From contig OZ005692.1 of NCBI GenBank assembly GCA_963930775.1, positions 4,264,135-4,328,134 on the forward strand: a DNA stretch of 64,000 nt, read 5' to 3'. The notes under the pieces were generated by a model. That model was not told where the DNA came from, did no database searches, and saw only the letters and a program-made list of their open reading frames with translations. Source of the DNA: Cliona cf. orientalis. Taxonomy: Eukaryota > Porifera > Demospongiae > Clionaida > Clionaidae. The translations under genes and the position numbers were made by a program. Positions 1-64,000 of the stretch are shown piece after piece (positions within the stretch are counted from its first letter, which is position 1; every line of letters starts with the position of its first letter).

Positions 1-390
1 CGAGGTCATATTTTCTCTAAGACCATTGAGGTCACATTGCTTAATAAGTATCAATTCTGACCACCGAGGTCATATTTCCTCTAAGACCACCGAGGTCCCG
101 CTACTTGGCATTTGACCACCGAGGTCAAGTACTTGACCTTTGTTTTGACCACCGAGGTCAGCCTACTTGACATTAATTTTGACCACCGAGGTCATACTCT
201 ATGTACAATCAGTTTACATTGTATGCATGCCCACCAAAGTTGCATACCACTTGACATTGACCACCGAGGTCAACAGTACTAACTCTTGTAACCAACGAGG
301 TTGTTGCACTGTATGCATGACTGTGCAAATAATACTAAAACTCCCATGAGTATTAATGGGGCAGCAATATGGCCACCGAGGCCACAAACT
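1..390. repeat. Degenerate array of TGACCACCGAGGTCA-type units
   Basis: About nine to ten copies of a GAGGTC-bearing unit recur every 26-36 bp, with one wider gap, and at least five carry the full TGACCACCGAGGTCA. The unit is quasi-palindromic (TGACC and GGTCA arms). The last copies, near 297 and 372, are degraded. The array runs off the left edge, so its full length is unknown. The short open frames across it are by-products of the repeat. Confidence 0.8.
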
Positions 391-1200
391 TGCTCCGTGA
401 AGCACTAGATATGCCAAGACAACCAGAGTACAACCACATAGGGGTGGGACAAAATATTGATAGAAACCAAAATGTCAATGACATAGGGCATCCTGCGAGT
501 CATTTACTAAGATTATACGGCATCTTATATAATAAACCAACAGCACACCCTTCGACTACATGATTACATACATGCTCCAATAACTAAGTTGAATTAATTG
601 AGCTACAGCATATTAATTATTATGACTCAGAAATAGTACAGTCATACAACACCACATTAAGTGCATACAGCACAAGCTCATATATAAAGTCTTTCGTGCA
701 AAATTCACGAATATAGCCTCCAGGGGAGGTAGTAAAATCTACTCACAAACACAAAATAATAGAGTCTGAGCTCATGGCCTGGCCTATGTCGTTGCCACTT
801 TTCCCGGGGATGAAAATGGTAGGTTGAAAGGGAATATACAATCACTTGTGGGCAAAAGGAGCCAGATGAGTCGCATCAATGGCCAGAATGAGGCTGAGTT
901 CCATGCAGGAACAATCAAACTACCCATAGCACTGCAGATCTCTGCGTGCCTTAAGACCCAACCAATCAAATGGATGGGCAGGACCAACCAGTTTACATTG
1001 CCAGCCCAGTTGACATACAGTAAACGCATCTATGGCAGCGGAACCCAGGCACCAGAATCTGCTATAGAATGTTGGTAGCTGAGTATTTAATTATTAATTT
1101 ATTGACATGGGCAAAACAGTCCACAGAATGAGGTCCCCACACTGAATTAATCCAAGAACAAGGCTACATGGGATTGGTTTTCCAGTCATCATAATCCTGA
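391..1200. other. No recognisable gene
   Basis: AT-rich sequence with no convincing coding frame. Open stretches on both strands near 784-1078 lack an ATG start or any recognisable domain and overlap each other antisense. I see no repeat related to the rest of the window until the LTR remnant at about 1201. Confidence 0.5.
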
Positions 1201-1356
1201 ATGTGAGAAAGTTCTCATGGTGTCAGAAGCACATTCACATAATCATACACAAAATTAATTACTAATTAACACAGCAGTACATTGCATAACATAAAAATAG
1301 TTAATGTAGGATAATAAACAGTCAGACAAAAGTGAACATATCAAGTAATTTCAACA
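1201..1356 (-). repeat. Copia LTR remnant at the left edge of unit A
   Basis: This matches the right half of the copia LTRs at 19538-20126 and 16976-17325, from the GTGAGAAAGTTCTCATGG stretch to the terminal CAACA. It is followed by TTTGG at 1357-1361, as at the other two copia copies. No copia internal sequence lies to its left, so it is a truncated LTR end. It shows that the same insertion once flanked unit A on the left as well. Confidence 0.75.
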
Positions 1357-2290
1357 TTTGGAACGTCATATTATAAGGAACCTAAAAACTAGACTCGCAA
1401 ATGAGGTATACAGCAGCTAGCTTGGTAACAGATAGACAGACACAGACACACAGAACGACTACCGTAACCCTACGGCACATGCGCCGAGGGGTAGTGATTA
1501 TTGCTACCTATAGATTATGTCTACGTATTTCATCTCTTCTTTCATAAGACTTCAGTGTCTCGGAGGATGTCAACACCACGTGCACCAGTACAGTAAAGAT
1601 CAATGTTCTAACCCATTGTTCCTCTTACAATATTATTAGGTTGATTAACATACGTTAACAATACTTGAATAGACATTTGAATCCAATTTAAGAGTCAGCT
1701 TCTTCCGTGTAAACTTAAGGTGGCTAGGTGTCGGTATAGTATGCTTATGGACCAGTTTGTGTACAGGTAGCTATCTTGTTCAAGTTGGTACATAGCTGGT
1801 TCAAGGTTATACCCACTTCTGGGGTGTATAGCTAATTTGAGTTTAGTAGTACTGGTAGGGGTCTGATAGTACTGTTTAGCACCCACTAGTACTAATATTA
1901 TAGGAATGTTAGATGACAGTGCGATTAGATGTTCTAAATTAATTTTTTTTATGTATCGTATGCTTATCATGTAATAATATTGCTATGGAGATAGATATAA
2001 ATCCCCTCCTGAGCAATAATAACAATATTATTGATGGTCATGACCACATGTCATGATTTAGTTGATTGTGTAGATTCCATATTCCATTTCATTCCGCATT
2101 CCACTTTTTGAATCTTATCACCATGTGATAACCATGCAAGGACACCAAGCAAACTAACTCACGATATATGCATGGGGCACAAGAGGAAACTAGTTAACGT
2201 GATAATTACAAACCAATAATATGTCCTTCAACAATGTTTAATTGTAGAGAATGACAGTAGGAATACAACAATGAATACAAAAAAATGTAC

Positions 2291-2296
2291 TTTATT
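2291..2296 (-). terminator. Polyadenylation signal AATAAA, protease-like gene copy 1
   Basis: TTTATT on the plus strand reads AATAAA on the minus strand, 39 bp past the stop codon of the gene at 2335-3348. The same signal is kept at 13537-13542 and 22040-22045 downstream of the other two copies. Confidence 0.7.
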
Positions 2297-2334
2297 CTGA
2301 AATAATGTACATGCAGTACTAAGTTGAATGTGAG

Positions 2335-3348
2335 TTAGTTGGCAAGAGTGGGATTGTATCCAGTTTGCCTCATCCAGTCAACGATCTGGTAGAACCTGTC
2401 ACGATTAATTCTCGGTCCATAATTATACAGTGACCCAGTGTATACGTTAACTCCGAAGACTGCTCTCTGACCACGAGTTACTCCAACTTGATCAACGATC
2501 TCGCTCATGAGTGGGGCACCAATCATTCCCGAAGTATCACAGCGATGCTGCAGATAAAGTCCATTCCTGGCTGTGCTTGAGTAAGTGCAGCTCGAAAAGT
2601 AGGCGGAGTGGTAGAAACATCCAGTCTTCGATCTCTTATCTGTAGGATAACCAAGCAGGTCGAATCCCCTGTTGTTCCATGGGTCACGATAGCCAAACGA
2701 AGCCCAGCAAGCCGACCTCTGAGAGGTTACAATCAAACCGTAATCGTATTCTGCCAATCCTGAAAGAGCATAGCCATTTACAGTGAACAGGTTTGTTGTG
2801 GACATCGATGATCCGTACTGAGCACAGTTCCTCCTGCGGTAGAGCCTCAGCCCTGTCCTGAATCGACGATTTGTGCGATCGTAGACACAGCGTCCCGCTG
2901 TCAAGGCATGGTTTGGTCCAATGAAGATAGCCGTGCAGCCATTGCTCACTTCAGCCAGAGCACAGTAGGGTAGACCAGAATTAAGGTTACTGTTTGGAAT
3001 CGGGAGACGTTCATCGTCATCAAAGACAGTACGCTTGGAACGATTTCCACCATTTTCATCATTCTCATCATCATCATCTTCTTCTTCCTCTTCGTAGTGC
3101 TCCTGAGTCTTGTTTCCTGCGTAGTCGTCCACATCCTGCTTGGAGTAGTAGAGACGAAGCAGGTCACTCATGCTACCCTGCTTGACAGTTCCATTTGGGA
3201 AGAACTCGAGGTCCAACTCCTCGAGATCAAGCAGCATCTGCAGTCGGTGAGCCGGTATGTCGCTTCCTTCATCGCTATCCTCACCAGCTGGCACTGGACC
3301 AGCGGCTGCGAAGGCTGTGATAGCCAAAAGGAGGAAGAGAGTCTTCAT
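2335..3348 (-). CDS. Secreted chymotrypsin-fold pseudoprotease, copy 1
   Basis: 337-aa protein. I start at the ATG that opens a clear signal peptide (residues 1-16, MKTLFLLL...); the frame is open for 60 more codons upstream, but that part lies across the likely TATA box and 5' leader. After the signal peptide comes a propeptide with a Glu/Asp run (about 86-98) and a furin-type RSKR at 103-106. The rest is a trypsin/V8-like S1 fold, most reminiscent of PRSS23/PRSS35-type proteins. The triad is broken: LTAGRC at 149-154 has Arg153 where the family has His, YDY keeps Asp202, and GMIGAP at 274-279 has Ile276 where the nucleophile Ser should be. Eight cysteines remain in the domain, so a folded secreted protein is likely. 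Two near-identical copies lie at 13581 and 22084. The function is unknown; I infer a binding or signalling role rather than proteolysis. Confidence 0.85.
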   Translation of the reverse strand: MKTLFLLLAITAFAAAGPVPAGEDSDEGSDIPAHRLQMLLDLEELDLEFFPNGTVKQGSMSDLLRLYYSKQDVDDYAGNKTQEHYEEEEEDDDDENDENGGNRSKRTVFDDDERLPIPNSNLNSGLPYCALAEVSNGCTAIFIGPNHALTAGRCVYDRTNRRFRTGLRLYRRRNCAQYGSSMSTTNLFTVNGYALSGLAEYDYGLIVTSQRSACWASFGYRDPWNNRGFDLLGYPTDKRSKTGCFYHSAYFSSCTYSSTARNGLYLQHRCDTSGMIGAPLMSEIVDQVGVTRGQRAVFGVNVYTGSLYNYGPRINRDRFYQIVDWMRQTGYNPTLAN

Positions 3349-3445
3349 TGCTTTGATTGGATTGATTACTTCTTGGAAGATTGGAGATTTGAAGATTGTT
3401 GTAGCTAAGCAGCTCACGATGAACTGTTGTCCGCCTATGGACCTC

Positions 3446-3453
3446 CTTTTATA
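3446..3453 (-). promoter_or_regulatory. TATA box of protease-like gene copy 1
   Basis: TATAAAAG on the minus strand, 98 bp upstream of the chosen ATG. That implies a short leader of roughly 65-70 nt. The box and its surroundings are conserved at 14692-14699 and 23195-23202, supporting the shorter start for all three copies. Confidence 0.65.
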
Positions 3454-3814
3454 GCAAATTAATGCTGCACGTATCTGATGACCTAACATTTTGCCTTTGC
3501 TCATAGTGGGCTGATACTGATTTGTCATCCTGAAAGTCTAGTGGTAAGGTGTTTACTATGGTGGTAAAACCTGATAATGATTTAAGCACTAGCTTGCCTC
3601 ATGATGATTATGTACCCTATATACATGTTCATGACCCAAATAGACAAGAAATGGAATTTTAAATTTAAAGTTCAAAGGTTACAGGAAATATCACCTTAGC
3701 AATTATGATGGACACAAGTGTACATAATTATGTTGCTATATATACTAGCTGCCACATACTACATACTTAATAATTTGTGATGCAAAATGAATAGACAACC
3801 AATGAAATATAATT

Positions 3815-3863
3815 GGGGCGAGTCTGAGCGAGCCCCAACTAAACGGTAATGCACTGTGCGACT

Positions 3864-3898
<35 letters not shown>

Positions 3899-4548
3899 TA
3901 CGTCGGTCCTTAGTTACGCCCCGCCCAATGTCCACCATTCCGTATATATGCTGCTCTAATTCAACGATTACAAATTTACATTCATGTGTGCTAGGTTATC
4001 ACTTATGAACACTGAACAAAGCGAAAAGTTCAGAACTGAGGCTTCAAAGGGTAGAAGGCAAGAGCGAGACAGAGATCGTTGTCAATCGGAGTCTTAGCTC
4101 AACAGCGGCCAAGAGAAAGGGACAGAATTTATTAGCCATATCAAGCTGTACCGCGCCGGACTCCAAAGGAGGACTCCTGGAGAGAGCGAGACTCGGAGCT
4201 CGTTGTCAGCTCAACAGCGCAAGGACCAGCTAAGAATGCGATAAAGATAGACGTGCTGCTAACTGATTTTGACAATAGAGGCAGGCTAAATTAAAATTAT
4301 CTTTTCTCTTGACTGTTGGCAGACATGAACACTATGTCGAGGGAACTAGCTATCGTGCAGATGTATAGGCCTACATAGCACTATCATTTGACTATGAGAC
4401 TGTCTGTCATTGTATGCTTGGATATGTGTCGGTGGTCTGCATGATCTATTGTGCTATGGCTTTGTTCAAGTTTTCGAGTCTCAGCTACTGACAGAGACTT
4501 TCAGAGGCTCAGCTCAGGCTCGCCCCAAACAGGCCCTGCATGACACTA
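3815..4548. mobile_element. Insertion present in unit A only
   Basis: Units A and B align up to AATATAATT and resume at TTTTAGTGT; about 730 bp lie between them only in A. It starts with GGGGCGAGTCTGAGC, itself a hairpin with CGAGCCCC, and near its right end (about 4512-4526) has the inverse, GCTCAGGCTCGCCCC. That suggests a TIR element. It contains a (TA)n run at about 3870-3896. About 20 bp remain between the right TIR and the unit junction, so the exact boundary and target duplication are unclear. No coding capacity seen. Confidence 0.55.
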
Positions 4549-4978
4549 GTTTTAGTGTTCTGCTATAACTCAAAGGTTATACTATTAAGCCAACGGTCAA
4601 AGGTTAATGTAAGTTGGGTTGTGGGCTCATGGGATGTGGTATAGACAGAAAATTGTTACCCCCACCACAGTATCATAAGCTACTCAATGATCCTAACCAT
4701 GATCAATCATACTCCATGACTTAAATTGTAGTACTGAAGCCATACAAATCAAAGGATGCCGACAACAGCTATAATCGCTTACCATCCAACTGCCTTCCCG
4801 CAGGAGGTATAACTACACCTGCAGGACAATGACTCCTGCAAGGCATATAATTGACTTGTTATTGTCCTGCGGGTAGCAGCTGAGGGAAAGCACCTTGTAG
4901 CTATGTACACTACCTGTGGTTTGCAGCTTGTAGTTTTCTTTTGTTCAGTACTACAAATCGGTTATAGTACTGGATCTC

Positions 4979-5040
4979 GACAGTTCAGTGGCGCTTATTG
5001 ACTTCGGGGTTCCCCTCAGTCAATAAATCACTGAACTGTC
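4979..5040. repeat. GACAGTTCAGTG palindrome, unit A
   Basis: GACAGTTCAGTG at the left end is matched by CACTGAACTGTC at the right end, with inner arms TTATTGAC/GTCAATAA, so the 62 bp can fold as one hairpin. Positional counterparts are at 15529-15590 and 24592-24670, and an inverted relative lies near 26365. Compared with unit C, both arms changed together (C/G here, T/A there). Confidence 0.7.
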
Positions 5041-5420
5041 TCCTTTCATGCTATTTAGTAGAGGGGAGATACCATTGTGTGGGGTGGGGGGCTATACACA
5101 AGCTAGTTTACCAATGGTTTCAGTTAGGTGTCTAGCTAGCTACAGCCCTTCAGGAGACAAAATAAATTTAATACTAAGGCCATCCTGATAGTATTTCACC
5201 TGTATCTTTATCTGGACTACCCCCTGCATACCCACATAGGTTAGGGATATTGTACAGTACGTAGAGACATGTCATCTGCATGTAGACCCTGAATGTGTAT
5301 GCAGTTAAGGGTAAATCAGTGAGACGAGACGGCTGTGATGGCAATATGAGGAGAAAAAGAATATCACAAATCAGCTCTTTATAACCTATTAAGGGAATCA
5401 ACAGTCAAGGATGTAGACAC

Positions 5421-5445
5421 GGGGGGGGGGGGGGGGGGGGGGGGG
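5421..5445. repeat. Poly-G run
   Basis: Homopolymer of 25 G, shorter at the equivalent place in unit B (about 15992-16004). Other long C runs are at 38053-38076, 55350-55371 and 58151-58175. Lengths of such runs are prone to sequencing error. Confidence 0.6.
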
Positions 5446-5700
5446 CTTTGGGGGCTGATCAAGCAGGCGATGACAATACAATGTTATAGTATCTTCCCTT
5501 TGCCCACTTTCAATGTTACACATAGAAAAGAGTGAAGAACCAACTGCATGAGGGCTGGGGGTAGTAATGGACAGTATTGGAAATAGTAGCTGAACGTATG
5601 TTGTGCAGAAAATATTGCGGTATCCACGGTATGTGGGATATATAATATGGTAATGTTTACGTTAAAATTTGATAATCGAGCATTAATGGCTACGTAATAG

Positions 5701-5811
5701 TTATCGACTGGGAGTCAAGGAATTATGGCAGTAAACGAACCGATCCCGAGGGCGCAGCCCGAGGGTGAGGTTTGTTTACGTAGCCATAATTCCTTGACTC
5801 CCAGTCGATAA
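5701..5811. repeat. 29-bp perfect inverted repeat at the Crypton left end
   Basis: Arms 5701-5729 and 5783-5811 are exact reverse complements (TTATCGACTGGGAGTC...), with further pairing inside (GTAAAC/GTTTAC) and a GGGCGCAGCCC tip. It lies 99 bp upstream of the recombinase ATG. It could be the recombinase binding or crossover region, or a promoter element. The ATGGCTACGTAA in the right arm resembles the host sequence at the left junction. Confidence 0.7.
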
Positions 5812-5909
5812 GTGTTATATCTCCGATTTGATTGGCTCTCCGCTACGTCACCATAGTAACTTACGGTAGAGGCTTAGAAACAAACAGAAACGAGAAGTCT
5901 TCTGTGAAC

Positions 5910-7385
5910 ATGGACTCCGAAACTAGCACTGTCTGCGTGGCCAATGACCCATACTGTCCCGGCATGTGCGAGTGGACCGACTGTGAACAAAAACTCCGCC
6001 TCACAACGTCATCTAGTCCCCGCCCTAGCACCAGCTCGCCCCAGCCCCTCCTCCTTCCAAGCGACCGCTTCCAGTTCAAGAGCGACAAGGAGCTAACCGA
6101 GCTATCCAAAGGATACACGCCCGCTAACACTAGTAGGTCGACTAAATGGGCTTTGAATGTGTTTGACCTATGGTGTCAGGCTAGGAACCAGCGCTATTCA
6201 GAAGATACCGTTCCAGAACACTTGCTAACAAGCTGTGATCCTCTCCTTCTGAACACTCATCTTGCTAGGTTTGCTGTGGAAGCTAGGAAGACTACTGGAG
6301 AATCTTATCCACCTGCTACAGTTCACCAACTGCTCTGTGGGCTCCTCAGATACATGAGAGAAAACGTTCCAGGCTGCCCAAACTTTCTTGATAAGAAAGA
6401 TTCTCGTTTTCGACCTTTGCAAGGCACTTTGGATGCTCTCTTTCATCAGCTTCATTCTGATGGTGTAGGTGTGCAAACCAAACACACTGAAATTTTAACG
6501 AAGGAAGATGAAGAGAAGCTGTGGAGTAGTGGTGTAATGGGTGTAACTACCCCCAGATCACTGCAAAATGCGGCTTTTTTTATTGTTGGGAAAATGTTCA
6601 GTCTGCGTGGTGGTGTTGAGCACAGAAAGCTTAAACTGTCTCAATTAAAGAGAAATTGTGATCCTGATCATTACGTCTACTACGAGAATGTATCTAAAAC
6701 CAACAGCGGGTCTTTTCGAAAGCTGCGCATCAAAGGAAAGGTCGTTCCAGTATATGCTTGCCCAGAAGTTGGCGAGAGGTGCCCAGTCTTCATCTTGGAC
6801 ACCTACCTGAGTAAGCTACCTCCAAAAGCACATGAATGTGACCTCTTTTATCTTCGACCATTGTCTGAAGCACCCACAGATGCTTCTGCACCATGGTATG
6901 CAGCAGTGCCTGTTGGGAAGGATACCCTCCAAAGCAAGCTCAACAACATGTGCAAACAAGCTGGTATTGGTGGCAATAAGACGAACCATAGCCTAAGAGC
7001 AGCTAGTGCGACTCAAATGTATGACAGCGGAGTTCCTGAGAAACTGATACAGGAGAGAACGGGACATCGGTTGCTGGAAGCTCTACGAATGTATGAACGA
7101 ACTAATGCTCAGCAACATCAGGCAATTTCAGCTGTTCTTTCTGCTCCCCATTCTGAATCAACGCTCTACCATCAGGCTTCAGAAAAGCGGACACTTTCTC
7201 ACACTCTTTCTGAAGTACAACCAACTCAGCATACTCCATCATCATTTAACTTTCAAAACCTTCATGGGTGTACTATCAACATAAATGCAGCCCCATCTCA
7301 GCCAGCACCTACTACATCAGTCACTGACCACATGGAAATAGATATTGACAAGATTATAGCCTCTATTACTGAAGACTTTCATTGA
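5910..7385 (+). CDS. Crypton-type tyrosine recombinase (DUF3504-like)
   Basis: 491-aa intronless protein. The ATG at 5910 has a good context (purine at -3, G at +4); the frame is open further upstream but without ATG. Residues about 60-190 are a helical N-terminal core-binding region. The catalytic region keeps the expected residues: Arg233 (SLRGGVEH), His360 and Arg363 (NHSLR), His386 (TGHR) and Tyr395 (MYERT) as nucleophile. The C-terminal tail has a NLHGCTININ motif of the kind seen in DUF3504/ZMYM-related recombinase-like proteins. Cryptons use such enzymes to cut and join DNA through a 3'-phosphotyrosine. Because the frame and all catalytic residues are intact, the element may be young or still active. 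An ATTAAA near 7493 could serve as polyadenylation signal. Confidence 0.85.
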   Translation: MDSETSTVCVANDPYCPGMCEWTDCEQKLRLTTSSSPRPSTSSPQPLLLPSDRFQFKSDKELTELSKGYTPANTSRSTKWALNVFDLWCQARNQRYSEDTVPEHLLTSCDPLLLNTHLARFAVEARKTTGESYPPATVHQLLCGLLRYMRENVPGCPNFLDKKDSRFRPLQGTLDALFHQLHSDGVGVQTKHTEILTKEDEEKLWSSGVMGVTTPRSLQNAAFFIVGKMFSLRGGVEHRKLKLSQLKRNCDPDHYVYYENVSKTNSGSFRKLRIKGKVVPVYACPEVGERCPVFILDTYLSKLPPKAHECDLFYLRPLSEAPTDASAPWYAAVPVGKDTLQSKLNNMCKQAGIGGNKTNHSLRAASATQMYDSGVPEKLIQERTGHRLLEALRMYERTNAQQHQAISAVLSAPHSESTLYHQASEKRTLSHTLSEVQPTQHTPSSFNFQNLHGCTININAAPSQPAPTTSVTDHMEIDIDKIIASITEDFH

Positions 7386-7543
7386 CTTATGCTCATGCAG
7401 AACCATAGTATAGCTATTGTATACTTGTATAATATTATTATTATTATCATATGCTACTGCTGTGAGTTATTGTGTATGTATACTTCTGAGTATTAAATCT
7501 GACAGCTGATTGGTCCACATATATAGCAGCATGTGCCCTCAAG

Positions 7544-7608
7544 GAAGGATGATATGACCATATCATCCTTTTGCCCTGTAGGAAGGAGATATGGGTCATA
7601 TCTCCTTC
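7544..7608. repeat. Twin palindromes at the Crypton right end
   Basis: Two adjacent perfect hairpins share a design: AAGGATGATATG/CATATCATCCTT (7545-7570) and GAAGGAGATATG/CATATCTCCTTC (7582-7608). They sit between the recombinase gene and the right junction. They may be recombinase sites or a transcript-end structure. Confidence 0.6.
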
Positions 7609-8383
7609 TAGTTACCTAGGAAACAAGGATAATCAGGAGATATGTACGACATCGGTACTTTTTGAATCTGATTATACAAATTTATAGGGTGATTTGTACA
7701 TTAATAATAATTATATTCTCATTTATTACAGATGTAAGAAAATTATGATGGCAAATACGGTATCACGGTATTTGTATGATTTAACAGTTAATAGTCAATA
7801 CCTCGGTATCACGGTATGGACGGTATATTGCCCATTACTAGCTGGGGGTGAGGCTAATGTTTTGTTCAAGGTTAAATGGCTCACAGCAGCAACCTTGATG
7901 TATTGTATTGAATTCCACACTTATGGCAGTGCCTACACGCATCAAGTCAGCTTCCAGCCTCCAGGAGTCCTAGAGGACAATGACCATAAATATGCAAGCA
8001 AATGACTGTCATTCAGGCTGCCGCCACATACAGTGCTCCAATCAGTGATGAGCTAGTCATCTAGTTGGATCTACAAGTATAGCTAACCATACATACCCTT
8101 TGAGTTGAAAGGAAGCCACTGTCGTCGGCTTCATCCGTCGAAAGTTTGCCAGTGAGCGGAAGAAGGCGGCGGTGACCAGCGTCAACGATTATCCTACTGC
8201 GCATGCACTGAGTATTAGTATAATAAACATACCGTATATAGCACATGACACACAATGTTCTATTTATACGTAGAGGCATACCAGCTCTATCCTGGAAAAG
8301 TGAAGAAGCTTAGAATCGGCAAATGATGCCAAAATTGGCGAACGAAGCGTTTTCGGCGAAATCCACACAAATCATGCGTTTGG

Positions 8384-8449
8384 TGTTGGAAACTGATAAC
8401 TAACACAGTGGCTTGCGCTTCTGCGACTCTGCTATATAGATGCAGCAAT
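8384..8449 (-). repeat. Truncated 3' LTR of copia copy 1
   Basis: Matches the first 66 bp of the LTRs at 12262 and 16976, then jumps at ...GCAGCAAT into the end of the polyprotein region (TAACTGCACCACCC, as inside copy 2 near 17465). The rest of the LTR and the end of RNase H were deleted. Confidence 0.8.
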
Positions 8450-8497
8450 ATAACTGCACCACCCTTTACTTGCTCTCGAATGAAATGAAATTTGATC

Positions 8498-10004
8498 TCA
8501 ATATGTTTTGTGCACCCATGCATGAAATTGTGGGTTCTTTGACATACTGATGGCTGACTGGTTGTCTTCAAGAATGATAGTTGGCTTATCTGGTGCACTC
8601 TTTAGATCGGTAGTCAGCTGTCGCATCCAGATTGCTTCTTGTGCGGCACTGGCTAGTGCCATGTACTCAGCTTCTGCAGTGGATAGTGCCACACATGTCT
8701 GTTTTTTATTTCTCCAACTGATTGCTCCAATACCAATCTGAAATCCACAGCCTGATGTAGATTTTCGATCATTGAGGTCTCCCGCCCAATCTGCGTCTGA
8801 ATAGCTACATTCTTTAGATCTGTTGTTTGAGTAAAGAATACCAAAATTCGGTGTACCTCTCAGATATCTCAGGATTCTTTTGACAGCTACCCAGTGTTGC
8901 TTGTTTGGCTTGGCACAGTACTTTGCTACATTGCTCACTGCAAACGTTATATCAGGCCTAGTTCCAACTGATAAGTACAAAAGGGTACCAACTGCTGACT
9001 GATACAACACTTGATCGACAGTTTCACATTCTTCTGTTGTCTTGACTAGTTTTGAACTTGATTCAACTGGTGTGGTGACAGGTTTTGCATCTACCATGCC
9101 ATACTTGTGCAGCATACTTTCTGTATATGCTGGCTGACCAATCCAAACCTTTCCATTCTGGTGATCTTGAGCAATCTTCACTCCGAGAAAATAATGAAGG
9201 TCACCCATATCCTTAACTTCAAATTGCATTGCAAGGGCTTTCTTAACTTCAGCCATTCTCCTTTCACTTTTTCCTGCCAACACAATGTTATCAACATATA
9301 TATATACACCGATCACGAACATCTCTCCTTCTGAGGCCACATAAAGACAAGGGTCACTGGTTGTTGGTACAAATCCCATCTTCTGCAAGTGATGATCTAG
9401 AGTCGAGTTCCAACATCGAGGAGACTGTTTTAGGCCATAAAATATCTACTTTAACCTACACACCAGATATTCCTGACCTTGGACAACAAAGCCTTCTGGC
9501 TGCTTCATAAACGTACACTACTTCTTCCAGCTCACCATTTAGAAAAGCTGTTGTCACATCCATCTGGTGCAGCATGAGACCATTTTGTGCAGCTAGGGCA
9601 ATCAGTGCTCGGAAAGATTCGAATCTGACAACAGGACAGAACGTTTCATCATAATCAAGTCCAAATTTCTGCGAGAATCCTTGTGTAATAAGTCGAGCCT
9701 TGTGTCATTCCACGTTTCCGTCAGCATCAGTTTTAAGCTTGAACATCCATTTACTTCCGACTACAGCTCGATCACTTGGCAATTCCACCAGATCCCAGAC
9801 ATCATTTGCTTTGAGTGATTCCATCTCCTCCATTGCATCCAACCATTGAGCTTTCTCTGGACTAGAAAACACATCTTTCACATTTACAGGCTCTTTTGAA
9901 AATTTGCTTGCAATTGCTACTGATTCACCGTAGTAATTAGGTGGATGTCTCTCCCTCATCGATCGTCGTGGAGTGGGTTCTGCCACTTTGTTAGTGACAG
10001 GCAT
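8498..10004 (-). pseudogene. Copia reverse transcriptase / RNase H, broken
   Basis: Two readable blocks. 9705-10004 is the start of the RT domain (KAQWLDAMEEM, VGSKWMFKLK) and ends in a premature stop. 8498-9388 holds the RT palm and RNase H. The RT catalytic YVDD is changed to YVDN (IYVDNIVLAG), losing the second Asp. RNase H signatures are present (DADWAGDLNDRKST, STAEAEYMAL, LEDNQSAI). The stretch between the blocks is also RT sequence but out of frame or interrupted. The last part of RNase H is lost in the deletion into the LTR. Not functional. Confidence 0.85.
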
Positions 10005-10548
10005 AGGCTCTGGTTCTACATCATTAGGGAAGTCGATCTCAACATATTTCCTTTCTTGTACTCTTGGCTCCTTCTCAAATCCACACTCTGACTCATAAAT
10101 AACACATCTCGGCTGTAAATGATTTTCGATCGCTTCAGATCATACAATCGATAGCCCTATGTTTCACTACCATACCCAAGAAGAACACACTTGGTAGCTT
10201 TCAAGTTGAATTTCTGTCGCTCATCCTTGGCTACATGAGCATAGCTTGTGCATCCAAAAATTTGCAAATGATCCACTTTCGGTCTTTCCCCATTCCAAGC
10301 TTCGAACGGAGTCATTCTTTCCACAGCTTTAGTTGGGCTTTAGTTCCTCAGGTACACTGCTGTTGTGAGAGCTTCTGCCCAAAATTTGTGAGGCAATTTC
10401 ACATCAGCTAGCATTGATCGCACATGCAGTTTCAATGAGCATTTGATTCATTCGTTCTGCCACACCATTCTGCTCAGGTGTCTTTGGGACAGTGGTTTCA
10501 TGTCTAACTCCCTCTGATCGCAAATAATCTGCAAACTCTGTGGATGTA

Positions 10549-10905
10549 TTACTCCCCACCATTATCTTTGCGCAGGGTCTTCAATTTCCGACCAGTTGAC
10601 CTTTCCACCATAGCTGTCCACTCAAGAAATTTCTCAAACACCTGACTCTTGTGCTTCAAGACATAGCCCCATACGAAGCGGGTCTTGTCATTAATGAAAG
10701 TCACAAAGTATTCAGCTCCACTCAGTGATTTTGCATTTATCTTCCCACATACATCACTATGAATGAGTTCAAGAGGCTCGTCTGCCCGTTTGACACCATC
10801 CTTTGGAAAGCAACTTCTGTGATGTTTTCCTTGAGCACAAGGCTCACAAAAGTGGATTTTCTTTGATGCATGAGCCATCATAATCGAAACCAACAACAAG
10901 GTCAC
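10549..10905 (-). pseudogene. Copia integrase fragment
   Basis: 118 readable residues with CEPCAQGKHH from the end of the zinc-binding region, and the integrase core first Asp in LIHSDVCG and second Asp in RKDNGGE (the family usually has SDNGGE). It is a piece of a longer integrase; sequence either side continues copia pol in other frames. Confidence 0.8.
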
Positions 10906-11102
10906 CTTTTGCTAACTTCTGTAAGCTTTGCTTTCCTAGGTGTCCCAGGCGTCCGTGCTAGATATCCTCTTTTGTTTCATGATACTGATTATCAGCAACA
11001 TTGACATGATGTGAGTAGCAATTCAGATAGTACAGACTTCCGACCTTACTTCCTATAGCAATCAGCTTTTTATCGGCATCATACACTCGACAGCTGGTCT
11101 TG

Positions 11103-12137
11103 TCAAAACTTGTTATTTTTCACATCTCTGTAGCTCGTGATACACTGAATAGGTTGTAGGAGCGTTGTGGTACATAGAGCACATTGGGGCTGCTTCAGAC
11201 ATCGAATCTCGACAAACAATTTATCATTATTGCACATGTGACAGGTTGCTCCTGAATCAATAACCAAGCTCTCTTTCTGATTTACAATGGTGGTTGACAG
11301 TGCATGTCTCGTCACTACTCCAACACTCTCACTTTCTGAACTACTGCTATCTCTTTGATTTCGTTTAACCTCGGCTTTATTTGCACTCTGTCTGCTATTT
11401 CTCTTCTCTGACTCGGCTTTTCTATCAGCTGCTAATTCGAAACAATCACGTTTGAAGTGACCGATACGTTTGCAGTAGTGGCATCTTACTCCTTTCCTTC
11501 GTATTCGCTGTTCTGACGTCATAACTTTCTCCATGCTATTCGTATCAGCAGACTCTGCACGTCCCTTTTGTTTACGTTCCTCATGTAGCAGGCGTTCGGT
11601 AACGATTTCTATTTTCGGAACGTCAGCATTTGCCTCAAATGCTGTCACCAACATGCTATATGATTCGGGTAAACTTGCTAAGAAATGCACGACATGATCC
11701 TCTTCGCTAACAGGATCTCCAACTACTGATAACTCATCGAATAATTCTGTCATCTCCTTGATATGCTCCTGCACAGCGTCCCCTTCTCGCAAACGCAATG
11801 AGTAGAATTTACGTCGTAGAGCTAGTTTGTTAGCCCATGTCTTTTTCTGAAACTGATCAGACAGTTTCTTCTACACCTCAGTGGGATCTTTGGGATCTCC
11901 AATCAAATACAGAAGGGCTGGATCCATAGAAAGCACTATAATCGCCAACGCACAATCCCTTCTCTCAACAAACTTTTTGTACTTGGCAGCCTCCGTCATT
12001 TGATTGGGGCATGCTTCTGATCTGTCCACTATACTCCATAGCCCATCTTTCATCAGGGCCATCCAACACTGCACCTTCCACGTTGCATAGTTCAACCTGT
12101 TCAATGGAACAACTGTTACGGTCTTCGATTCCGCCAT
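11103..12137 (-). pseudogene. Copia gag and protease, interrupted
   Basis: The ATG is at 12137 (MAESKTVTVV). Compared with the open gag of copy 2, a Trp codon after DPTEV has become a stop at about 11871. Reading resumes to 11103 with a zinc knuckle (CHYCKRIGHFKRDC, CX2CX4HX4C) and the aspartic protease active site VIDSGATCHM. The frame then fails inside the protease. Gag would form the particle shell and the protease would process it. Confidence 0.85.
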
Positions 12138-12247
12138 CAATATCGCTTACGTCAATTTTCGACACCGAATAGGTTGACGAACGATACTCGAAGTTCTCAA
12201 CTCCTCTGAACGATCAGGCTTTAGATCAAACTAGTACATTTGCGTGA

Positions 12248-12261
12248 CTGGGCCCATAACC
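12248..12261 (-). other. Copia primer-binding site (half initiator tRNA type), copy 1
   Basis: CTGGGCCCATAACC on the plus strand abuts the 5' LTR start at 12262. It equals the anticodon stem-loop of animal initiator methionine tRNA. As in Drosophila copia, this implies priming by a tRNA fragment cut at the anticodon loop rather than by the tRNA 3' end. Confidence 0.75.
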
Positions 12262-12616
12262 TGTTGGAAACTGATAACTAACGTAGTGCCTTGCGCTTCT
12301 GCGACTCTGCTATATAGATGCAGCAATTTAATAGATCAGTATACAATACACAACTAATTTGTAGGATGAGTAGCAGACTTTAACTATTTTATGTTGTGCA
12401 ATGTACTGCTGTGTTAATTAGTAATTTGTGTATGATTATGTGAATGTGCTTCTGACACCATGAGAACTTTCTCACAATCACACAGTTAATGATTTGTGCT
12501 ATGCATGCTTTGTTCACATGGTTCTAGAATTTTCTTTGCTGATGTTATTTCTTATTTATGTGATACATAGGATAATAAACAGTCAGACAAAGTGAACATA
12601 TCAAGTAATTTCAACA
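12262..12616 (-). repeat. 5' LTR of copia copy 1, with internal inversion
   Basis: 355 bp with TGTTG...CAACA ends. Positions about 12381-12557 are reverse-complemented relative to the LTRs at 16976 and 19538, while both flanks stay in the normal orientation. A clean internal inversion of about 177 bp explains this. Confidence 0.85.
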
Positions 12617-13536
12617 TTTGGAATGTCATATAAGGAACCTTAAAATTGGACTCGCAAATGAGGTATATAGCAGCTAGCTTGGTAACAGACAGACAGACAC
12701 AGACACACAGAACGACTACCGTAACCCTACAGCGCATTCGCCGAGGGGTAATGATTATTGCTACCTATAGATTATGTCTACGTATTTCATCTCTTCTTTC
12801 ATGAGACTTCAATATCTCGGAGGATGTCAACACCACGTGCACCAGTACAGTAAAGATCAATGTTCTAACCCATTGTTCCTCTTACAATATTATTAGGTTG
12901 ATTAACATACATTAACAATGCTTGAATAGACATTTTGAATCCAATTTAAGAGTCAGCTTCTTCCATGTAAACTTAAGGTGGCTAGGTGTCGGTATAGTAT
13001 GCTTATGGACTAGTTTGTGTACAGCTAGCTATCTTGTTCAAGTTGGTACATAGCTGGTTCAAGGTTATACCCACTTCTGGGGTGTATAGCTAATTTCAGT
13101 TTAGTAGTACCGGTGGGGGTCTGATAGTACTGTTTAGCCCCCCACTAGTACTAATATTATAGGAATGTTAGATGACAGTGCGATTAGGATGTTCTACATT
13201 AAATTTTTATGTATTGTGTGCTTATAATAATATTGCTATGAAGATAGATATAAATCCCCCCCCCCCCCGAGCAATAATAATAATATTATTGATGGTCACG
13301 ACCAGATTTAGTTGATTGCGTAGATTCCATATTCCATTTCATTCCACATTCCACTTTTTGAATCTTATCGCCATGTGATAACCATGCAAGGACACCAAAC
13401 AAACTAACTCACAATATATACATGGAGCACAAGGGGAAACTAATTAACGTGATAATTACGAACCAATATGTCCTTCAACAATGATTAATTGTAGAGAATG
13501 ACAGTAGGAATACAACAATGAATAGAAAAAATTTAC

Positions 13537-13542
13537 TTTATT
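13537..13542 (-). terminator. Polyadenylation signal AATAAA, protease-like gene copy 2
   Basis: TTTATT on the plus strand, 39 bp past the stop codon of the copy 2 gene, in the position seen at copies 1 and 3. Confidence 0.7.
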
Positions 13543-13580
13543 CTGAAATAATGCACATGCAATACTAAATTAAACGTGAG

Positions 13581-14594
13581 TTAGTTGGCAAGAGTGGGAT
13601 TGTATCCTGTTTGCCTCATCCAGTCAACGATCTGGTAGAACCTGTCACGATTAATTCTCGGTCCGTAATTATACAGTGACCCAGTGTATACGTTAACTCC
13701 AAAGACTGCTCTCTGACCGCGAGTTACTCCAACTTGATCAACGATCTCGCTCATGAGTGGGGCACCAATCATTCCCGAAGTATCACAGCGATGCTGCAGA
13801 TAAAGTCCATTCCTGGCTGTGCTTGAGTAAGTGCAGCTCGAAAAGTAGGCGGAGTGGTAGAAACATCCAGCCTTCGATCTCTTATCCGTAGGATAACCAA
13901 GCAGGTCGAATCCCCTGTTGTTCCAAGGGTCACGATAGCCAAACGAAGCCCAGCAAGCCGACCTCTGAGAGGTTACAATCAAACCGTAATCGTATTCTGC
14001 CAATCCTGAAAGAGCATAGCCATTTACAGTGAACAGGTTTGTTGTGGACATCGATGATCCATACTGAGCACAGTTCCTCCTGCGGTAGAGTCTCAGCCCT
14101 GTCCTGAATCGACGATTAGTGCGATCGTAGACACAGCGTCCCGCTGTCAAGGCATGGTTTGGTCCAATGAAGATAGCCGTGCAGCCATTGCTCACTTCAG
14201 CCAGAGCACAGTAGGGTAGACCAGAATTAAGGTTACTGTTTGGAATCGGGAGACGTTCATCGTCATCAAAGATGGTACGCTTGGAACGATTTCCACCATT
14301 TTCATCATTCTCATCATCATCATCATCTTCTTCCTCTTCGTAGTGCTCCTGAGTCTTGTTTCCTGCGTAGTCGTCCACATCCTGCTTGGAGTAGTAGAGA
14401 CGAAGCAGGTCACTCATGCTACCCTGCTTGACAGTTCCATTTGGGAAGAACTCGAGGTCCAACTCCTCGAGATCGAGCAGCATCTGCAGTCGGTGAGCTG
14501 GTATGTCGCTTCCTTCATCGCTATCCTCACCAGCTGGCACTGGACCAGCGGCTGCGAAGGCTGTGATAGCCAAAAGGAGGATGAGAGTCTTCAT
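13581..14594 (-). CDS. Secreted chymotrypsin-fold pseudoprotease, copy 2
   Basis: 337 aa, the same architecture as the gene at 2335-3348: signal peptide, acidic propeptide, RSKR, then an S1-like domain with Arg in place of catalytic His, Asp kept, and Ile in place of catalytic Ser. It differs from copy 1 at only a handful of residues (Ile for Phe at 5, a Glu/Asp swap in the acidic run, Ile for Val after RSKR-Thr, Ala for Thr at 242). The acidic run keeps the same length although its Glu/Asp make-up changes. Keeping both substituted active-site positions in every copy argues that the loss of catalysis is old and the fold still selected. Confidence 0.85.
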   Translation of the reverse strand: MKTLILLLAITAFAAAGPVPAGEDSDEGSDIPAHRLQMLLDLEELDLEFFPNGTVKQGSMSDLLRLYYSKQDVDDYAGNKTQEHYEEEEDDDDDENDENGGNRSKRTIFDDDERLPIPNSNLNSGLPYCALAEVSNGCTAIFIGPNHALTAGRCVYDRTNRRFRTGLRLYRRRNCAQYGSSMSTTNLFTVNGYALSGLAEYDYGLIVTSQRSACWASFGYRDPWNNRGFDLLGYPTDKRSKAGCFYHSAYFSSCTYSSTARNGLYLQHRCDTSGMIGAPLMSEIVDQVGVTRGQRAVFGVNVYTGSLYNYGPRINRDRFYQIVDWMRQTGYNPTLAN

Positions 14595-14691
14595 TGCTTT
14601 GATTGGATTGATTGCTTCTTGGAAGATAGAAGATTTGAAGATTGTTGTAGCTAAGCAGCTCACGATGAACTGTTATCCGCCTATGGACCTC

Positions 14692-14699
14692 CTTTTATA
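14692..14699 (-). promoter_or_regulatory. TATA box of protease-like gene copy 2
   Basis: TATAAAAG on the minus strand, 98 bp upstream of the ATG at 14594, the same spacing as in copies 1 and 3. Confidence 0.65.
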
Positions 14700-15528
14700 G
14701 CAAATTAATGCTGCATGTGTCTGATGACCTAACATTTTGCCTTTGCTCATAGTGGGCTGATAATTTGTCATCCTGAAAGTCTAGTGGTAAGGTGTTCACC
14801 ATGGCCATGGTGGGGTGAGAGGTTAATGGTTAGCTACTTAAAATAATTTGTGAGTAAGGGGTAAAACCTAATAATGATTTAAGCACTAGCTTGCCTCATG
14901 ATGATTATGTATCCTATATAAATATTCATGACCCAAATAGACAAGAAATGGAATTTTAAATCTAAAGTTCAAAGGTTACTGGAAATATCACCTCATCAAC
15001 TATGATGGACACAAGTGTACATAGTTATGTTGCTATATATACTCTAGCTGCCACATACTGCATACTTAATAGTTTGTGATGCAAAAGGAATAGACAACCA
15101 ATGAAATATAATTTTAGTGTCCTGCTATACTATTACGCCAACAGTCAAAGGTTAATGTAAGTTGGGTTGTGGGCTCATGGGATGTGGTATAGACAGAAAA
15201 TTTATTGTTACCCACCATAGTATCATAAGCTACTCAACGATCCTAACCATGATCAATCGTACTCCATGATTTAAATTGTAGTACTGAAGCCATACAAATC
15301 AAAGGATGCCGACAACAGCTAAAATCGCCTACCACCCAACTGCCTTCCCGCAGGAAGTATAACTACACCTGCAGGACAATGACTCCTGCAAGGTATATAA
15401 CTGACTTATTATTGTCCTGCGGGTAGCAGCTGAGGGAAAGCACCTTGTAGCTATGTACACTACCTGTGGTTTACACCTTGTAGTTTTCTTTTGTTCAGTA
15501 CTACAAATCGGTTATAGTACTGGATCTG

Positions 15529-15590
15529 GACAGTTCAGTGGCGCTTATTGACTTCAGGGTTCCCCTTGGTCAATTAATCACTGAACTGTC
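15529..15590. repeat. GACAGTTCAGTG palindrome, unit B
   Basis: Same outer arms as at 4979-5040 (GACAGTTCAGTG / CACTGAACTGTC); the loop has changed. Confidence 0.7.
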
Positions 15591-16484
15591 TCCTTTCATG
15601 CTATTTAGTAGAGGGGAGACACCATGGCAATGTGTGTGGTGGGGGGCTATACACAAGCTAGTTTACCACTGGTTTCAGTTTGGTGTCTAGCTAGCTACAG
15701 CCCTTCAGGAGACAAAATAAATTTAATACTAAGGCCATCCTGTTAGTATTTCACCTGTATCTTTATCTGGACTACCCCTGCATAGCTATAGCTGGGCCCA
15801 TGCCCATATCGGTTAGGGATATTGTACAGTATGTAAAGACATGTCATCTGCATGTAGACCCTGAATGTGTATGTAGGTAAGGGTAAATCAGTGAGACGAG
15901 ACGGCTGTGATGGCAACATGAGGAGAAAAAGAATATCACAAATCAGCTCTTTATAACCTATTAAGGGAATCAACAGTCAAGGATGTAGACAGGGGGGGGG
16001 GGGGCCTTTGGAGGCTGAACAAGCAGGCGATGACAATACAATGTTATAGTATCTTCCCTTTGCCCACTTTCAATGTTACACATAGAAAAGAGTGAAGAAC
16101 CAACTGCATGAGGGCTGGGGGTAGTAGCTAATGGACGGTATTGGAAATAGTAGCTGACGGTATGTTGTGCAGAAAAGATTGCGGTATCCATGGTATGTGG
16201 GATACATAATATGGTAATGTGTACGCTAAAATTTGATAATCGAGCATTAATGGCCACGTATGACATCGGTACTTTTTGAATCTGGTTATACAAATTTATT
16301 GGGTGATTTGTACATTATACTCTCATTTATTACGGATGAAAGAAAATTATGATGGCAAATACGGTATCACGGTATTTGTATGATTTAACAGTTAATAGTC
16401 AATACCTCGGTATCACGGTATGGACGGTATATTGCCCATTACTAGCTGGGGGTGAGGCTAATGTTTTGTTCAAGGTTAAATGGC

Positions 16485-16871
16485 TCACAGCAGCAACCTT
16501 GATGTAGCTATTGTATTGAATTCCACACTTATGGCAGTGCCTACACGCATCAAGTCAGCTTCCAGCCTCCAGGAGTCCTTGAGGACAATGACCATAATAT
16601 GCAAGCAAATGACTGTCATGCCGGCTGCCGCCACATACAGTGCTCCAATCAGTGATGAGCTGGTCATCTTGTTGGATCTACAAGTATAGCTAACCATACA
16701 TACCCTTTGAGTTGAAAGGAAGCCACTGTCGTTGGCTTCATCCGTCGAAAGTTTGCCAGTGAGCGGAAGAAGGCAGCAGTGACCAGCGTCAATTATTACC
16801 CTACTGCGCATGCACTGAGGATTAGTATAATATAAACTTACCGTATATAGCGCATGACACACTAGAGGCAT
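16485..16871 (-). other. Open frame with a membrane-segment-like fragment
   Basis: 128-codon frame with an ATG at 16871. Its second half (from Met at 16667) reads like a real exon: SSLIGALYVAAAGMTVICLH forms one hydrophobic helix followed by a polar KDSWRLEADLMRVG stretch. The same block in unit A (about 7870-8060) has a stop and a frameshift. It vaguely recalls the membrane-anchoring N-terminus of short collagens, but I cannot name it. Could be an exon fragment carried by the duplication or chance. Confidence 0.25.
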
Positions 16872-16975
16872 ACCAGCCCTAGCCTGGAAAAGTCAAGAAG
16901 CTTAGAATCGGCAAATGATGCCAAAATTGGCGAACGAAGCGTTTTCGGCGAAATCCACACAAATCATGCGTTTGG

Positions 16976-17325
16976 TGTTGGAAACTGATAACTAACGCAG
17001 TGGCTTGCGCTTCTGCTACTCTGCTATATAGATGCAGCAATTCAATAGATCAGTATACAATACACAACTAATTTGTAGGATGAGCAGCAGTCATAAATAA
17101 GAAATAACATCAGCAAAGAAAATTCTAGAACCATGTGAACAAAGCATGCATAGCACAAATCATTATCTGTGTGATTGTGAGAAAGTTCTCATGGTGTCTG
17201 AAGCACATTCACATAATCATACACAAATTACTATATAACACAGTAGTACATTGCACAACATAAAATAGTTAATGTGATAAACAGTCAGACAAAAGTGAAC
17301 ATATCATTGACAAGTAATTTCAACA
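16976..17325 (-). repeat. 3' LTR of copia copy 2
   Basis: 350 bp, TGTTGG...TTTCAACA, near-identical to 19538-20126 once the foldback insertion there is ignored. This is the cleanest complete LTR of the family in the window. Confidence 0.85.
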
Positions 17326-17332
17326 CTCCTTC

Positions 17333-18112
17333 TCACTTGCTGGCTGACTGTTCTGGCATGACTTGAACTCCAGCCATGTGACGTAGTTTAGCAAATTTGA
17401 CTTGTGGGAGTCCTTTCGTTAGCATATCTGCTACCATTTCCTCGGTAGGACAGTACTTTAGCTTAACTGCACCACCCTTTACTTGCTCTCGAATGAAATG
17501 GAATTTGATCTCAATATATTTTGTACGTCCATGAAATTGTGGGTTCTTTGGCATACTCATGGCTGACTGGTTGTCTTCAAGAATGATAGTTGGCTTATCT
17601 GGTGCACTCTTTGGATCGGTAGTCAGCTGTCGCATCCAGATTGCTTCTTGTGCGGCACTGGCTAGTGCCATGTACTCAGCTTCTGCAGTGGATAGTGCCA
17701 CACATGTCTGTTTTTTACTTCTCCAACTGACTGCTCCACCACCAATCTGAAATACACAGCCTGATGTAGATTTTCGATCATTGAGGTCTTCCGCCCAATC
17801 TGCGACTGAATAGCTACATTCTTTAGATCTGTTATTTGAATAAAGAATACCAAAGTTCAGTGTACCTCTCAGATATCTCAGGATTCTTTTGACAGCTACC
17901 CAGTGTTGCTTGTTTTGCATTTATCTTCCCACATACATCACTATGAATGAGTTCAAGAGGCTCGTCTGCCCGTTTGACACCATCCTTTGGAAAGTCACTT
18001 CTGTGATGTTTTCCTTGAGCACAAGGCTCACAAAAGTGGATTTCCTTTGATGCATCATAATCGAAACCAACAACAAGGTCACCTTTTGCTAACTTCTGTA
18101 AGCTTTGCTTTC
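17333..18112 (-). pseudogene. Copia RNase H fused by deletion to integrase stub
   Basis: 17333-17920 gives 195 residues of RNase H through the polyprotein C-terminus (STAEAEYMAL, LEDNQSAM, ADMLTKGLP), a part missing from copy 1. DADWAG has become VADWAE, losing a catalytic Asp. At about 17920 the sequence jumps to integrase-start sequence corresponding to about 10735 in copy 1, with a few T of junction overlap. All of RT is lost. Confidence 0.8.
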
Positions 18113-18282
18113 CTAGGTGTCCCAGGCGTCAGTGCTAGCTTTTGTTTCATGACACTGATTATCAGCAACATTGACGTGATGTGAGTAGCAATTCAGATAG
18201 TACAGACATCCGACCTTACTTCCTATAGCAATCAGCTTTTTATCGGCATCATACACTCGACAGCTGGTCTTGTCAAAATTTG

Positions 18283-18591
18283 TTATTTTTCCCATCTCTG
18301 TAGCTCGTGATACACTGAATAGGTTGTAGGAGCATTGTGGTACATAGAGCACATTACGAAGTATGCACCTTTTGTTTTTCCATTGCCCAAAGTAGCTTGC
18401 AATTCAACAACTCCAACACCAGTTGCTTCCAAAACATGTCCATCCCCCAGTGTGACTTCTTGGGGCTGCTTCAGACATCGAATCTCGACAAACAATTTAT
18501 CATCATTGCACATGTGACAGGTTGCTCCTGAATCAATAACCCAGCCCTTTTTCTGATTTATAATGGTGGTTGACAGTGCATAACTCGTCAC
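18283..18591 (-). pseudogene. Copia protease region
   Basis: About 100 residues with VIDSGATCHM, the DSG active site of copia aspartic protease, followed by LGDGHVLEATG. It is separated from gag by a nonsense change just upstream, so it cannot be made as part of one polyprotein here. Confidence 0.75.
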
Positions 18592-18636
18592 TAATCCAAC
18601 ACTCTCACTTTCTAAACTACTGCTATCTCTTTGATT

Positions 18637-19413
18637 TCATTTAACCTCGGCTTTATTTGCACTCTCTCTGCTATTCTTCTTCTCTGACTCGGCTTTTCTA
18701 TCAGCTGCTAATTTGAAACAATCACGTTTGAAGTGACCGATACGTTTGCAGTAGTGGTATCTTACTCCTTTCCTTCGTATTCGCTGTTCTGACGTCATAA
18801 CCTTCTCCATGCTATTCGTATCAGCAGACTCTGCACGTCCCTTTTGTTTGCGTTCCTCATGTAGCAGGCGTTCGGTAACGATTTCTATTTTTGGAACGTC
18901 AGCGTTTGCCTCAAATGCCGTCACCAACATGCTATATGACTCGGATAAACTTGCTAACAAATGCACGATACGATCCTCTTCGCTAACAGGATCTCCAACT
19001 ACCGATAACTCATCGAATAATTCTGTCATCTCCTTGATATGCTCCTGCACAGCTTCCCCTTCTCGCAAACGCAATGAGTAGAGTTTACGTCGTAGAGCTA
19101 GTTTGTTAGCCCATGTCTTTTTCTGAAACTGATCAGACAGTTTCTTCCACACCTCAGTGGGATCTTTGGGATCTCCAATCAAATACAGAAGGGCTGGATC
19201 CATAGAAAGCACTATAATCGCCAGCACATGATCCCTTCTCTCAACAAACTTTTTGTACTTGGCAGCCTCTGTCGTTTGATTGGGGCATGCTTCTGATCCA
19301 TCCACTATACTCCATAGCCCATCTTTCATCAGGGCCATCCGACACTGCACCTTCCACGTTGCATAGTTTAACCTGTTCAATGGAACAACTGTTACGGTCT
19401 TCGATTCTGCCAT
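18637..19413 (-). CDS. Copia Gag, open but truncated
   Basis: 258 aa from the ATG at 19413 (MAESKTVTVV). Contains the copia Gag body (LNYATWKVQ, DLYL-like LLYLIGDP, EHIKEMTELFDEL, LHEERKQK) and a zinc knuckle in which the first Cys has become Tyr (YHYCKRIGHFKRDC; copy 1 has CHYC). It ends at a TGA where copy 1 has CGA, the expected result of C-to-T change at a CpG. Gag assembly and RNA binding are probably impaired. Confidence 0.8.
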   Translation of the reverse strand: MAESKTVTVVPLNRLNYATWKVQCRMALMKDGLWSIVDGSEACPNQTTEAAKYKKFVERRDHVLAIIVLSMDPALLYLIGDPKDPTEVWKKLSDQFQKKTWANKLALRRKLYSLRLREGEAVQEHIKEMTELFDELSVVGDPVSEEDRIVHLLASLSESYSMLVTAFEANADVPKIEIVTERLLHEERKQKGRAESADTNSMEKVMTSEQRIRRKGVRYHYCKRIGHFKRDCFKLAADRKAESEKKNSRESANKAEVK

Positions 19414-19523
19414 CAATATCGCTTATGTCAATTTTCGACACCGAATAGGTTGATGAACGATACTCGAAGTTCTCAACTCCTCTGAACGATCAGGCTTTAG
19501 ATCAAACTAGTAGATTTGCGTGA

Positions 19524-19537
19524 CTGGGCCCATAACC
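19524..19537 (-). other. Copia primer-binding site (half initiator tRNA type), copy 2
   Basis: CTGGGCCCATAACC directly abuts the 5' LTR start at 19538, as at 12248-12261. The conservation in two copies supports it as the real primer site. Confidence 0.75.
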
Positions 19538-20126
19538 TGTTAGAAACTGATAACTAACGCAGTGGCTTGCGCTTCTGCAACTCTGTTATATAGATGCAGC
19601 AATTCAATAGATCAGTATACAATACACAACTAATTTGTAGGATGAGTAGCAGACTTAAATAAGAAATAACATCAGCAAAGAAAATTCTAGAACCATGTGA
19701 ACAAAGCATGCATAACACAAATCATTAACTGTGTGATTGTGAGAAAGTTCTCATGGTGTCAGAAGCACATTCACATAATCATACACAAATTACTAATTGA
19801 AGGGCTCAGAAGCAAAGTGGGCTAACCCACAAATGTTGACTTAGCCCCCCGAATCTTGAAAACATGTTCAAAATGTGTTTCATGAGCTATAGAAAAATCA
19901 ATTTTTTGAAAATTTTGGCAACTTGGTAGAGTACAATGTATGGTTTTTAGTCCATTTTTGAGCTTTTTAGACAATTCCCCACATTTAGTTCGGGGTTAGC
20001 CCACTTTGCTTCTGAGCCCTTCAATTAACACAGCAGTACATTGCACAACATAAAATAGTTAGCTAATATGATAGCATAGGATACTAAACAGTCAGACAAA
20101 AATGAACATATCAAGTAATTTCAACA
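19538..20126 (-). repeat. 5' LTR of copia copy 2, split by a foldback element
   Basis: TGTTAGAAACTG...TTTCAACA. Removing 19799-20022 and one AATT leaves about 361 bp, the same as the other LTRs. Confidence 0.85.
19799..20022. mobile_element. 224-bp MITE with 30-bp TIRs and AATT duplication
   Basis: Starts GAAGGGCTCAGAAGCAAAGT and ends in its exact reverse complement; the TIRs are perfect for 30 bp. AATT occurs on both sides (19795-19798 and 20023-20026), while the uninterrupted LTR at about 1260 has ACTAATTAACAC once. It therefore inserted into the copia LTR. Non-coding, so it needs a transposase from elsewhere; the superfamily is not clear from a 4-bp duplication alone. Confidence 0.9.
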
Positions 20127-20961
20127 TTTGGAACGTCATATAAGGAACCTTAAAACTGGACTCGCAAATGAGGTATATAGCTAGCAGCTAGCTTGGTAAC
20201 AGACAGACAGACACAGACACACAGAACGACTACCGTAACCCTACGGTGCATTCGCCGAGGGGTAGTGATTATTGCTGCCTATAAATTATGTCTACGTATT
20301 TCATCTCTTCTTTCATGAGACTTCAATATCTGGGAGGATGCCAACACCACGTGCACCAGTACAGTAAAGATCAATGTTCTAACCCACTGTTCCTCTTACA
20401 ATATTATTAGGTTGATTAACATACATTAACAATGCTTGAATAGACATTTTGAATCCAATTTAAGAGTCAGCTTCTTCCATGTAAACTTAAGGTGGCTAGG
20501 TGTCGGTATAGTATGCTTATGGACCAGTTTGTGTACAGCTAGCTATCTTGTTCAAGTTGGTACATAGCTGGTTCAAGGTTATACCCACTTCTGGGGTGTA
20601 TAGCTAATTTGAGTTTAGTAATACCGGTGGGGGTCTGATAGTACTGTTTAGCCCCCCACTAGTACTAATATTATAGGAATGTTAGATGACAGTGCGATTA
20701 GGATGTTCTACATTAAATTTTTTTATGTATTGTATGCTTATAACAATATTGCTATGGAGACAGATATAAATCCCCCCCCCCTGAGCAATAATAATAATAT
20801 TATTGATGGTCATGACCACATGTCATGATTTAGTTGACTGCGTAGATTCCATATTCCATTTCATTCCACATTCCACTTTTTGAATTTTATTGTCATATGA
20901 TAACCATGCAAGGACACCAAGCAAACTAACTCACAATATATGCATGGGGCACAAGAGGAAA

Positions 20962-21939
20962 TGAAGCACTAATAGTGCGAAACCCTCGGCTTTCATGAAT
21001 TTGTTTTGACTTGATCACTCATTAAGCCTATAGCTAATTATGCTTCGATGTAATATCATTATGCCGAAATGAGAAAAGATCTATATACATGCCAGTATGC
21101 GTTATACCATGCACTAGCCTTTTATGCACCTATCAATGTATTGCCCCATGCACCTACCTTAGTGCGGGCATATGTGGGGATAGGGTGGGGATTTGACCAC
21201 TACTTTTATCAATTATCCCACCCCTGGGGGAAGCTCCTGTAATCAAAAGGCACACCAATCCTCACCTACTACTGAATATGCACTGAGGTCCTTGACAGTG
21301 CAGGTGCACTAGCTATGCTAGACATACAAGTTTACATAACACTCACTTAAGCCACATTAGTATTAACCAAGGCTACTGCTTGAGGTCTAGTACAATTGTC
21401 ATCGTGACACTATTCTGTCACGCTGATTTCCAGACTAAGGTAAACTCCCCACCCCTGGGGCAGCTATTCCCGATCCCATGTGCAATAGCAAGGGATTACG
21501 TAATACGTAGCATGATCATCACGTGCCTGGTTAGCAGTTGCATTTGCTAGCTATAGCTCTGCTATAGCGCTACACAAGAAAGCCAAGAAGCGTTCAGAGT
21601 CTACTGTGATCAGTGATGAGTCAGTCCAGTTATAAGACCTATCATTGGTCCTACATCCTAGTCTTTTGGAAAAGAAGCCATCGCTGTCACATTTGTCCAT
21701 CGAGAGTTCGTCAAGAAGCGAAGAAGGCACTGGTGATCAGCAAATGTCGCTGTAACTTTTGAACAAAGCGTTTTCAACGAATTCTACACGTTTCATTTGT
21801 TAAAATCGCCATGAGAAGCCTAATGACACCTCGCTTTCAACGTATAAATAAGGTATGTAGCAACTAGCCTGGTAACAGACACACACACAGACACACAGAA
21901 CGACTACTGTAACCCTGCGGCGCATGCGCCGAGGGTTAA
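20962..21939. mobile_element. 978-bp insertion in unit C ending in a GCGCATGCGC hairpin
   Basis: Units A and B read GAGGAAA-CTAGTTAACG (A) across this point; unit C has 978 bp in between. Its last 300 bp resemble the repeat that borders every unit (GAAGCC...GTC, GACACACAGAACGACTAC) and end in a strong hairpin, CCCTGCGGCGCATGCGCCGAGGG. Near the left end AACCCTCGGC is the inverse of the right-end GCCGAGGGTT. No target duplication is visible and no gene is encoded. A 3' hairpin without duplication would suit a Helitron-like element, but the canonical TC/CTRR ends are not evident. Confidence 0.5.
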
Positions 21940-22039
21940 CTAGTTAACGTGATAATTACAAACTAATAATATGTCCTTCAACAATGATTAATTGTAGAGA
22001 ATGACAGTAGGAATACAATAATGAATACAAAAAATGTAC

Positions 22040-22045
22040 TTTATT
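22040..22045 (-). terminator. Polyadenylation signal AATAAA, protease-like gene copy 3
   Basis: TTTATT on the plus strand, 38 bp past the stop codon of the copy 3 gene, matching copies 1 and 2. Confidence 0.7.
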
Positions 22046-22083
22046 CTGAAATAATGCACATGCAATACTAAGTTAAACGTGAG

Positions 22084-23097
22084 TTAGTTGGCAAGAGTGG
22101 GATTGTATCCAGTTTGCCTCATCCAGTCAACAATCTGGTAGAACCTGTCACGATTAATTCTCGGTCCATAATTATACAGTGACCCAGTGTATACGTTAAC
22201 TCCAAAGACTGCTCTCTGACCGCGAGTTACTCCAACTTGATCAACGATCTCGCTCATGAGTGGGGCACCAATCATTCCCGAAGTATCACAGCGATGTTGC
22301 AGATAAAGTCCATTCCTGGCTGTGCTTGAGTAAGTGCAGCTCGAAAAGTAGGCGGAGTGGTAGAAACATCCAGTCTTCGATCTCTTATCTGTAGGATAAC
22401 CAAGCAGGTCGAATCCCCTATTGTTCCATGGATCACGATAGCCAAACGAAGCCCAGCAAGCCGACCTCTGAGAGGTTACAATCAAACCGTAATCGTATTC
22501 TGCCAATCCTGAAAGAGCATAGCCATTTACAGTGAACAGGTTTGTTGTGGACATCGATGATCCATACTGAGCACAGTTCCTCCTGCGGTAGAGCCTCAGC
22601 CCTGTCCTGAATCGACGATTAGTGCGATCGTAGACACAGCGTCCCGCTGTCAAGGCATGGTTTGGTCCAATGAAGATAGCCGTGCAGCCATTGCTCACTT
22701 CAGCCAGAGCACAGTAGGGTAGACCAGAATTAAGGTTACTGTTTGGAATTGGAAGACGTTCATCGTCATCAAAGACAGTACGCTTGGAACGATTTCCACC
22801 ATTTTCATCATTCTCATCGTCATCATCATCTTCTTCCTCTTCGTAATGCTCCTGAGTCTTGTTTCCTGCGTAGTCGTCCACATCCTGCTTGGAGTAGTAG
22901 AGACGAAGCAGGTCACTCATGCTACCCTGCTTGATGGTTCCATTTGGGAAGAACTCGAGGTCCAACTCCTCGAGATCGAGCAGCATCTGCAGTCGGTGAG
23001 CTGGTATGTCACTTCCTTCATCGCTATCCTCACCAGCTGGCACTGGACCAGCGGCTGCGAAGGCTGTGATAGCCAAAAGGAGGATGAGAGTCTTCAT
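22084..23097 (-). CDS. Secreted chymotrypsin-fold pseudoprotease, copy 3
   Basis: 337 aa, nearly the same as the genes at 2335 and 13581 and with the same altered triad (Arg153, Asp202, Ile276) and furin-like RSKR. It shows Ile for Val at residue 55 and shares Ile5 with copy 2. All three copies are open and keep TATA box and AATAAA, so none looks like a pseudogene in the usual sense. Coding parts seem more alike than the indel-rich flanks, which suggests selection or gene conversion. Confidence 0.85.
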   Translation of the reverse strand: MKTLILLLAITAFAAAGPVPAGEDSDEGSDIPAHRLQMLLDLEELDLEFFPNGTIKQGSMSDLLRLYYSKQDVDDYAGNKTQEHYEEEEDDDDDENDENGGNRSKRTVFDDDERLPIPNSNLNSGLPYCALAEVSNGCTAIFIGPNHALTAGRCVYDRTNRRFRTGLRLYRRRNCAQYGSSMSTTNLFTVNGYALSGLAEYDYGLIVTSQRSACWASFGYRDPWNNRGFDLLGYPTDKRSKTGCFYHSAYFSSCTYSSTARNGLYLQHRCDTSGMIGAPLMSEIVDQVGVTRGQRAVFGVNVYTGSLYNYGPRINRDRFYQIVDWMRQTGYNPTLAN

Positions 23098-23194
23098 TGC
23101 TTTGATTGGATTGATTGCTTCTTGGAAGATTGGAGATTTGAAGATTGTTGTAGCTAAGCAGCTCACGATGAACTGTCATCCGCCTATGGCCCTC

Positions 23195-23202
23195 CTTTTA
23201 TA
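23195..23202 (-). promoter_or_regulatory. TATA box of protease-like gene copy 3
   Basis: TATAAAAG on the minus strand, 98 bp upstream of the ATG at 23097. Confidence 0.65.
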
Positions 23203-23550
23203 GCAAATTAATGCTGCATGTGTCTGATGACTTAACATTTTGCCTTTGCTCATAGTGGGCTGATACTGATTTGTCATCCCGAAAGTCTAGTGGTAAGGTG
23301 TTTACCGTGGTGATAAAACCTGATAATGATTTAAGCACTAGCTTGCCTCATGATGATCATGTACCCTATATACATGTTCATGACCCAAATAGACAAGAAA
23401 TGGAATTTTAAATTTAAAGTTCAAAGGTTACAGGAAATATCACCTTAGCAACTATGATGGACACATAATTATATTGCTATATGTACTAGCTGCCACATAC
23501 TGCATACTTAATAATTTGTGATGCAAAATGAATAGACAACCAATGAAATA

Positions 23551-24172
23551 CTAGAGCTCTGTAGAGCACATACCCCGCGCGCACATTGTACAATCTATAG
23601 ATTTATTTTCAGTGCATGGCTATAGCTACTTTTGTGAACTTGAGAGGAATAATGGAAATGCTGCTTAGACGGTTGTTCCGGTGACACTTGAAACAGCCCT
23701 CTCTGCACCCAGACTAGGAAGACATGAACGTGTACCTATATTATTTTGTTGTAATAATAGTATAGCTATCTTACATACTGATTGGTTCCATGGGGCTTTT
23801 GATTTCAGTCACTATAGACATCACGAGCATTATTTAGAACATCGACGATCTTTACCAGTCATACGCTTGTTAGTTGTGCGCATGAGCAGAAAGCACAATG
23901 GGCATGCATGATGCATTAATGGGCACTGTCGATAGGCGTGGCTACGGTGGCCAACAAATAAGCACTATTTGTGACGCTCGTGGACCGTATGCCTCGATTT
24001 GACGCACACTGAAGCCATTTTTTCGCCGAATTCGATTGATTCGTTGTGCTTACGAGTCGCTTAGACGCCTACATCTCGAGATATGGCGATTTTTGTGCTA
24101 ACAACGACAACAACGACAACAACGACGACGACACAACCGATTACTTTACCCCTTGCGCATGCGCGCGGGGTA
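23551..24172. mobile_element. CTAGAGCTC-to-GGGGTA repeat element in unit C
   Basis: Unit B reads CAATGAAATATAATTTTAG with no insert. Unit C has 622 bp starting CTAGAGCTCTGTAGAGCACA and ending in the hairpin TTACCCCTTGCGCATGCGCG...GGGGTA, with ATA possibly duplicated on both sides. The right end carries (ACAACG)n-like simple repeats. A second member with the same start and end lies at 51034-51736. Non-coding. Confidence 0.65.
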
Positions 24173-24591
24173 ATAATTTTAATGTTCTGCTATAACTTAG
24201 TTCAAAGGTTATACTATTAAGCCAACTGTCAAAGGTTAATGTAAGTTGGGTTGTAGGCTCATGGGAAGTGGTGTAGACATAGAAAATTGTTACCCACCAC
24301 AGTATCATAAGTTACTTAATGGTCCTAACCATGATCAATGGAACTCCATGACTTAAATTGTAGTACTGAAGCCATACAAATCAAAGGATGATGACAACGC
24401 TTACCACCCAACTGCCTTCCCACAGGACTATAACTAAACCCACAAGATAATAACTCCTGCAAGGCATATTGTTATTGTCCTGCGGGTAGCAGCTGAGGGA
24501 AAGCACCTTGTAGCTATGTACACTAGCTGTGGTTTGCACCTTGTAGTTTTCTTTTGTTCAGTACTACAAATCGGTTATAATACTGGATCTT

Positions 24592-24670
24592 GACAGTTTA
24601 GTGGCGCTTATTGACCGATGCTTAATCACCGAGGGCAAAGCCCTCGGTCAATAAGCGCCACTAAACTGTC
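24592..24670. repeat. GACAGTTTAGTG palindrome, unit C
   Basis: A perfect 24-bp stem (GACAGTTTAGTGGCGCTTAT... against its complement) with an inner GAGGGCAAAGCCCTC hairpin tip. Units A and B have C/G where this one has T/A on the two arms, so both arms changed in step. Confidence 0.75.
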
Positions 24671-25314
24671 CCACTCTTATGCTATAAGGTATATATATTT
24701 AGTAGAGGGGAGATAACATTGTGTGGGGTGGGGGGCTATACACAAGCTAGTTTACCACTGGTTTCAGTTTGGTGTCTAGCTAGCTATATGCCCTTCAAGA
24801 GACATAATAAATTTAATACTAAGGTCATCCTGTTACATGTAGTACTTCACCTGTATCTTTGTCTGGACTACCCCCTGCATAGCTATAGCTGAGCCCATGC
24901 CATTGGACCTATAGATTAGGGATATTGTAGAGTACGTAGAGACATGTCATCTGCATGTAGACCCTGAATATGTAGGTAAGGGTAAATCAGTGAGAGGGTT
25001 TTGGGAGCTGAACAAGCGGGCGATGACAATAAATGTTATAGTAGCTTCCCTTTGCCCACTTTCAATGTTGCATGTAGAAAAGGGTAAAAGACCAACTGCA
25101 TGAGGGCTGGGGGTAGTAATGGGCGGTATTGGAAATAGTAGCTGACGGTATCATGTTGTACAGAAAATATTGCGGTATCACAGTATGTGGGATATATAAT
25201 AATAATATGGTAAATTAAATGTATTCGCTAAAATTTGATAATCAAGCATTAATCGGCAAATGACGCCAAAACTGGCGAACGAAGCGTTTTCAGCGAAATC
25301 CACACAAACATGCG

Positions 25315-25319
25315 TTTGG
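25315..25319. other. Empty target site of the copia insertion
   Basis: CATGCG-TTTGG-AACATCATAAGGAACC reads straight through. At 8379/12617 and 16971/20127 the same host sequence is split by copia with TTTGG on both sides. This is the pre-insertion (or never-inserted) allele of the repeat unit. Confidence 0.8.
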
Positions 25320-27000
25320 AACATCATAAGGAACCTTAAAATTGGACTCGCAAACGAGGTACCGTAGAAACTGGTTATTAAGCGCTGCTAGCTGTTAAGC
25401 GCATACTTTTTATTAAGCGCATAGTTTTGTGCGAGCTTTACCGCTCTTTGTTAGGCGCATATGTCCAGCAAGCCAGCTGAACGACGAGCGATCGGTTATA
25501 TGAGCCCAAAAAGAAGGCTAGAAGTACACTGGAGAAGAAAACGTCGAGAATTAGGCTCTCTGGTCGCTTCTTGGCCACCGTTGTAGGCCTTTCTACCCTC
25601 GGCACGTTCTTTACGCACGCCCCACCTACCGTGTTTTAGCACTTTTAATTAAGCGCTTGCTTCCTATTAAGCACATACTTTTTGTTAAGCGCATATTTTC
25701 TTGCTGCCGCGTGTTATAAGCGCATGCGCTTAACAACCAGTTTCTACGGTATGTAGCAGCTAGCGTGGTAACAGACAGACAAGCACACAGACACACAGAA
25801 CGACTACTGTAATCCTACGGCGCATGCGCCGAGGGTTAATGATTATTGCTACCTATCGATTATGTCTACGTATTACATCTCTTCTTTCATGAGACTTCCA
25901 TATCTTGGAGGATGTCAATGCCACGTGCACCAGTACAGTAAAGATCAATGTTCTAACCCATTGTTCCTGTTACAATATTATTATTAGGTTAATTAACATA
26001 CATAATACTATAATAATGCTTGAATAGACATGCAATACTATTATTATAAACTTTAGACCTAATCTTGTACTACTTTAATGTGGGGGACACCCAAGGGAAG
26101 GGACACCCAAGGGAATATAGCTTAAGGATTCTAATTGCAGTCTTCTTAAAGCCTGCTAGTCATTTAACTGACAGCTACTGCATATCAACTTGATACATTG
26201 TACTTTCCAATTATACTATTAAGCCAACAGTCAAAGGTTAATGGAAGTTGGGTTGTGGGCTCATGAAATGTGGTATAAACGTAGAAAATTGTTCCACTAC
26301 AACAATATCATATGGTCCTAACCATGATCAATTAAATATAGGTTATAGCACGAGAGCCAGACAGTTCAGTGATTTATTGACCTAGGGCGAAGCCCGGGGT
26401 CAATACTGAACAAAAGAAACTACAAGGTGCAAACCACAGCTGTGATATTCTTTCTCTCCTCATGCTGCCATCACAGCCATCTCATCTCACTGATTTATCC
26501 TTAACTACATACACATTCAGGGTCTACATGCAGATGACATGTCTCTACGTACTGTATAATATCCCTAACCTATGCGGGCATGGGCCCAGCTATAGCTATG
26601 CAGGGGTAGTCCAGATAAAGATACAGGTGAAATACTATCAGATGGCCTTAGTATTAAATTATTTTGTCTCCTAAAGGGCATCAGTGTAGCTAGCTAGACA
26701 CCAAACTGAAACCAGTGGTAAATTAACCTGTGTGTACCCCCCACACTGGTGTCTCCACTCTACTAGTATAAGTCCATGGAGTATAAAAAAGTTTGTAGTA
26801 CTGAAGCCATACAAATCAAAGGATGCCGGCAACAGCTAAAATCGCTTACCACCCAACTGCCTTCCCACAGGACTATAACTAAACCCACAGGACAATAACT
26901 CCTGCAAGGCATATAACTGACTCGTTATTGTCCTATGGGTAGCAGCTGAGGGAAAGTACCTTGTAGCTATGTACAAACAGTTCTTTATAACCTAATATAT
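25320..27000. repeat. Decayed fourth unit D without the protease-like gene
   Basis: Begins with the same sequence that follows copia in units A-C (GGACTCGCAAACGAGGT, interrupted by the element at 25362-25749), the GCGCATGCGCC hairpin and the CACGTGCACCAGTACAG block. It then skips the gene. Blocks equivalent to about 4580-4700 follow. Around 26340-26760 the sequence is the reverse complement of about 15525-15960 (CAGATGACATGTCTCTACGTACTG is the inverse of the unit B text), so part of the unit was inverted. No intact gene seen. Confidence 0.7.
25362..25749. mobile_element. TA-flanked MITE with repeated TTAAGCGCAT word
   Basis: 388 bp from CCGTAGAAACTGGTTATTAA to its complement ...CAGTTTCTACGG, with TA on both sides (25360-25361 and 25750-25751). 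Units A-C read GAGGTATA.AGCAGC without it, which confirms the boundary. The word TTAAGCGCAT or close variants recurs near both ends. Non-coding. Confidence 0.85.
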
Positions 27001-27578
27001 GAACATTAGCCCTGTATCCTAACAATGCCATAGCAATGATTATTGCTACCTATAGATTATGTCTACCTATTTCATCTCTTCTTTTGTGAGACTATCTGAA
27101 TTAAAGCTTTTCAAATTTGTGGTGCATGTGAATTCTACGTGACTACATGAAACTGAATTATTGTAAACTGAACTGTTATGCAGATCTAGTATCAGAGTCT
27201 ATGCTATAATATTATTATGAATGCATTGTATGCCAATAATCTATAATAATTATTATTGTTTGCAATTGAGTCGATTCCCAACAGAAGTGACTCTTTCATA
27301 ACAGAGATTATCCAAGAAGTGTTTCTCCCATGGCCAGCAACCCAACACATGCATACTATGTACACCATTGAAGGGTCTGGCGTAATAATATTATATATAC
27401 CGGTATATGACCAAGACACCCTTAGGCTAAGGTGTAGCTACATGTACCATACCAATGGGGTGATTTGATTATTTCCATGGTCAATATTGTTAATAATTAG
27501 TGCTGCTATAAGAAAAGGCATCTCCTTATTTGCAATTGCACCTTTAGAAAAACTATAGGAAATTCTATGTGGTAGATA

Positions 27579-27669
27579 AAATTAATGCACAGGGTAGTAC
27601 AGTACAGGGCAGAATTTCATGCATATCAGGAAATCTTGCCCTGTGCTTTACCGCCTTGTGCATTAAATT
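27579..27669. repeat. Palindromic foldback, about 90 bp
   Basis: AATTAATGCACAGGG...ACAGGGCAGAATTTC is mirrored by GAAATCTTGCCCTGT...CCTTGTGCATTAAATT with a few mismatches. It probably belongs to a small MITE or foldback family. Sequence between unit D and this element (27000-27578) shows no gene. Confidence 0.5.
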
Positions 27670-27931
27670 GATCTGACACACCAAATTTACTTGCCTACAT
27701 GCAGATAAGGAAATGCCACTTTTTTATAGTAATCGATAATAATGTACGAATGACAACGTTGGTATATGTGTACGGATTTTTTTTTTTATATACATGCAAG
27801 TAGCATCAAAAATTGAGCTATTTAAGTGAGAAAACATGTTAATGAAACCTAATCAGCTGGATTGCTAATTTGCAAAAATAAGTATCAAAGATCTTTGCTA
27901 ATAATTATTAATAATAATATTATGTCAATGG

Positions 27932-29794
27932 TCATGACTGAATTATATTTGCCAGGTTGGAATCTTTCATACCTTCACGATAATCTTCAGGGTGATCCAT
28001 CCAATGAGGCACTGCAGTATGGTCCCCTGAATCCAATAACTCTGCATACTCACCTCTATTGCCGCACATTCCACAGATTTTTTCCCTCAACATCTTTAGG
28101 CCCCTAGCAATTGCCTTGCTATGCTTGAAGAGCCAAAGCAAGACCACAAATGTCATACAGACGAGCGGAACTACAGCAACGATGAAAGAGAGTGCTGCCG
28201 AAAAGTAGATGAATTCAAACGTTTTTTCTTGGGCAATATTGAGACAGAGCACTGTGCCGAACCACAAAGCTATCATTGAGATCAAAGCCGGATCGATGAC
28301 ATTGTAAATTGCCCACTGTTCCTTGTACGGTCTAAGGAGAGAGATGATTATGGAGAAGGATATCAGTTCTACGGTACCAAATGCATAGACATACAGGTCG
28401 AGGGCAAAAGCATAAAATATGTATATGATTATCCGTACTCCTAAGTACATGCTCATGACAAAGTGACGATCTCCAGTGCCTGGTTGCATTCCGTCCTTAA
28501 ACCAACCTAGGTAGCAGTCAGCAAAAGTGTGGATCGCCGGATTCCTGATTCTACAGCAGTTTAGACAGCGGTGAAACCACTTAAAGGGGTAGAGAGCGAG
28601 AAAAAGGGTGGGAGTAATGACAAATACGAACAAAACTACAATAGCAGTGATTCCATAGGGTAGATGCTCTCTGCCAAAGTACCGTATGCTGGTATCATAA
28701 TAGAGAAAAAGGCCAATCTTGTGGCCATGAATATCATGGAGTGTAGTCGGAATCAGTAAGGTAAAGGATACGCTAATGAGCTTAGTGTATGAGAGTAAGA
28801 AAAAAGTGGAAAAGACGTCCACCATTGAGGCTTTCATGCTCCAGTTCTCTTCAAAGAAGGTAAGGATGCGTTCGGTATATTTCCATAGGCAGACTATAAC
28901 TTTGGTATTTCTCGAGTGAAGTTTGATCAGCAGGTAGGTCAGTACGATCAGAAACAGTGGATAAAAGGCAACTGTGTAGTCCAGCGCAAGCGTTAGTAGC
29001 ATTGGGACATCCAAACATATTGGTCCATAGAGTGTTCGAAAGAAATCCAGGTTCCATACTCCATACGCTGAAATTAAGAGCCGACTCAAAACATCAATGC
29101 CTGGATACTTTTGGATAGCACGGAGTACTACCCTTACATTGAGTGGCTCAGCTATCCACTGGCTAAAAATCACATAGGAACTGAGTTTCGGTGACGTAGC
29201 ACTGATTTTAAACACCACAACTAGCACATAAAATAAAGTGAGTGGGCCAAATGATGCACCAAAAAATTTCGCTATGTTCTGAAATCGACTTGAAGAGCAT
29301 CGGTGGCAGCTGAGATCGTAGGAGTACACTCTTCGACTATATCCTGGCAAACAGTTTCCACACATTGTCCCATTCATATTCAGACTCTTACACATCCATT
29401 CGTTCAGTTTGGAAGGATCTTTGGGTACAGGATTGTATATTCTGCCTTTCTGCGACAGTGCATGGAAACTACCAGTGCATCCGATAAAGCATTTTCCAGC
29501 CTCAAACTGGCCTGTGTTAGTGTTCAGTGCCATACAGTGGCACCCAAGAAGGCGAATATCATTGGTGGTGTCGTTGCACAAGATAGCTCCGTGCATGTCA
29601 CTGCCACATTCGCACTTTTTAGAAGAAATATTGAAGAATTGCCAGGTGTAGCGACACTCAGGGACAGAAGCATTTAATTTATCCCTTGTAGGGAGATGAT
29701 TATTGTAGTTGAGAAAATTGACTGGTCCTGACTCGGTAAGGTAGACATGAGCAAGTGTTGAAAAGCTCAGAAGAAGCTTGAACATTCCAATCAT
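27932..29794 (-). CDS. Cys-rich multispan membrane protein, receptor-like
   Basis: 620 aa in one exon, from the ATG at 29794 (MIGMFKLL); a second ATG nine bases later would also do. Residues 1-22 look like a signal peptide. Residues 40-170 are an extracellular domain with 13 cysteines (CECGSD, GCHCMAL, MCGNCLPGYS, CHRC) and at least four N-glycosylation sequons (around 41, 55, 74 and 141). From 174 on come seven to eight hydrophobic segments (about 174-196, 265-290, 326-349, 381-403, 447-487, 499-521, 531-556), then a short cytoplasmic tail with GEYAELLDSG. I do not recognise a named family. The layout suggests a surface receptor or transporter. Its start lies about 800 bp from the transposon at 30604, which shares no sequence with it. 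Confidence 0.75.
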   Translation of the reverse strand: MIGMFKLLLSFSTLAHVYLTESGPVNFLNYNNHLPTRDKLNASVPECRYTWQFFNISSKKCECGSDMHGAILCNDTTNDIRLLGCHCMALNTNTGQFEAGKCFIGCTGSFHALSQKGRIYNPVPKDPSKLNEWMCKSLNMNGTMCGNCLPGYSRRVYSYDLSCHRCSSSRFQNIAKFFGASFGPLTLFYVLVVVFKISATSPKLSSYVIFSQWIAEPLNVRVVLRAIQKYPGIDVLSRLLISAYGVWNLDFFRTLYGPICLDVPMLLTLALDYTVAFYPLFLIVLTYLLIKLHSRNTKVIVCLWKYTERILTFFEENWSMKASMVDVFSTFFLLSYTKLISVSFTLLIPTTLHDIHGHKIGLFLYYDTSIRYFGREHLPYGITAIVVLFVFVITPTLFLALYPFKWFHRCLNCCRIRNPAIHTFADCYLGWFKDGMQPGTGDRHFVMSMYLGVRIIIYIFYAFALDLYVYAFGTVELISFSIIISLLRPYKEQWAIYNVIDPALISMIALWFGTVLCLNIAQEKTFEFIYFSAALSFIVAVVPLVCMTFVVLLWLFKHSKAIARGLKMLREKICGMCGNRGEYAELLDSGDHTAVPHWMDHPEDYREGMKDSNLANIIQS

Positions 29795-30603
29795 TATGAT
29801 CAATGTAATGTAGAGAGCAATGTTGGACAGCTACTAGCTAGTAGCTATTTTTCTGTCTAATAGTTCAAATCACGTACATGTAGCTAGTATTTATAGTCTT
29901 GTGGATTCTGCTCGACCTGGATACTACGTAGCTAGCTATGATCTAATAATTTTTTTTTTTGAATCTATGTGTACTTTCACCTGTACAATCAACTACAGTT
30001 AATCTAATTATTCTATAGCTAATCTTATACTGAAACAACAACAGTGAGGATTGAGAGTATTGTTGGATAGATAACCACCACCTGCAACTGCCATCGAAAT
30101 AATTAAACAGGAAAAGAACGACATCAACAGATGGCCTACAAACATGCTTATGCTTGGGAGCAAACAATTTTTGCCGTATTTGGTACAATAATGCTGCATG
30201 CACAAGCAGTGATGATTTAATTAATAGCAGCCACTAGTAGCAAATGTATAGGATCATGAGGGCAAAATTTTCTCATTTATTTTACAGAAATTCTGTCCTA
30301 TCCTCTGATAAAATTTAATGTGTAGGAAAGCTCATGTATTAGTAAAAGAAGTCTTACTTTTGGTCCAGTGTGATGGATGTACGTATAGCTACAGTTGCAA
30401 TAATATTATGTCATTATGTAGCATGCATGATATCAAGAATAACTCTGAAATCCATATTATTTTCGTCTAGTGTCATTGCATGTGATATTGCAATTATAGC
30501 AAGGTAATATAATATAGTAATGAAGTATGAATTTCATCAGGGTCTGCAATAAAAATAGTCATGACCTGTCTTACCATAAGGTAGTGCTAAATAATGGTAT
30601 ATA
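29795..30603. other. Presumed 5' flank of the membrane-protein gene; no gene seen
   Basis: AT-rich, with a T run near 29949-29959 and no clear TATA box at a convincing distance. Open frames at 29943-30205 on the minus strand are short, overlap and have no recognisable domain. Confidence 0.4.
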
Positions 30604-30648
30604 CCGTATAGCCGGAAAATTTGGCGGGAATTAAATTTGGCGGATTGG
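30604..30648. repeat. Left TIR of the pogo-like transposon
   Basis: Begins CCGTATAGCCGGAAAATTTG and contains two copies of AATTTGGCGG; two more follow just inside (about 30670-30697). Confidence 0.85.
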
Positions 30649-30821
30649 CCCCAATCAGCGCGAACAAAAATATTGGCGGATTTAAATTTGGCGGACGGAC
30701 ACCTAGGCGCTAGGCACGCCCACGCGCTTAGCGCTTGCGCACGCCATGCGCTCGAGCGCTGATTGAGATAAGGGGAGTGGCTTCAATACGTATCAATCGA
30801 GCTAGTGCGATCGCGAGCAAC

Positions 30822-31841
30822 ATGGAGTCTGAGCTAACCCTGGACAGCTGCATTCGAGGGCATCACGTTTACAAGAATGTCTGGACTCCAATCATGGGCG
30901 AGCAGTTGTCCTGCAAAAGAGAAACCGGGAACAACAAGGATCGCTATGCAGTCGCAGTACTTCAAGATCGCAACACGGTTGGCCATTTACCCAGGAAGAT
31001 ATCTGCTGCCTGCTCCTTATTTCTCCAGAGAGGAGGCTCTATTCGTTGCATCGTCACAGGGGAACGTTGCTATTCCAGTGATCTACCTCAAGGAGGTTTA
31101 GAAGTGCCCTGCATGCTACGGTTTAACGGTCAGCTGAACGACGTGTTAAAATTGAAGAAGCTGTTGACACCTGCTGGAACCAATAGTGGTGCAAATGAAG
31201 AACCAGTGATCGAACAGCCGTCAAAACGAAGAAAGATAGACTTAGACCCTGTTATCATTGATGATGAGAAGATGAGTGAGGATGAGGATGGTGGTGCAAG
31301 GAAAATCTGGATGTCAGACCCAGTCAGTCACATCGAACTCAGTCAAAAAGATAAGAGTGCACTAACAATGGGTGATTGTTTGAATGATAATCACATCAAT
31401 CTTGCTCAAGAACTTCTCAGGAGGCAGTTTAGAAATCTGTCGGGACTTAAGTCCACTTTATGGTTGACCAAGCTGAAAGAGCCACTCTCTATTGATGCTG
31501 TACAAGTTCTTCACACGCGAGGGAATCACTGGATCGTTGCCTCTACAATTGGATGCTCTGTTGGTGAAGTGAATGTTTTTGACTCCCTGTACTCCTCTAT
31601 TGACGCAGCAACACTGAAGTTGCTCAAGCAGATCTTCGGAGTTCACATCAAGGTGAAGATGACGAAGTGTTCTCAGCAAACTGGCAGTCGAGACTGTGGA
31701 CTGTTTGCAATTGCCAACTGTACAGCCCTAGCACATGGTAGCCATCCTAGCATTATCACTTTCAACCAAGATGCCATGCGACAGCACTTGTTTAACTGCT
31801 TTGAATCATTTCATTTCACCCCATTCCCTAATTCAGAGTAG
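30822..31841 (+). CDS. Transposon protein with HIRAN-like and Ulp1/SENP-like domains
   Basis: 339 aa from the ATG at 30822 (context AACATGG). Residues about 12-100 match a HIRAN-like domain (GEQLSCKRETGNNKDRYAVAV, VGHLPRKIS, IRCIVTG), a fold linked to DNA-end binding. A basic KRRK (135-138) is followed by DPVIIDDE and more acidic residues, which reads like a SUMO-interacting motif. Residues about 175-335 form a C48-type cysteine protease with all catalytic residues: His236 (GNHWIV), Asp254 (NVFDSL), Gln286 and Cys292 (SRDCGLFA). It may remove SUMO or a related modifier from the transposase or host chromatin. That role is inferred. It sits tail to tail with the transposase gene, 170 bp apart. 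Confidence 0.8.
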   Translation: MESELTLDSCIRGHHVYKNVWTPIMGEQLSCKRETGNNKDRYAVAVLQDRNTVGHLPRKISAACSLFLQRGGSIRCIVTGERCYSSDLPQGGLEVPCMLRFNGQLNDVLKLKKLLTPAGTNSGANEEPVIEQPSKRRKIDLDPVIIDDEKMSEDEDGGARKIWMSDPVSHIELSQKDKSALTMGDCLNDNHINLAQELLRRQFRNLSGLKSTLWLTKLKEPLSIDAVQVLHTRGNHWIVASTIGCSVGEVNVFDSLYSSIDAATLKLLKQIFGVHIKVKMTKCSQQTGSRDCGLFAIANCTALAHGSHPSIITFNQDAMRQHLFNCFESFHFTPFPNSE

Positions 31842-32011
31842 ATGCACATTACTTGCACCACACATTTTGTACAGTATACTTGCAGCTGCATTTTACAACC
31901 ATGTTATGATAAGAGACAGTGATTGTGATATTATATAATAATAATACAGATATTAAATTATGGTGGATCAAAGTTTACAGTTGTGGTAAGTACTGGTACA
32001 TGTATATACTT

Positions 32012-33493
32012 CTAGTCCTTTGTTACTTCAGTAACAGCACCATAAATTCCAGCTTTCTTAAATCCATTGACTGCAACTTCTGGTCTCCCTTCAAGTGCTT
32101 GCCATGCTGAGATTATCCAGCTGGCACTTTTAGTCTTGATGGCAGTGGAAGCCACATCCACCTTCACCTCTCCCAATGGGATGTCTTTCAGTTGCTTTTG
32201 TACTTCAGCAGCATACCAAGACTGAAACCTTTTCTTCATCTCATCTTTTATTGGTTTGTTGATTGAGATGTCCATTGGCTGCAACTTGTCTGTACAGTGT
32301 GCTGGCACTTGAACAGCAATGATATCATGCTTCTCTAGAAGGGTCAGGATATCGGATGTTGTTTGGCCACGAAAGCAGTCGAATATTGCGAGGGCAGGTT
32401 GGGATGTTGGCAAGTCCAAGCTTTTCCTCTTCTGTGAGATGAATGGCACTATTATCTTCTCGATGTATCGCTTCATCGTCTCCTCGTTGGACCAGTGATT
32501 GTCGCTATGCCAAATATCCCATCCTTTTGGAGCATCTACCTTGGGGTGACATCTAACTGTTTTCCCCTTGTAGATCACCTGAGGGGGAAGATACTCACCT
32601 ATCATTGTAGCCGCGAAGACAGCTGTAATTTGACGCTTGTCATCAGAATTTGCAATAGCTATCACCTTCTCACCAGCCCGGTTCATCGTCCATTGTCCTG
32701 TCGGTACAAGCTGAAGACCAGTTTGATCCCAATTAAATATTAGATCATTCGGTATCTCATTCATGACAACTTCTGCTTTGATGTCTGCTAGAAATTCTTC
32801 CTGAATCTCCTTGAATTGTGAAACAGTGAGTTTGCCAGCATTCGACCCCTTTCTTTTCACGTACCCCATGCGCTTCAGCAGAGATTTGGCCCAAGCTTTC
32901 GAGATCTCGATGTGGCCACCATGTTCTCGGAGTAATCCAGGATCTCGAGCACTGATTATCCCCAAAGCAGCTGCTTGGACAATAGTGGTGTTTACAACCC
33001 CTCCTGCAACTCGAAGGGCATTGATGTACTCCTGAACAGACTTGTCCAGTTCTGCACCGAGAAGTAGAGGCCTACCCTGAGCTTTAGTGGGTAAACTCTT
33101 CACTACAGGTACTGCGTTCACCTCTGTGATGGGCCCCTGCCCATCATCACCGCTCCTACCCGCTACACCACCGCCTTTCACTATCTCCTTCATCTTCTGA
33201 AGATACTCTGTTTTGAGTCTTCTGGCTGTTGTCTCTGGTACCCGTTTGCTGCCTACTCGAGAAAAGTGCCTAACAGCGCTTACAATTCCGTTTTCAGCAG
33301 CGTACTTCCCGATCGATGCTCTTTCTTCAGGTGTGTAGTCGTTGTAGCGTGTTGGCGTCCTCGGGTCCTTGCGAGTGATCTTCTTTTCTTGCAAGTTCTT
33401 CACACTATTATTGGCTTCTTTAATCTCCTTGTCACTTAACGATGGCACTCGCGTTGGCATACTCCCTTTCGAGAAGAATCGATACAGCGACAT
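32012..33493 (-). CDS. DDE transposase, pogo/CENP-B-like
   Basis: 493 aa from the ATG at 33493 (MSLYRFF). Residues about 50-215 are the DNA-binding part with two helix-turn-helix-like regions (YTPEERASIGKYAAENG; KAWAKSLLKRMGY). The catalytic DDE_1 region follows: Asp256 in FNWDQTGL, Asp372 in AIFDCFRGQ and Asp408 in LQPMDIS, giving DD35D spacing. The usual DNxxH after the second Asp is replaced by DCFRGQ. It would cut at the TIRs and join to TA. No frameshift or stop, and length normal for the family. Confidence 0.85.
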   Translation of the reverse strand: MSLYRFFSKGSMPTRVPSLSDKEIKEANNSVKNLQEKKITRKDPRTPTRYNDYTPEERASIGKYAAENGIVSAVRHFSRVGSKRVPETTARRLKTEYLQKMKEIVKGGGVAGRSGDDGQGPITEVNAVPVVKSLPTKAQGRPLLLGAELDKSVQEYINALRVAGGVVNTTIVQAAALGIISARDPGLLREHGGHIEISKAWAKSLLKRMGYVKRKGSNAGKLTVSQFKEIQEEFLADIKAEVVMNEIPNDLIFNWDQTGLQLVPTGQWTMNRAGEKVIAIANSDDKRQITAVFAATMIGEYLPPQVIYKGKTVRCHPKVDAPKGWDIWHSDNHWSNEETMKRYIEKIIVPFISQKRKSLDLPTSQPALAIFDCFRGQTTSDILTLLEKHDIIAVQVPAHCTDKLQPMDISINKPIKDEMKKRFQSWYAAEVQKQLKDIPLGEVKVDVASTAIKTKSASWIISAWQALEGRPEVAVNGFKKAGIYGAVTEVTKD

Positions 33494-33668
33494 GATGTCC
33501 ACCTTTCGCACACACCAAGAACGAGAAGAACAGCTGAGCTGAGATCAAGCCACACCCATTAACGTAAGTGCGCGTGCGCATCTCATTGCGCGCGGGCGGT
33601 CCAGTACGCAATAATAAGAGTTACTTAATATTGGCGGATTTTAATTTGGCGGTAGGCTCGTCCATCCG

Positions 33669-33714
33669 CCAATCCGCCAAATTTAATTCCCCGCCAAATT
33701 TTCCGGCTATACGG
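33669..33714. repeat. Right TIR of the pogo-like transposon
   Basis: Reverse complement of the left TIR with one extra base; inside it lie further TTGGCGG words (about 33632-33652). Confidence 0.85.
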
Positions 33715-34277
33715 TAGGTTAAAAGTTCGGTGCTGCTTTCATCTGCGTATGTGCACTGTACTGACTGGCACTCGATTGTACATAGCTAATGTTCAATCAC
33801 ATTATCCCACGATTGTGACATCAAACATAATTGATTTTGATTGCTATCACAGAGGGTCCCATTGTATGGTGTACTATATACTATACACCTGCATGGCCAG
33901 GCCTGACCAGGTGGCCCAGTGTAGTATATATTAATAGATTTAACTTCTGTTCAATACATTTCAAGGGCTTCATTTGGCTTCTATATACACAAAGCAAAAG
34001 ATCACGCACGCATGGTCATGCCATTCTATATTGTTTTGTCTTCTTCACACACACATGCAGTCTGAGGCAGTTTCTGCTGCTAGAATATAAATAGAGGCAG
34101 CTTTGGAGCAACTGGCAGTGTGCTGAATGTAATCAAGAGGAAATCATTGCACACCTTAAGACAAGACAGACTGAGCCCTTCCCTTACCCTGGACGAGTGT
34201 TGGATAGAGCTGGTGGTAGTGGCCCCCTAACAAGACTCCGAGGCTCCTCTATCACTGATATTTCACTGGAATTCACC

Positions 34278-35565
34278 ATGGAGATGAGCAAGGAAGAACT
34301 GTTGGCCGTGTTGTGCACTGTTCTCTGGGCTTCCATAATTCGTCCAGCTTTGAAGTTGGCTCAAGTTTGGTAAGTACAATAATAGTAGCCCTTTTATGTG
34401 TAGGAAATCGGTGTATAGCTACAGTTGTGGTATTAATACATGTACAGTAAACCAGTGGGCCAATTCTAGATGGATTAAAATATTGGTTTACAATTTCTAG
34501 TGTCCCAGTTACTCCTAGCAGTTGTACGTTGTTTGTAAATACATTGCTGATACTTGTCAAAGGTTATTATAATATTATTATGACCTTCCCAACTTTATAC
34601 TGAAATATTTTACGCAGGATTGAAGGATGATTGGATTCGGGTGTATATATGATCGTGCAGCTGTAGAGGACTACTGTGGTCCAATAAAATGTGTCGTGCT
34701 ACATGCACCACTTCTGGAGCAGCCCTATCTTCATTCCTAAGACATCTCGAACACTCCTTGAATATATAGCTAGCAGTATCCCACCACACCATGAAATTGA
34801 ACAATAGACGTATCTAATGTGTAGCAGTACCCCGAACTCCGTGGTCCACCACACCATGAAGTAGGAGAATAATATAGAACACTCGTCGAACATAATATTA
34901 TAGCAGTATCGCCGAATTCCGTGGTCCACCACACCATGAAGTAGGAGAATAATGTAGAACACTCGTCGAACGTATAGCAGTATCCCCGAACTCCATGGTC
35001 CACCACACCATGACGTAGGAGAATAATGTAGAACACTCGTCGAACGTATAGCAGTATCCCCGAACTCCGTGGTCCACCACACCATGAAGTAGGAGAATAA
35101 TGTAGAACACTCGTCGAACGTATAGCAGTATCCCCGAACTCCATGGTCCACCACACCATGACGTAGGAGAATAATGTAGAACACTCGTCGAACGTATAGC
35201 AGTATCCCCGAACTCCGTGGTCCACCACACCATGAAGTAGGAGAATAATGTAGAACACTCGTCGAACGTATAGCAGTATCCCCGAACTCCGTGGTCCACC
35301 ACACCATGAAGTAGGAAAGTTTTGTGAGTAACCAGCTCAGCTACTCATATCCCCCCGAAGGAAGCAGCTATGAAGCTGAAACAAAAACCAAAGTCAGGCA
35401 ATTGCCACCATTACCACGAACTCTTGTGGTGGTCAAGTTTTACCTAGACAAAAGGGTCTATTCTACTATCTACCGCTTATTTATGAAGTACTTAACTTAC
35501 TCCGGTGCTGGAGTTGGTTCCCAAGTTTATAGAGCCTCCACAGAGGGAAAGCTACACAAAAGAAG
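34278..35565 (+). CDS. Tentative two-exon gene fragment
   Basis: A good start context (CACCATGG at 34278) opens a 92-nt exon encoding MEMSKEELLAVLCTVL..., ending at a consensus donor (G/GTAAGT at 34370). A compatible exon at 35329-35565 would continue in phase (...PPLPRTLVVVKFYLDK...) and end at AAG/GTAATT. The acceptor has a weak pyrimidine tract and the intron would contain the 74-bp repeat array. I recognise no domain and see no last exon. Could be chance. Confidence 0.2.
34843..35316. repeat. 74-bp tandem repeat array with alternating variants
   Basis: GGTCCACCAC recurs at 34843, 34923, 34997, 35071, 35145, 35219 and 35293: one 80-bp step, then five exact 74-bp steps. Two variants mostly alternate (CCGTGG with GAAGT, CCATGG with GACGT), so part of the array is a 148-bp higher-order unit. 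A degraded copy lies at about 34740-34842. Because 74 is not a multiple of 3 and the unit has no stops on the minus strand, all three minus frames stay open. They should not be read as genes. Confidence 0.9.
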
Positions 35566-35569
35566 GTAA

Positions 35570-38500
35570 TTTATGGACCAGGTGGGTGGCCTTCAAATTT
35601 ATACCAACTCCAGCCCTGCCCAGATATCTCAGTATTATGAATCGGGTTTGGTAAACACTTCCTTCAGAGTTTCGCGGTTTACTTTGGAGATTTCCATACA
35701 GTAACTGATTGCATTAATTATTAGCTTAATGTCCTTTTTGTGCAAAATACTTTATCTATAAATTCTTAATTGCTCCTTTGTGATGATACATGGGAGTGAA
35801 TTACGTCAAATTCATCTAATTATAGGGGTTCCTCATGGCGTAAATCGACATAATGTTATTACTTGGTGTGTATCTATACTGTAACAGTATAAATTCCTCT
35901 GAATTATTATTGTTTTTGTTACGTCTCGGTATTACATAGCTATGGCATATCCTGATCATCCCTACTTTTTAGACTTTACGATATTATTATGTGTGCGTGT
36001 GTGCGTGTATACTAGAGATTATAATATTCTTAGTGGGAAAAATTAATTATAAAATTTAATTAAATAATTATAGTGGCTTGGTGATTTCCTAACTAAGTGG
36101 AGGTGGGTTATTCTAGTGCCCAGTCCCCTTCATGCATGTGTGAGAAAGGGTCTGTTCAAAAATTAATGGCCGCACTTCCCTGTCCTCGAGGTACATGTAA
36201 TATTATTAATAATATTATATTATTATTGTGGCCCAACCAGGTGGGTTATGGAATGAAACGATTACCACATCCCTTGTTGCTTCATTGTATAATAAAATTA
36301 TTATGGTAAAGGGTCACCATGTATGTAAGTAGCATCCTTAAGTTATGCAATGTTACATAATCGTCAAACGCTTTCAAGTGGCATAAATTGAAAATGAAAA
36401 CATATTTCTAGAATCATTTTCCATATATTATTCACCTATATCTGTGCCAAATTTCACAATTCGATACCTTTACTGTTTCAGCTAGGGATGTAATAAGACA
36501 CGTATGGCGTAATGGCCTTTGGTCTTGTGGCTTTATGGCCAAATGGACTTGGCAAGCAATTTTTCCCTGTTAGAGCTAGGTACCATAATATTATGGACTG
36601 TGACTCTAGCCTGTCATCATGTCTCTGGCTTGGAATAGCTAGCTACTCATGATTGACTCTGTGTCATTTCGGATCTGATTTTTAAACTGAAAAGAATAGG
36701 TACACATGCATAGTCTGGCGGGCCAGCCCCTTCACAAGAGGGAGGAGGAATGGTCTGGTGTCGTGCCTATATACGCGAATTGTTCCAGTGTTGCATGGTG
36801 TGTGCAAAACCACACTTGTGAAGATCTAGCACCTGGTTGGTCAGAGCGAATGGTAGGGACAGTCCCAACAAAATCAATTATTGAACAAGAAGATCCGGCA
36901 CCTGCATGATTGGTTAGCTTGTACGTTTGGGACTGGTGATGATGTGGAGCAATCTGATTGGGCTGCACTCCTGGCTGGTGTAGCTAAATGATACTGTCAT
37001 ATTATAATTATATCCGAGTCAGAACAACACAAGCATGTTACTGATGTTAAGTTGGACTCGGCTGTTGTGCACCTGGAAAGGGTATCATTGTTATGGGAAC
37101 TATTTCTTTCGGAAGAATCTAATTGCACCAGCATGATCAAATGAGTGCGTACCTTAAGGATACTTTTATTTGCGGGTACTAAATTCAGCGATTTGACAAT
37201 GTCCAATTTTCGCTAAAAATTGTATCTGTGAATATTAAATTTTTCAACATTAATTTTTGAATAAAAGTTAATTTAATCACTAAAATGAGTACCCATTAAA
37301 TGCACTATTTTCCGAAATCCACTAAAATTTGTACCTGCAAATAATCGTAGCCCTAAGATATCTTTCACTGATCGGATAGTTCAACTGACATTCAATATTA
37401 AAATTCAGTGACAGATCAAAACTGATACAGCGTCATGAGCAGCTATTCCGCTAGCAAGAGACCTGGGGACAGTCCATGGTACGTACCTTAACAGGGATAA
37501 ATTATTGCTTACTTAGCCATTAGGCCATCTTATTCCATAACCTCAACCAGGTTGGTCTCATGATATTAGTGGAATGTAATTATGCATAGTCCGTGTGTAC
37601 AAGTGTGCGCTTGCCCTATGCCCACCGTATGGAAGTGGTGGTTAGTTTCTACTTTACGCACACAGAAATGTATTCTAATTGGATATGTTAGTGGAGCCCT
37701 TTTGACCAGACTCTTTCTCCTTTTCTGGGTAGGAGCGTGTGAGACTAGGTCTGGGTGTATGGAAAATAATTTGAAATTTAATTTAAAATCTGAAATAATT
37801 ATTATTCAGAGGAGATGGGTGTGGGGAACCCCAAGGTTCCCTTGTCTCTTCAACCAATATTAATTTTGGGTGTCACCACAGGATGAAGGGTCGACTAATC
37901 AGGATATTGACTAACCAGGAAACTATTTAATCGTGCATTAAATTTTATAATACTTCTTACCAGTAAGTAGGATCCCTTAGACTACTGCAGACTTTAAGAA
38001 GTGAATCCTTGTTTCTATACACACTTTATGTGTCTTAATTGCTGCTGAATATCCCCCCCCCCCCCCCCCCCCCCCCACCAGTGGCTGCACTCTTAGATGG
38101 ATTCCTGAAACTACAATTTTAAGTTTCAAGAACCACCACCATCCTCTGTACATCCTGAGGGAATGGACCCAGAAAAATCCCCTTATTACACTTCGATCCT
38201 AGGGAGATAATTATGTGTTAAAGGAATGCAGGAAGACACCACACAGACACAATAATTGAATTTGAATTACCACACCTGTCAACATGCCCCACAGAGGTAT
38301 AATAATATAATAATATAGCTATTATTATAGAAGATAGTTGCAAGGGTGTATCTATCATTGAGGTAACAATACTCACCTTGCAGCGTGCATGCCATGACAA
38401 GTGTGTTTGCTGACTAAGCACTCGAACTTTTACTATGACAGAAGAGAGCTAGACATAGCTAATGACATAATATTATATGATCTTGACAAAACGGCTTTGC

Positions 38501-39319
38501 GCACCGTTCTAGACTCAAGAAAACTATAGCTATCTATGTTGCTACGATCGCAGTAGATACCCGAAAATGGGCGTATGTGATTTGATCCCTAAGGGGTATA
38601 AAAAATTTCTAGCTATGCCCTAGCTATACTAGCTCACAACGTCATGTGAGCATGCCAATAATAATTTAAAGCTTGGGTGGTCATATGCATGTTCTCGCAA
38701 TTAATTGCTAATCCCTTATCTCCTGTTACAGTACATGTCCACATCTCAGAGTATAGTCTCGCAAGCAAGCCCCAGGGCCTACGCAAAGAGAGAGAGAGAG
38801 AGGGTCTGGAAAATGAACCTAGCTAGTACCTACGTACTTCCCGTTTGTTCCTTGGAACTACCAATGAGATTGCAGACTCGTGTCATGTGACCAGTTAATA
38901 TACGCGCAAAGAGTATAATTCTCGCGCGCATGCATAGCCGGGAACGCTGTCCACAGGTCCCTGAGCCAGTTATCGAGCGCTAGCCGTCTGCTGACTAGAC
39001 GGTACGCTGACCATAGATGCGCCAACTAAGGAGCCTTGAAGGTGACCTTAAAATTTGGTACAGTGACCGTGCCAACGGAGTATTCGTGCCTACCTGTTGT
39101 TCGAGAGTCTGCTCATACCAAAGCTATCTTTTCAAATATTCGGTAATTTGTGCACTGCTCCTCAGTGTCTTCCATTACAGCGATTTGAATTTCTTCTGGT
39201 AAATCGACATTGCACGGAAAATAGCAAGCAATCGCGAAGCGCATTGCGGTTAGGTATACGTGACATAAAGTATACATGCCTGGACCAACACCAGACCCTT
39301 TGTAGTCTCGAAACCAGAC
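35570..39319. other. Long stretch without a supported gene
   Basis: AT-rich, rich in short TAATAATTATTA palindromes, with a poly-C run at 38053-38076 and a short (GA)n at about 38787-38801. No frame over 100 codons starts with ATG and has a recognisable domain. Confidence 0.45.
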
Positions 39320-39390
39320 CGCTCCCACCGCAGCGTTTAGGATAAACACGCGCGTTTATCCTGAAAGAACTAAACGCTGCGGTGGGAGCG
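39320..39390. repeat. Nested GC-rich palindrome
   Basis: Outer arms CGCTCCCACCGCAGCGTTTA (39320-39339) and its complement (39371-39390). Inside lies a second palindrome GGATAAACACGCGCGTTTAT... (39340-39361). Flanks also mirror loosely (GTCTCG/CGCTGAGAC and ACCCTTTG on both sides). Confidence 0.65.
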
Positions 39391-39670
39391 GCTCGCTGAG
39401 ACTAGACCCTTTGCGTAGGAGGGGCTGGCTCGCGAGACTAATCATGCGGTAACCTGCTAATGAGATTCATGGCAGCATAATTATTATGCATCCGTGGGCA
39501 GTGGACAGGAAATTTGAAAAGGTTAAAACCACTGAACCAAGGATGAAAGGCCTCATCAAGTTGTATGACCTATCAGTAGTAGTACAGTATACTCTTTGCA
39601 AGGAGACAAAAGAATCACAGTTGATTGGTACACTTTGACTCATCAGGAATCAGTGATCTCTCAAACTCTA

Positions 39671-42600
39671 ATGGCTGGCAATTCAAAGGGCTGTATCAAT
39701 ACCAGAGCTGTCAAAACGTCCACTGGCTGCTTAAGAATTATATTAAGGATATCTTGTATTGTAAGTTATCAATAATGTCGAATTAATTTCAAGCGTACAC
39801 TGTGACTATGGTACCTTTTGATCACACTCAGCATGGTACTGAACCTATTTAGTAACTGAATTCTCAAGCTTGATTTGGGATACTATAGCTTTCACATAAA
39901 AGCTGTCATGTACCAATTGATGATTCCTACAACAGCTGGAATGGCATGGGACATGCACTCTCCCTCCCACTTCATTAGCTAATACTGCTCAGCACATGCA
40001 CACAAGAATCATGACATGTAGCTATAATAGTCTTTCCGTTACCGATCTATACCAGCTGATTTTATGCTATATCTACTCCAAAGACTTAAATTTTCAAAAG
40101 GAATAGCTACAGCATGCTCAAAGGTTTTTGTATGCTGAATCAGATTTAGAAGTCGGCCATTTTCAAATTACTAGACTGTACATGCAGTTAGCCAACCACT
40201 AAAGTGCACTCTCATAAACACTTCTTGTATGAGTTGGCATGTAGCAGTTCTTGGTTCTCTAGCTCTATCTTGAGTTTATATAGACCTCTGATTTTGAGTT
40301 TGTTTTGATATGCAGTGTTAGCTATAACGCTAAACTTTCTCCTGAAAGTTATACAGGTGTGAATGTGAAATGCAACTGCATGTGGTCATGTGTTTCATGC
40401 TGTGGGTAATAATAAGTCTTGGGTTCAATTTATCATAATATACAATTCACATTGTATAGGTTTTCTCTTTCTTCACCATTGTGTGTGCATGTGTTGTGCT
40501 TGGAGAGCTGGATTTCCCTTCGTTGGAGGACCAATTTCCTGGATCTACGGATGATCCTGGATGGAAAACATTCTCCGATAGACTGGAAGGCACTCGCCGA
40601 AGCACTTGGGCTACTGGAATATGCCTTGCAATCATCTCCTTCATAGCAGTCATTTTGGAGATTATACTGTTAGTCATCAGCTTCCTTGGCTGTGTTGCCG
40701 GCTCTACTACAATTCTGCTCATTGTGGTAGGCCACTAGCTATCGTGTGCATGTGTATACATCATATATTGACACACCCCTACATTTGCTGTATGGAATAT
40801 ACAGTAGCTAATGCATAGGAGAAGTAACCATATACAGCATGAGGGCGAACTCAGGGCCATACACATGAGTAAATTGTTTCATGTGGCATTGTAGGGGGTG
40901 TGTTAACTGGTTTATGTCACCACAGTTGCAATTAATAGCATGCACTATGAGATCTAGAGTGGTGACAGAGCAATATTATCATGACATTGCCTTAGCCACT
41001 GAGGGCAATAGAGTTGGTAGATTCTATAAGTAGGGGTGGTCCGGAGATAATTATTGCCCTGACAGTAGCTTTGATCTACGTCATAGATGAGATATTATAA
41101 TACTATTGGCAAAAGATAAAAACCATGCAGCAACCACAGTCACATGCCTTGCATGGAGGCCTCCTTTCCCTGAGAAGTGGTGGGGCTACAGCCTTACCAG
41201 CCCCACCATCTGTGCCGCCCTTGAATCATGATCAGGTGCAGACTGATAACTTAAGGCAACCATCCATGCACTCAAGATTAATACACCAATTAACACCACA
41301 AGCATTCCACAATAAACCATGGAGTGGTTTATCACAGGAGGCAGTATGTGGGCATAGCCCCACCACTCCGTTTTAATGAATGTGGTTCGGGATCGTCAAG
41401 TGTGATTGGTTTTGCACAGTTAGCGATCATAGAACAAAGGCACACTTGGAGTTTACTTGAAACTTTACGTATAATATGCATAGCTGTATAAAAATATTGT
41501 GTGTATATTATTGAACTATTAATTTTGTATCCTTCAAACTCCAAAAGTGGGTGTAGCAAATCCAAAATTTTCGCTGCGCACTTACACGTGCAAACTTCTT
41601 ACTATCCCTAAGCCCCACCACTTTAAATAGTACTTGTTCCGCCCCTGTGATTATCGTGGCTCCATGTAGCAGCCGTGATGATAATAATCATTATGAGCTT
41701 CATAACACTAATGTCTGAATGCCAGGTTCCATACATTCAACCATAGTATTACATGGATATCATCATATTATTATTATCTATATTATGCTTGTAGCTAACA
41801 CATGCTGTAATAGTAAAGACAAAAACACAATTTCTGGATATTCATACGCACTGTCGCCCAGGGTATTCCGTAACAGAAGCTTACCGTAGGACGGGTTTAA
41901 TTGCGTAGTTTAATATTTGCGTTCCAGTCAAGTCAGGCCAAATTGCGAATCCAATAATTGCGATGGACAACCCCGTACCGTACTATAGTATACGTGCACG
42001 TTTTATGTTTGCGAATCTATTAATTGCGAAATGTAGAAAAACTCGCAATTCGCAATTAATAGATGCTCGCAATTAAAACCCAACCTACGGTATATAATCC
42101 TCAGTAATGATTTACCTTAGTTCACTCATACATAACTGTACGTGATTATAGTGAGGTATGCCTATAATGATTGTTATTACGGTCAGGGGTCGAACCCGAA
42201 CCTTGTCCTCGGGTCCTTATATTATTATGTGATGCACTGGTTGTATGGACACATGACATTGTATTATTTGTAACGTGATTTCAGTAATAATATACATGAC
42301 ATTGTAACATGTAGCACAATGTAAACAGGGACGAAGAGATCCATAAAAGTATGATTTTTATGGTGCACACGTGTGTCATAAGAAACAGCTAGTCTAAGAC
42401 TTATACGGCCGTTTGAGTTAGCTAAGTGTAATCTGTCAAGCCAGTGATGCATAATCATAATAGTTAGTAATCCTGGGCATCTTTGAAGCCCACACATACA
42501 AAGGCTATAATAATAGCGGTCATATATCTTGCTAATAAGCACACGAAAATTAAAATCTAATGAGTAAAATTGTGTTGTTATGCACAGCTAGAGCCAAGAG

Positions 42601-43370
42601 TACAAATGCATTAGCTAATATGCAACACATAATGTCATAGTAGTATTAATATCCATAACTTTTCATGTTTTATTTTACCTGCTGTTCACAGGATATCATC
42701 AGTGGAGTGGTGTTTGCACTATTGTTCTTTGCTGTTAGTGTTCCCATGGAATTCTACAATGGAGAGTGGTCCGAACTCAATGGAATCATTGAGTTTATCT
42801 TCGAATTTATTAACAACGATTTTATTGATGTTTCAACATTCAAAATGCTGTTCAACTTGAATCAGCTCATCCCAGCCAGTGGAGCCGCCGCTGTATGCAG
42901 TATTAGTAATTAAGCGATTGTATAATTAAACTTTAATAATGAATTAGAAATGGCCCTATCATCCCCCACGCTCCCCCCACCCACCCCCCCCCCCCACCCC
43001 CTCCCCCACAAAAAAGGAAGGGAGACATCCAATTCTACTAAACTTTTTAAATAGAGGATGTGGCACATACCTAACCTTTTTCTTGCATCCATGTAGCTTG
43101 GGTTCAGAACCAGATTGCATTTTAGCCAAGTCACCCCGGCGGCCCCTAACCTTGAAAACATGTAATGCTTGTCCCCAACCATGCATTGTAATAATATTAT
43201 TATAAATATTATAGGCATTTAGTATTGCCACCTTTATAGTAATTTATTTCCCACAGGTATTTGGATTTCTGTCGACCTTTGGCTTCGTGGCTCTTGTTGT
43301 GGCCTCCATAATGATGCTACTTACTTCTAGGAAACAAAGTGCCTCCTCTACAGCAGACAAACCCGTGTAG
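39671..43370 (+). CDS. Four-span membrane protein gene 1 (four exons)
   Basis: Exons 39671-39760, 40460-40726, 42692-42892 and 43257-43370, all with GT/AG borders and phase-0 introns, giving 223 aa. The exon set is supported by gene 2 at 48141, whose four exons align one to one. Four hydrophobic helices at about 22-44, 77-102, 111-137 and 187-210 with both ends inside, an extracellular loop of about 33 residues and a second of about 50. Tail RKQSASSTADKPV. It lacks the claudin W-GLW-C-C signature and the tetraspanin CCG motif, so I call it only a four-span (tetraspan-like) protein, perhaps for cell contact or membrane organisation. Introns hold the elements at 40785-41100 and 41884-42090. Confidence 0.75.
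40785..41100. repeat. Interspersed repeat shared with 46690-46990
   Basis: Starts GCTGTATGGAAT and continues through GTTAACTGGTTT, CAATATTATCATGACATTGCC and AGCTTTGATCTACGTCATAG. The same order occurs at about 46702-46980, upstream of gene 2. Non-coding; perhaps a divergent MITE. Confidence 0.5.
41884..42090. mobile_element. TA-flanked MITE with repeated AATTGCGAA word
   Basis: 207 bp, ends CCGTAGG(A/T)..GGGTTTAATTGCG and its inverse; TA at 41882-41883 and 42091-42092. AATTGCG occurs at least six times, in both orientations. Lies in intron 2 of four-span gene 1. Non-coding. Confidence 0.75.
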
Positions 43371-45667
43371 TCAATTCAAGAATTATAGTTGACAGGATCA
43401 TAGCAACTGTTACTACCGTGACTGATAACAGACTTTGACTGCAATAATATTATTATCATAATTATTAGCGATATTGCCATGGTAACTCATAATTTTATTA
43501 AACTACTTCCTTTCCTCTTTAACATGAATACCTCAGTCAGTGATGAAAGTTCACTCATGACCAACACCCAACAGGTTTTGTATTGCCAAGTTAGCAGTAT
43601 TTCCTATATACTTACAATGCAAGTCGAGGCTTCCTTAATTAACAGTCCTAAGAATAGCTAATAATACCATGTAGAGTACGGTTGGAGGAATAATTATACG
43701 TTCTCCAGCTATACATTATGGCGTGAATGGTTGAAGAGATTGTTAGTATAGATGGATTGAAACTTAAGGTGAATGTCATTGAAAGGAATGAAGGTGAAAA
43801 TGAACTGGGGGGATAGTATTGGCTAAGAACTGACCACTCTCATAGTGGTGGTACTGTACATGCACACTACATACAACCACACTGCAAGCTGTCAAAGACT
43901 AAGTCAATTAGCTAGTAGACAGTGGCTTGTACAAAAGTAATCTGCACTGCACCTCATTACTACGTTCCTAGATACTAGAATCTGATACTAAGTCTGTCAT
44001 CATTCCTGAATGTTCATTATTCTCTGTTTAATGCAACTGCATTTATTCTGACCCACATATACACATACATACATGCATACACTAGTACTCTTCCACACTC
44101 GCACAGTATCTTGTACACAACTCCTTTGTTAATTAGCGAAAGATGCGATGTATATAACAGGTTTTATATACAGGGAAGAATAATAGTGGACAAAGAGCAA
44201 TTATTAAGATAATTATTATAAAGGAAGGCTGATCAATCAAAGCACATACTGGTAATTGTCAATTTGACCTCTATTTGATAGACTCTGGAGCATTCAATGA
44301 TCATTGACGGATGACAATACCCTACAGCTGGCCACTCCATATAAGGTAAAGCAATACTGATGAATAATAATATTATTTTGCCTAGCACATCTGATATTCA
44401 ATCGGACGCTCCTTCGCCGCCCTAGGCCTTCTGGCGGCTCATAGTTATGTTTCTGGCGTTACTAGTTTCTTAGTGTATTCAATCATTTGTAATGGCAACT
44501 AACTTGAATCATTATTATTCACATTCCAACATCTGTCACAAAAATTTAATCTTAGTATAATAATAATTATGGGCAAACATCTGTATACACTGGTGGGTAT
44601 ATTGTCCAGTGATGCATAACATGTACAGTACCAGGGAATGGTCTGATTTTTTTTTCTTGGACTGAGGGGAGGGGGGACAGGGATAGCTATTCTTATTGTG
44701 TGTCATGTCATAATGTGTACACGTATGCAAATTTCATTATGTAGCCTAGACCCTTTCCATTAATTTCTGATATCGATGTCACCTATGTACTTATTGTTAT
44801 TAGCTATGTGTGTGTGTCAAACAAAATTTAACATTTTTTATAGGAGTTGTTGGAATATTAATTTTATCTATATTATCAGAAGGGTATAATTCAGCTAGTA
44901 GCAGCCATCAATAGAATATGTCCAACACAGGATGCACTTCCTATAGAATCTAATCTAAGATATTCTGGCCAGTTCAGAATTGGTGTATAGCTACCTATAG
45001 CCATATTATAATGCATGCATAATAATAATTATAATAATTATAAATTTAAAGCTACAATTTCCTGATGGCTACAAAGGATATGAATTGAAGTCACTACAGA
45101 TTCCGAGTTTAATTATTATCCCTAATTTAAATATCGTTTGTTTGGAGGTTCTAGTAAATTCGGTATAAAGGAATAGTGGTCATGTTAAGTCCTGACCAGT
45201 GGTGTAGTATAGTGTGCAGCTTTGTGCTAATATTATCATAATAAATTGGCCTGTATATGCCTAAGCTACATGACTGATTGTACTATTCTGTGCTTCGCTG
45301 GTCAATACTGTGGACCATATTATATTAAACATGTAGTGGCTCTCAAGTGAGTGCATAATTCAGTTTAGGTATGTCACAGAGGCTTTTAGTTAATGTAGTA
45401 GCATATAGCCAGGTGCATAACTAGACCACCACACTCTGCTACAGCTAGACAAAGCCAAGCATGGCCCAGAGTCATTTGTAGTGCTGTCATTGGCTTCCTT
45501 TGATGTGTATGGCTTCAGTACAACAGGTTTCCATATGTCACTTCACTGATTCAGAAATTGAAGCTTAACCTTGTAACATGCAATTGGCTATAACCCCCTA
45601 CTTCTGTTGTTCGTTAATTCTGAATATGAAATCTTCAAGCATAGCCCAGAGTCATTTGTAGTGCTGT
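43371..45667. other. Intergenic, partly duplicated at 58560-60000
   Basis: The first 950 bp after gene 1 recur downstream of the decayed copy at 57857-58554; part of that downstream copy (about 59500-59900) is inverted relative to here (about 43900-44230). No coding frame recognised. Confidence 0.5.
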
Positions 45668-45708
45668 CGTTTGGGTTTGGGTTCGGTTTGGGTTTGGGTT
45701 TGGGTTTA
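45668..45708. repeat. (TTTGGG)n microsatellite
   Basis: About six TTTGGG units with one TTCGGG variant, ending next to the MITE at 45713. The antisense frame reads as an NPNPNRTQTQ artefact. Confidence 0.7.
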
Positions 45709-45712
45709 TTCT

Positions 45713-45997
45713 CAGTGGAGTAGGAACCAGGGGGGCCAGGGGGGCCACTGGCCCCCCCAATATTTTAGAAGGGGGGGCCTGGCCCCTCCAATAATCAGGC
45801 TGGATACAAAACCCTTGTGTATGTTTTCTTACAATTTTCAATATAATACCAAACTTTCTTCGTAAAAGTCTGGTTTAAATTACTAAAATATGACCTCTAC
45901 AAAAGAATAATTGTGGTCACAAAATTCAGTAATCAAAGCCACACCCACAACTTGTATCGGTGGCCCCTGCAACACGCGATTGCTTCCTACTCCACTG
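45713..45997. mobile_element. MITE with CAGTGGAGTAGGAA TIRs and 5-bp duplication, member 1
   Basis: 285 bp, CAGTGGAGTAGGAA...TTCCTACTCCACTG, flanked by ATTCT at 45708-45712 and 45998-46002. The interior has G-rich/C-rich blocks (GGCCAGGGGGGCC) and an AATTTTGTGACCACAATTA stretch (read inverted). The homologous element at 58601-58889 lies in the opposite orientation. Non-coding. Confidence 0.85.
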
Positions 45998-46695
45998 ATT
46001 CTGAATATGAAATCTTCAAGCATGGCCCAGAGTCATTTGTAGTGCTGTCGTTGGCTTCCTTTGATGTGTATGGCTTCAGTACAACAGGTTTCCATATGAT
46101 ATAATATGTCACTTCACTGATTCAGAAATTGAAGCTTAATCTTGTAACATGCAATTGGCTATAACCCCCTACTTCTGTTGTTCGTTAATTCTGAATGTAA
46201 AGTCTTCAATAATAATATTATCATTATTGGTTACTCTCCATGGTTACGTACTGTTTATTCTCTGCATGCATGCCTGTATTATTAACAGCTACTAAGACTT
46301 AGTACTAGCTATAACTTATTAAACATTAATTGCTTAGGGAAGAATGATTTACATTCAATTTGATCATCGAGAAACTAAATTCTGCTAATAATAATTATTA
46401 CTCTAAGCTAGATAATAATATTATGGTCAAGGACATAATCCCACGTGCACGCAAAAAGCCTGCTACTGTATATAGCATTGTGCTGAAGTACAACCATGTG
46501 CAGTGCAGCTGCCTATATTGTACACAGCTAGCCGAGGCAAAACCCACTGTGGTATACATGTATAATAATATTTAATATTATAATTTGTTAATAGTAATAT
46601 TATTATATATAGTTATGAGATGGCACAGCTGCTATAATGGCCAATCAGACTCTTGCTGTATGATAGATTGAGGTTAAGTTATAGTTAATACACCT

Positions 46696-46781
46696 CTACT
46701 AGTGCTGTATGGAATAATTATAATGCACGAGTGCAGTAACCACATACAGCACGAGTGCATTATTCCATACAGCACTAGTAG
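46696..46781. repeat. 23-bp-arm palindrome
   Basis: CTACTAGTGCTGTATGGAAT... at 46696-46718 pairs perfectly with 46759-46781. A GCACGAGTGC word is repeated directly within the loop. Confidence 0.7.
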
Positions 46782-47165
46782 GGGTATGTTAACTGGTTTG
46801 TATCCCCACTGTTGTAATAGCACTACAAGTGTGGTGCCTGAGTCTGACCACTGGGCCAGGTACCAGTAGTAGTCAGCTATACCACAGGGCAATATCATGA
46901 TATTGCCCTAGCCACAGGGCAATATCCAGTATACTGCCCTGGCGGTAGCTTTGATCTATGTCATAGGTGGGATACAATAAAAGTTTATTATTATAATGAT
47001 CCAATCACTGTCAGGAGTATCAGCATATCATAACTAATTAACTACTAGCCTAAGGTTACACTACCAGCTGGTATGTATTATTATAGCAAATTGATCTCTC
47101 CAGTGAGCTATTCTTAGATTAAAATTAAATATATATAATACTTCCCACTTGCTATGCGTTCAATA

Positions 47166-47375
47166 CCATATAGCGGGAAATTTTCGAGGGAGAAAACTTT
47201 CACGAATCGGTAGGAAAGGAGCATTTTGCTGAGAAAATTTTCGCAGAATACGGTTAAAACTGGTCACATAATGGGTGTGGCATGCCTAGAATGTCGTGGA
47301 GAAAACTTTCGCGGATGGCTGAAGAATCGTGAAATTCGTGAAAGTTTTCTCCCTCGAAAATTTTCTGCTATACGG
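47166..47375. mobile_element. MITE with CCATATAGC TIRs and GAGAAAACTTTC words
   Basis: 210 bp. Left end CCATATAGCGGGAAATTTTC, right end its inverse as CCGTATAGCAGAAAATTTTC. The words AAAACTTTC and AAAATTTTCG recur on both arms. TA precedes it; the right side reads TT, so the duplication is imperfect. The outer CCGTATAGC matches the TIR tip of the transposon at 30604-33714. Confidence 0.7.
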
Positions 47376-48140
47376 TTACCGTATTAATTAAAACCATTGT
47401 GGCCATGCAGGCATAATAATAATTATGATTATAGTATGAGGCACCTACAGATTTGCTAAGTGTTTATTGTGAATACATCCAATTCTGCTGATCATATAAG
47501 TTGCAGCTTGGTTCAGAGTCTGCTACCGTACGAGAGCCCCCTGAATAATCAAATTTTATACCTTGCAATCACAGACAACAACCATGGATGAACAATTATT
47601 AACCTGATCATGCATGAGGGTATTAATACACTGCCTCATTGCCTCCTCCCCAGTGGAGTCCCTTAAGTAGCCACGACACTGGAATATTTAATAGGGTGCC
47701 TGGGAATGAGGGATATAGGTTTTGCACTGCTTTGCCCTTATTAATTATTGTGGCTCTTGGAACAGCATCATTCCAAGTAGAATACTATCTAGTTGATGAT
47801 CAATAATTATTGGTAGAGAATGCATCCTGCACATACATGAACTGGACTGTCCCTATTTGAACAGGATGTGATGTGTACATTGGAATAAATAATAATATGC
47901 ATAGTTGTGTTGCACAAGCATACTCAGATACCGGCACTATAGTACAGAATTGAGTGTGCATACGCATGCATTCAAGCCAGGAAGTGTCAGGCTATAATAG
48001 CTTAGTGTTTTTTTCCTTATAAAAGTCAAGATCACCTACCCGAGTTTTAACTTGTGTTGCTAGCTATTCAATTGTGTTCAGAAGACACATTGCCAATCAG
48101 TTGCTCTTTGAAATTCTCCATTTAATTTCTTACAACCATA

Positions 48141-51100
48141 ATGGCTGACAAGTCAAGGGAGAATAAGGACTGCATTAACACCACTGCTTTCAAGAGATCC
48201 ACTGGCTGTATCAAAACTATGCTAAGAGTGTCTTGCATTGTAAGTAAGCAACTAGTATTTTGGTATGTTACAGCTATAGTGCTTATATTATTTTGTGTGG
48301 TCATTAATTGAAGGGCTATATCCTCATTCCTATATATGCCCTAGTCCCAAGCTACTATGCTCAAAATTAATGGAGGAGTTGCTTGCATGAGTGCAGGTGC
48401 ATAATGATCATGGCTGTAGCTATAATATTATTATTACGCTGTACAGTCTACCATAACCCACCATAGTTCCAGTGTCATAAAAGTTAAAATTAATTTTACT
48501 TAGGATCCATGAGTTAACTTGGGTCAACAGCATTAATTTTGGTAATGTTTGTCAGCACTTTGCACTGCTTGCAACGAGGTACCTATGACCATGAAGTGGA
48601 GTCATAGCCAGCATTTAACCATGCACAACCAAGCTTTGTATTCCATCATTTCTCCTTCAAAAGTCAAGTGTGCATGGTAGGGATGAGAGAAGCTAGCTTA
48701 ATAAGCTCTCCCCCTCTGGTCTGCTTTTAACACATAATTAATGCAGTAACTTAAAAGATGTATGTAACAGTTATTATTATTGCAGGTCCTGGCTTTCTTC
48801 TCGATTATAAGTGCATGTGTTGTGCTTGGAGAGCTGGACTTCCCTTCATTGGAGGAGAGATATGCAAGCAATCTTCCTTTCCCTGAGTATTTTGAGTATA
48901 TTACGATATTCTCAGACAGAGTGGAAAGCACTCGTGGAAGCACTTGGGCTACTGGAATATGCCTTGCAATTATCTCCTTCATAGCAGTCATTTTGGAGAT
49001 TACGCTGTTAGTCATCAGCTTCTTTGGTTGTGCCGCCAGCTCTACTACACTTCTGCTCATTGTGGTAGGCCATCAATGATTATTATTATGCACTGGAGTG
49101 CAGAACCCTCACCACTACATGCATGCACACATACATGACTCATGTGCATGTATTCACTGTGTAGCTATATATGCTTGTTTAATATCATAGTATTAAATTA
49201 CATATAGCTACCCTGCACCTAAACAGGGTTCTATTTTCTTCTCTTCTGAGTCAGTGCATGATCTAGGAGTAGGGGGAATGCACCTGGCTATGCTACTAGC
49301 TACATAAACCAAAAGCCTCTGTGACATACCGAAACTGAATTATGCACTCACTTGAAAGCCACTGCCCGTTTATATGGTCCACAGCATAAACCAAAAGCCT
49401 CTGTGACATACCGAAACTGAATTATGCACTCACTTGAAAGCCACTGCCTGTTTATATGGTCCACAGCATTGACCAGCGAAGCACAGAATAGTACAATCGG
49501 TCATGTTACATTGTAGCTTAGGTATATACAGGATTAGGTTGATATAATATGATAATATTATGCACACAGCTGCACACTATCATAGAGTCGGTAGACTCTG
49601 TAAGTAGGGATGGCACGGATACTCCATATATATAATACATTACAAACATCCAAATATCTCAAAACAGGTAACTTTATGAGATTTCTAAGTGTCAAAATCA
49701 GAATCTACAGCAAATTATCGATCTAACAAGGCCAAGATCATTTATCAACTCAATTGTTTATGCCAGAACCAGATGTTAAAAAAATAGCCATTTCTCATTA
49801 TTTCTTCTTTCTTTCTTTCTTTCTTTCTGTTTTCCTGGGCTAACTCAAGACTACCATGACCGCTCACCTTAGTTCGAGTATAAATCCACTCCATTTTGAA
49901 GCGAGCATGTCTGCTTGTATTGTGTTATCAGGATAGCGATTTAATTGTGTGTGTGTACAGGGCATTTTGCGAGTGGGTGTGTCCGATAAGCCATTTTTTC
50001 ATATAATGCGCATGCTCATAATTAAGGTGTTGCCATAGTGAAGTCATGTGACGAATGTAAGTGGCACGCATGCGCCAGCGCATCCGCGACTGATCCAGGA
50101 CCTCAAGCGCTCAGCTGATTAGCTCAGTGAACTGTCAATTATGGTGGCTATCACCAACAGTACACTTACTGGCCTATAAAATACGCTCCCGAAATGGAAG
50201 GTTTTCGTCGTTACTAATAATTGGTTCTAAACAGTTTTCTAATCTAGCCAGCTTCAGGATCGAGATAGCGAGGGGCGTGGCTTCAATCGCAGGTCGCTGG
50301 TTACCTGAGTTGTCTCGAGAATCCCACTGATGCATGTTCAATAGTGTATAATGCAAAAGAAGATATCCTACCTAGCTATCAAAAGACTGCCTGGGATTTG
50401 CACTTACAGGAGTTTTTAAGTTTGAACTCACGGTGTGTTTGGGGTACCATAGCTGCCTGACTCAAAGGCTAGGATTGCACAAATATGCAGAATCAGTGAT
50501 GTACCTGCTTCCCTATAATAATTATTGTAATAATACATTATTGTTGGAGCACGATTGGATATAGCTAGGTCCAGAAGCTGGTTCCCAGGGGCGGCTGAGG
50601 GTAGGTCAGTTTGGAGGGGCAGTCAGGCACCCACAAGTTTTACAACAAATGTCATATATTTAGTACAGTTCAGTAAACAGAGCTCGAAGTTAGCTAGTTA
50701 GGTCCATCTTCATGACTATTACATAAAATTAATTAGAATTTTGGTTCAATGAACTTGAATTGATGATAGTAGGTGAGTTGCTAGAAATACCAGTGTACAT
50801 GCATCATAGTAATAATGTAGGTCTAACTATAGCCATCCAGTTTGGGGGGGCAAGGCCCATTGATCATAACTTTAGGGGGGGCAATTGCCCCCCCTGCCCC
50901 CCCTGTTCCGCCTCCCCTGGGTTCCATGCATTTTTATGGTAACGATGAATAGGCAAACCATACTGGTCACCATGGTGAGTCTCATGCCCAGCCATTGTCC
51001 CCACGAGATTAGTCAGCTAGGTGGCATTAATAACTAGAGCTCATAGAGCACATACCCAGTGCCATTGCAATATCACCTATGGCATGGCATGCATGCCTTT

Positions 51101-54100
51101 TTTCAGAGACCTCTATTCTTTGAAGTTTAGTCGCTTGCTACTCATGAACTTTTTCGTTCCCTTCAGAGATCCATATAAGTATGCTGTAGAGCAGCTCTAG
51201 CATGCACAGTAGACTCCCAGAGCAGCTCTAGCATATATGCAATAGACTTCATGAGGTACTAGGTGGGCGTGTCCGATGTAGGCGTATCCGACATACTCGC
51301 GCAATTTCTAGCTTCCTTGGATCTCTTGCTACTCTTGAACTTTTTTAATTCCCTTCTGAGATCCATGATCACATAAACATTAATTATTTTGTGCTAGTAG
51401 AGCAGCTTGAGCATGCGCAGTAGACTCCCTAGAAATAGTGGAGCAGCTCGACCATGCGCAATAGACTTCATGAAGTACTAGGTGGGCGTGTCTGATGTAG
51501 GCGTGTCCGATATACTCGCACGATTTGTAGCTTCCCTGGGTATTGCCTAGGGTTAAGAATGAGACTGAAGGTATTTTTTCGCGGTCTTACACCATTTTAT
51601 CCCATTCATTGACCCTACTTTTGCTTAACTGTTGAGATTTGCCGATTTTTATGCTGACAGACGACAGACGACAGACGCCAGACAAAAGACAAACCGATTG
51701 CTTTACCCCCTGCTGCGCATGCGCGCACGCGGGGTAACTATCATGCATGCATGAAATATCCTGGGGGCACTAAAAAAAATGACAGTAACAAGTAATTGAA
51801 TAAAATTGAAGAATGAAGTATATAGGGATGGGAGTGCCAAACTTGAAGTACACAGACAAGGTGTGTAGGGATAACATATCACACATCCACTACACATCCC
51901 TACGCTTGCTTTTTGAGTAGCCGTGCACACACGTATTATGTATGGGGCACATGCATGCAGGAATGGAAAATTAATACATGGATCAATATCAAATGATAGT
52001 GACACTTTACAGACTGAATCAGGAGTGTATGATGTTAATTATCGAGAAAAGCAAGCGTAGAGATGTATAGTGGATGTGATACGTTATCCCTACAAACCTT
52101 GTCTGTGTACTTTTTGGCACTGCCATCCCTACTTCATCCTTCAATTTTATTCAATTGTTATACTTGCACCACTGGTCAGGACTTAACATGACCGCTATTT
52201 CTTTATATATCGAATTTAGTAGAACCTCCAAACAAACAATATTTTAATTAGGGATAATAATTAAACTCAGAATCAGCTGTTTTGTCCCTTATATAGAGAG
52301 ATTATCCCACAGATGGACAAAAATCATCAAAATTTAATGATTGCAGCAAAGGGCCTTCTGCCTACACTTTGCGGCAAGCATTAATTATTAGAGATGATGT
52401 TTTAACAACAATGAGGCCTTCGTGACCCTACACAAGTACAGCATAGCTACAGATAGGGATTTAGCTATATGAAGTTAAGGTTTTAATATACACTTTGGAT
52501 GACTGATCCAAATGAGTGTTTGTTTGAATGTGTCTCTAGCTACTTGCAATTGGCTAGTCACGATCACCTCTAGTTCAGCCATGATCGTTTTGCTAGCAAT
52601 AGTCATGATCACTTGTCCCTGAGCCATTTAGGGCCTTGAATTTGGAGTCTGATATGGACCCTCTGCACTCAAAATGTTTCACTCTTCCTAACTAGAATGT
52701 CATTTTATCTATAGCCTTGCCTCTCTCAATCTGAGTCTCTGCAGCTCTCCTTTGTTTCTCGATCTTTCTTCCTTTTTATAGTAGCTGCTTGATAAGCTTA
52801 CTCTCTTTCTCTACGTTAAAGTGTTTGCTCACTCTCTTACACCTGGCTCGTGTCTCCAACATCTTATGTGCAACAGAATGAAATAATATTGCATATTGTT
52901 GAAATAGAAGACACGTATATATAATTATATGGAATGACTGACGGCAGATAGCTATATAAATGGAAATCTCAATTATGTGGGGCTCGCTTCAGCTCGCCCC
53001 AATCTAATGCTGTAAGGTTCTAGGATCTGGCTGTCTATCTATGATACATTTATTGCGAGACATAGCCTTCTTCCTGCCAATTAAGGGTATTCTTGTCTAT
53101 AGTTACTGTAGCTATTTTGTTATCATGTTACTGCATAGTCAACATGCAATAATGTTCCTGAATAATTATTATACTATGCACAGGATATTATCAGTGGCGT
53201 GGTGTGTGCACTGTTTTTCTTTGCTGTGAGTGTACCTATGGACATCTACAATGGAAAGTGGACTGAAATTAATGGAATTATTGAATATGGCTTTCAAGCA
53301 TTGCCAATTCTCATTCCTACCGGGTATGTTGAAGGGCCTTCAGCTGCTAAAGACTTGTTCAACTTGGATCAGCTTATCCCAGCCAGTGGAACTGCTGCTG
53401 TAAGTTTTGAAATATCGTATTCGCTTAATCAGACACCGCTCTCGGTTAGTCGCCACTCTCGAATACTCGCCGCATCTCCGGAAGTGCTGAACGAAATAGT
53501 CCCCACTCTCGAATAGTAGCTGTGCCACGCCTACTATTTGCAAAACACGTAGCACGTGGACATGCTTCGCGACTTCTCCTTGATGGCAGGTACAAGAAAA
53601 GTAACGATAAATACTTAGCTAGAAGTCTTCTAGAACAAGTTCTAGCCTTCTTCTACATCAGCAAAGGAGCCAGAATCTCATAGTTTATATAGCAGGCCTG
53701 CCATAATCTTTTGACAATAAATCCTCAGAAACATACCCCGAATCTAGAGATAATCATGGAAAACACTGTACCTTATGGGAGTAGAAGGCTAAAAAATCCT
53801 AATAATTATTCCTAAATCGCATAATATGCTAATGAACCAAAATTGATATCCAAAAATCCTGAGTTCAGTGGTGTCAATCGACCATTTCGCTAAGGATTGC
53901 CTCTCAGGTAGCTAGCTAGCTACTGGTATTGGTAAATGTTGCTCTTAAATAGTCACCGCTCTCAAATAAACGCCGCACAAACTCGGGCGATGAAATAAAT
54001 AGTAGCTGCGGCGTCTGATCGAGGGTCCTACATATTTTAGTGTAAAATAGAGTTTTATACCTAGAGTAACTCATGGGACGATTTTACACCAGCAAAACCT

Positions 54101-56799
54101 AGAGTAACTCATGGGACGATTTTACACCAATAAAACCTAGAGTAACTCTAGGGACGATTTTACACCAGCGAAATTAGTGTAAAATCCTGAGTATTTAATT
54201 GTATATCAAGCATATTATAAGGGAGGATTTTACACCACATCAAAATTAAGGGGCTTACTCATGTAAAATTCTCCCATATATACCTTACCTCTGCTATATA
54301 TAAGGGACGATTTTACACCAGTTGCCACCACAGGTACTGAAGTGGTGTAAAATCGTGCCATGTAATACTGATGGCTAACAGTAACTGGAGCAGAGATTTA
54401 CGTGTGACCTTTGACCTGAGATACGCTGACATGCTTCATGCCTCATCATCATTCCTTCTCCTACATGACATTGTATGTCTACATCAGAAGTATACAGTAA
54501 TAACAGCCACTACTAGCTAGCATGAGTCCAACAACACCAGCAATCACAGCTCCCACACCTGATAATGATATATCAGTCATACTAAAGTGAAATACACATA
54601 CATGTATACACATGTACTGAAGAACTCTAACTCGTAGATCGTGCACGTGGTGAGCTCCACCTACCATTCTGTTAGCGAAGTAGCTGTTGCGGCTGCAGGA
54701 TAGCCCCACCCACCAAGTGCGTGCACTTCAGCCACACCCACAGCAAGCGAGGATTCGGTACGCACTTAAAAACCTACCTGAGTCTGGATTCAGTGGCTAT
54801 ATACAAGGGAGCATTTTACACCAGGTCAAAGTTCACACTTAAAGTTTTAGCAGAGTATAGATGTGCATTGTTATTATTATGGGAGGATTTTAAGTGAGGT
54901 CAAAGGTCACACGTAAATCTCTGCTCCAGTTACTGTTAGCCATCAGTATTACATGGCACGATTTTACACCACTTCAGTACCTGTGGTGGCAACTGGTGTA
55001 AAATCGTCCCTTATAGCTATATAGCAGAGGTAAGGTATATATGGGAGAATTTTACATGAGTAAGCCCCTTAATTTTGATGTGGTGTAAAATCCTCCCTTA
55101 TAATATGCTTGATATACAATTAAATACTCAGGATTTTACACTAATTTCGCTGGTGTAAAATCGTCCCTAGAGTTACTCTAGGTTTTATTGGTGTAAAATC
55201 GTCCCATGAGTTACTCTAGGTTTTGCTGGTGTAAAATCGTCCCATGAGTTACTCTAGGTATAAAACTCTATTTTACACTAACTTCTACAGGACCCTGATC
55301 GAGCGAATACGCGGTAATATTAGACACAGTTTTTCAAGTCCACCCCCCTCCCCCCCCCCCCCCCCCCCCCCGCAGAGGTGGAGATACTTACGTGCAACTT
55401 GTTGAAATGTGTTTCTGAATCTGAGTGCCATTGCATAACTTGGCGTGTAACTATCCTCACTACTATTTTTTTTATATAGCGTATATGCCGCCGATTATCG
55501 ACCACTGAATGTACTGTGAGTAGAACTCCTTAGCTACTCGTAGGTTGTATGATCATGGAACTTACACCAGCTGAAAGAGCTTCCCTTACCCGTCCAAATG
55601 ATGCCTGTTTCCACTATGCCACCACAAAAGTCTTCGAGCGGTGCTTCGCAGAGTGGAGGTATCATTTGACCAATTATGGACCACGCGTACGTATTATGGA
55701 CTATATATAGTACATAATATACTATCTATACATCATTTATCGACCTCTGAGAATATCTTCGCATTAAATTATTTTATGGTGTAGAAAACTTCTACAATCT
55801 ATCCAACTGTGTCCTTTCATTGGATGATGCATTTGCTTGATTGGTAATGTTAAACTTGAATTTGTGCACTTTTTGTATAGGTAGCGCCTGGCTGTAGAGC
55901 ACGGGAAACAATAAACCATTGATTTAGGCCTCCAAAACTTTCGCCTCTCGATCTCTGCATGCTATTAGTGCAATAATCATATTCATTGTGTAAGTAACAG
56001 GAAGTATTGTGCAGCGCGACCAAATGAGGTCAAGCCAGGCCAACTCGGCCCATGGCCCAAAATACAAGATGGAGCACGCACAGTTGGTATTTTGGGGTGG
56101 TCGATAATTGATGTGTCTGAGGTCGATAATACGTAGCTACTGGTCGATAATCGGCAGCATACACTATTCTTTATGAAGTTGTATTTGAGTTAGGTCCAAC
56201 AATCACCTTTTAACTAGCTAATGCTACTACAAATTTTAAGTCTTTTGCCCAATCTGTATAGTTTTGAAGCTATAGATCATTTTATACTATTACCATGCAT
56301 GGTTACTCTAAAACGCAAGCTAAATAATTTAATTTTCACGCGATTTTCTGGTAAAGATTGTATTCTACACTCCATTTTCAGCCTGCATGTATAACAATAT
56401 TCATATTGACAACATCTTATAATTATTTACCATGTTATGCATAATACCGTATAATTTCCCGGGCAAGTACCCACTCCCGGATAAGCGCCCATGTACCTCA
56501 TTTCAAGGGGTCAATGTAGCAGCTTCTATACAAACGTATGGAAAGTATATCCTGGGTAAGCGCCCACATGGGACAAAATCACGATATAATATGTTTAAGC
56601 ACCCAGGGGTGCTTATTACCTGGGACATTACGATAATAATATTGTTATAGAATCATTAAAAAGTTATCAATGCACTCAATTGTTGTAGGTATTTGGATTT
56701 CTATCAACCTTCGCCTTTATTGCTCTTGTTGTGGCATCCATCATCGTGATATTTACTTCAAGAAATCAGAGTACTTCTACCAGAGACAAGCCTGTGTAG
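48141..56799 (+). CDS. Four-span membrane protein gene 2 (four exons)
   Basis: Exons 48141-48239, 48786-49064, 53184-53399 and 56689-56799, all phase 0 with GT-AG introns; 234 aa starting MADKSRENKD. It aligns with gene 1 over its whole length (shared GACVVLGELDFPS-like loop start, STWATGICLAIISFIAV in helix 2, IPASG before the last exon, ending DKPV). Helices at about 26-48, 87-112, 121-147 and 198-220. The second extracellular loop is longer than in gene 1 (PILIPTGYVEGPSAAKD). Introns 2 and 3 have grown to 4.1 and 3.3 kb through mobile-element insertion. Likely a paralogue with the same, unknown, membrane role. Confidence 0.75.
49309..49466. repeat. Direct tandem duplication of about 75 bp
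   Basis: ACATAAACCAAAAGCCTCTGTGACATACC... through TTTATATGGTCCACAGCAT occurs twice in a row with almost no change. An inverted single copy lies at about 45290-45410, next to a repeat-rich block before gene 2. Confidence 0.75.
50586..50919. mobile_element. MITE with CAGGGGCGG/CAGGGGAGG ends
   Basis: 334 bp beginning CAGGGGCGGCTGAGG and ending CCGCCTCCCCTG, with GGTTCC on both sides (50580-50585 and 50920-50925). CAGGGG-type ends recall hAT elements, though those usually duplicate 8 bp. Runs of G and C inside. Non-coding. Confidence 0.6.
51034..51736. mobile_element. CTAGAGCTC-to-GGGGTA repeat element, second member
   Basis: Starts CTAGAGCTCATAGAGCACATACCC and ends ACCGATTGCTTTACCCCCTG...GCGCATGCGCGC...GGGGTA, as at 23551-24172. 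Contains direct repeats of AGCAGCTC.AGCATGC and of GGTGGGCGTGTC. Lies in intron 2 of four-span gene 2. Confidence 0.65.
51786..52161. mobile_element. Foldback element with about 125-bp arms
   Basis: Left arm about 51786-51918 (AAGTAATTGAATAAAATTGA..., GTACACAGACAAGG, ACGCTTGCTTTT) is mirrored at about 52042-52161 with a few indels. Spacer about 125 bp. No clear target duplication. Non-coding. Confidence 0.65.
53415..55314. mobile_element. TA-flanked element, split by a nested insertion
   Basis: Left end TCGTATTCGCTTAATCAGAC begins 15 bp after exon 3 of gene 2; right end (inverse) CCGCGTATTCGCTCGATCAGAC stops at 55314, with TA at 53413-53414 and 55315-55316. CACTCTCGAATA-like words recur on the left side. 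The element at 54024-55294 with its 9-bp duplication interrupts it near the right end; without that it would be about 620 bp. Confidence 0.65.
54024..55294. mobile_element. Long-TIR (Mutator-like) foldback element with 9-bp duplication
   Basis: 1271 bp starting GGTCCT and ending AGGACC, flanked by CTGATCGAG at 54015-54023 and 55295-55303. Arms of about 395 bp (54024-54419 and 54899-55294) are near-perfect inverted copies. GGGACGATTTTACACC, or its complement, occurs about five times per arm, three of them within 38-bp tandem units. Long TIRs and a 9-bp duplication are typical of Mutator-like elements. The 480-bp core has no transposase; a minus-strand 76-codon frame (54479-54709) holds a GVGAVIAGVVGLMLASS hydrophobic stretch of unknown origin. 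Confidence 0.85.
55479..56164. mobile_element. TA-flanked element with repeated ATTATCGACC word
   Basis: 686 bp; left end GCGTATATGCCGCCGATTAT, right end the inverse of GTGTATGCTGCCGATTAT. TA at 55477-55478 and 56165-56166. TATCGACC recurs about five times near the ends. It encloses a 51-codon ATG frame at 55555-55710 (MELTPAERASLTRPNDACFH...) that reads like genuine coding sequence, possibly a captured exon. Confidence 0.7.
56447..56633. mobile_element. TA-flanked MITE with AAGCGCCCA word
   Basis: 187 bp; CCGTATAATTTCCCGGGCAA at the left, inverse of TCGTAATGTCCCAGGTAATA at the right; TA on both sides. The word AAGCGCCC(A) or AAGCACCC recurs four to five times. It ends 55 bp before exon 4 of four-span gene 2. 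Confidence 0.6.
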
Positions 56800-57856
56800 C
56801 ATATTGGCTATGAATTGATGACATTGTGTACATAATAATATTATTATGATGGTTAAGTAATTGTAGCAGGAATTATAATGTTATTATGATCACTCACTAT
56901 CCCATTATTATATATAACTTAGTAATCCTATGATTTGAAAAAGTACCATGATATAGCTATTTGGTCACGATTGAACAATATTATATATATACTAGCTAAA
57001 AAGAACGCATAATCTCTCGTCCTTAGCCCTCTTTCACACACAGAGAGAGGCGGTCTGGTGAAACATGTATAGGGCCTGTACGTTTCACCGAGAAATGCAT
57101 GACATCATGTATTTCTGGTGTGCATGAATAAGAAACGCAAATAAATTTAAATTTGATACCAGGCAGAGCCATGCAGAGCCAGCATTTTTTAAGACAGTGG
57201 TACGGCCATTAAAATTATTCAAAGTATTATTATTGTGTAAGCTGATCAGTAGGATATAGCTAGTCCCAGTGGGAGGAGGATGCCGTCTCTCCTTCCACGT
57301 GGAGCATGGAAGCTCATGGGTATTATGGTAGCGAAATGCACTAATAATGACTACATAGCTAAATCATTGCCTGGTTGTAACAGGAGTAAGTAGTTAGTAC
57401 ATGTAGTACATGCAACCACCTCTTTCTAGATTTGACGTCACAGAATATTATTAAGCACGCAACCACTAAAACCATGAAGCCGTGACACTGAATGTTGTGT
57501 GAGCACTGCCCTATCAGGATTTGATAGTAACTAGCTGCAACCTAAATATGGGCATAGTTTAGCCAAAAATGGGCGTGGTCTTAAAATTTCGCAAATTTGA
57601 TGTGGAAGACATTAATCTTAGATATTTACGTGAGTCTCACTGGCGCAGGTATTTATGAAAGTAGTAAAACACAGTGGACATTAAAATCAATAGTAATATA
57701 TTTTCTGTTGGTTGAATGCAATGAATTAGACGGAAAATAGGCTCCTACCAGCTAGAGCCAATAGTACAAGATTAGTGCAATTAGCAAGTATGCAATACAT
57801 AATGTCATAGTAGTAAATATCCATATTAAACTTTTATTTTTAACTGCTGTTCACGG

Positions 57857-58554
57857 GATATCATCAGTGGAGTGGTATTTTCACTATTGTTCTTTGCTGT
57901 TAGTGTTGCCATGGAATTCTACAATGGAGAGTGGTCCGAACTCAATGGAATCATCGAGTTTATCTACGAACTTATTAGCTATATAACAATTCTAACAATA
58001 ATTTTATTGATCCTTCAACATTCAAGATGCGATTCAACTTGGATCAGCTCATTCCAGCCAGTGGAGCTGCCGCTGTATGCAGTAATCATAATTAAGTGAT
58101 TATATAATTAAACTTTAGTAATGAATGGCCCTATCACCCCAACCCCCCCTCCCCCCCCCCCCCCCCCCCCCCCCCAACTAAAAAAAGGTAGGAAGACATC
58201 CAAATCCACTAAGATTTTAATTACCAAAAATTCTTAACAGAGGATGTGCCACATACGTAGCATCCATCATGTAGCTTGGGTTCAGAAACTAGATTCGCCA
58301 AGCTACCCCCTAACCTTGAAAACATGTAATGTTTGTCCCCAACCATGCATTGTAATAATACCTATTATAAATATAGGCATATCATTGAGGATGATTGTAA
58401 GAATTAGTATTAGCTACCACTTTTATGATAATTCCCACAAATATTTGGATTTCTGTTGACCTTTGGCTTCGTGGCTCTTGTTGTGGCCTTCATAATGATG
58501 CTACTTACTTCTAGGAAACAAAGTGCCTCCTCTACAGCAGACAAACCCGTGTAT
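57857..58554 (+). pseudogene. Decayed 3' copy of four-span gene 1 (exons 3 and 4)
   Basis: 57857-58074 matches exon 3 and 58441-58554 exon 4 of gene 1. Both splice acceptors are lost (CACAG to CACGG before 57857; CACAG to CACAA before 58441). Exon 3 has an insertion that shifts the frame, and the stop TAG has become TAT. Flanks from about 57740 to 60000 also match those of gene 1, so this is a partial segmental duplication without exons 1 and 2, not a processed copy. Confidence 0.85.
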
Positions 58555-58600
58555 TCAATTAAAGAATTAGTTGACAGGATCACAGCAACTGTTATTACCG

Positions 58601-58889
58601 CAGTGGAGTAGGAAGCAATCGCATGTTGCAGGGGCCACCAATAAAAGTTGTGGGTGTGGCTTTGATTACTGAATTTTGTGACCACAATTATTCTTTTGTA
58701 GAGGTCATATTTTAGTAGCTAATTCAAACCAGACGTTTACGAAGAAAGTCTGGTATATATTGAAAATTAAAGGAAAACATACACAAGGGTTTTGTATCAA
58801 GCCTGATTATTGGAGGGGCCAGGCCCCCCCTTCTGAAATATTGGGGGGGCCAGTGGCCCCCCCTGGCCCCCCTGGTTCCTACTCCACTG
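58601..58889. mobile_element. MITE with CAGTGGAGTAGGAA TIRs and 5-bp duplication, member 2
   Basis: 289 bp flanked by TACCG at 58596-58600 and 58890-58894. The paralogous sequence after gene 1 reads ACTACCGTGACTG with no insert, so the boundary and duplication are confirmed by an empty site. Opposite orientation to 45713-45997. Confidence 0.9.
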
Positions 58890-58894
58890 TACCG

Positions 58895-60012
58895 TGACTG
58901 ATAACAGACTTTGACTGCAATATTATTATTATAACAATGTTGTCATGGCATGAATACCTAGCAGTCAGTGATCAAAGTTCACTCATGACCTACTCCCAAC
59001 AGGTTTTGTGGCGCCAAGTTAGCAGTATTTCCCACTTACAATGCAAGTCGAGGCTTCCTTAACTGTCCTAAGAATAATAAAATTAATTATTACCATGTTG
59101 AGAATGTTGGAGGTATAACAGATCACTCCCTACAGCTGATAGTGCATGTCTGCATGACCATGCACACACTTTGTAGCAGTCTGAGAGTACAAGACTAGTG
59201 TTAGCCACACTAACGTATTTTCATCCCACAGTTATTTCACAAAATTAATTATGACATTGTGCATTTCGGTTCAGCTATAGAGATAATAATTATTATTATG
59301 GGATATGCGTAGCATGAATGGTTGAAGAGATTAATTGTTAATATTGAATCTGATGGAAGCTTAAGGTGAATGAAGGAAATGAAGGTGAAAATGAACTAGG
59401 AGCTCGGGGGGGGGGGTGGATAGAATACTGCAGAGTCTACAATCGAGTTGATATTAATAATAATTATAATTATTGCCAATATGTACCTTGATTGAAATTA
59501 AAGCCTTCCTTTATAAAATTATCTTCCTTTATAAAAATTATCTTAATTACTCTTTGTCCACTTAATTCTTTCCTGTATAAAATCTGCTACATCGCATCTG
59601 ATCAGCATAGACCCACGGCAATACGTATGAAAACATCCAACAACTAGACTAAGTGTACAAAATACTCTGCGAGTATGGAAGAGTACGTGTATGTATGTAT
59701 GTATGTATATATAATAATATGGGTCAGAATGATTAAATGCAGCTGGCAGAATATTATAAACAGAGAATAATGGAGCACAACGAACAGTCATGCCGGAATG
59801 ATGACAGACTTAGTATCAGATTCTACTATCTAGAAACGTAGTAATGAGGTGCAGTGCAGATTACTTTTGTACAAGCCACACTGTGGTAGCTAATTGACTT
59901 AGTCTTTGACAGCTTGCAGTGTGGTTGTAGACCATGTAGTATGGACAGTGCCATCACTGTGGAGAGTGGTCAGTGCTTAGCCAATGCCAATACCCCCACA
60001 GCTGGCCACTAG
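58895..60012. other. Duplicated flank of gene 1, partly inverted
   Basis: Matches about 43385-44330 downstream of gene 1; 59500-59900 is inverted. Contains a (GTAT)n run at about 59690-59708. No gene. The gypsy LTR interrupts the duplicated sequence at GGCCACTAG. Confidence 0.5.
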
Positions 60013-60187
60013 TGTAACGGCATGCAACCGTGCGAGCCAACCCCAGTGCTAGCTATCCCGGTACAATCGACTAGAATCACAGCACAAGAGCAGACTGTTT
60101 CATTTAAGGAAGTACATAAGCTTAAATACATAGTAAAGAATGTAATTAATGGTAATAATGTGACATCATTTCCTATGTGACGTGACA
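60013..60187 (-). repeat. 3' LTR of a Ty3/gypsy element
   Basis: 175 bp with TGTAAC...GTGACA ends on the plus strand (TGTCAC...GTTACA on the minus strand), directly adjoining a purine run that fits a polypurine tract. The 5' LTR is outside the window, so length and ends rest on this one copy. It would be short for a gypsy LTR. Confidence 0.6.
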
Positions 60188-60200
60188 CATCCCCCCACTT
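60188..60200 (-). other. Polypurine tract of the gypsy element
   Basis: AAGTGGGGGGATG on the minus strand, just upstream of the LTR start, the expected place for plus-strand DNA priming. The 276 bp between it and the pol stop codon have two copies of CATGACTTGCACAAATCA. Confidence 0.65.
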
Positions 60201-60476
60201 AAGGATGAACTTGCCCTCAAGTGGTTCACAAAAAGCAAAAACTCAAGAGTCACAAAAATCAAATTCAACAATCCATACACAAAGACTCAAATACATAATA
60301 CCAATCCACAAAACAAAACAACCTCTATGTTAAACTCAATACTGCATGACTATATAGTAAAGTCACTCATGACTTGCACAAATCAATAAACCATAAACAA
60401 CATACTGTAGGGACAGCAATGACTGAAATGCATTCATGACTTGCACAAATCACTAACAAACAATGCATGATAACTA

Positions 60477-63400
60477 CTAGTCACTTGAAGTACCTGTCTT
60501 GGCAGCTCGTGCCATTGACCTAGTCACAGGTCCTTCTCGACGAGGTAAGTTCTGTAATTGGGAGTTCGAATTCTCCTGTACTCGACCAGAACGGCGTTTT
60601 CGCTTAGCTTTCTTATGGCGGCCTGTCCATGAAACATCACTGGGAATTTCAGGATAGCATCTCCTCAAACGGCTTATGGCAACAAACAGTGTAGGATCAC
60701 TGGGCCTCTCTATCAACTGAACTTCTGCGTTCGTAGGAGTCAAGCTGATGATGCGGTATGGACCATGATACGGTCTTGCTAGTTTCCAATCTTTTCCAGT
60801 GATATCTCCAGGCATATAGGTCATCACTCTGTCACCGATCCGGTACTTCGGATTCTCACTCGCTCTGTCATAGAACTCTTTCTGTTTACTTTGCGCTTTT
60901 CGAATGTTCTCCAGTGCAAGTTTCTGAGCTTTGGCTAGACTAAGCAAGAATTCACTTCGATAGTCCTCCATGTCAACTAAATAGGCTGCATTTGTAGTTC
61001 CAAGTACACTCTCTGTGGGCAAGCGAGGGTCGCGCCCATACAATAGAAAGAAAGGGCTTTCTTTGGTAGATTCTTGAACCATAGATCGATACGCAAACAA
61101 CAAAGTAGGTAGTTGCTGATCCCATTCTAGAGTCTTACTGTCTGAACATTTGGACATCATTCCCAATAATGTAGAGTTAAATTTCTCCACTAACCCATCC
61201 GTTTGTGGGTGGTAGCCACTAGTGTTTAGCTTTTTGATGCCAAGGATACGACAGATCTCCATCATTAGATCAGACAAGAAATTGGATCCTCGATCGGATA
61301 GAAGTTCCTCTGGCACTCCATGTCGGCAAATTATGTTATCCACCAGCAGTCTCGCAATAGTTGGGGCTTGTTGATCGGGTACAGCGAAAGCTTCAGCCCA
61401 CTTACTGAAATAATCCATAAATACGACTATGTACCTGTTTCCACGGGAGGTAAGTGGCATTGTTAGGACATCAACAGCTATGCGATGAAACGGTTTCTTC
61501 ACAGGGATAGGATTGAGAGGGGGCCTTACGGCTCTGCCAGGTCCCTTACGGGATGCACAAGTGATACACGCTCGGCAAAATCGTCTCACATCGGCTCTCA
61601 TCCCACGCCACCAGTACTGTCGACGAAGTCGCTCGTAAATCTTCCTTTCTGAGAAGTGACCACTGAAAATACTAGAATGAGCTTCAGATAGCAACAGCGG
61701 ACGTAGATCGCTCGGAACCACCACACACCACTGACTTGAGTCCACTGGATTATCGTGATGAAGAATTCCATCTATTACTTCGAGTTTCTCGCACTCCAAG
61801 ACAATCCTCCGAGATTCTGTCTCACTGGTAGGAAGTTTGTGCTCCTCCAGATATTGAAAGTAAGGTGTCAGGGTGGTGTCCTTCAATTGTAGTTCACGAA
61901 TTTCTCGTGAAGCTTTTTGCATACAATTGCAATCAGAGATAATTCCTTTGGGATTCAAAATAATTTCATTTTTTTTTTTTTCATCATTTTTCATTTTTAT
62001 TTCATCATTTTCATTTTCATTCTTAGAATTCACAGAACATACAGATATATTGGGGCTTTGCCTAGAAATACATTTACTGGGCTGAGGGGTACCTATGCAT
62101 GGGAGGCTCTCATTACAATCATCACTAGGGCTTGGAACGCCTGCATTTTCACTAGCGGCACGCTGGGGTACGGGGTGACGTGATAGCGCATCCGCGTTAG
62201 TGTTGGATTTCCCAGGGCGATGTTTAATCAATAAATCCATCTCTTGGATGGTCAAAGCCCATCGGGCTAATTTTCCAGAAGGTCTGGGATGGTTTAGCAA
62301 AGAGAGACAAGCACTGTGATCAGTAAAGACTGTTGTTTTATGGCCAAGCAAGTAAGGTCGGAAGTATCGTACAGCCCACACCAAGCCAAGTGTCTCAAGC
62401 TCCGTGACTCCATACTTCTTCTCATGGACATTTAAAGATCGTGAAGCATAAGCTATCGGGTGTGCTTTACCATCCTCCTGTTGCTGCGACAAGACAGCTC
62501 CAAGACCAACATAACTGGCATCGGTTTCAAGAATAAACTCACTATCAGGGCCAAATTTCGGATACACAAGAATTAGTGATGAAGTAAGAGCATCTTTAAG
62601 CAAGTTGAAAGCTGTAGTGCATTCGGTAGTCCACTCGAAAACATTCTCCTTCTTCAGCAAAGCATGTAAGGGGGCAGCTATTTTTGCAAACTTGGGCACA
62701 AAGCGCCGGTAATAGGACGCTAAGCCTAGGAATCTGCGAACTGACGTAACATCGGTAGGGGTAGGAAAGGATTTCACCTGGTTTGTCTTCTCTGGGTCAG
62801 GAAGGACTCCATGAACAGAAATTACGTGTCCCAAGTATTTCACTTCTTTGCACAGGAATCTACACTTCTTAGGCTTTAGTCGCAAATTAGCTGTTCTCAA
62901 TCGATTAAATACTTGTTCAAGATGTTGGAGGTGCTCCTCAAAGGTAGCAGAGGCGATAAGTATGTCGTCAATGTATACAAAGCAATCTCGCCACTCCAAT
63001 CCCGCCAAGACTGACTGCATCGCACGCTGAAATGTTGCTGGCGCGTTACATAAACCAAACGGCATTCTCACAAATTCGTAAAGTCCCTTGTGGGTGGTAA
63101 AGGCAGTCTTCGGTATAGTGTCATCGTCAAGTGGTACCTGCCAGTACCCTGAAGCTAAGTCTAAGGTGGTGAAGAATCTGGCATTCCCCAAAGTATCCAG
63201 GATATCGTCCACACGCGGAAGTGGGTAAACATCTTTTTGTGTGATACTATTAAGCCTCCTAAAGTCTACACAAAAACGTAAGCTCCCATCCTTTTTAGGA
63301 ACCAAGACTACAGGGCTAGCCCAAGGGCTAGAAGAAGGCCGGACTATTCCTCGTTTCTCCATCTCATTCACCATCTGGGTTATCTTATCTCGGTAAATAA

Positions 63401-63998
63401 TGGGTGTTCGATATGGCATCTGTTTGATCGGTTGATGATCACCGGTATCAATTCTGTGAGAGGTTACATTGGTACAACCAAGCTCACTATCATCAAGAGC
63501 AAAGATATCTGTAGATTTTTTCATTAATTCATTAAATTCTTTCATTTCAGAAGGGTTCACATCATCTGGCAAGTCCAACACTTTCATTAACGTGGCGTAG
63601 CGCTCTGGGGTATTGGGTAATGCGTTCACGCATGCGCAGGTACTATCACGCTGCCCTTGCGGAGCAAACCCCAGTGTAGGCTCTGGATTAGACTCAGGCT
63701 CTTCTGATCTGGGTAAGTCACACAGACTCGCTACACCTAACTGTTCTCCCTCTGTCAGCTTGACAGAAATCCCTTGAAAGTTCTGAATTGGTAGTAAAGC
63801 TTTCCCACTGGGCTGCACTGCTATTAAGGATTCTTGTGCCCAGATTCCTAACTCACTCAATTTCTGATGCTCAGGCTCAAATAAAAGCTGATCTCCCACA
63901 CACCCATCACTCTCTACTTGCACTTCAACTACCCGTCCCTTCTGCCCAGGGATTGTGGTTGTCTGTATCAACCTAACTTGGGCTACTTGCTCGGCTAC
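60477..63998 (-). CDS. Ty3/gypsy Pol polyprotein, 5' end outside the window
   Basis: At least 1170 codons, open to the window edge, with no start in view. From the N-terminal side: a linker, reverse transcriptase (RPSSSPWASPVVLVPKKDGS; catalytic FVYIDDILIA), RNase H (LETDASYVGLGAVL, TDHSACLSLL), integrase with an HHCC zinc finger (CRACITCASRK) and core Asp, Asp, Glu (VDVLT, LSDRGSN, GLVEKFNS), then a GPY/F-like module (RPYHGPYRI) and a basic tail (KKAKRKRRS). Order RT, RNase H, integrase is gypsy, not copia. A Lys/Asn/Glu-rich low-complexity insert sits between RNase H and integrase. No frameshift or stop, so this is a recent copy. Confidence 0.9.
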   Translation of the reverse strand, partial: VAEQVAQVRLIQTTTIPGQKGRVVEVQVESDGCVGDQLLFEPEHQKLSELGIWAQESLIAVQPSGKALLPIQNFQGISVKLTEGEQLGVASLCDLPRSEEPESNPEPTLGFAPQGQRDSTCACVNALPNTPERYATLMKVLDLPDDVNPSEMKEFNELMKKSTDIFALDDSELGCTNVTSHRIDTGDHQPIKQMPYRTPIIYRDKITQMVNEMEKRGIVRPSSSPWASPVVLVPKKDGSLRFCVDFRRLNSITQKDVYPLPRVDDILDTLGNARFFTTLDLASGYWQVPLDDDTIPKTAFTTHKGLYEFVRMPFGLCNAPATFQRAMQSVLAGLEWRDCFVYIDDILIASATFEEHLQHLEQVFNRLRTANLRLKPKKCRFLCKEVKYLGHVISVHGVLPDPEKTNQVKSFPTPTDVTSVRRFLGLASYYRRFVPKFAKIAAPLHALLKKENVFEWTTECTTAFNLLKDALTSSLILVYPKFGPDSEFILETDASYVGLGAVLSQQQEDGKAHPIAYASRSLNVHEKKYGVTELETLGLVWAVRYFRPYLLGHKTTVFTDHSACLSLLNHPRPSGKLARWALTIQEMDLLIKHRPGKSNTNADALSRHPVPQRAASENAGVPSPSDDCNESLPCIGTPQPSKCISRQSPNISVCSVNSKNENENDEIKMKNDEKKKNEIILNPKGIISDCNCMQKASREIRELQLKDTTLTPYFQYLEEHKLPTSETESRRIVLECEKLEVIDGILHHDNPVDSSQWCVVVPSDLRPLLLSEAHSSIFSGHFSERKIYERLRRQYWWRGMRADVRRFCRACITCASRKGPGRAVRPPLNPIPVKKPFHRIAVDVLTMPLTSRGNRYIVVFMDYFSKWAEAFAVPDQQAPTIARLLVDNIICRHGVPEELLSDRGSNFLSDLMMEICRILGIKKLNTSGYHPQTDGLVEKFNSTLLGMMSKCSDSKTLEWDQQLPTLLFAYRSMVQESTKESPFFLLYGRDPRLPTESVLGTTNAAYLVDMEDYRSEFLLSLAKAQKLALENIRKAQSKQKEFYDRASENPKYRIGDRVMTYMPGDITGKDWKLARPYHGPYRIISLTPTNAEVQLIERPSDPTLFVAISRLRRCYPEIPSDVSWTGRHKKAKRKRRSGRVQENSNSQLQNLPRREGPVTRSMARAAKTGTSSD

Positions 63999-64000
63999 AG

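Follow-up and report, generated by a model that had tools for sequence, protein, structure and literature searches.

Does a pogo-type transposon of the sponge Cliona cf. orientalis own a second gene, and is this gene a working part of the element or a passenger? Pogo and Tc1/mariner elements are usually regarded as one-gene transposons, and an earlier note, made from the letters alone, had described a pogo-like element with its own HIRAN-Ulp1 gene in a 64,000-nt stretch of contig OZ005692.1 (the window). The sequence confirmed a pogo-type element with its TA duplication at 30602-33716 (Table 1). Counted with the TA, the TIRs at 30602-30649 and 33668-33716 are 48 and 49 bp long and 98% complementary, in agreement with the TA duplication and nearly identical repeats of about 45 bp proposed before. 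Two intact, convergent ORFs lie between them, the accessory gene on the plus strand and the transposase gene on the minus strand, as the earlier note had read them. The subterminal D1 repeat units may serve as sites for the transposase. An Rfam search of the window returned no match.

Table 1. Features of the element (window coordinates)
Feature	Position	Strand	Evidence
Left TA target-site duplication	30602..30603	.	sequence
Left TIR, begins CCGTATAGCCGGAAAATTTGGCG	30604..30649	+	repeat comparison, 98% complementary to right TIR
Left subterminal TIR-like repeat unit	30669..30694	+	repeat family D1; 96% direct copy at 33627-33652
Accessory gene, HIRAN-C48, 339 aa, intact	30822..31841	+	ORF, Pfam
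HIRAN domain and conserved C-terminal LPQGGLE.PC stretch, aa 8-115	30843..31166	+	PF08797, profile vs HLTF structures
Basic nuclear-signal-like patch KRRK, aa 135-138	31224..31235	+	K135 and K138 invariant in 7/7 aligned HIRAN-C48 proteins
SIM-like stretch VIIDD, aa 144-148, not conserved	31251..31265	+	strict SIM pattern count
C48 (Ulp1/SENP-type) protease domain, aa 171-338; H236, D254, Q286, C292	31332..31835	+	PF02902, SENP1 by profile, catalytic residues
Pogo-type transposase, 493 aa, intact; D256, D372, D408 (DD35D)	32012..33493	-	ORF, Pfam, aligned catalytic residues
Right subterminal repeat unit	33627..33652	+	repeat family D1
Right TIR	33668..33714	-	repeat comparison with left TIR
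Right TA target-site duplication	33715..33716	.	sequence

The element has the traits of the pogo superfamily, namely a Pfam DDE_1 domain (E 1.4e-13, 51.3 bits; cut-off 22), three catalytic Asp with the spacing of 35 that had been noted, the TA duplication and TIRs. Reported spacings, in the cited parts of PMC7386202, are DD29-36D in Tigger and DD35D in Passer and Fot. The three Asp are kept in 39/41, 38/40 and 37/38 of the transposase rows that have a residue at the respective position. The DNA-binding region is weakly recognised (HTH_Tnp_Tc5, 18.8 bits, below the cut-off of 22.2); a deep relative (C2_13569000) passes HTH_Tnp_Tc5 and the Brinker DNA-binding domain, not CENP-B_N.

The accessory protein exceeded the Pfam cut-offs for both domains previously assigned to it, HIRAN (E 4e-6, 27 bits; cut-off 24.7) and Peptidase_C48 (E 3.7e-5, 24.1 bits; cut-off 20.7), and the His-Asp-Gln-Cys protease set that the earlier note had called complete is indeed present. 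HIRAN (PF08797) was found in 16/16 relatives at E 0.01, and three of four relatives scanned singly fell under the Pfam cut-off. Searched against solved structures, the HIRAN family profile matched only HLTF HIRAN up to E 10 (2mzn, 5bnh, 4xzf, 4s0n, 4xzg). At the site that corresponds to HLTF N91, N stands in 37/37 rows; D94 is matched by D in 35/37 and H110 by H in 36/37, near copies and decayed copies included; the HLTF NN90,91AA mutant is reported to be unable to bind DNA (PMC4666394, in part). The transposon HIRAN has not retained the stacking pair Y72/Y93 of HLTF, and therefore binding of 3'-ends may differ from that of HLTF. The C48 catalytic H, D, Q and C are complete in 13 of the 15 pogo-linked rows. 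Among eight open-frame accessory genes, second codon positions change least between families while synonymous sites are at or close to saturation, and amino-acid identity is 46-66% in HIRAN, 34-50% in C48 and 15-31% in the linker. The KRRK patch may act as a nuclear signal. The VIIDDE stretch, earlier taken as a SUMO-interacting motif, exists but is not conserved: we rejected the SIM as a conserved feature, as the strict pattern occurs in 3/14 linkers, all from three near-identical copies, and at least three were reached in 62/500 shuffles. Separately, some C48-PHD proteins display SIM-like stretches by eye, outside the strict-pattern count. The Pfam scan of the accessory protein detected no DNA-binding domain besides HIRAN and no RING or SWI/SNF domain, and an AlphaFold2 model from the one sequence had a mean pLDDT of 34.

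Such an arrangement recurs far beyond the window. A search limited to the best-scoring candidates gave 38 genes with this type of HIRAN, a match over residues 64-268 being excluded; 33 of them have a pogo DDE gene within 3.5 kb, where 0.08 were expected. Among Pfam HIRAN loci, 23/97 lie within 3.5 kb of a transposase (0.5 expected; 150 DDE_1 and 18 transposase loci), and 74/97 lie away from any listed DDE_1 or transposase locus; two of three such distant loci examined were other kinds of HIRAN gene. HIRAN was found with 22 transposase families less than about 70% alike, delimited by a greedy cut at 30% difference, and the transposase and HIRAN distances of these families correlate (r 0.74; 0/5000 permutations as high). 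For the C48-bearing families alone (n=8), the correlation was weak (r 0.30; 363/5000 permutations as high). Of the 22 HIRAN-bearing families, 8 also have C48 and 14 do not; HIRAN is the constant partner and C48 is optional. Eight of the 41 rows of the transposase tree had no HIRAN match, five of them being compact elements of 1.8-2.1 kb between TIRs, so that not every relative depends on HIRAN. Since many pogo elements that are only distantly related have the same HIRAN gene, it seems to be an enduring functional component and not a stray passenger. The earlier interpretation is partly supported: the pogo element does have its own HIRAN-Ulp1 gene, but the partner is not peculiar to the window element. 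Viral contigs searched for the transposase, and viral and prokaryotic contigs searched for HIRAN, yielded pattern matches and no relative.

The genome contains two near-identical full copies, with one frameshifted gene in each, and 698 TIR ends that match the element; 25 elements of the group are flanked by TA on both sides, some having been located via a pattern that contains TA. Elements with these TIRs that lack the plus-strand gene, which the earlier note held would speak against its reading, do occur as many short TIR-bounded copies, but these lack the transposase gene too. Readable transposase-bearing elements with CCGTATAGC at one or both ends retain HIRAN in 15/15 cases and C48 in 12/15. 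In a relative for which no TIR was found (C1_6577542), C48 is reduced to a 31-aa remnant.

The reading that we prefer, at about even confidence, is that of a two-gene, TA-inserting pogo transposon with a HIRAN subunit working at DNA ends or forks, where C48 in some lineages deSUMOylates proteins. The structure of the element, the domains, the catalytic and DNA-binding-type residues, the coding constraint and the co-divergence of the two genes support it. The transposase would cut and paste the element, while the accessory protein, probably acting in the nucleus, would bind single-stranded or 3'-ended DNA through HIRAN, at replication forks or where the element is excised and inserted. Where a lineage also has C48, as that of the window element does, the protease would strip SUMO or a related modifier from the transposase or from repair proteins at these ends. 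As predicted from sequence, end binding, the protease substrate, the nuclear place and a benefit to transposition are putative. A broader version seems improbable to us, in which an entire branch of pogo elements would be a two-protein machine whose HLTF-like HIRAN recognises DNA ends or forks and couples the transposase to them, some lineages adding a SUMO protease that edits PCNA, the transposase or repair factors.

Separate capture of C48 in two transposase groups, instead of a single capture, is less likely than not. In its favour, rows with C48 fall into two groups of the transposase tree, forcing them together (17 rows, with three C48-less relatives) lowers the log-likelihood by 12.4 units (borderline AU p of 0.045), and C48 occurs without a HIRAN match in one further pogo-type family. 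However, the C48 tree places the 15 pogo-linked domains on one side against five C48-PHD proteins (support 79/90), the window group has support of only 68/99 in the transposase tree, and one capture followed by losses would fit equally, as would exchange between elements. It is somewhat unlikely that the target of C48 is not SUMO but ubiquitin or NEDD8, or that its activity is of another kind. A single-sequence search did retrieve the bacterial deubiquitinase OtDUB (E 0.0012) and no SUMO protease, and the lack of conservation of the SIM-like motif points the same way, whereas the HIRAN-C48 family profile ranked SENP1 first among solved structures (E 9e-6), followed by a Ulp1-like SUMO protease.

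We regard as unlikely a counter-silencing role, in which the accessory protein on element DNA would remove SUMO from silencing proteins and so keep the element expressed, HIRAN being a mere anchor. It would agree with the 13 complete protease sets, with the promotion of heterochromatin and Argonaute-directed silencing by SUMO (PMC8131101, in part) and with the proposed aid of TET/JBP enzymes of fungal DNA transposons in silencing escape (PMC12730594, in part). Since 14 of the 22 HIRAN-bearing families are without C48, however, de-SUMOylation cannot be the common function, and HIRAN is the sole DNA-binding domain seen in the accessory protein. Capture of genes by transposons is generally known, but the passenger account, a chance acquisition of a host gene by a single element, is very improbable and was rejected on the grounds of recurrence in 22 diverged families, co-divergence with the transposase and coding constraint.

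Retention of HIRAN across many diverged families would mean that some of these elements require a second protein or benefit from one, and HIRAN hints at cellular handling of the cut ends. The optional C48 fusion offers a natural experiment between families with and without it, on whether SUMO removal aids transposition or evades silencing. The broader two-protein version, if true, would give a transposon its own equivalent of fork-remodelling and SUMO-editing machinery.

In comparison with known systems, the element shares DDE_1, DD35D, the TA duplication and TIRs with the pogo superfamily, whose members are reported, in the cited parts of PMC7386202 and PMC7325037, with one or two ORFs encoding transposases; the window element adds an opposite-strand second gene for HIRAN-C48, and its relatives one for HIRAN with or without C48. 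Neither paper mentions HIRAN in its main text (0 occurrences), and no report of a HIRAN-carrying transposon was found among the titles and abstract starts of the papers listed from the open-licence PMC literature. The earlier note's statement that Ulp1 occurs in other transposon classes holds for Ginger1 and Mutator, DNA transposons carrying Ulp1 (C48), OTU or PHD domains, some of those with Ulp1 also having PHD (PMC2836005, in part), while its Zisupton/KDZ example was not confirmed in the literature consulted. In Ginger1, Ulp1 is the C-terminal domain of the transposase; the window element has no Ginger1-type integrase-like transposase joined to Ulp1 in one protein, and its C48 is encoded apart from the DDE_1 transposase, in a neighbouring gene that joins it to HIRAN. 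With HLTF (PMC4666394, in part) the transposon HIRAN shares the N91 position, but the transposon protein is without RING, SWI/SNF and the Y72/Y93 pair and has the additional conserved LPQGGLE.PC. With the SUMO proteases SENP1 and Ulp1 it shares the C48 profile and the H-D-Q-C set, here fused behind HIRAN and with a specificity predicted from sequence. The TET/JBP genes of fungal DNA transposons, as described in the cited part of PMC12730594, are likewise one accessory enzyme gene in many transposon lineages, with another enzyme, other transposon lineages and other hosts.

The pogo-type transposon that the earlier note had described, with flanking TA, near-identical TIRs, a DD35D transposase and a convergent gene for a 339-aa protein, is present in the window; its two-gene make-up is conserved, and the accessory protein is intact. 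Its TIRs of 48 and 49 bp are 98% complementary, and a 26-bp TIR-like unit is repeated internally near both ends. The 493-aa transposase on the minus strand has a DDE_1 domain over the cut-off and DD35D spacing, and a stop-to-stop gap of 170 bp separates it from the convergent accessory gene. The HIRAN and C48 (Ulp1/SENP-type protease) domains proposed for the accessory protein were borne out by profile HMMs, each scoring over its Pfam cut-off. When 16 HIRAN proteins of this genome were built into a profile and searched against the PDB up to E 10, HLTF HIRAN entries alone came back (5 distinct sequences, best E 5e-4); all 16 proteins matched PF08797 at E 0.01, and three of the four HIRAN-only relatives scanned singly missed the curated cut-off. 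With a profile of seven HIRAN-C48 proteins, SENP1 ranked first (E 9e-6), followed by a Ulp1-like SUMO protease. Both folds are putative, assigned by sequence profile alone. Elsewhere in the window, an isolated TIR-like end at 47164-47177 (TACCATATAGCGGG, one mismatch) may be the remnant of a short element that has decayed.

Positions of the window element and of related features in the genome (divergent pairs are named by contig and position)
Feature	Position	Strand	Basis
Element including TA on both sides	window 30602-33716		sequence
Transposase N-terminal motif	window 33473-33493	minus	
Pogo-type family with C48 beside DDE_1, copy	C14:2584150-2586460		
Same family, copy	C2:8096007-8097897		
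Same family, copy	C10:1743196-1745083		
Divergent gene pair	C10_4165200		
Divergent gene pair	C11_5078000		
Divergent gene pair	C1_21952200		
Divergent gene pair	C2_13569000		

The genome search (216.8 Mb, 149 contigs) revealed two further full copies, on contigs C18 and C8, which carry 4 and 5 substitutions relative to the window copy across 3.1 kb and whose 1.5-kb flanks share nothing with the window flanks except an 18-bp match; therefore, the element moved recently. The C8 copy has its accessory gene frameshifted by a 10-bp deletion and the C18 copy its transposase by a 1-bp insertion, so that among the three full copies both frames are open in the window copy only. The TIR pattern of this family matched 346 + 352 ends in the genome and none in the reversed control. 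Because many TIR pairs are separated by a few hundred bases that contain no gene match, we infer from these pairs and the pattern counts that non-autonomous copies account for most of the 698 ends.

The association between HIRAN and pogo elements extends across the genome. Among the matches listed, a pogo DDE locus lies within 3.5 kb of 33 of the 38 HIRAN genes of the window type (0.08 expected), a count that is independent of the hand-picked regions and excludes one further HIRAN match (residues 64-268). Conversely, 30 of 150 DDE_1 loci among the best-scoring candidates have a HIRAN locus within this distance. Fifty regions, a non-random sample, were picked for transposase, HIRAN or C48 matches; 42 contain a transposase and 37 a HIRAN. 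The transposase tree has 41 rows, one with fewer than 240 aligned residues having been dropped, and comprises 14 elements with HIRAN and C48, 19 with HIRAN only and 8 with neither. C15_4521000 and C3_3656400 are HIRAN-only relatives, without C48, of the HIRAN-C48 family C4_7925569. Among the HIRAN-less elements, C1_6577542 retains a 31-aa C48 remnant, C1_34266392 is a close relative of a HIRAN-bearing element, and C4_4828200 spans the transposase only in part. The other five (C1_23792752, C6_1532704, C1_25318622, C11_5262000 and C9_3223600), where a tblastn search for HIRAN found none, are compact, TIR-bounded and 1.8-2.1 kb long. C1_23792752 and C6_1532704 are near-identical and transposase-only, and their TIRs differ from those of the window element (TACTGTAAACCCAATAATGTTA).

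The genome profile searches score the best candidates only, and the genome has at least 97 HIRAN matches; 74 of the 97 Pfam HIRAN loci are not near a DDE_1 or transposase locus among the matches listed. Three of these were inspected. The first (C5:7032585-7033186, L079 1286-1887) is a 600-bp TIR-bounded non-autonomous element retaining a HIRAN fragment, and L078 and L080 hold different kinds of HIRAN gene. Nested inside the L079 element is a second small TIR end, and the Pfam HIRAN matches at C5:7451172 and C6:6012461 resemble its own. L080 (404-1495) has a 363-codon frame; in L078 (1230-1508), HIRAN occupies a short frame adjoining one with a chromodomain-like end, by eye.

Gene orientation is convergent in 30 of the 34 two-gene regions and divergent (head to head) in 4. 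By tblastn, HIRAN also stands beside transposases 23-30% identical to that of the window (C7_1237000, C2_13569000, C13_4216300); therefore, either the link is old or the gene has been exchanged between pogo families, whose branches in the tree are long. For the co-divergence test, 33 elements were reduced to one row for each of 22 families by a greedy cut at 30% transposase difference. Transposase and HIRAN distances correlated with r 0.74 (as high in 0 of 5000 permutations), and with r 0.80 in the 18 ingroup families. For the eight families bearing C48, r was 0.58 for transposase-C48 (0 of 5000 as high), 0.30 for transposase-HIRAN (363 of 5000) and 0.36 for HIRAN-C48 (561 of 5000). Among eight open-frame accessory genes, synonymous sites have reached or almost reached saturation between families, second codon positions are least changed, and the linker is far below HIRAN and C48 in conservation. 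C5_7068234 and C6_5311810 form the only close pair once window-family copies are set aside; in this pair, dN/dS was 0.11 for HIRAN (4 differences) and 0.72 for C48 (7 differences), the latter being no demonstration of recent C48 constraint.

The HLTF HIRAN mutant NN90,91AA does not bind DNA, and Y72 and Y93 hold a dinucleotide, according to an excerpt of PMC4666394. In a profile alignment with HLTF, whose rows take in near and decayed copies, the N91 position is N in 37/37 HIRAN rows, D94 is D in 35/37 and H110 is H in 36/37 (the latter two numbered by counting from N90/N91), and W21, near Y72/Y73, is W in 34/37; Y93 of HLTF is not retained. All of the His-Asp-Gln-Cys protease set is present in 13 of the 15 pogo-linked rows, the exceptions being the decayed C5_5911279 and C10_5677978 (Cys to Tyr). 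In a KRRK-like patch, K135 and K138 are invariant in 7/7. HIRAN would bind DNA ends or single strands during transposition, and C48 may edit modifiers of the proteins there. HIRAN occurs without C48 in 14 of the 22 families, which argues that the common function lies in HIRAN. Pogo transposase is reported to bind PCNA. The transposase begins with MSLYRFF, MSLLRYF or a looser variant in 15 matched frames, including three window-family copies; this start resembles a PCNA-binding box without its glutamine and is a tentative lead.

No published report of a HIRAN partner of pogo elements, or of its fusion to Ulp1, was found: among the papers listed by searches of the open-access PMC literature, none links HIRAN to a transposon, and the word HIRAN is absent from the main text of two pogo-element surveys. 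Accessory genes and Ulp1 domains in transposons are already known. In another pogo-type family, the C48 frame shares its strand with the DDE_1 frame and is no more than 1.5 kb away from it, with no HIRAN beside it among the matches listed; this suggests that pogo elements gained C48 more than once. The HIRAN-C48 fusion itself may have had one origin or several. HIRAN-less C48 loci are concentrated on contig C1 (55 of 78 among the matches listed; 37.5 of 216.8 Mb), and decayed pogo elements account for two of the 78. Five other C48 loci were read (L071-L075), with C48 at or over the cut-off in three and a PHD finger match behind C48 in all five, two over the PHD cut-off; L074 is the one copy read of that pogo-type family. 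Some C48-PHD loci have open frames of ~1100-1150 codons. The long C48-PHD frame of L075 (C1:34255000-34259500), the one C1 locus read, resembles a Mutator-type transposase, though Pfam shows none. Since Ulp1 together with PHD is known in Ginger1 and Mutator transposases, as stated in an excerpt of PMC2836005, the C48 domain may have passed from transposon to transposon.
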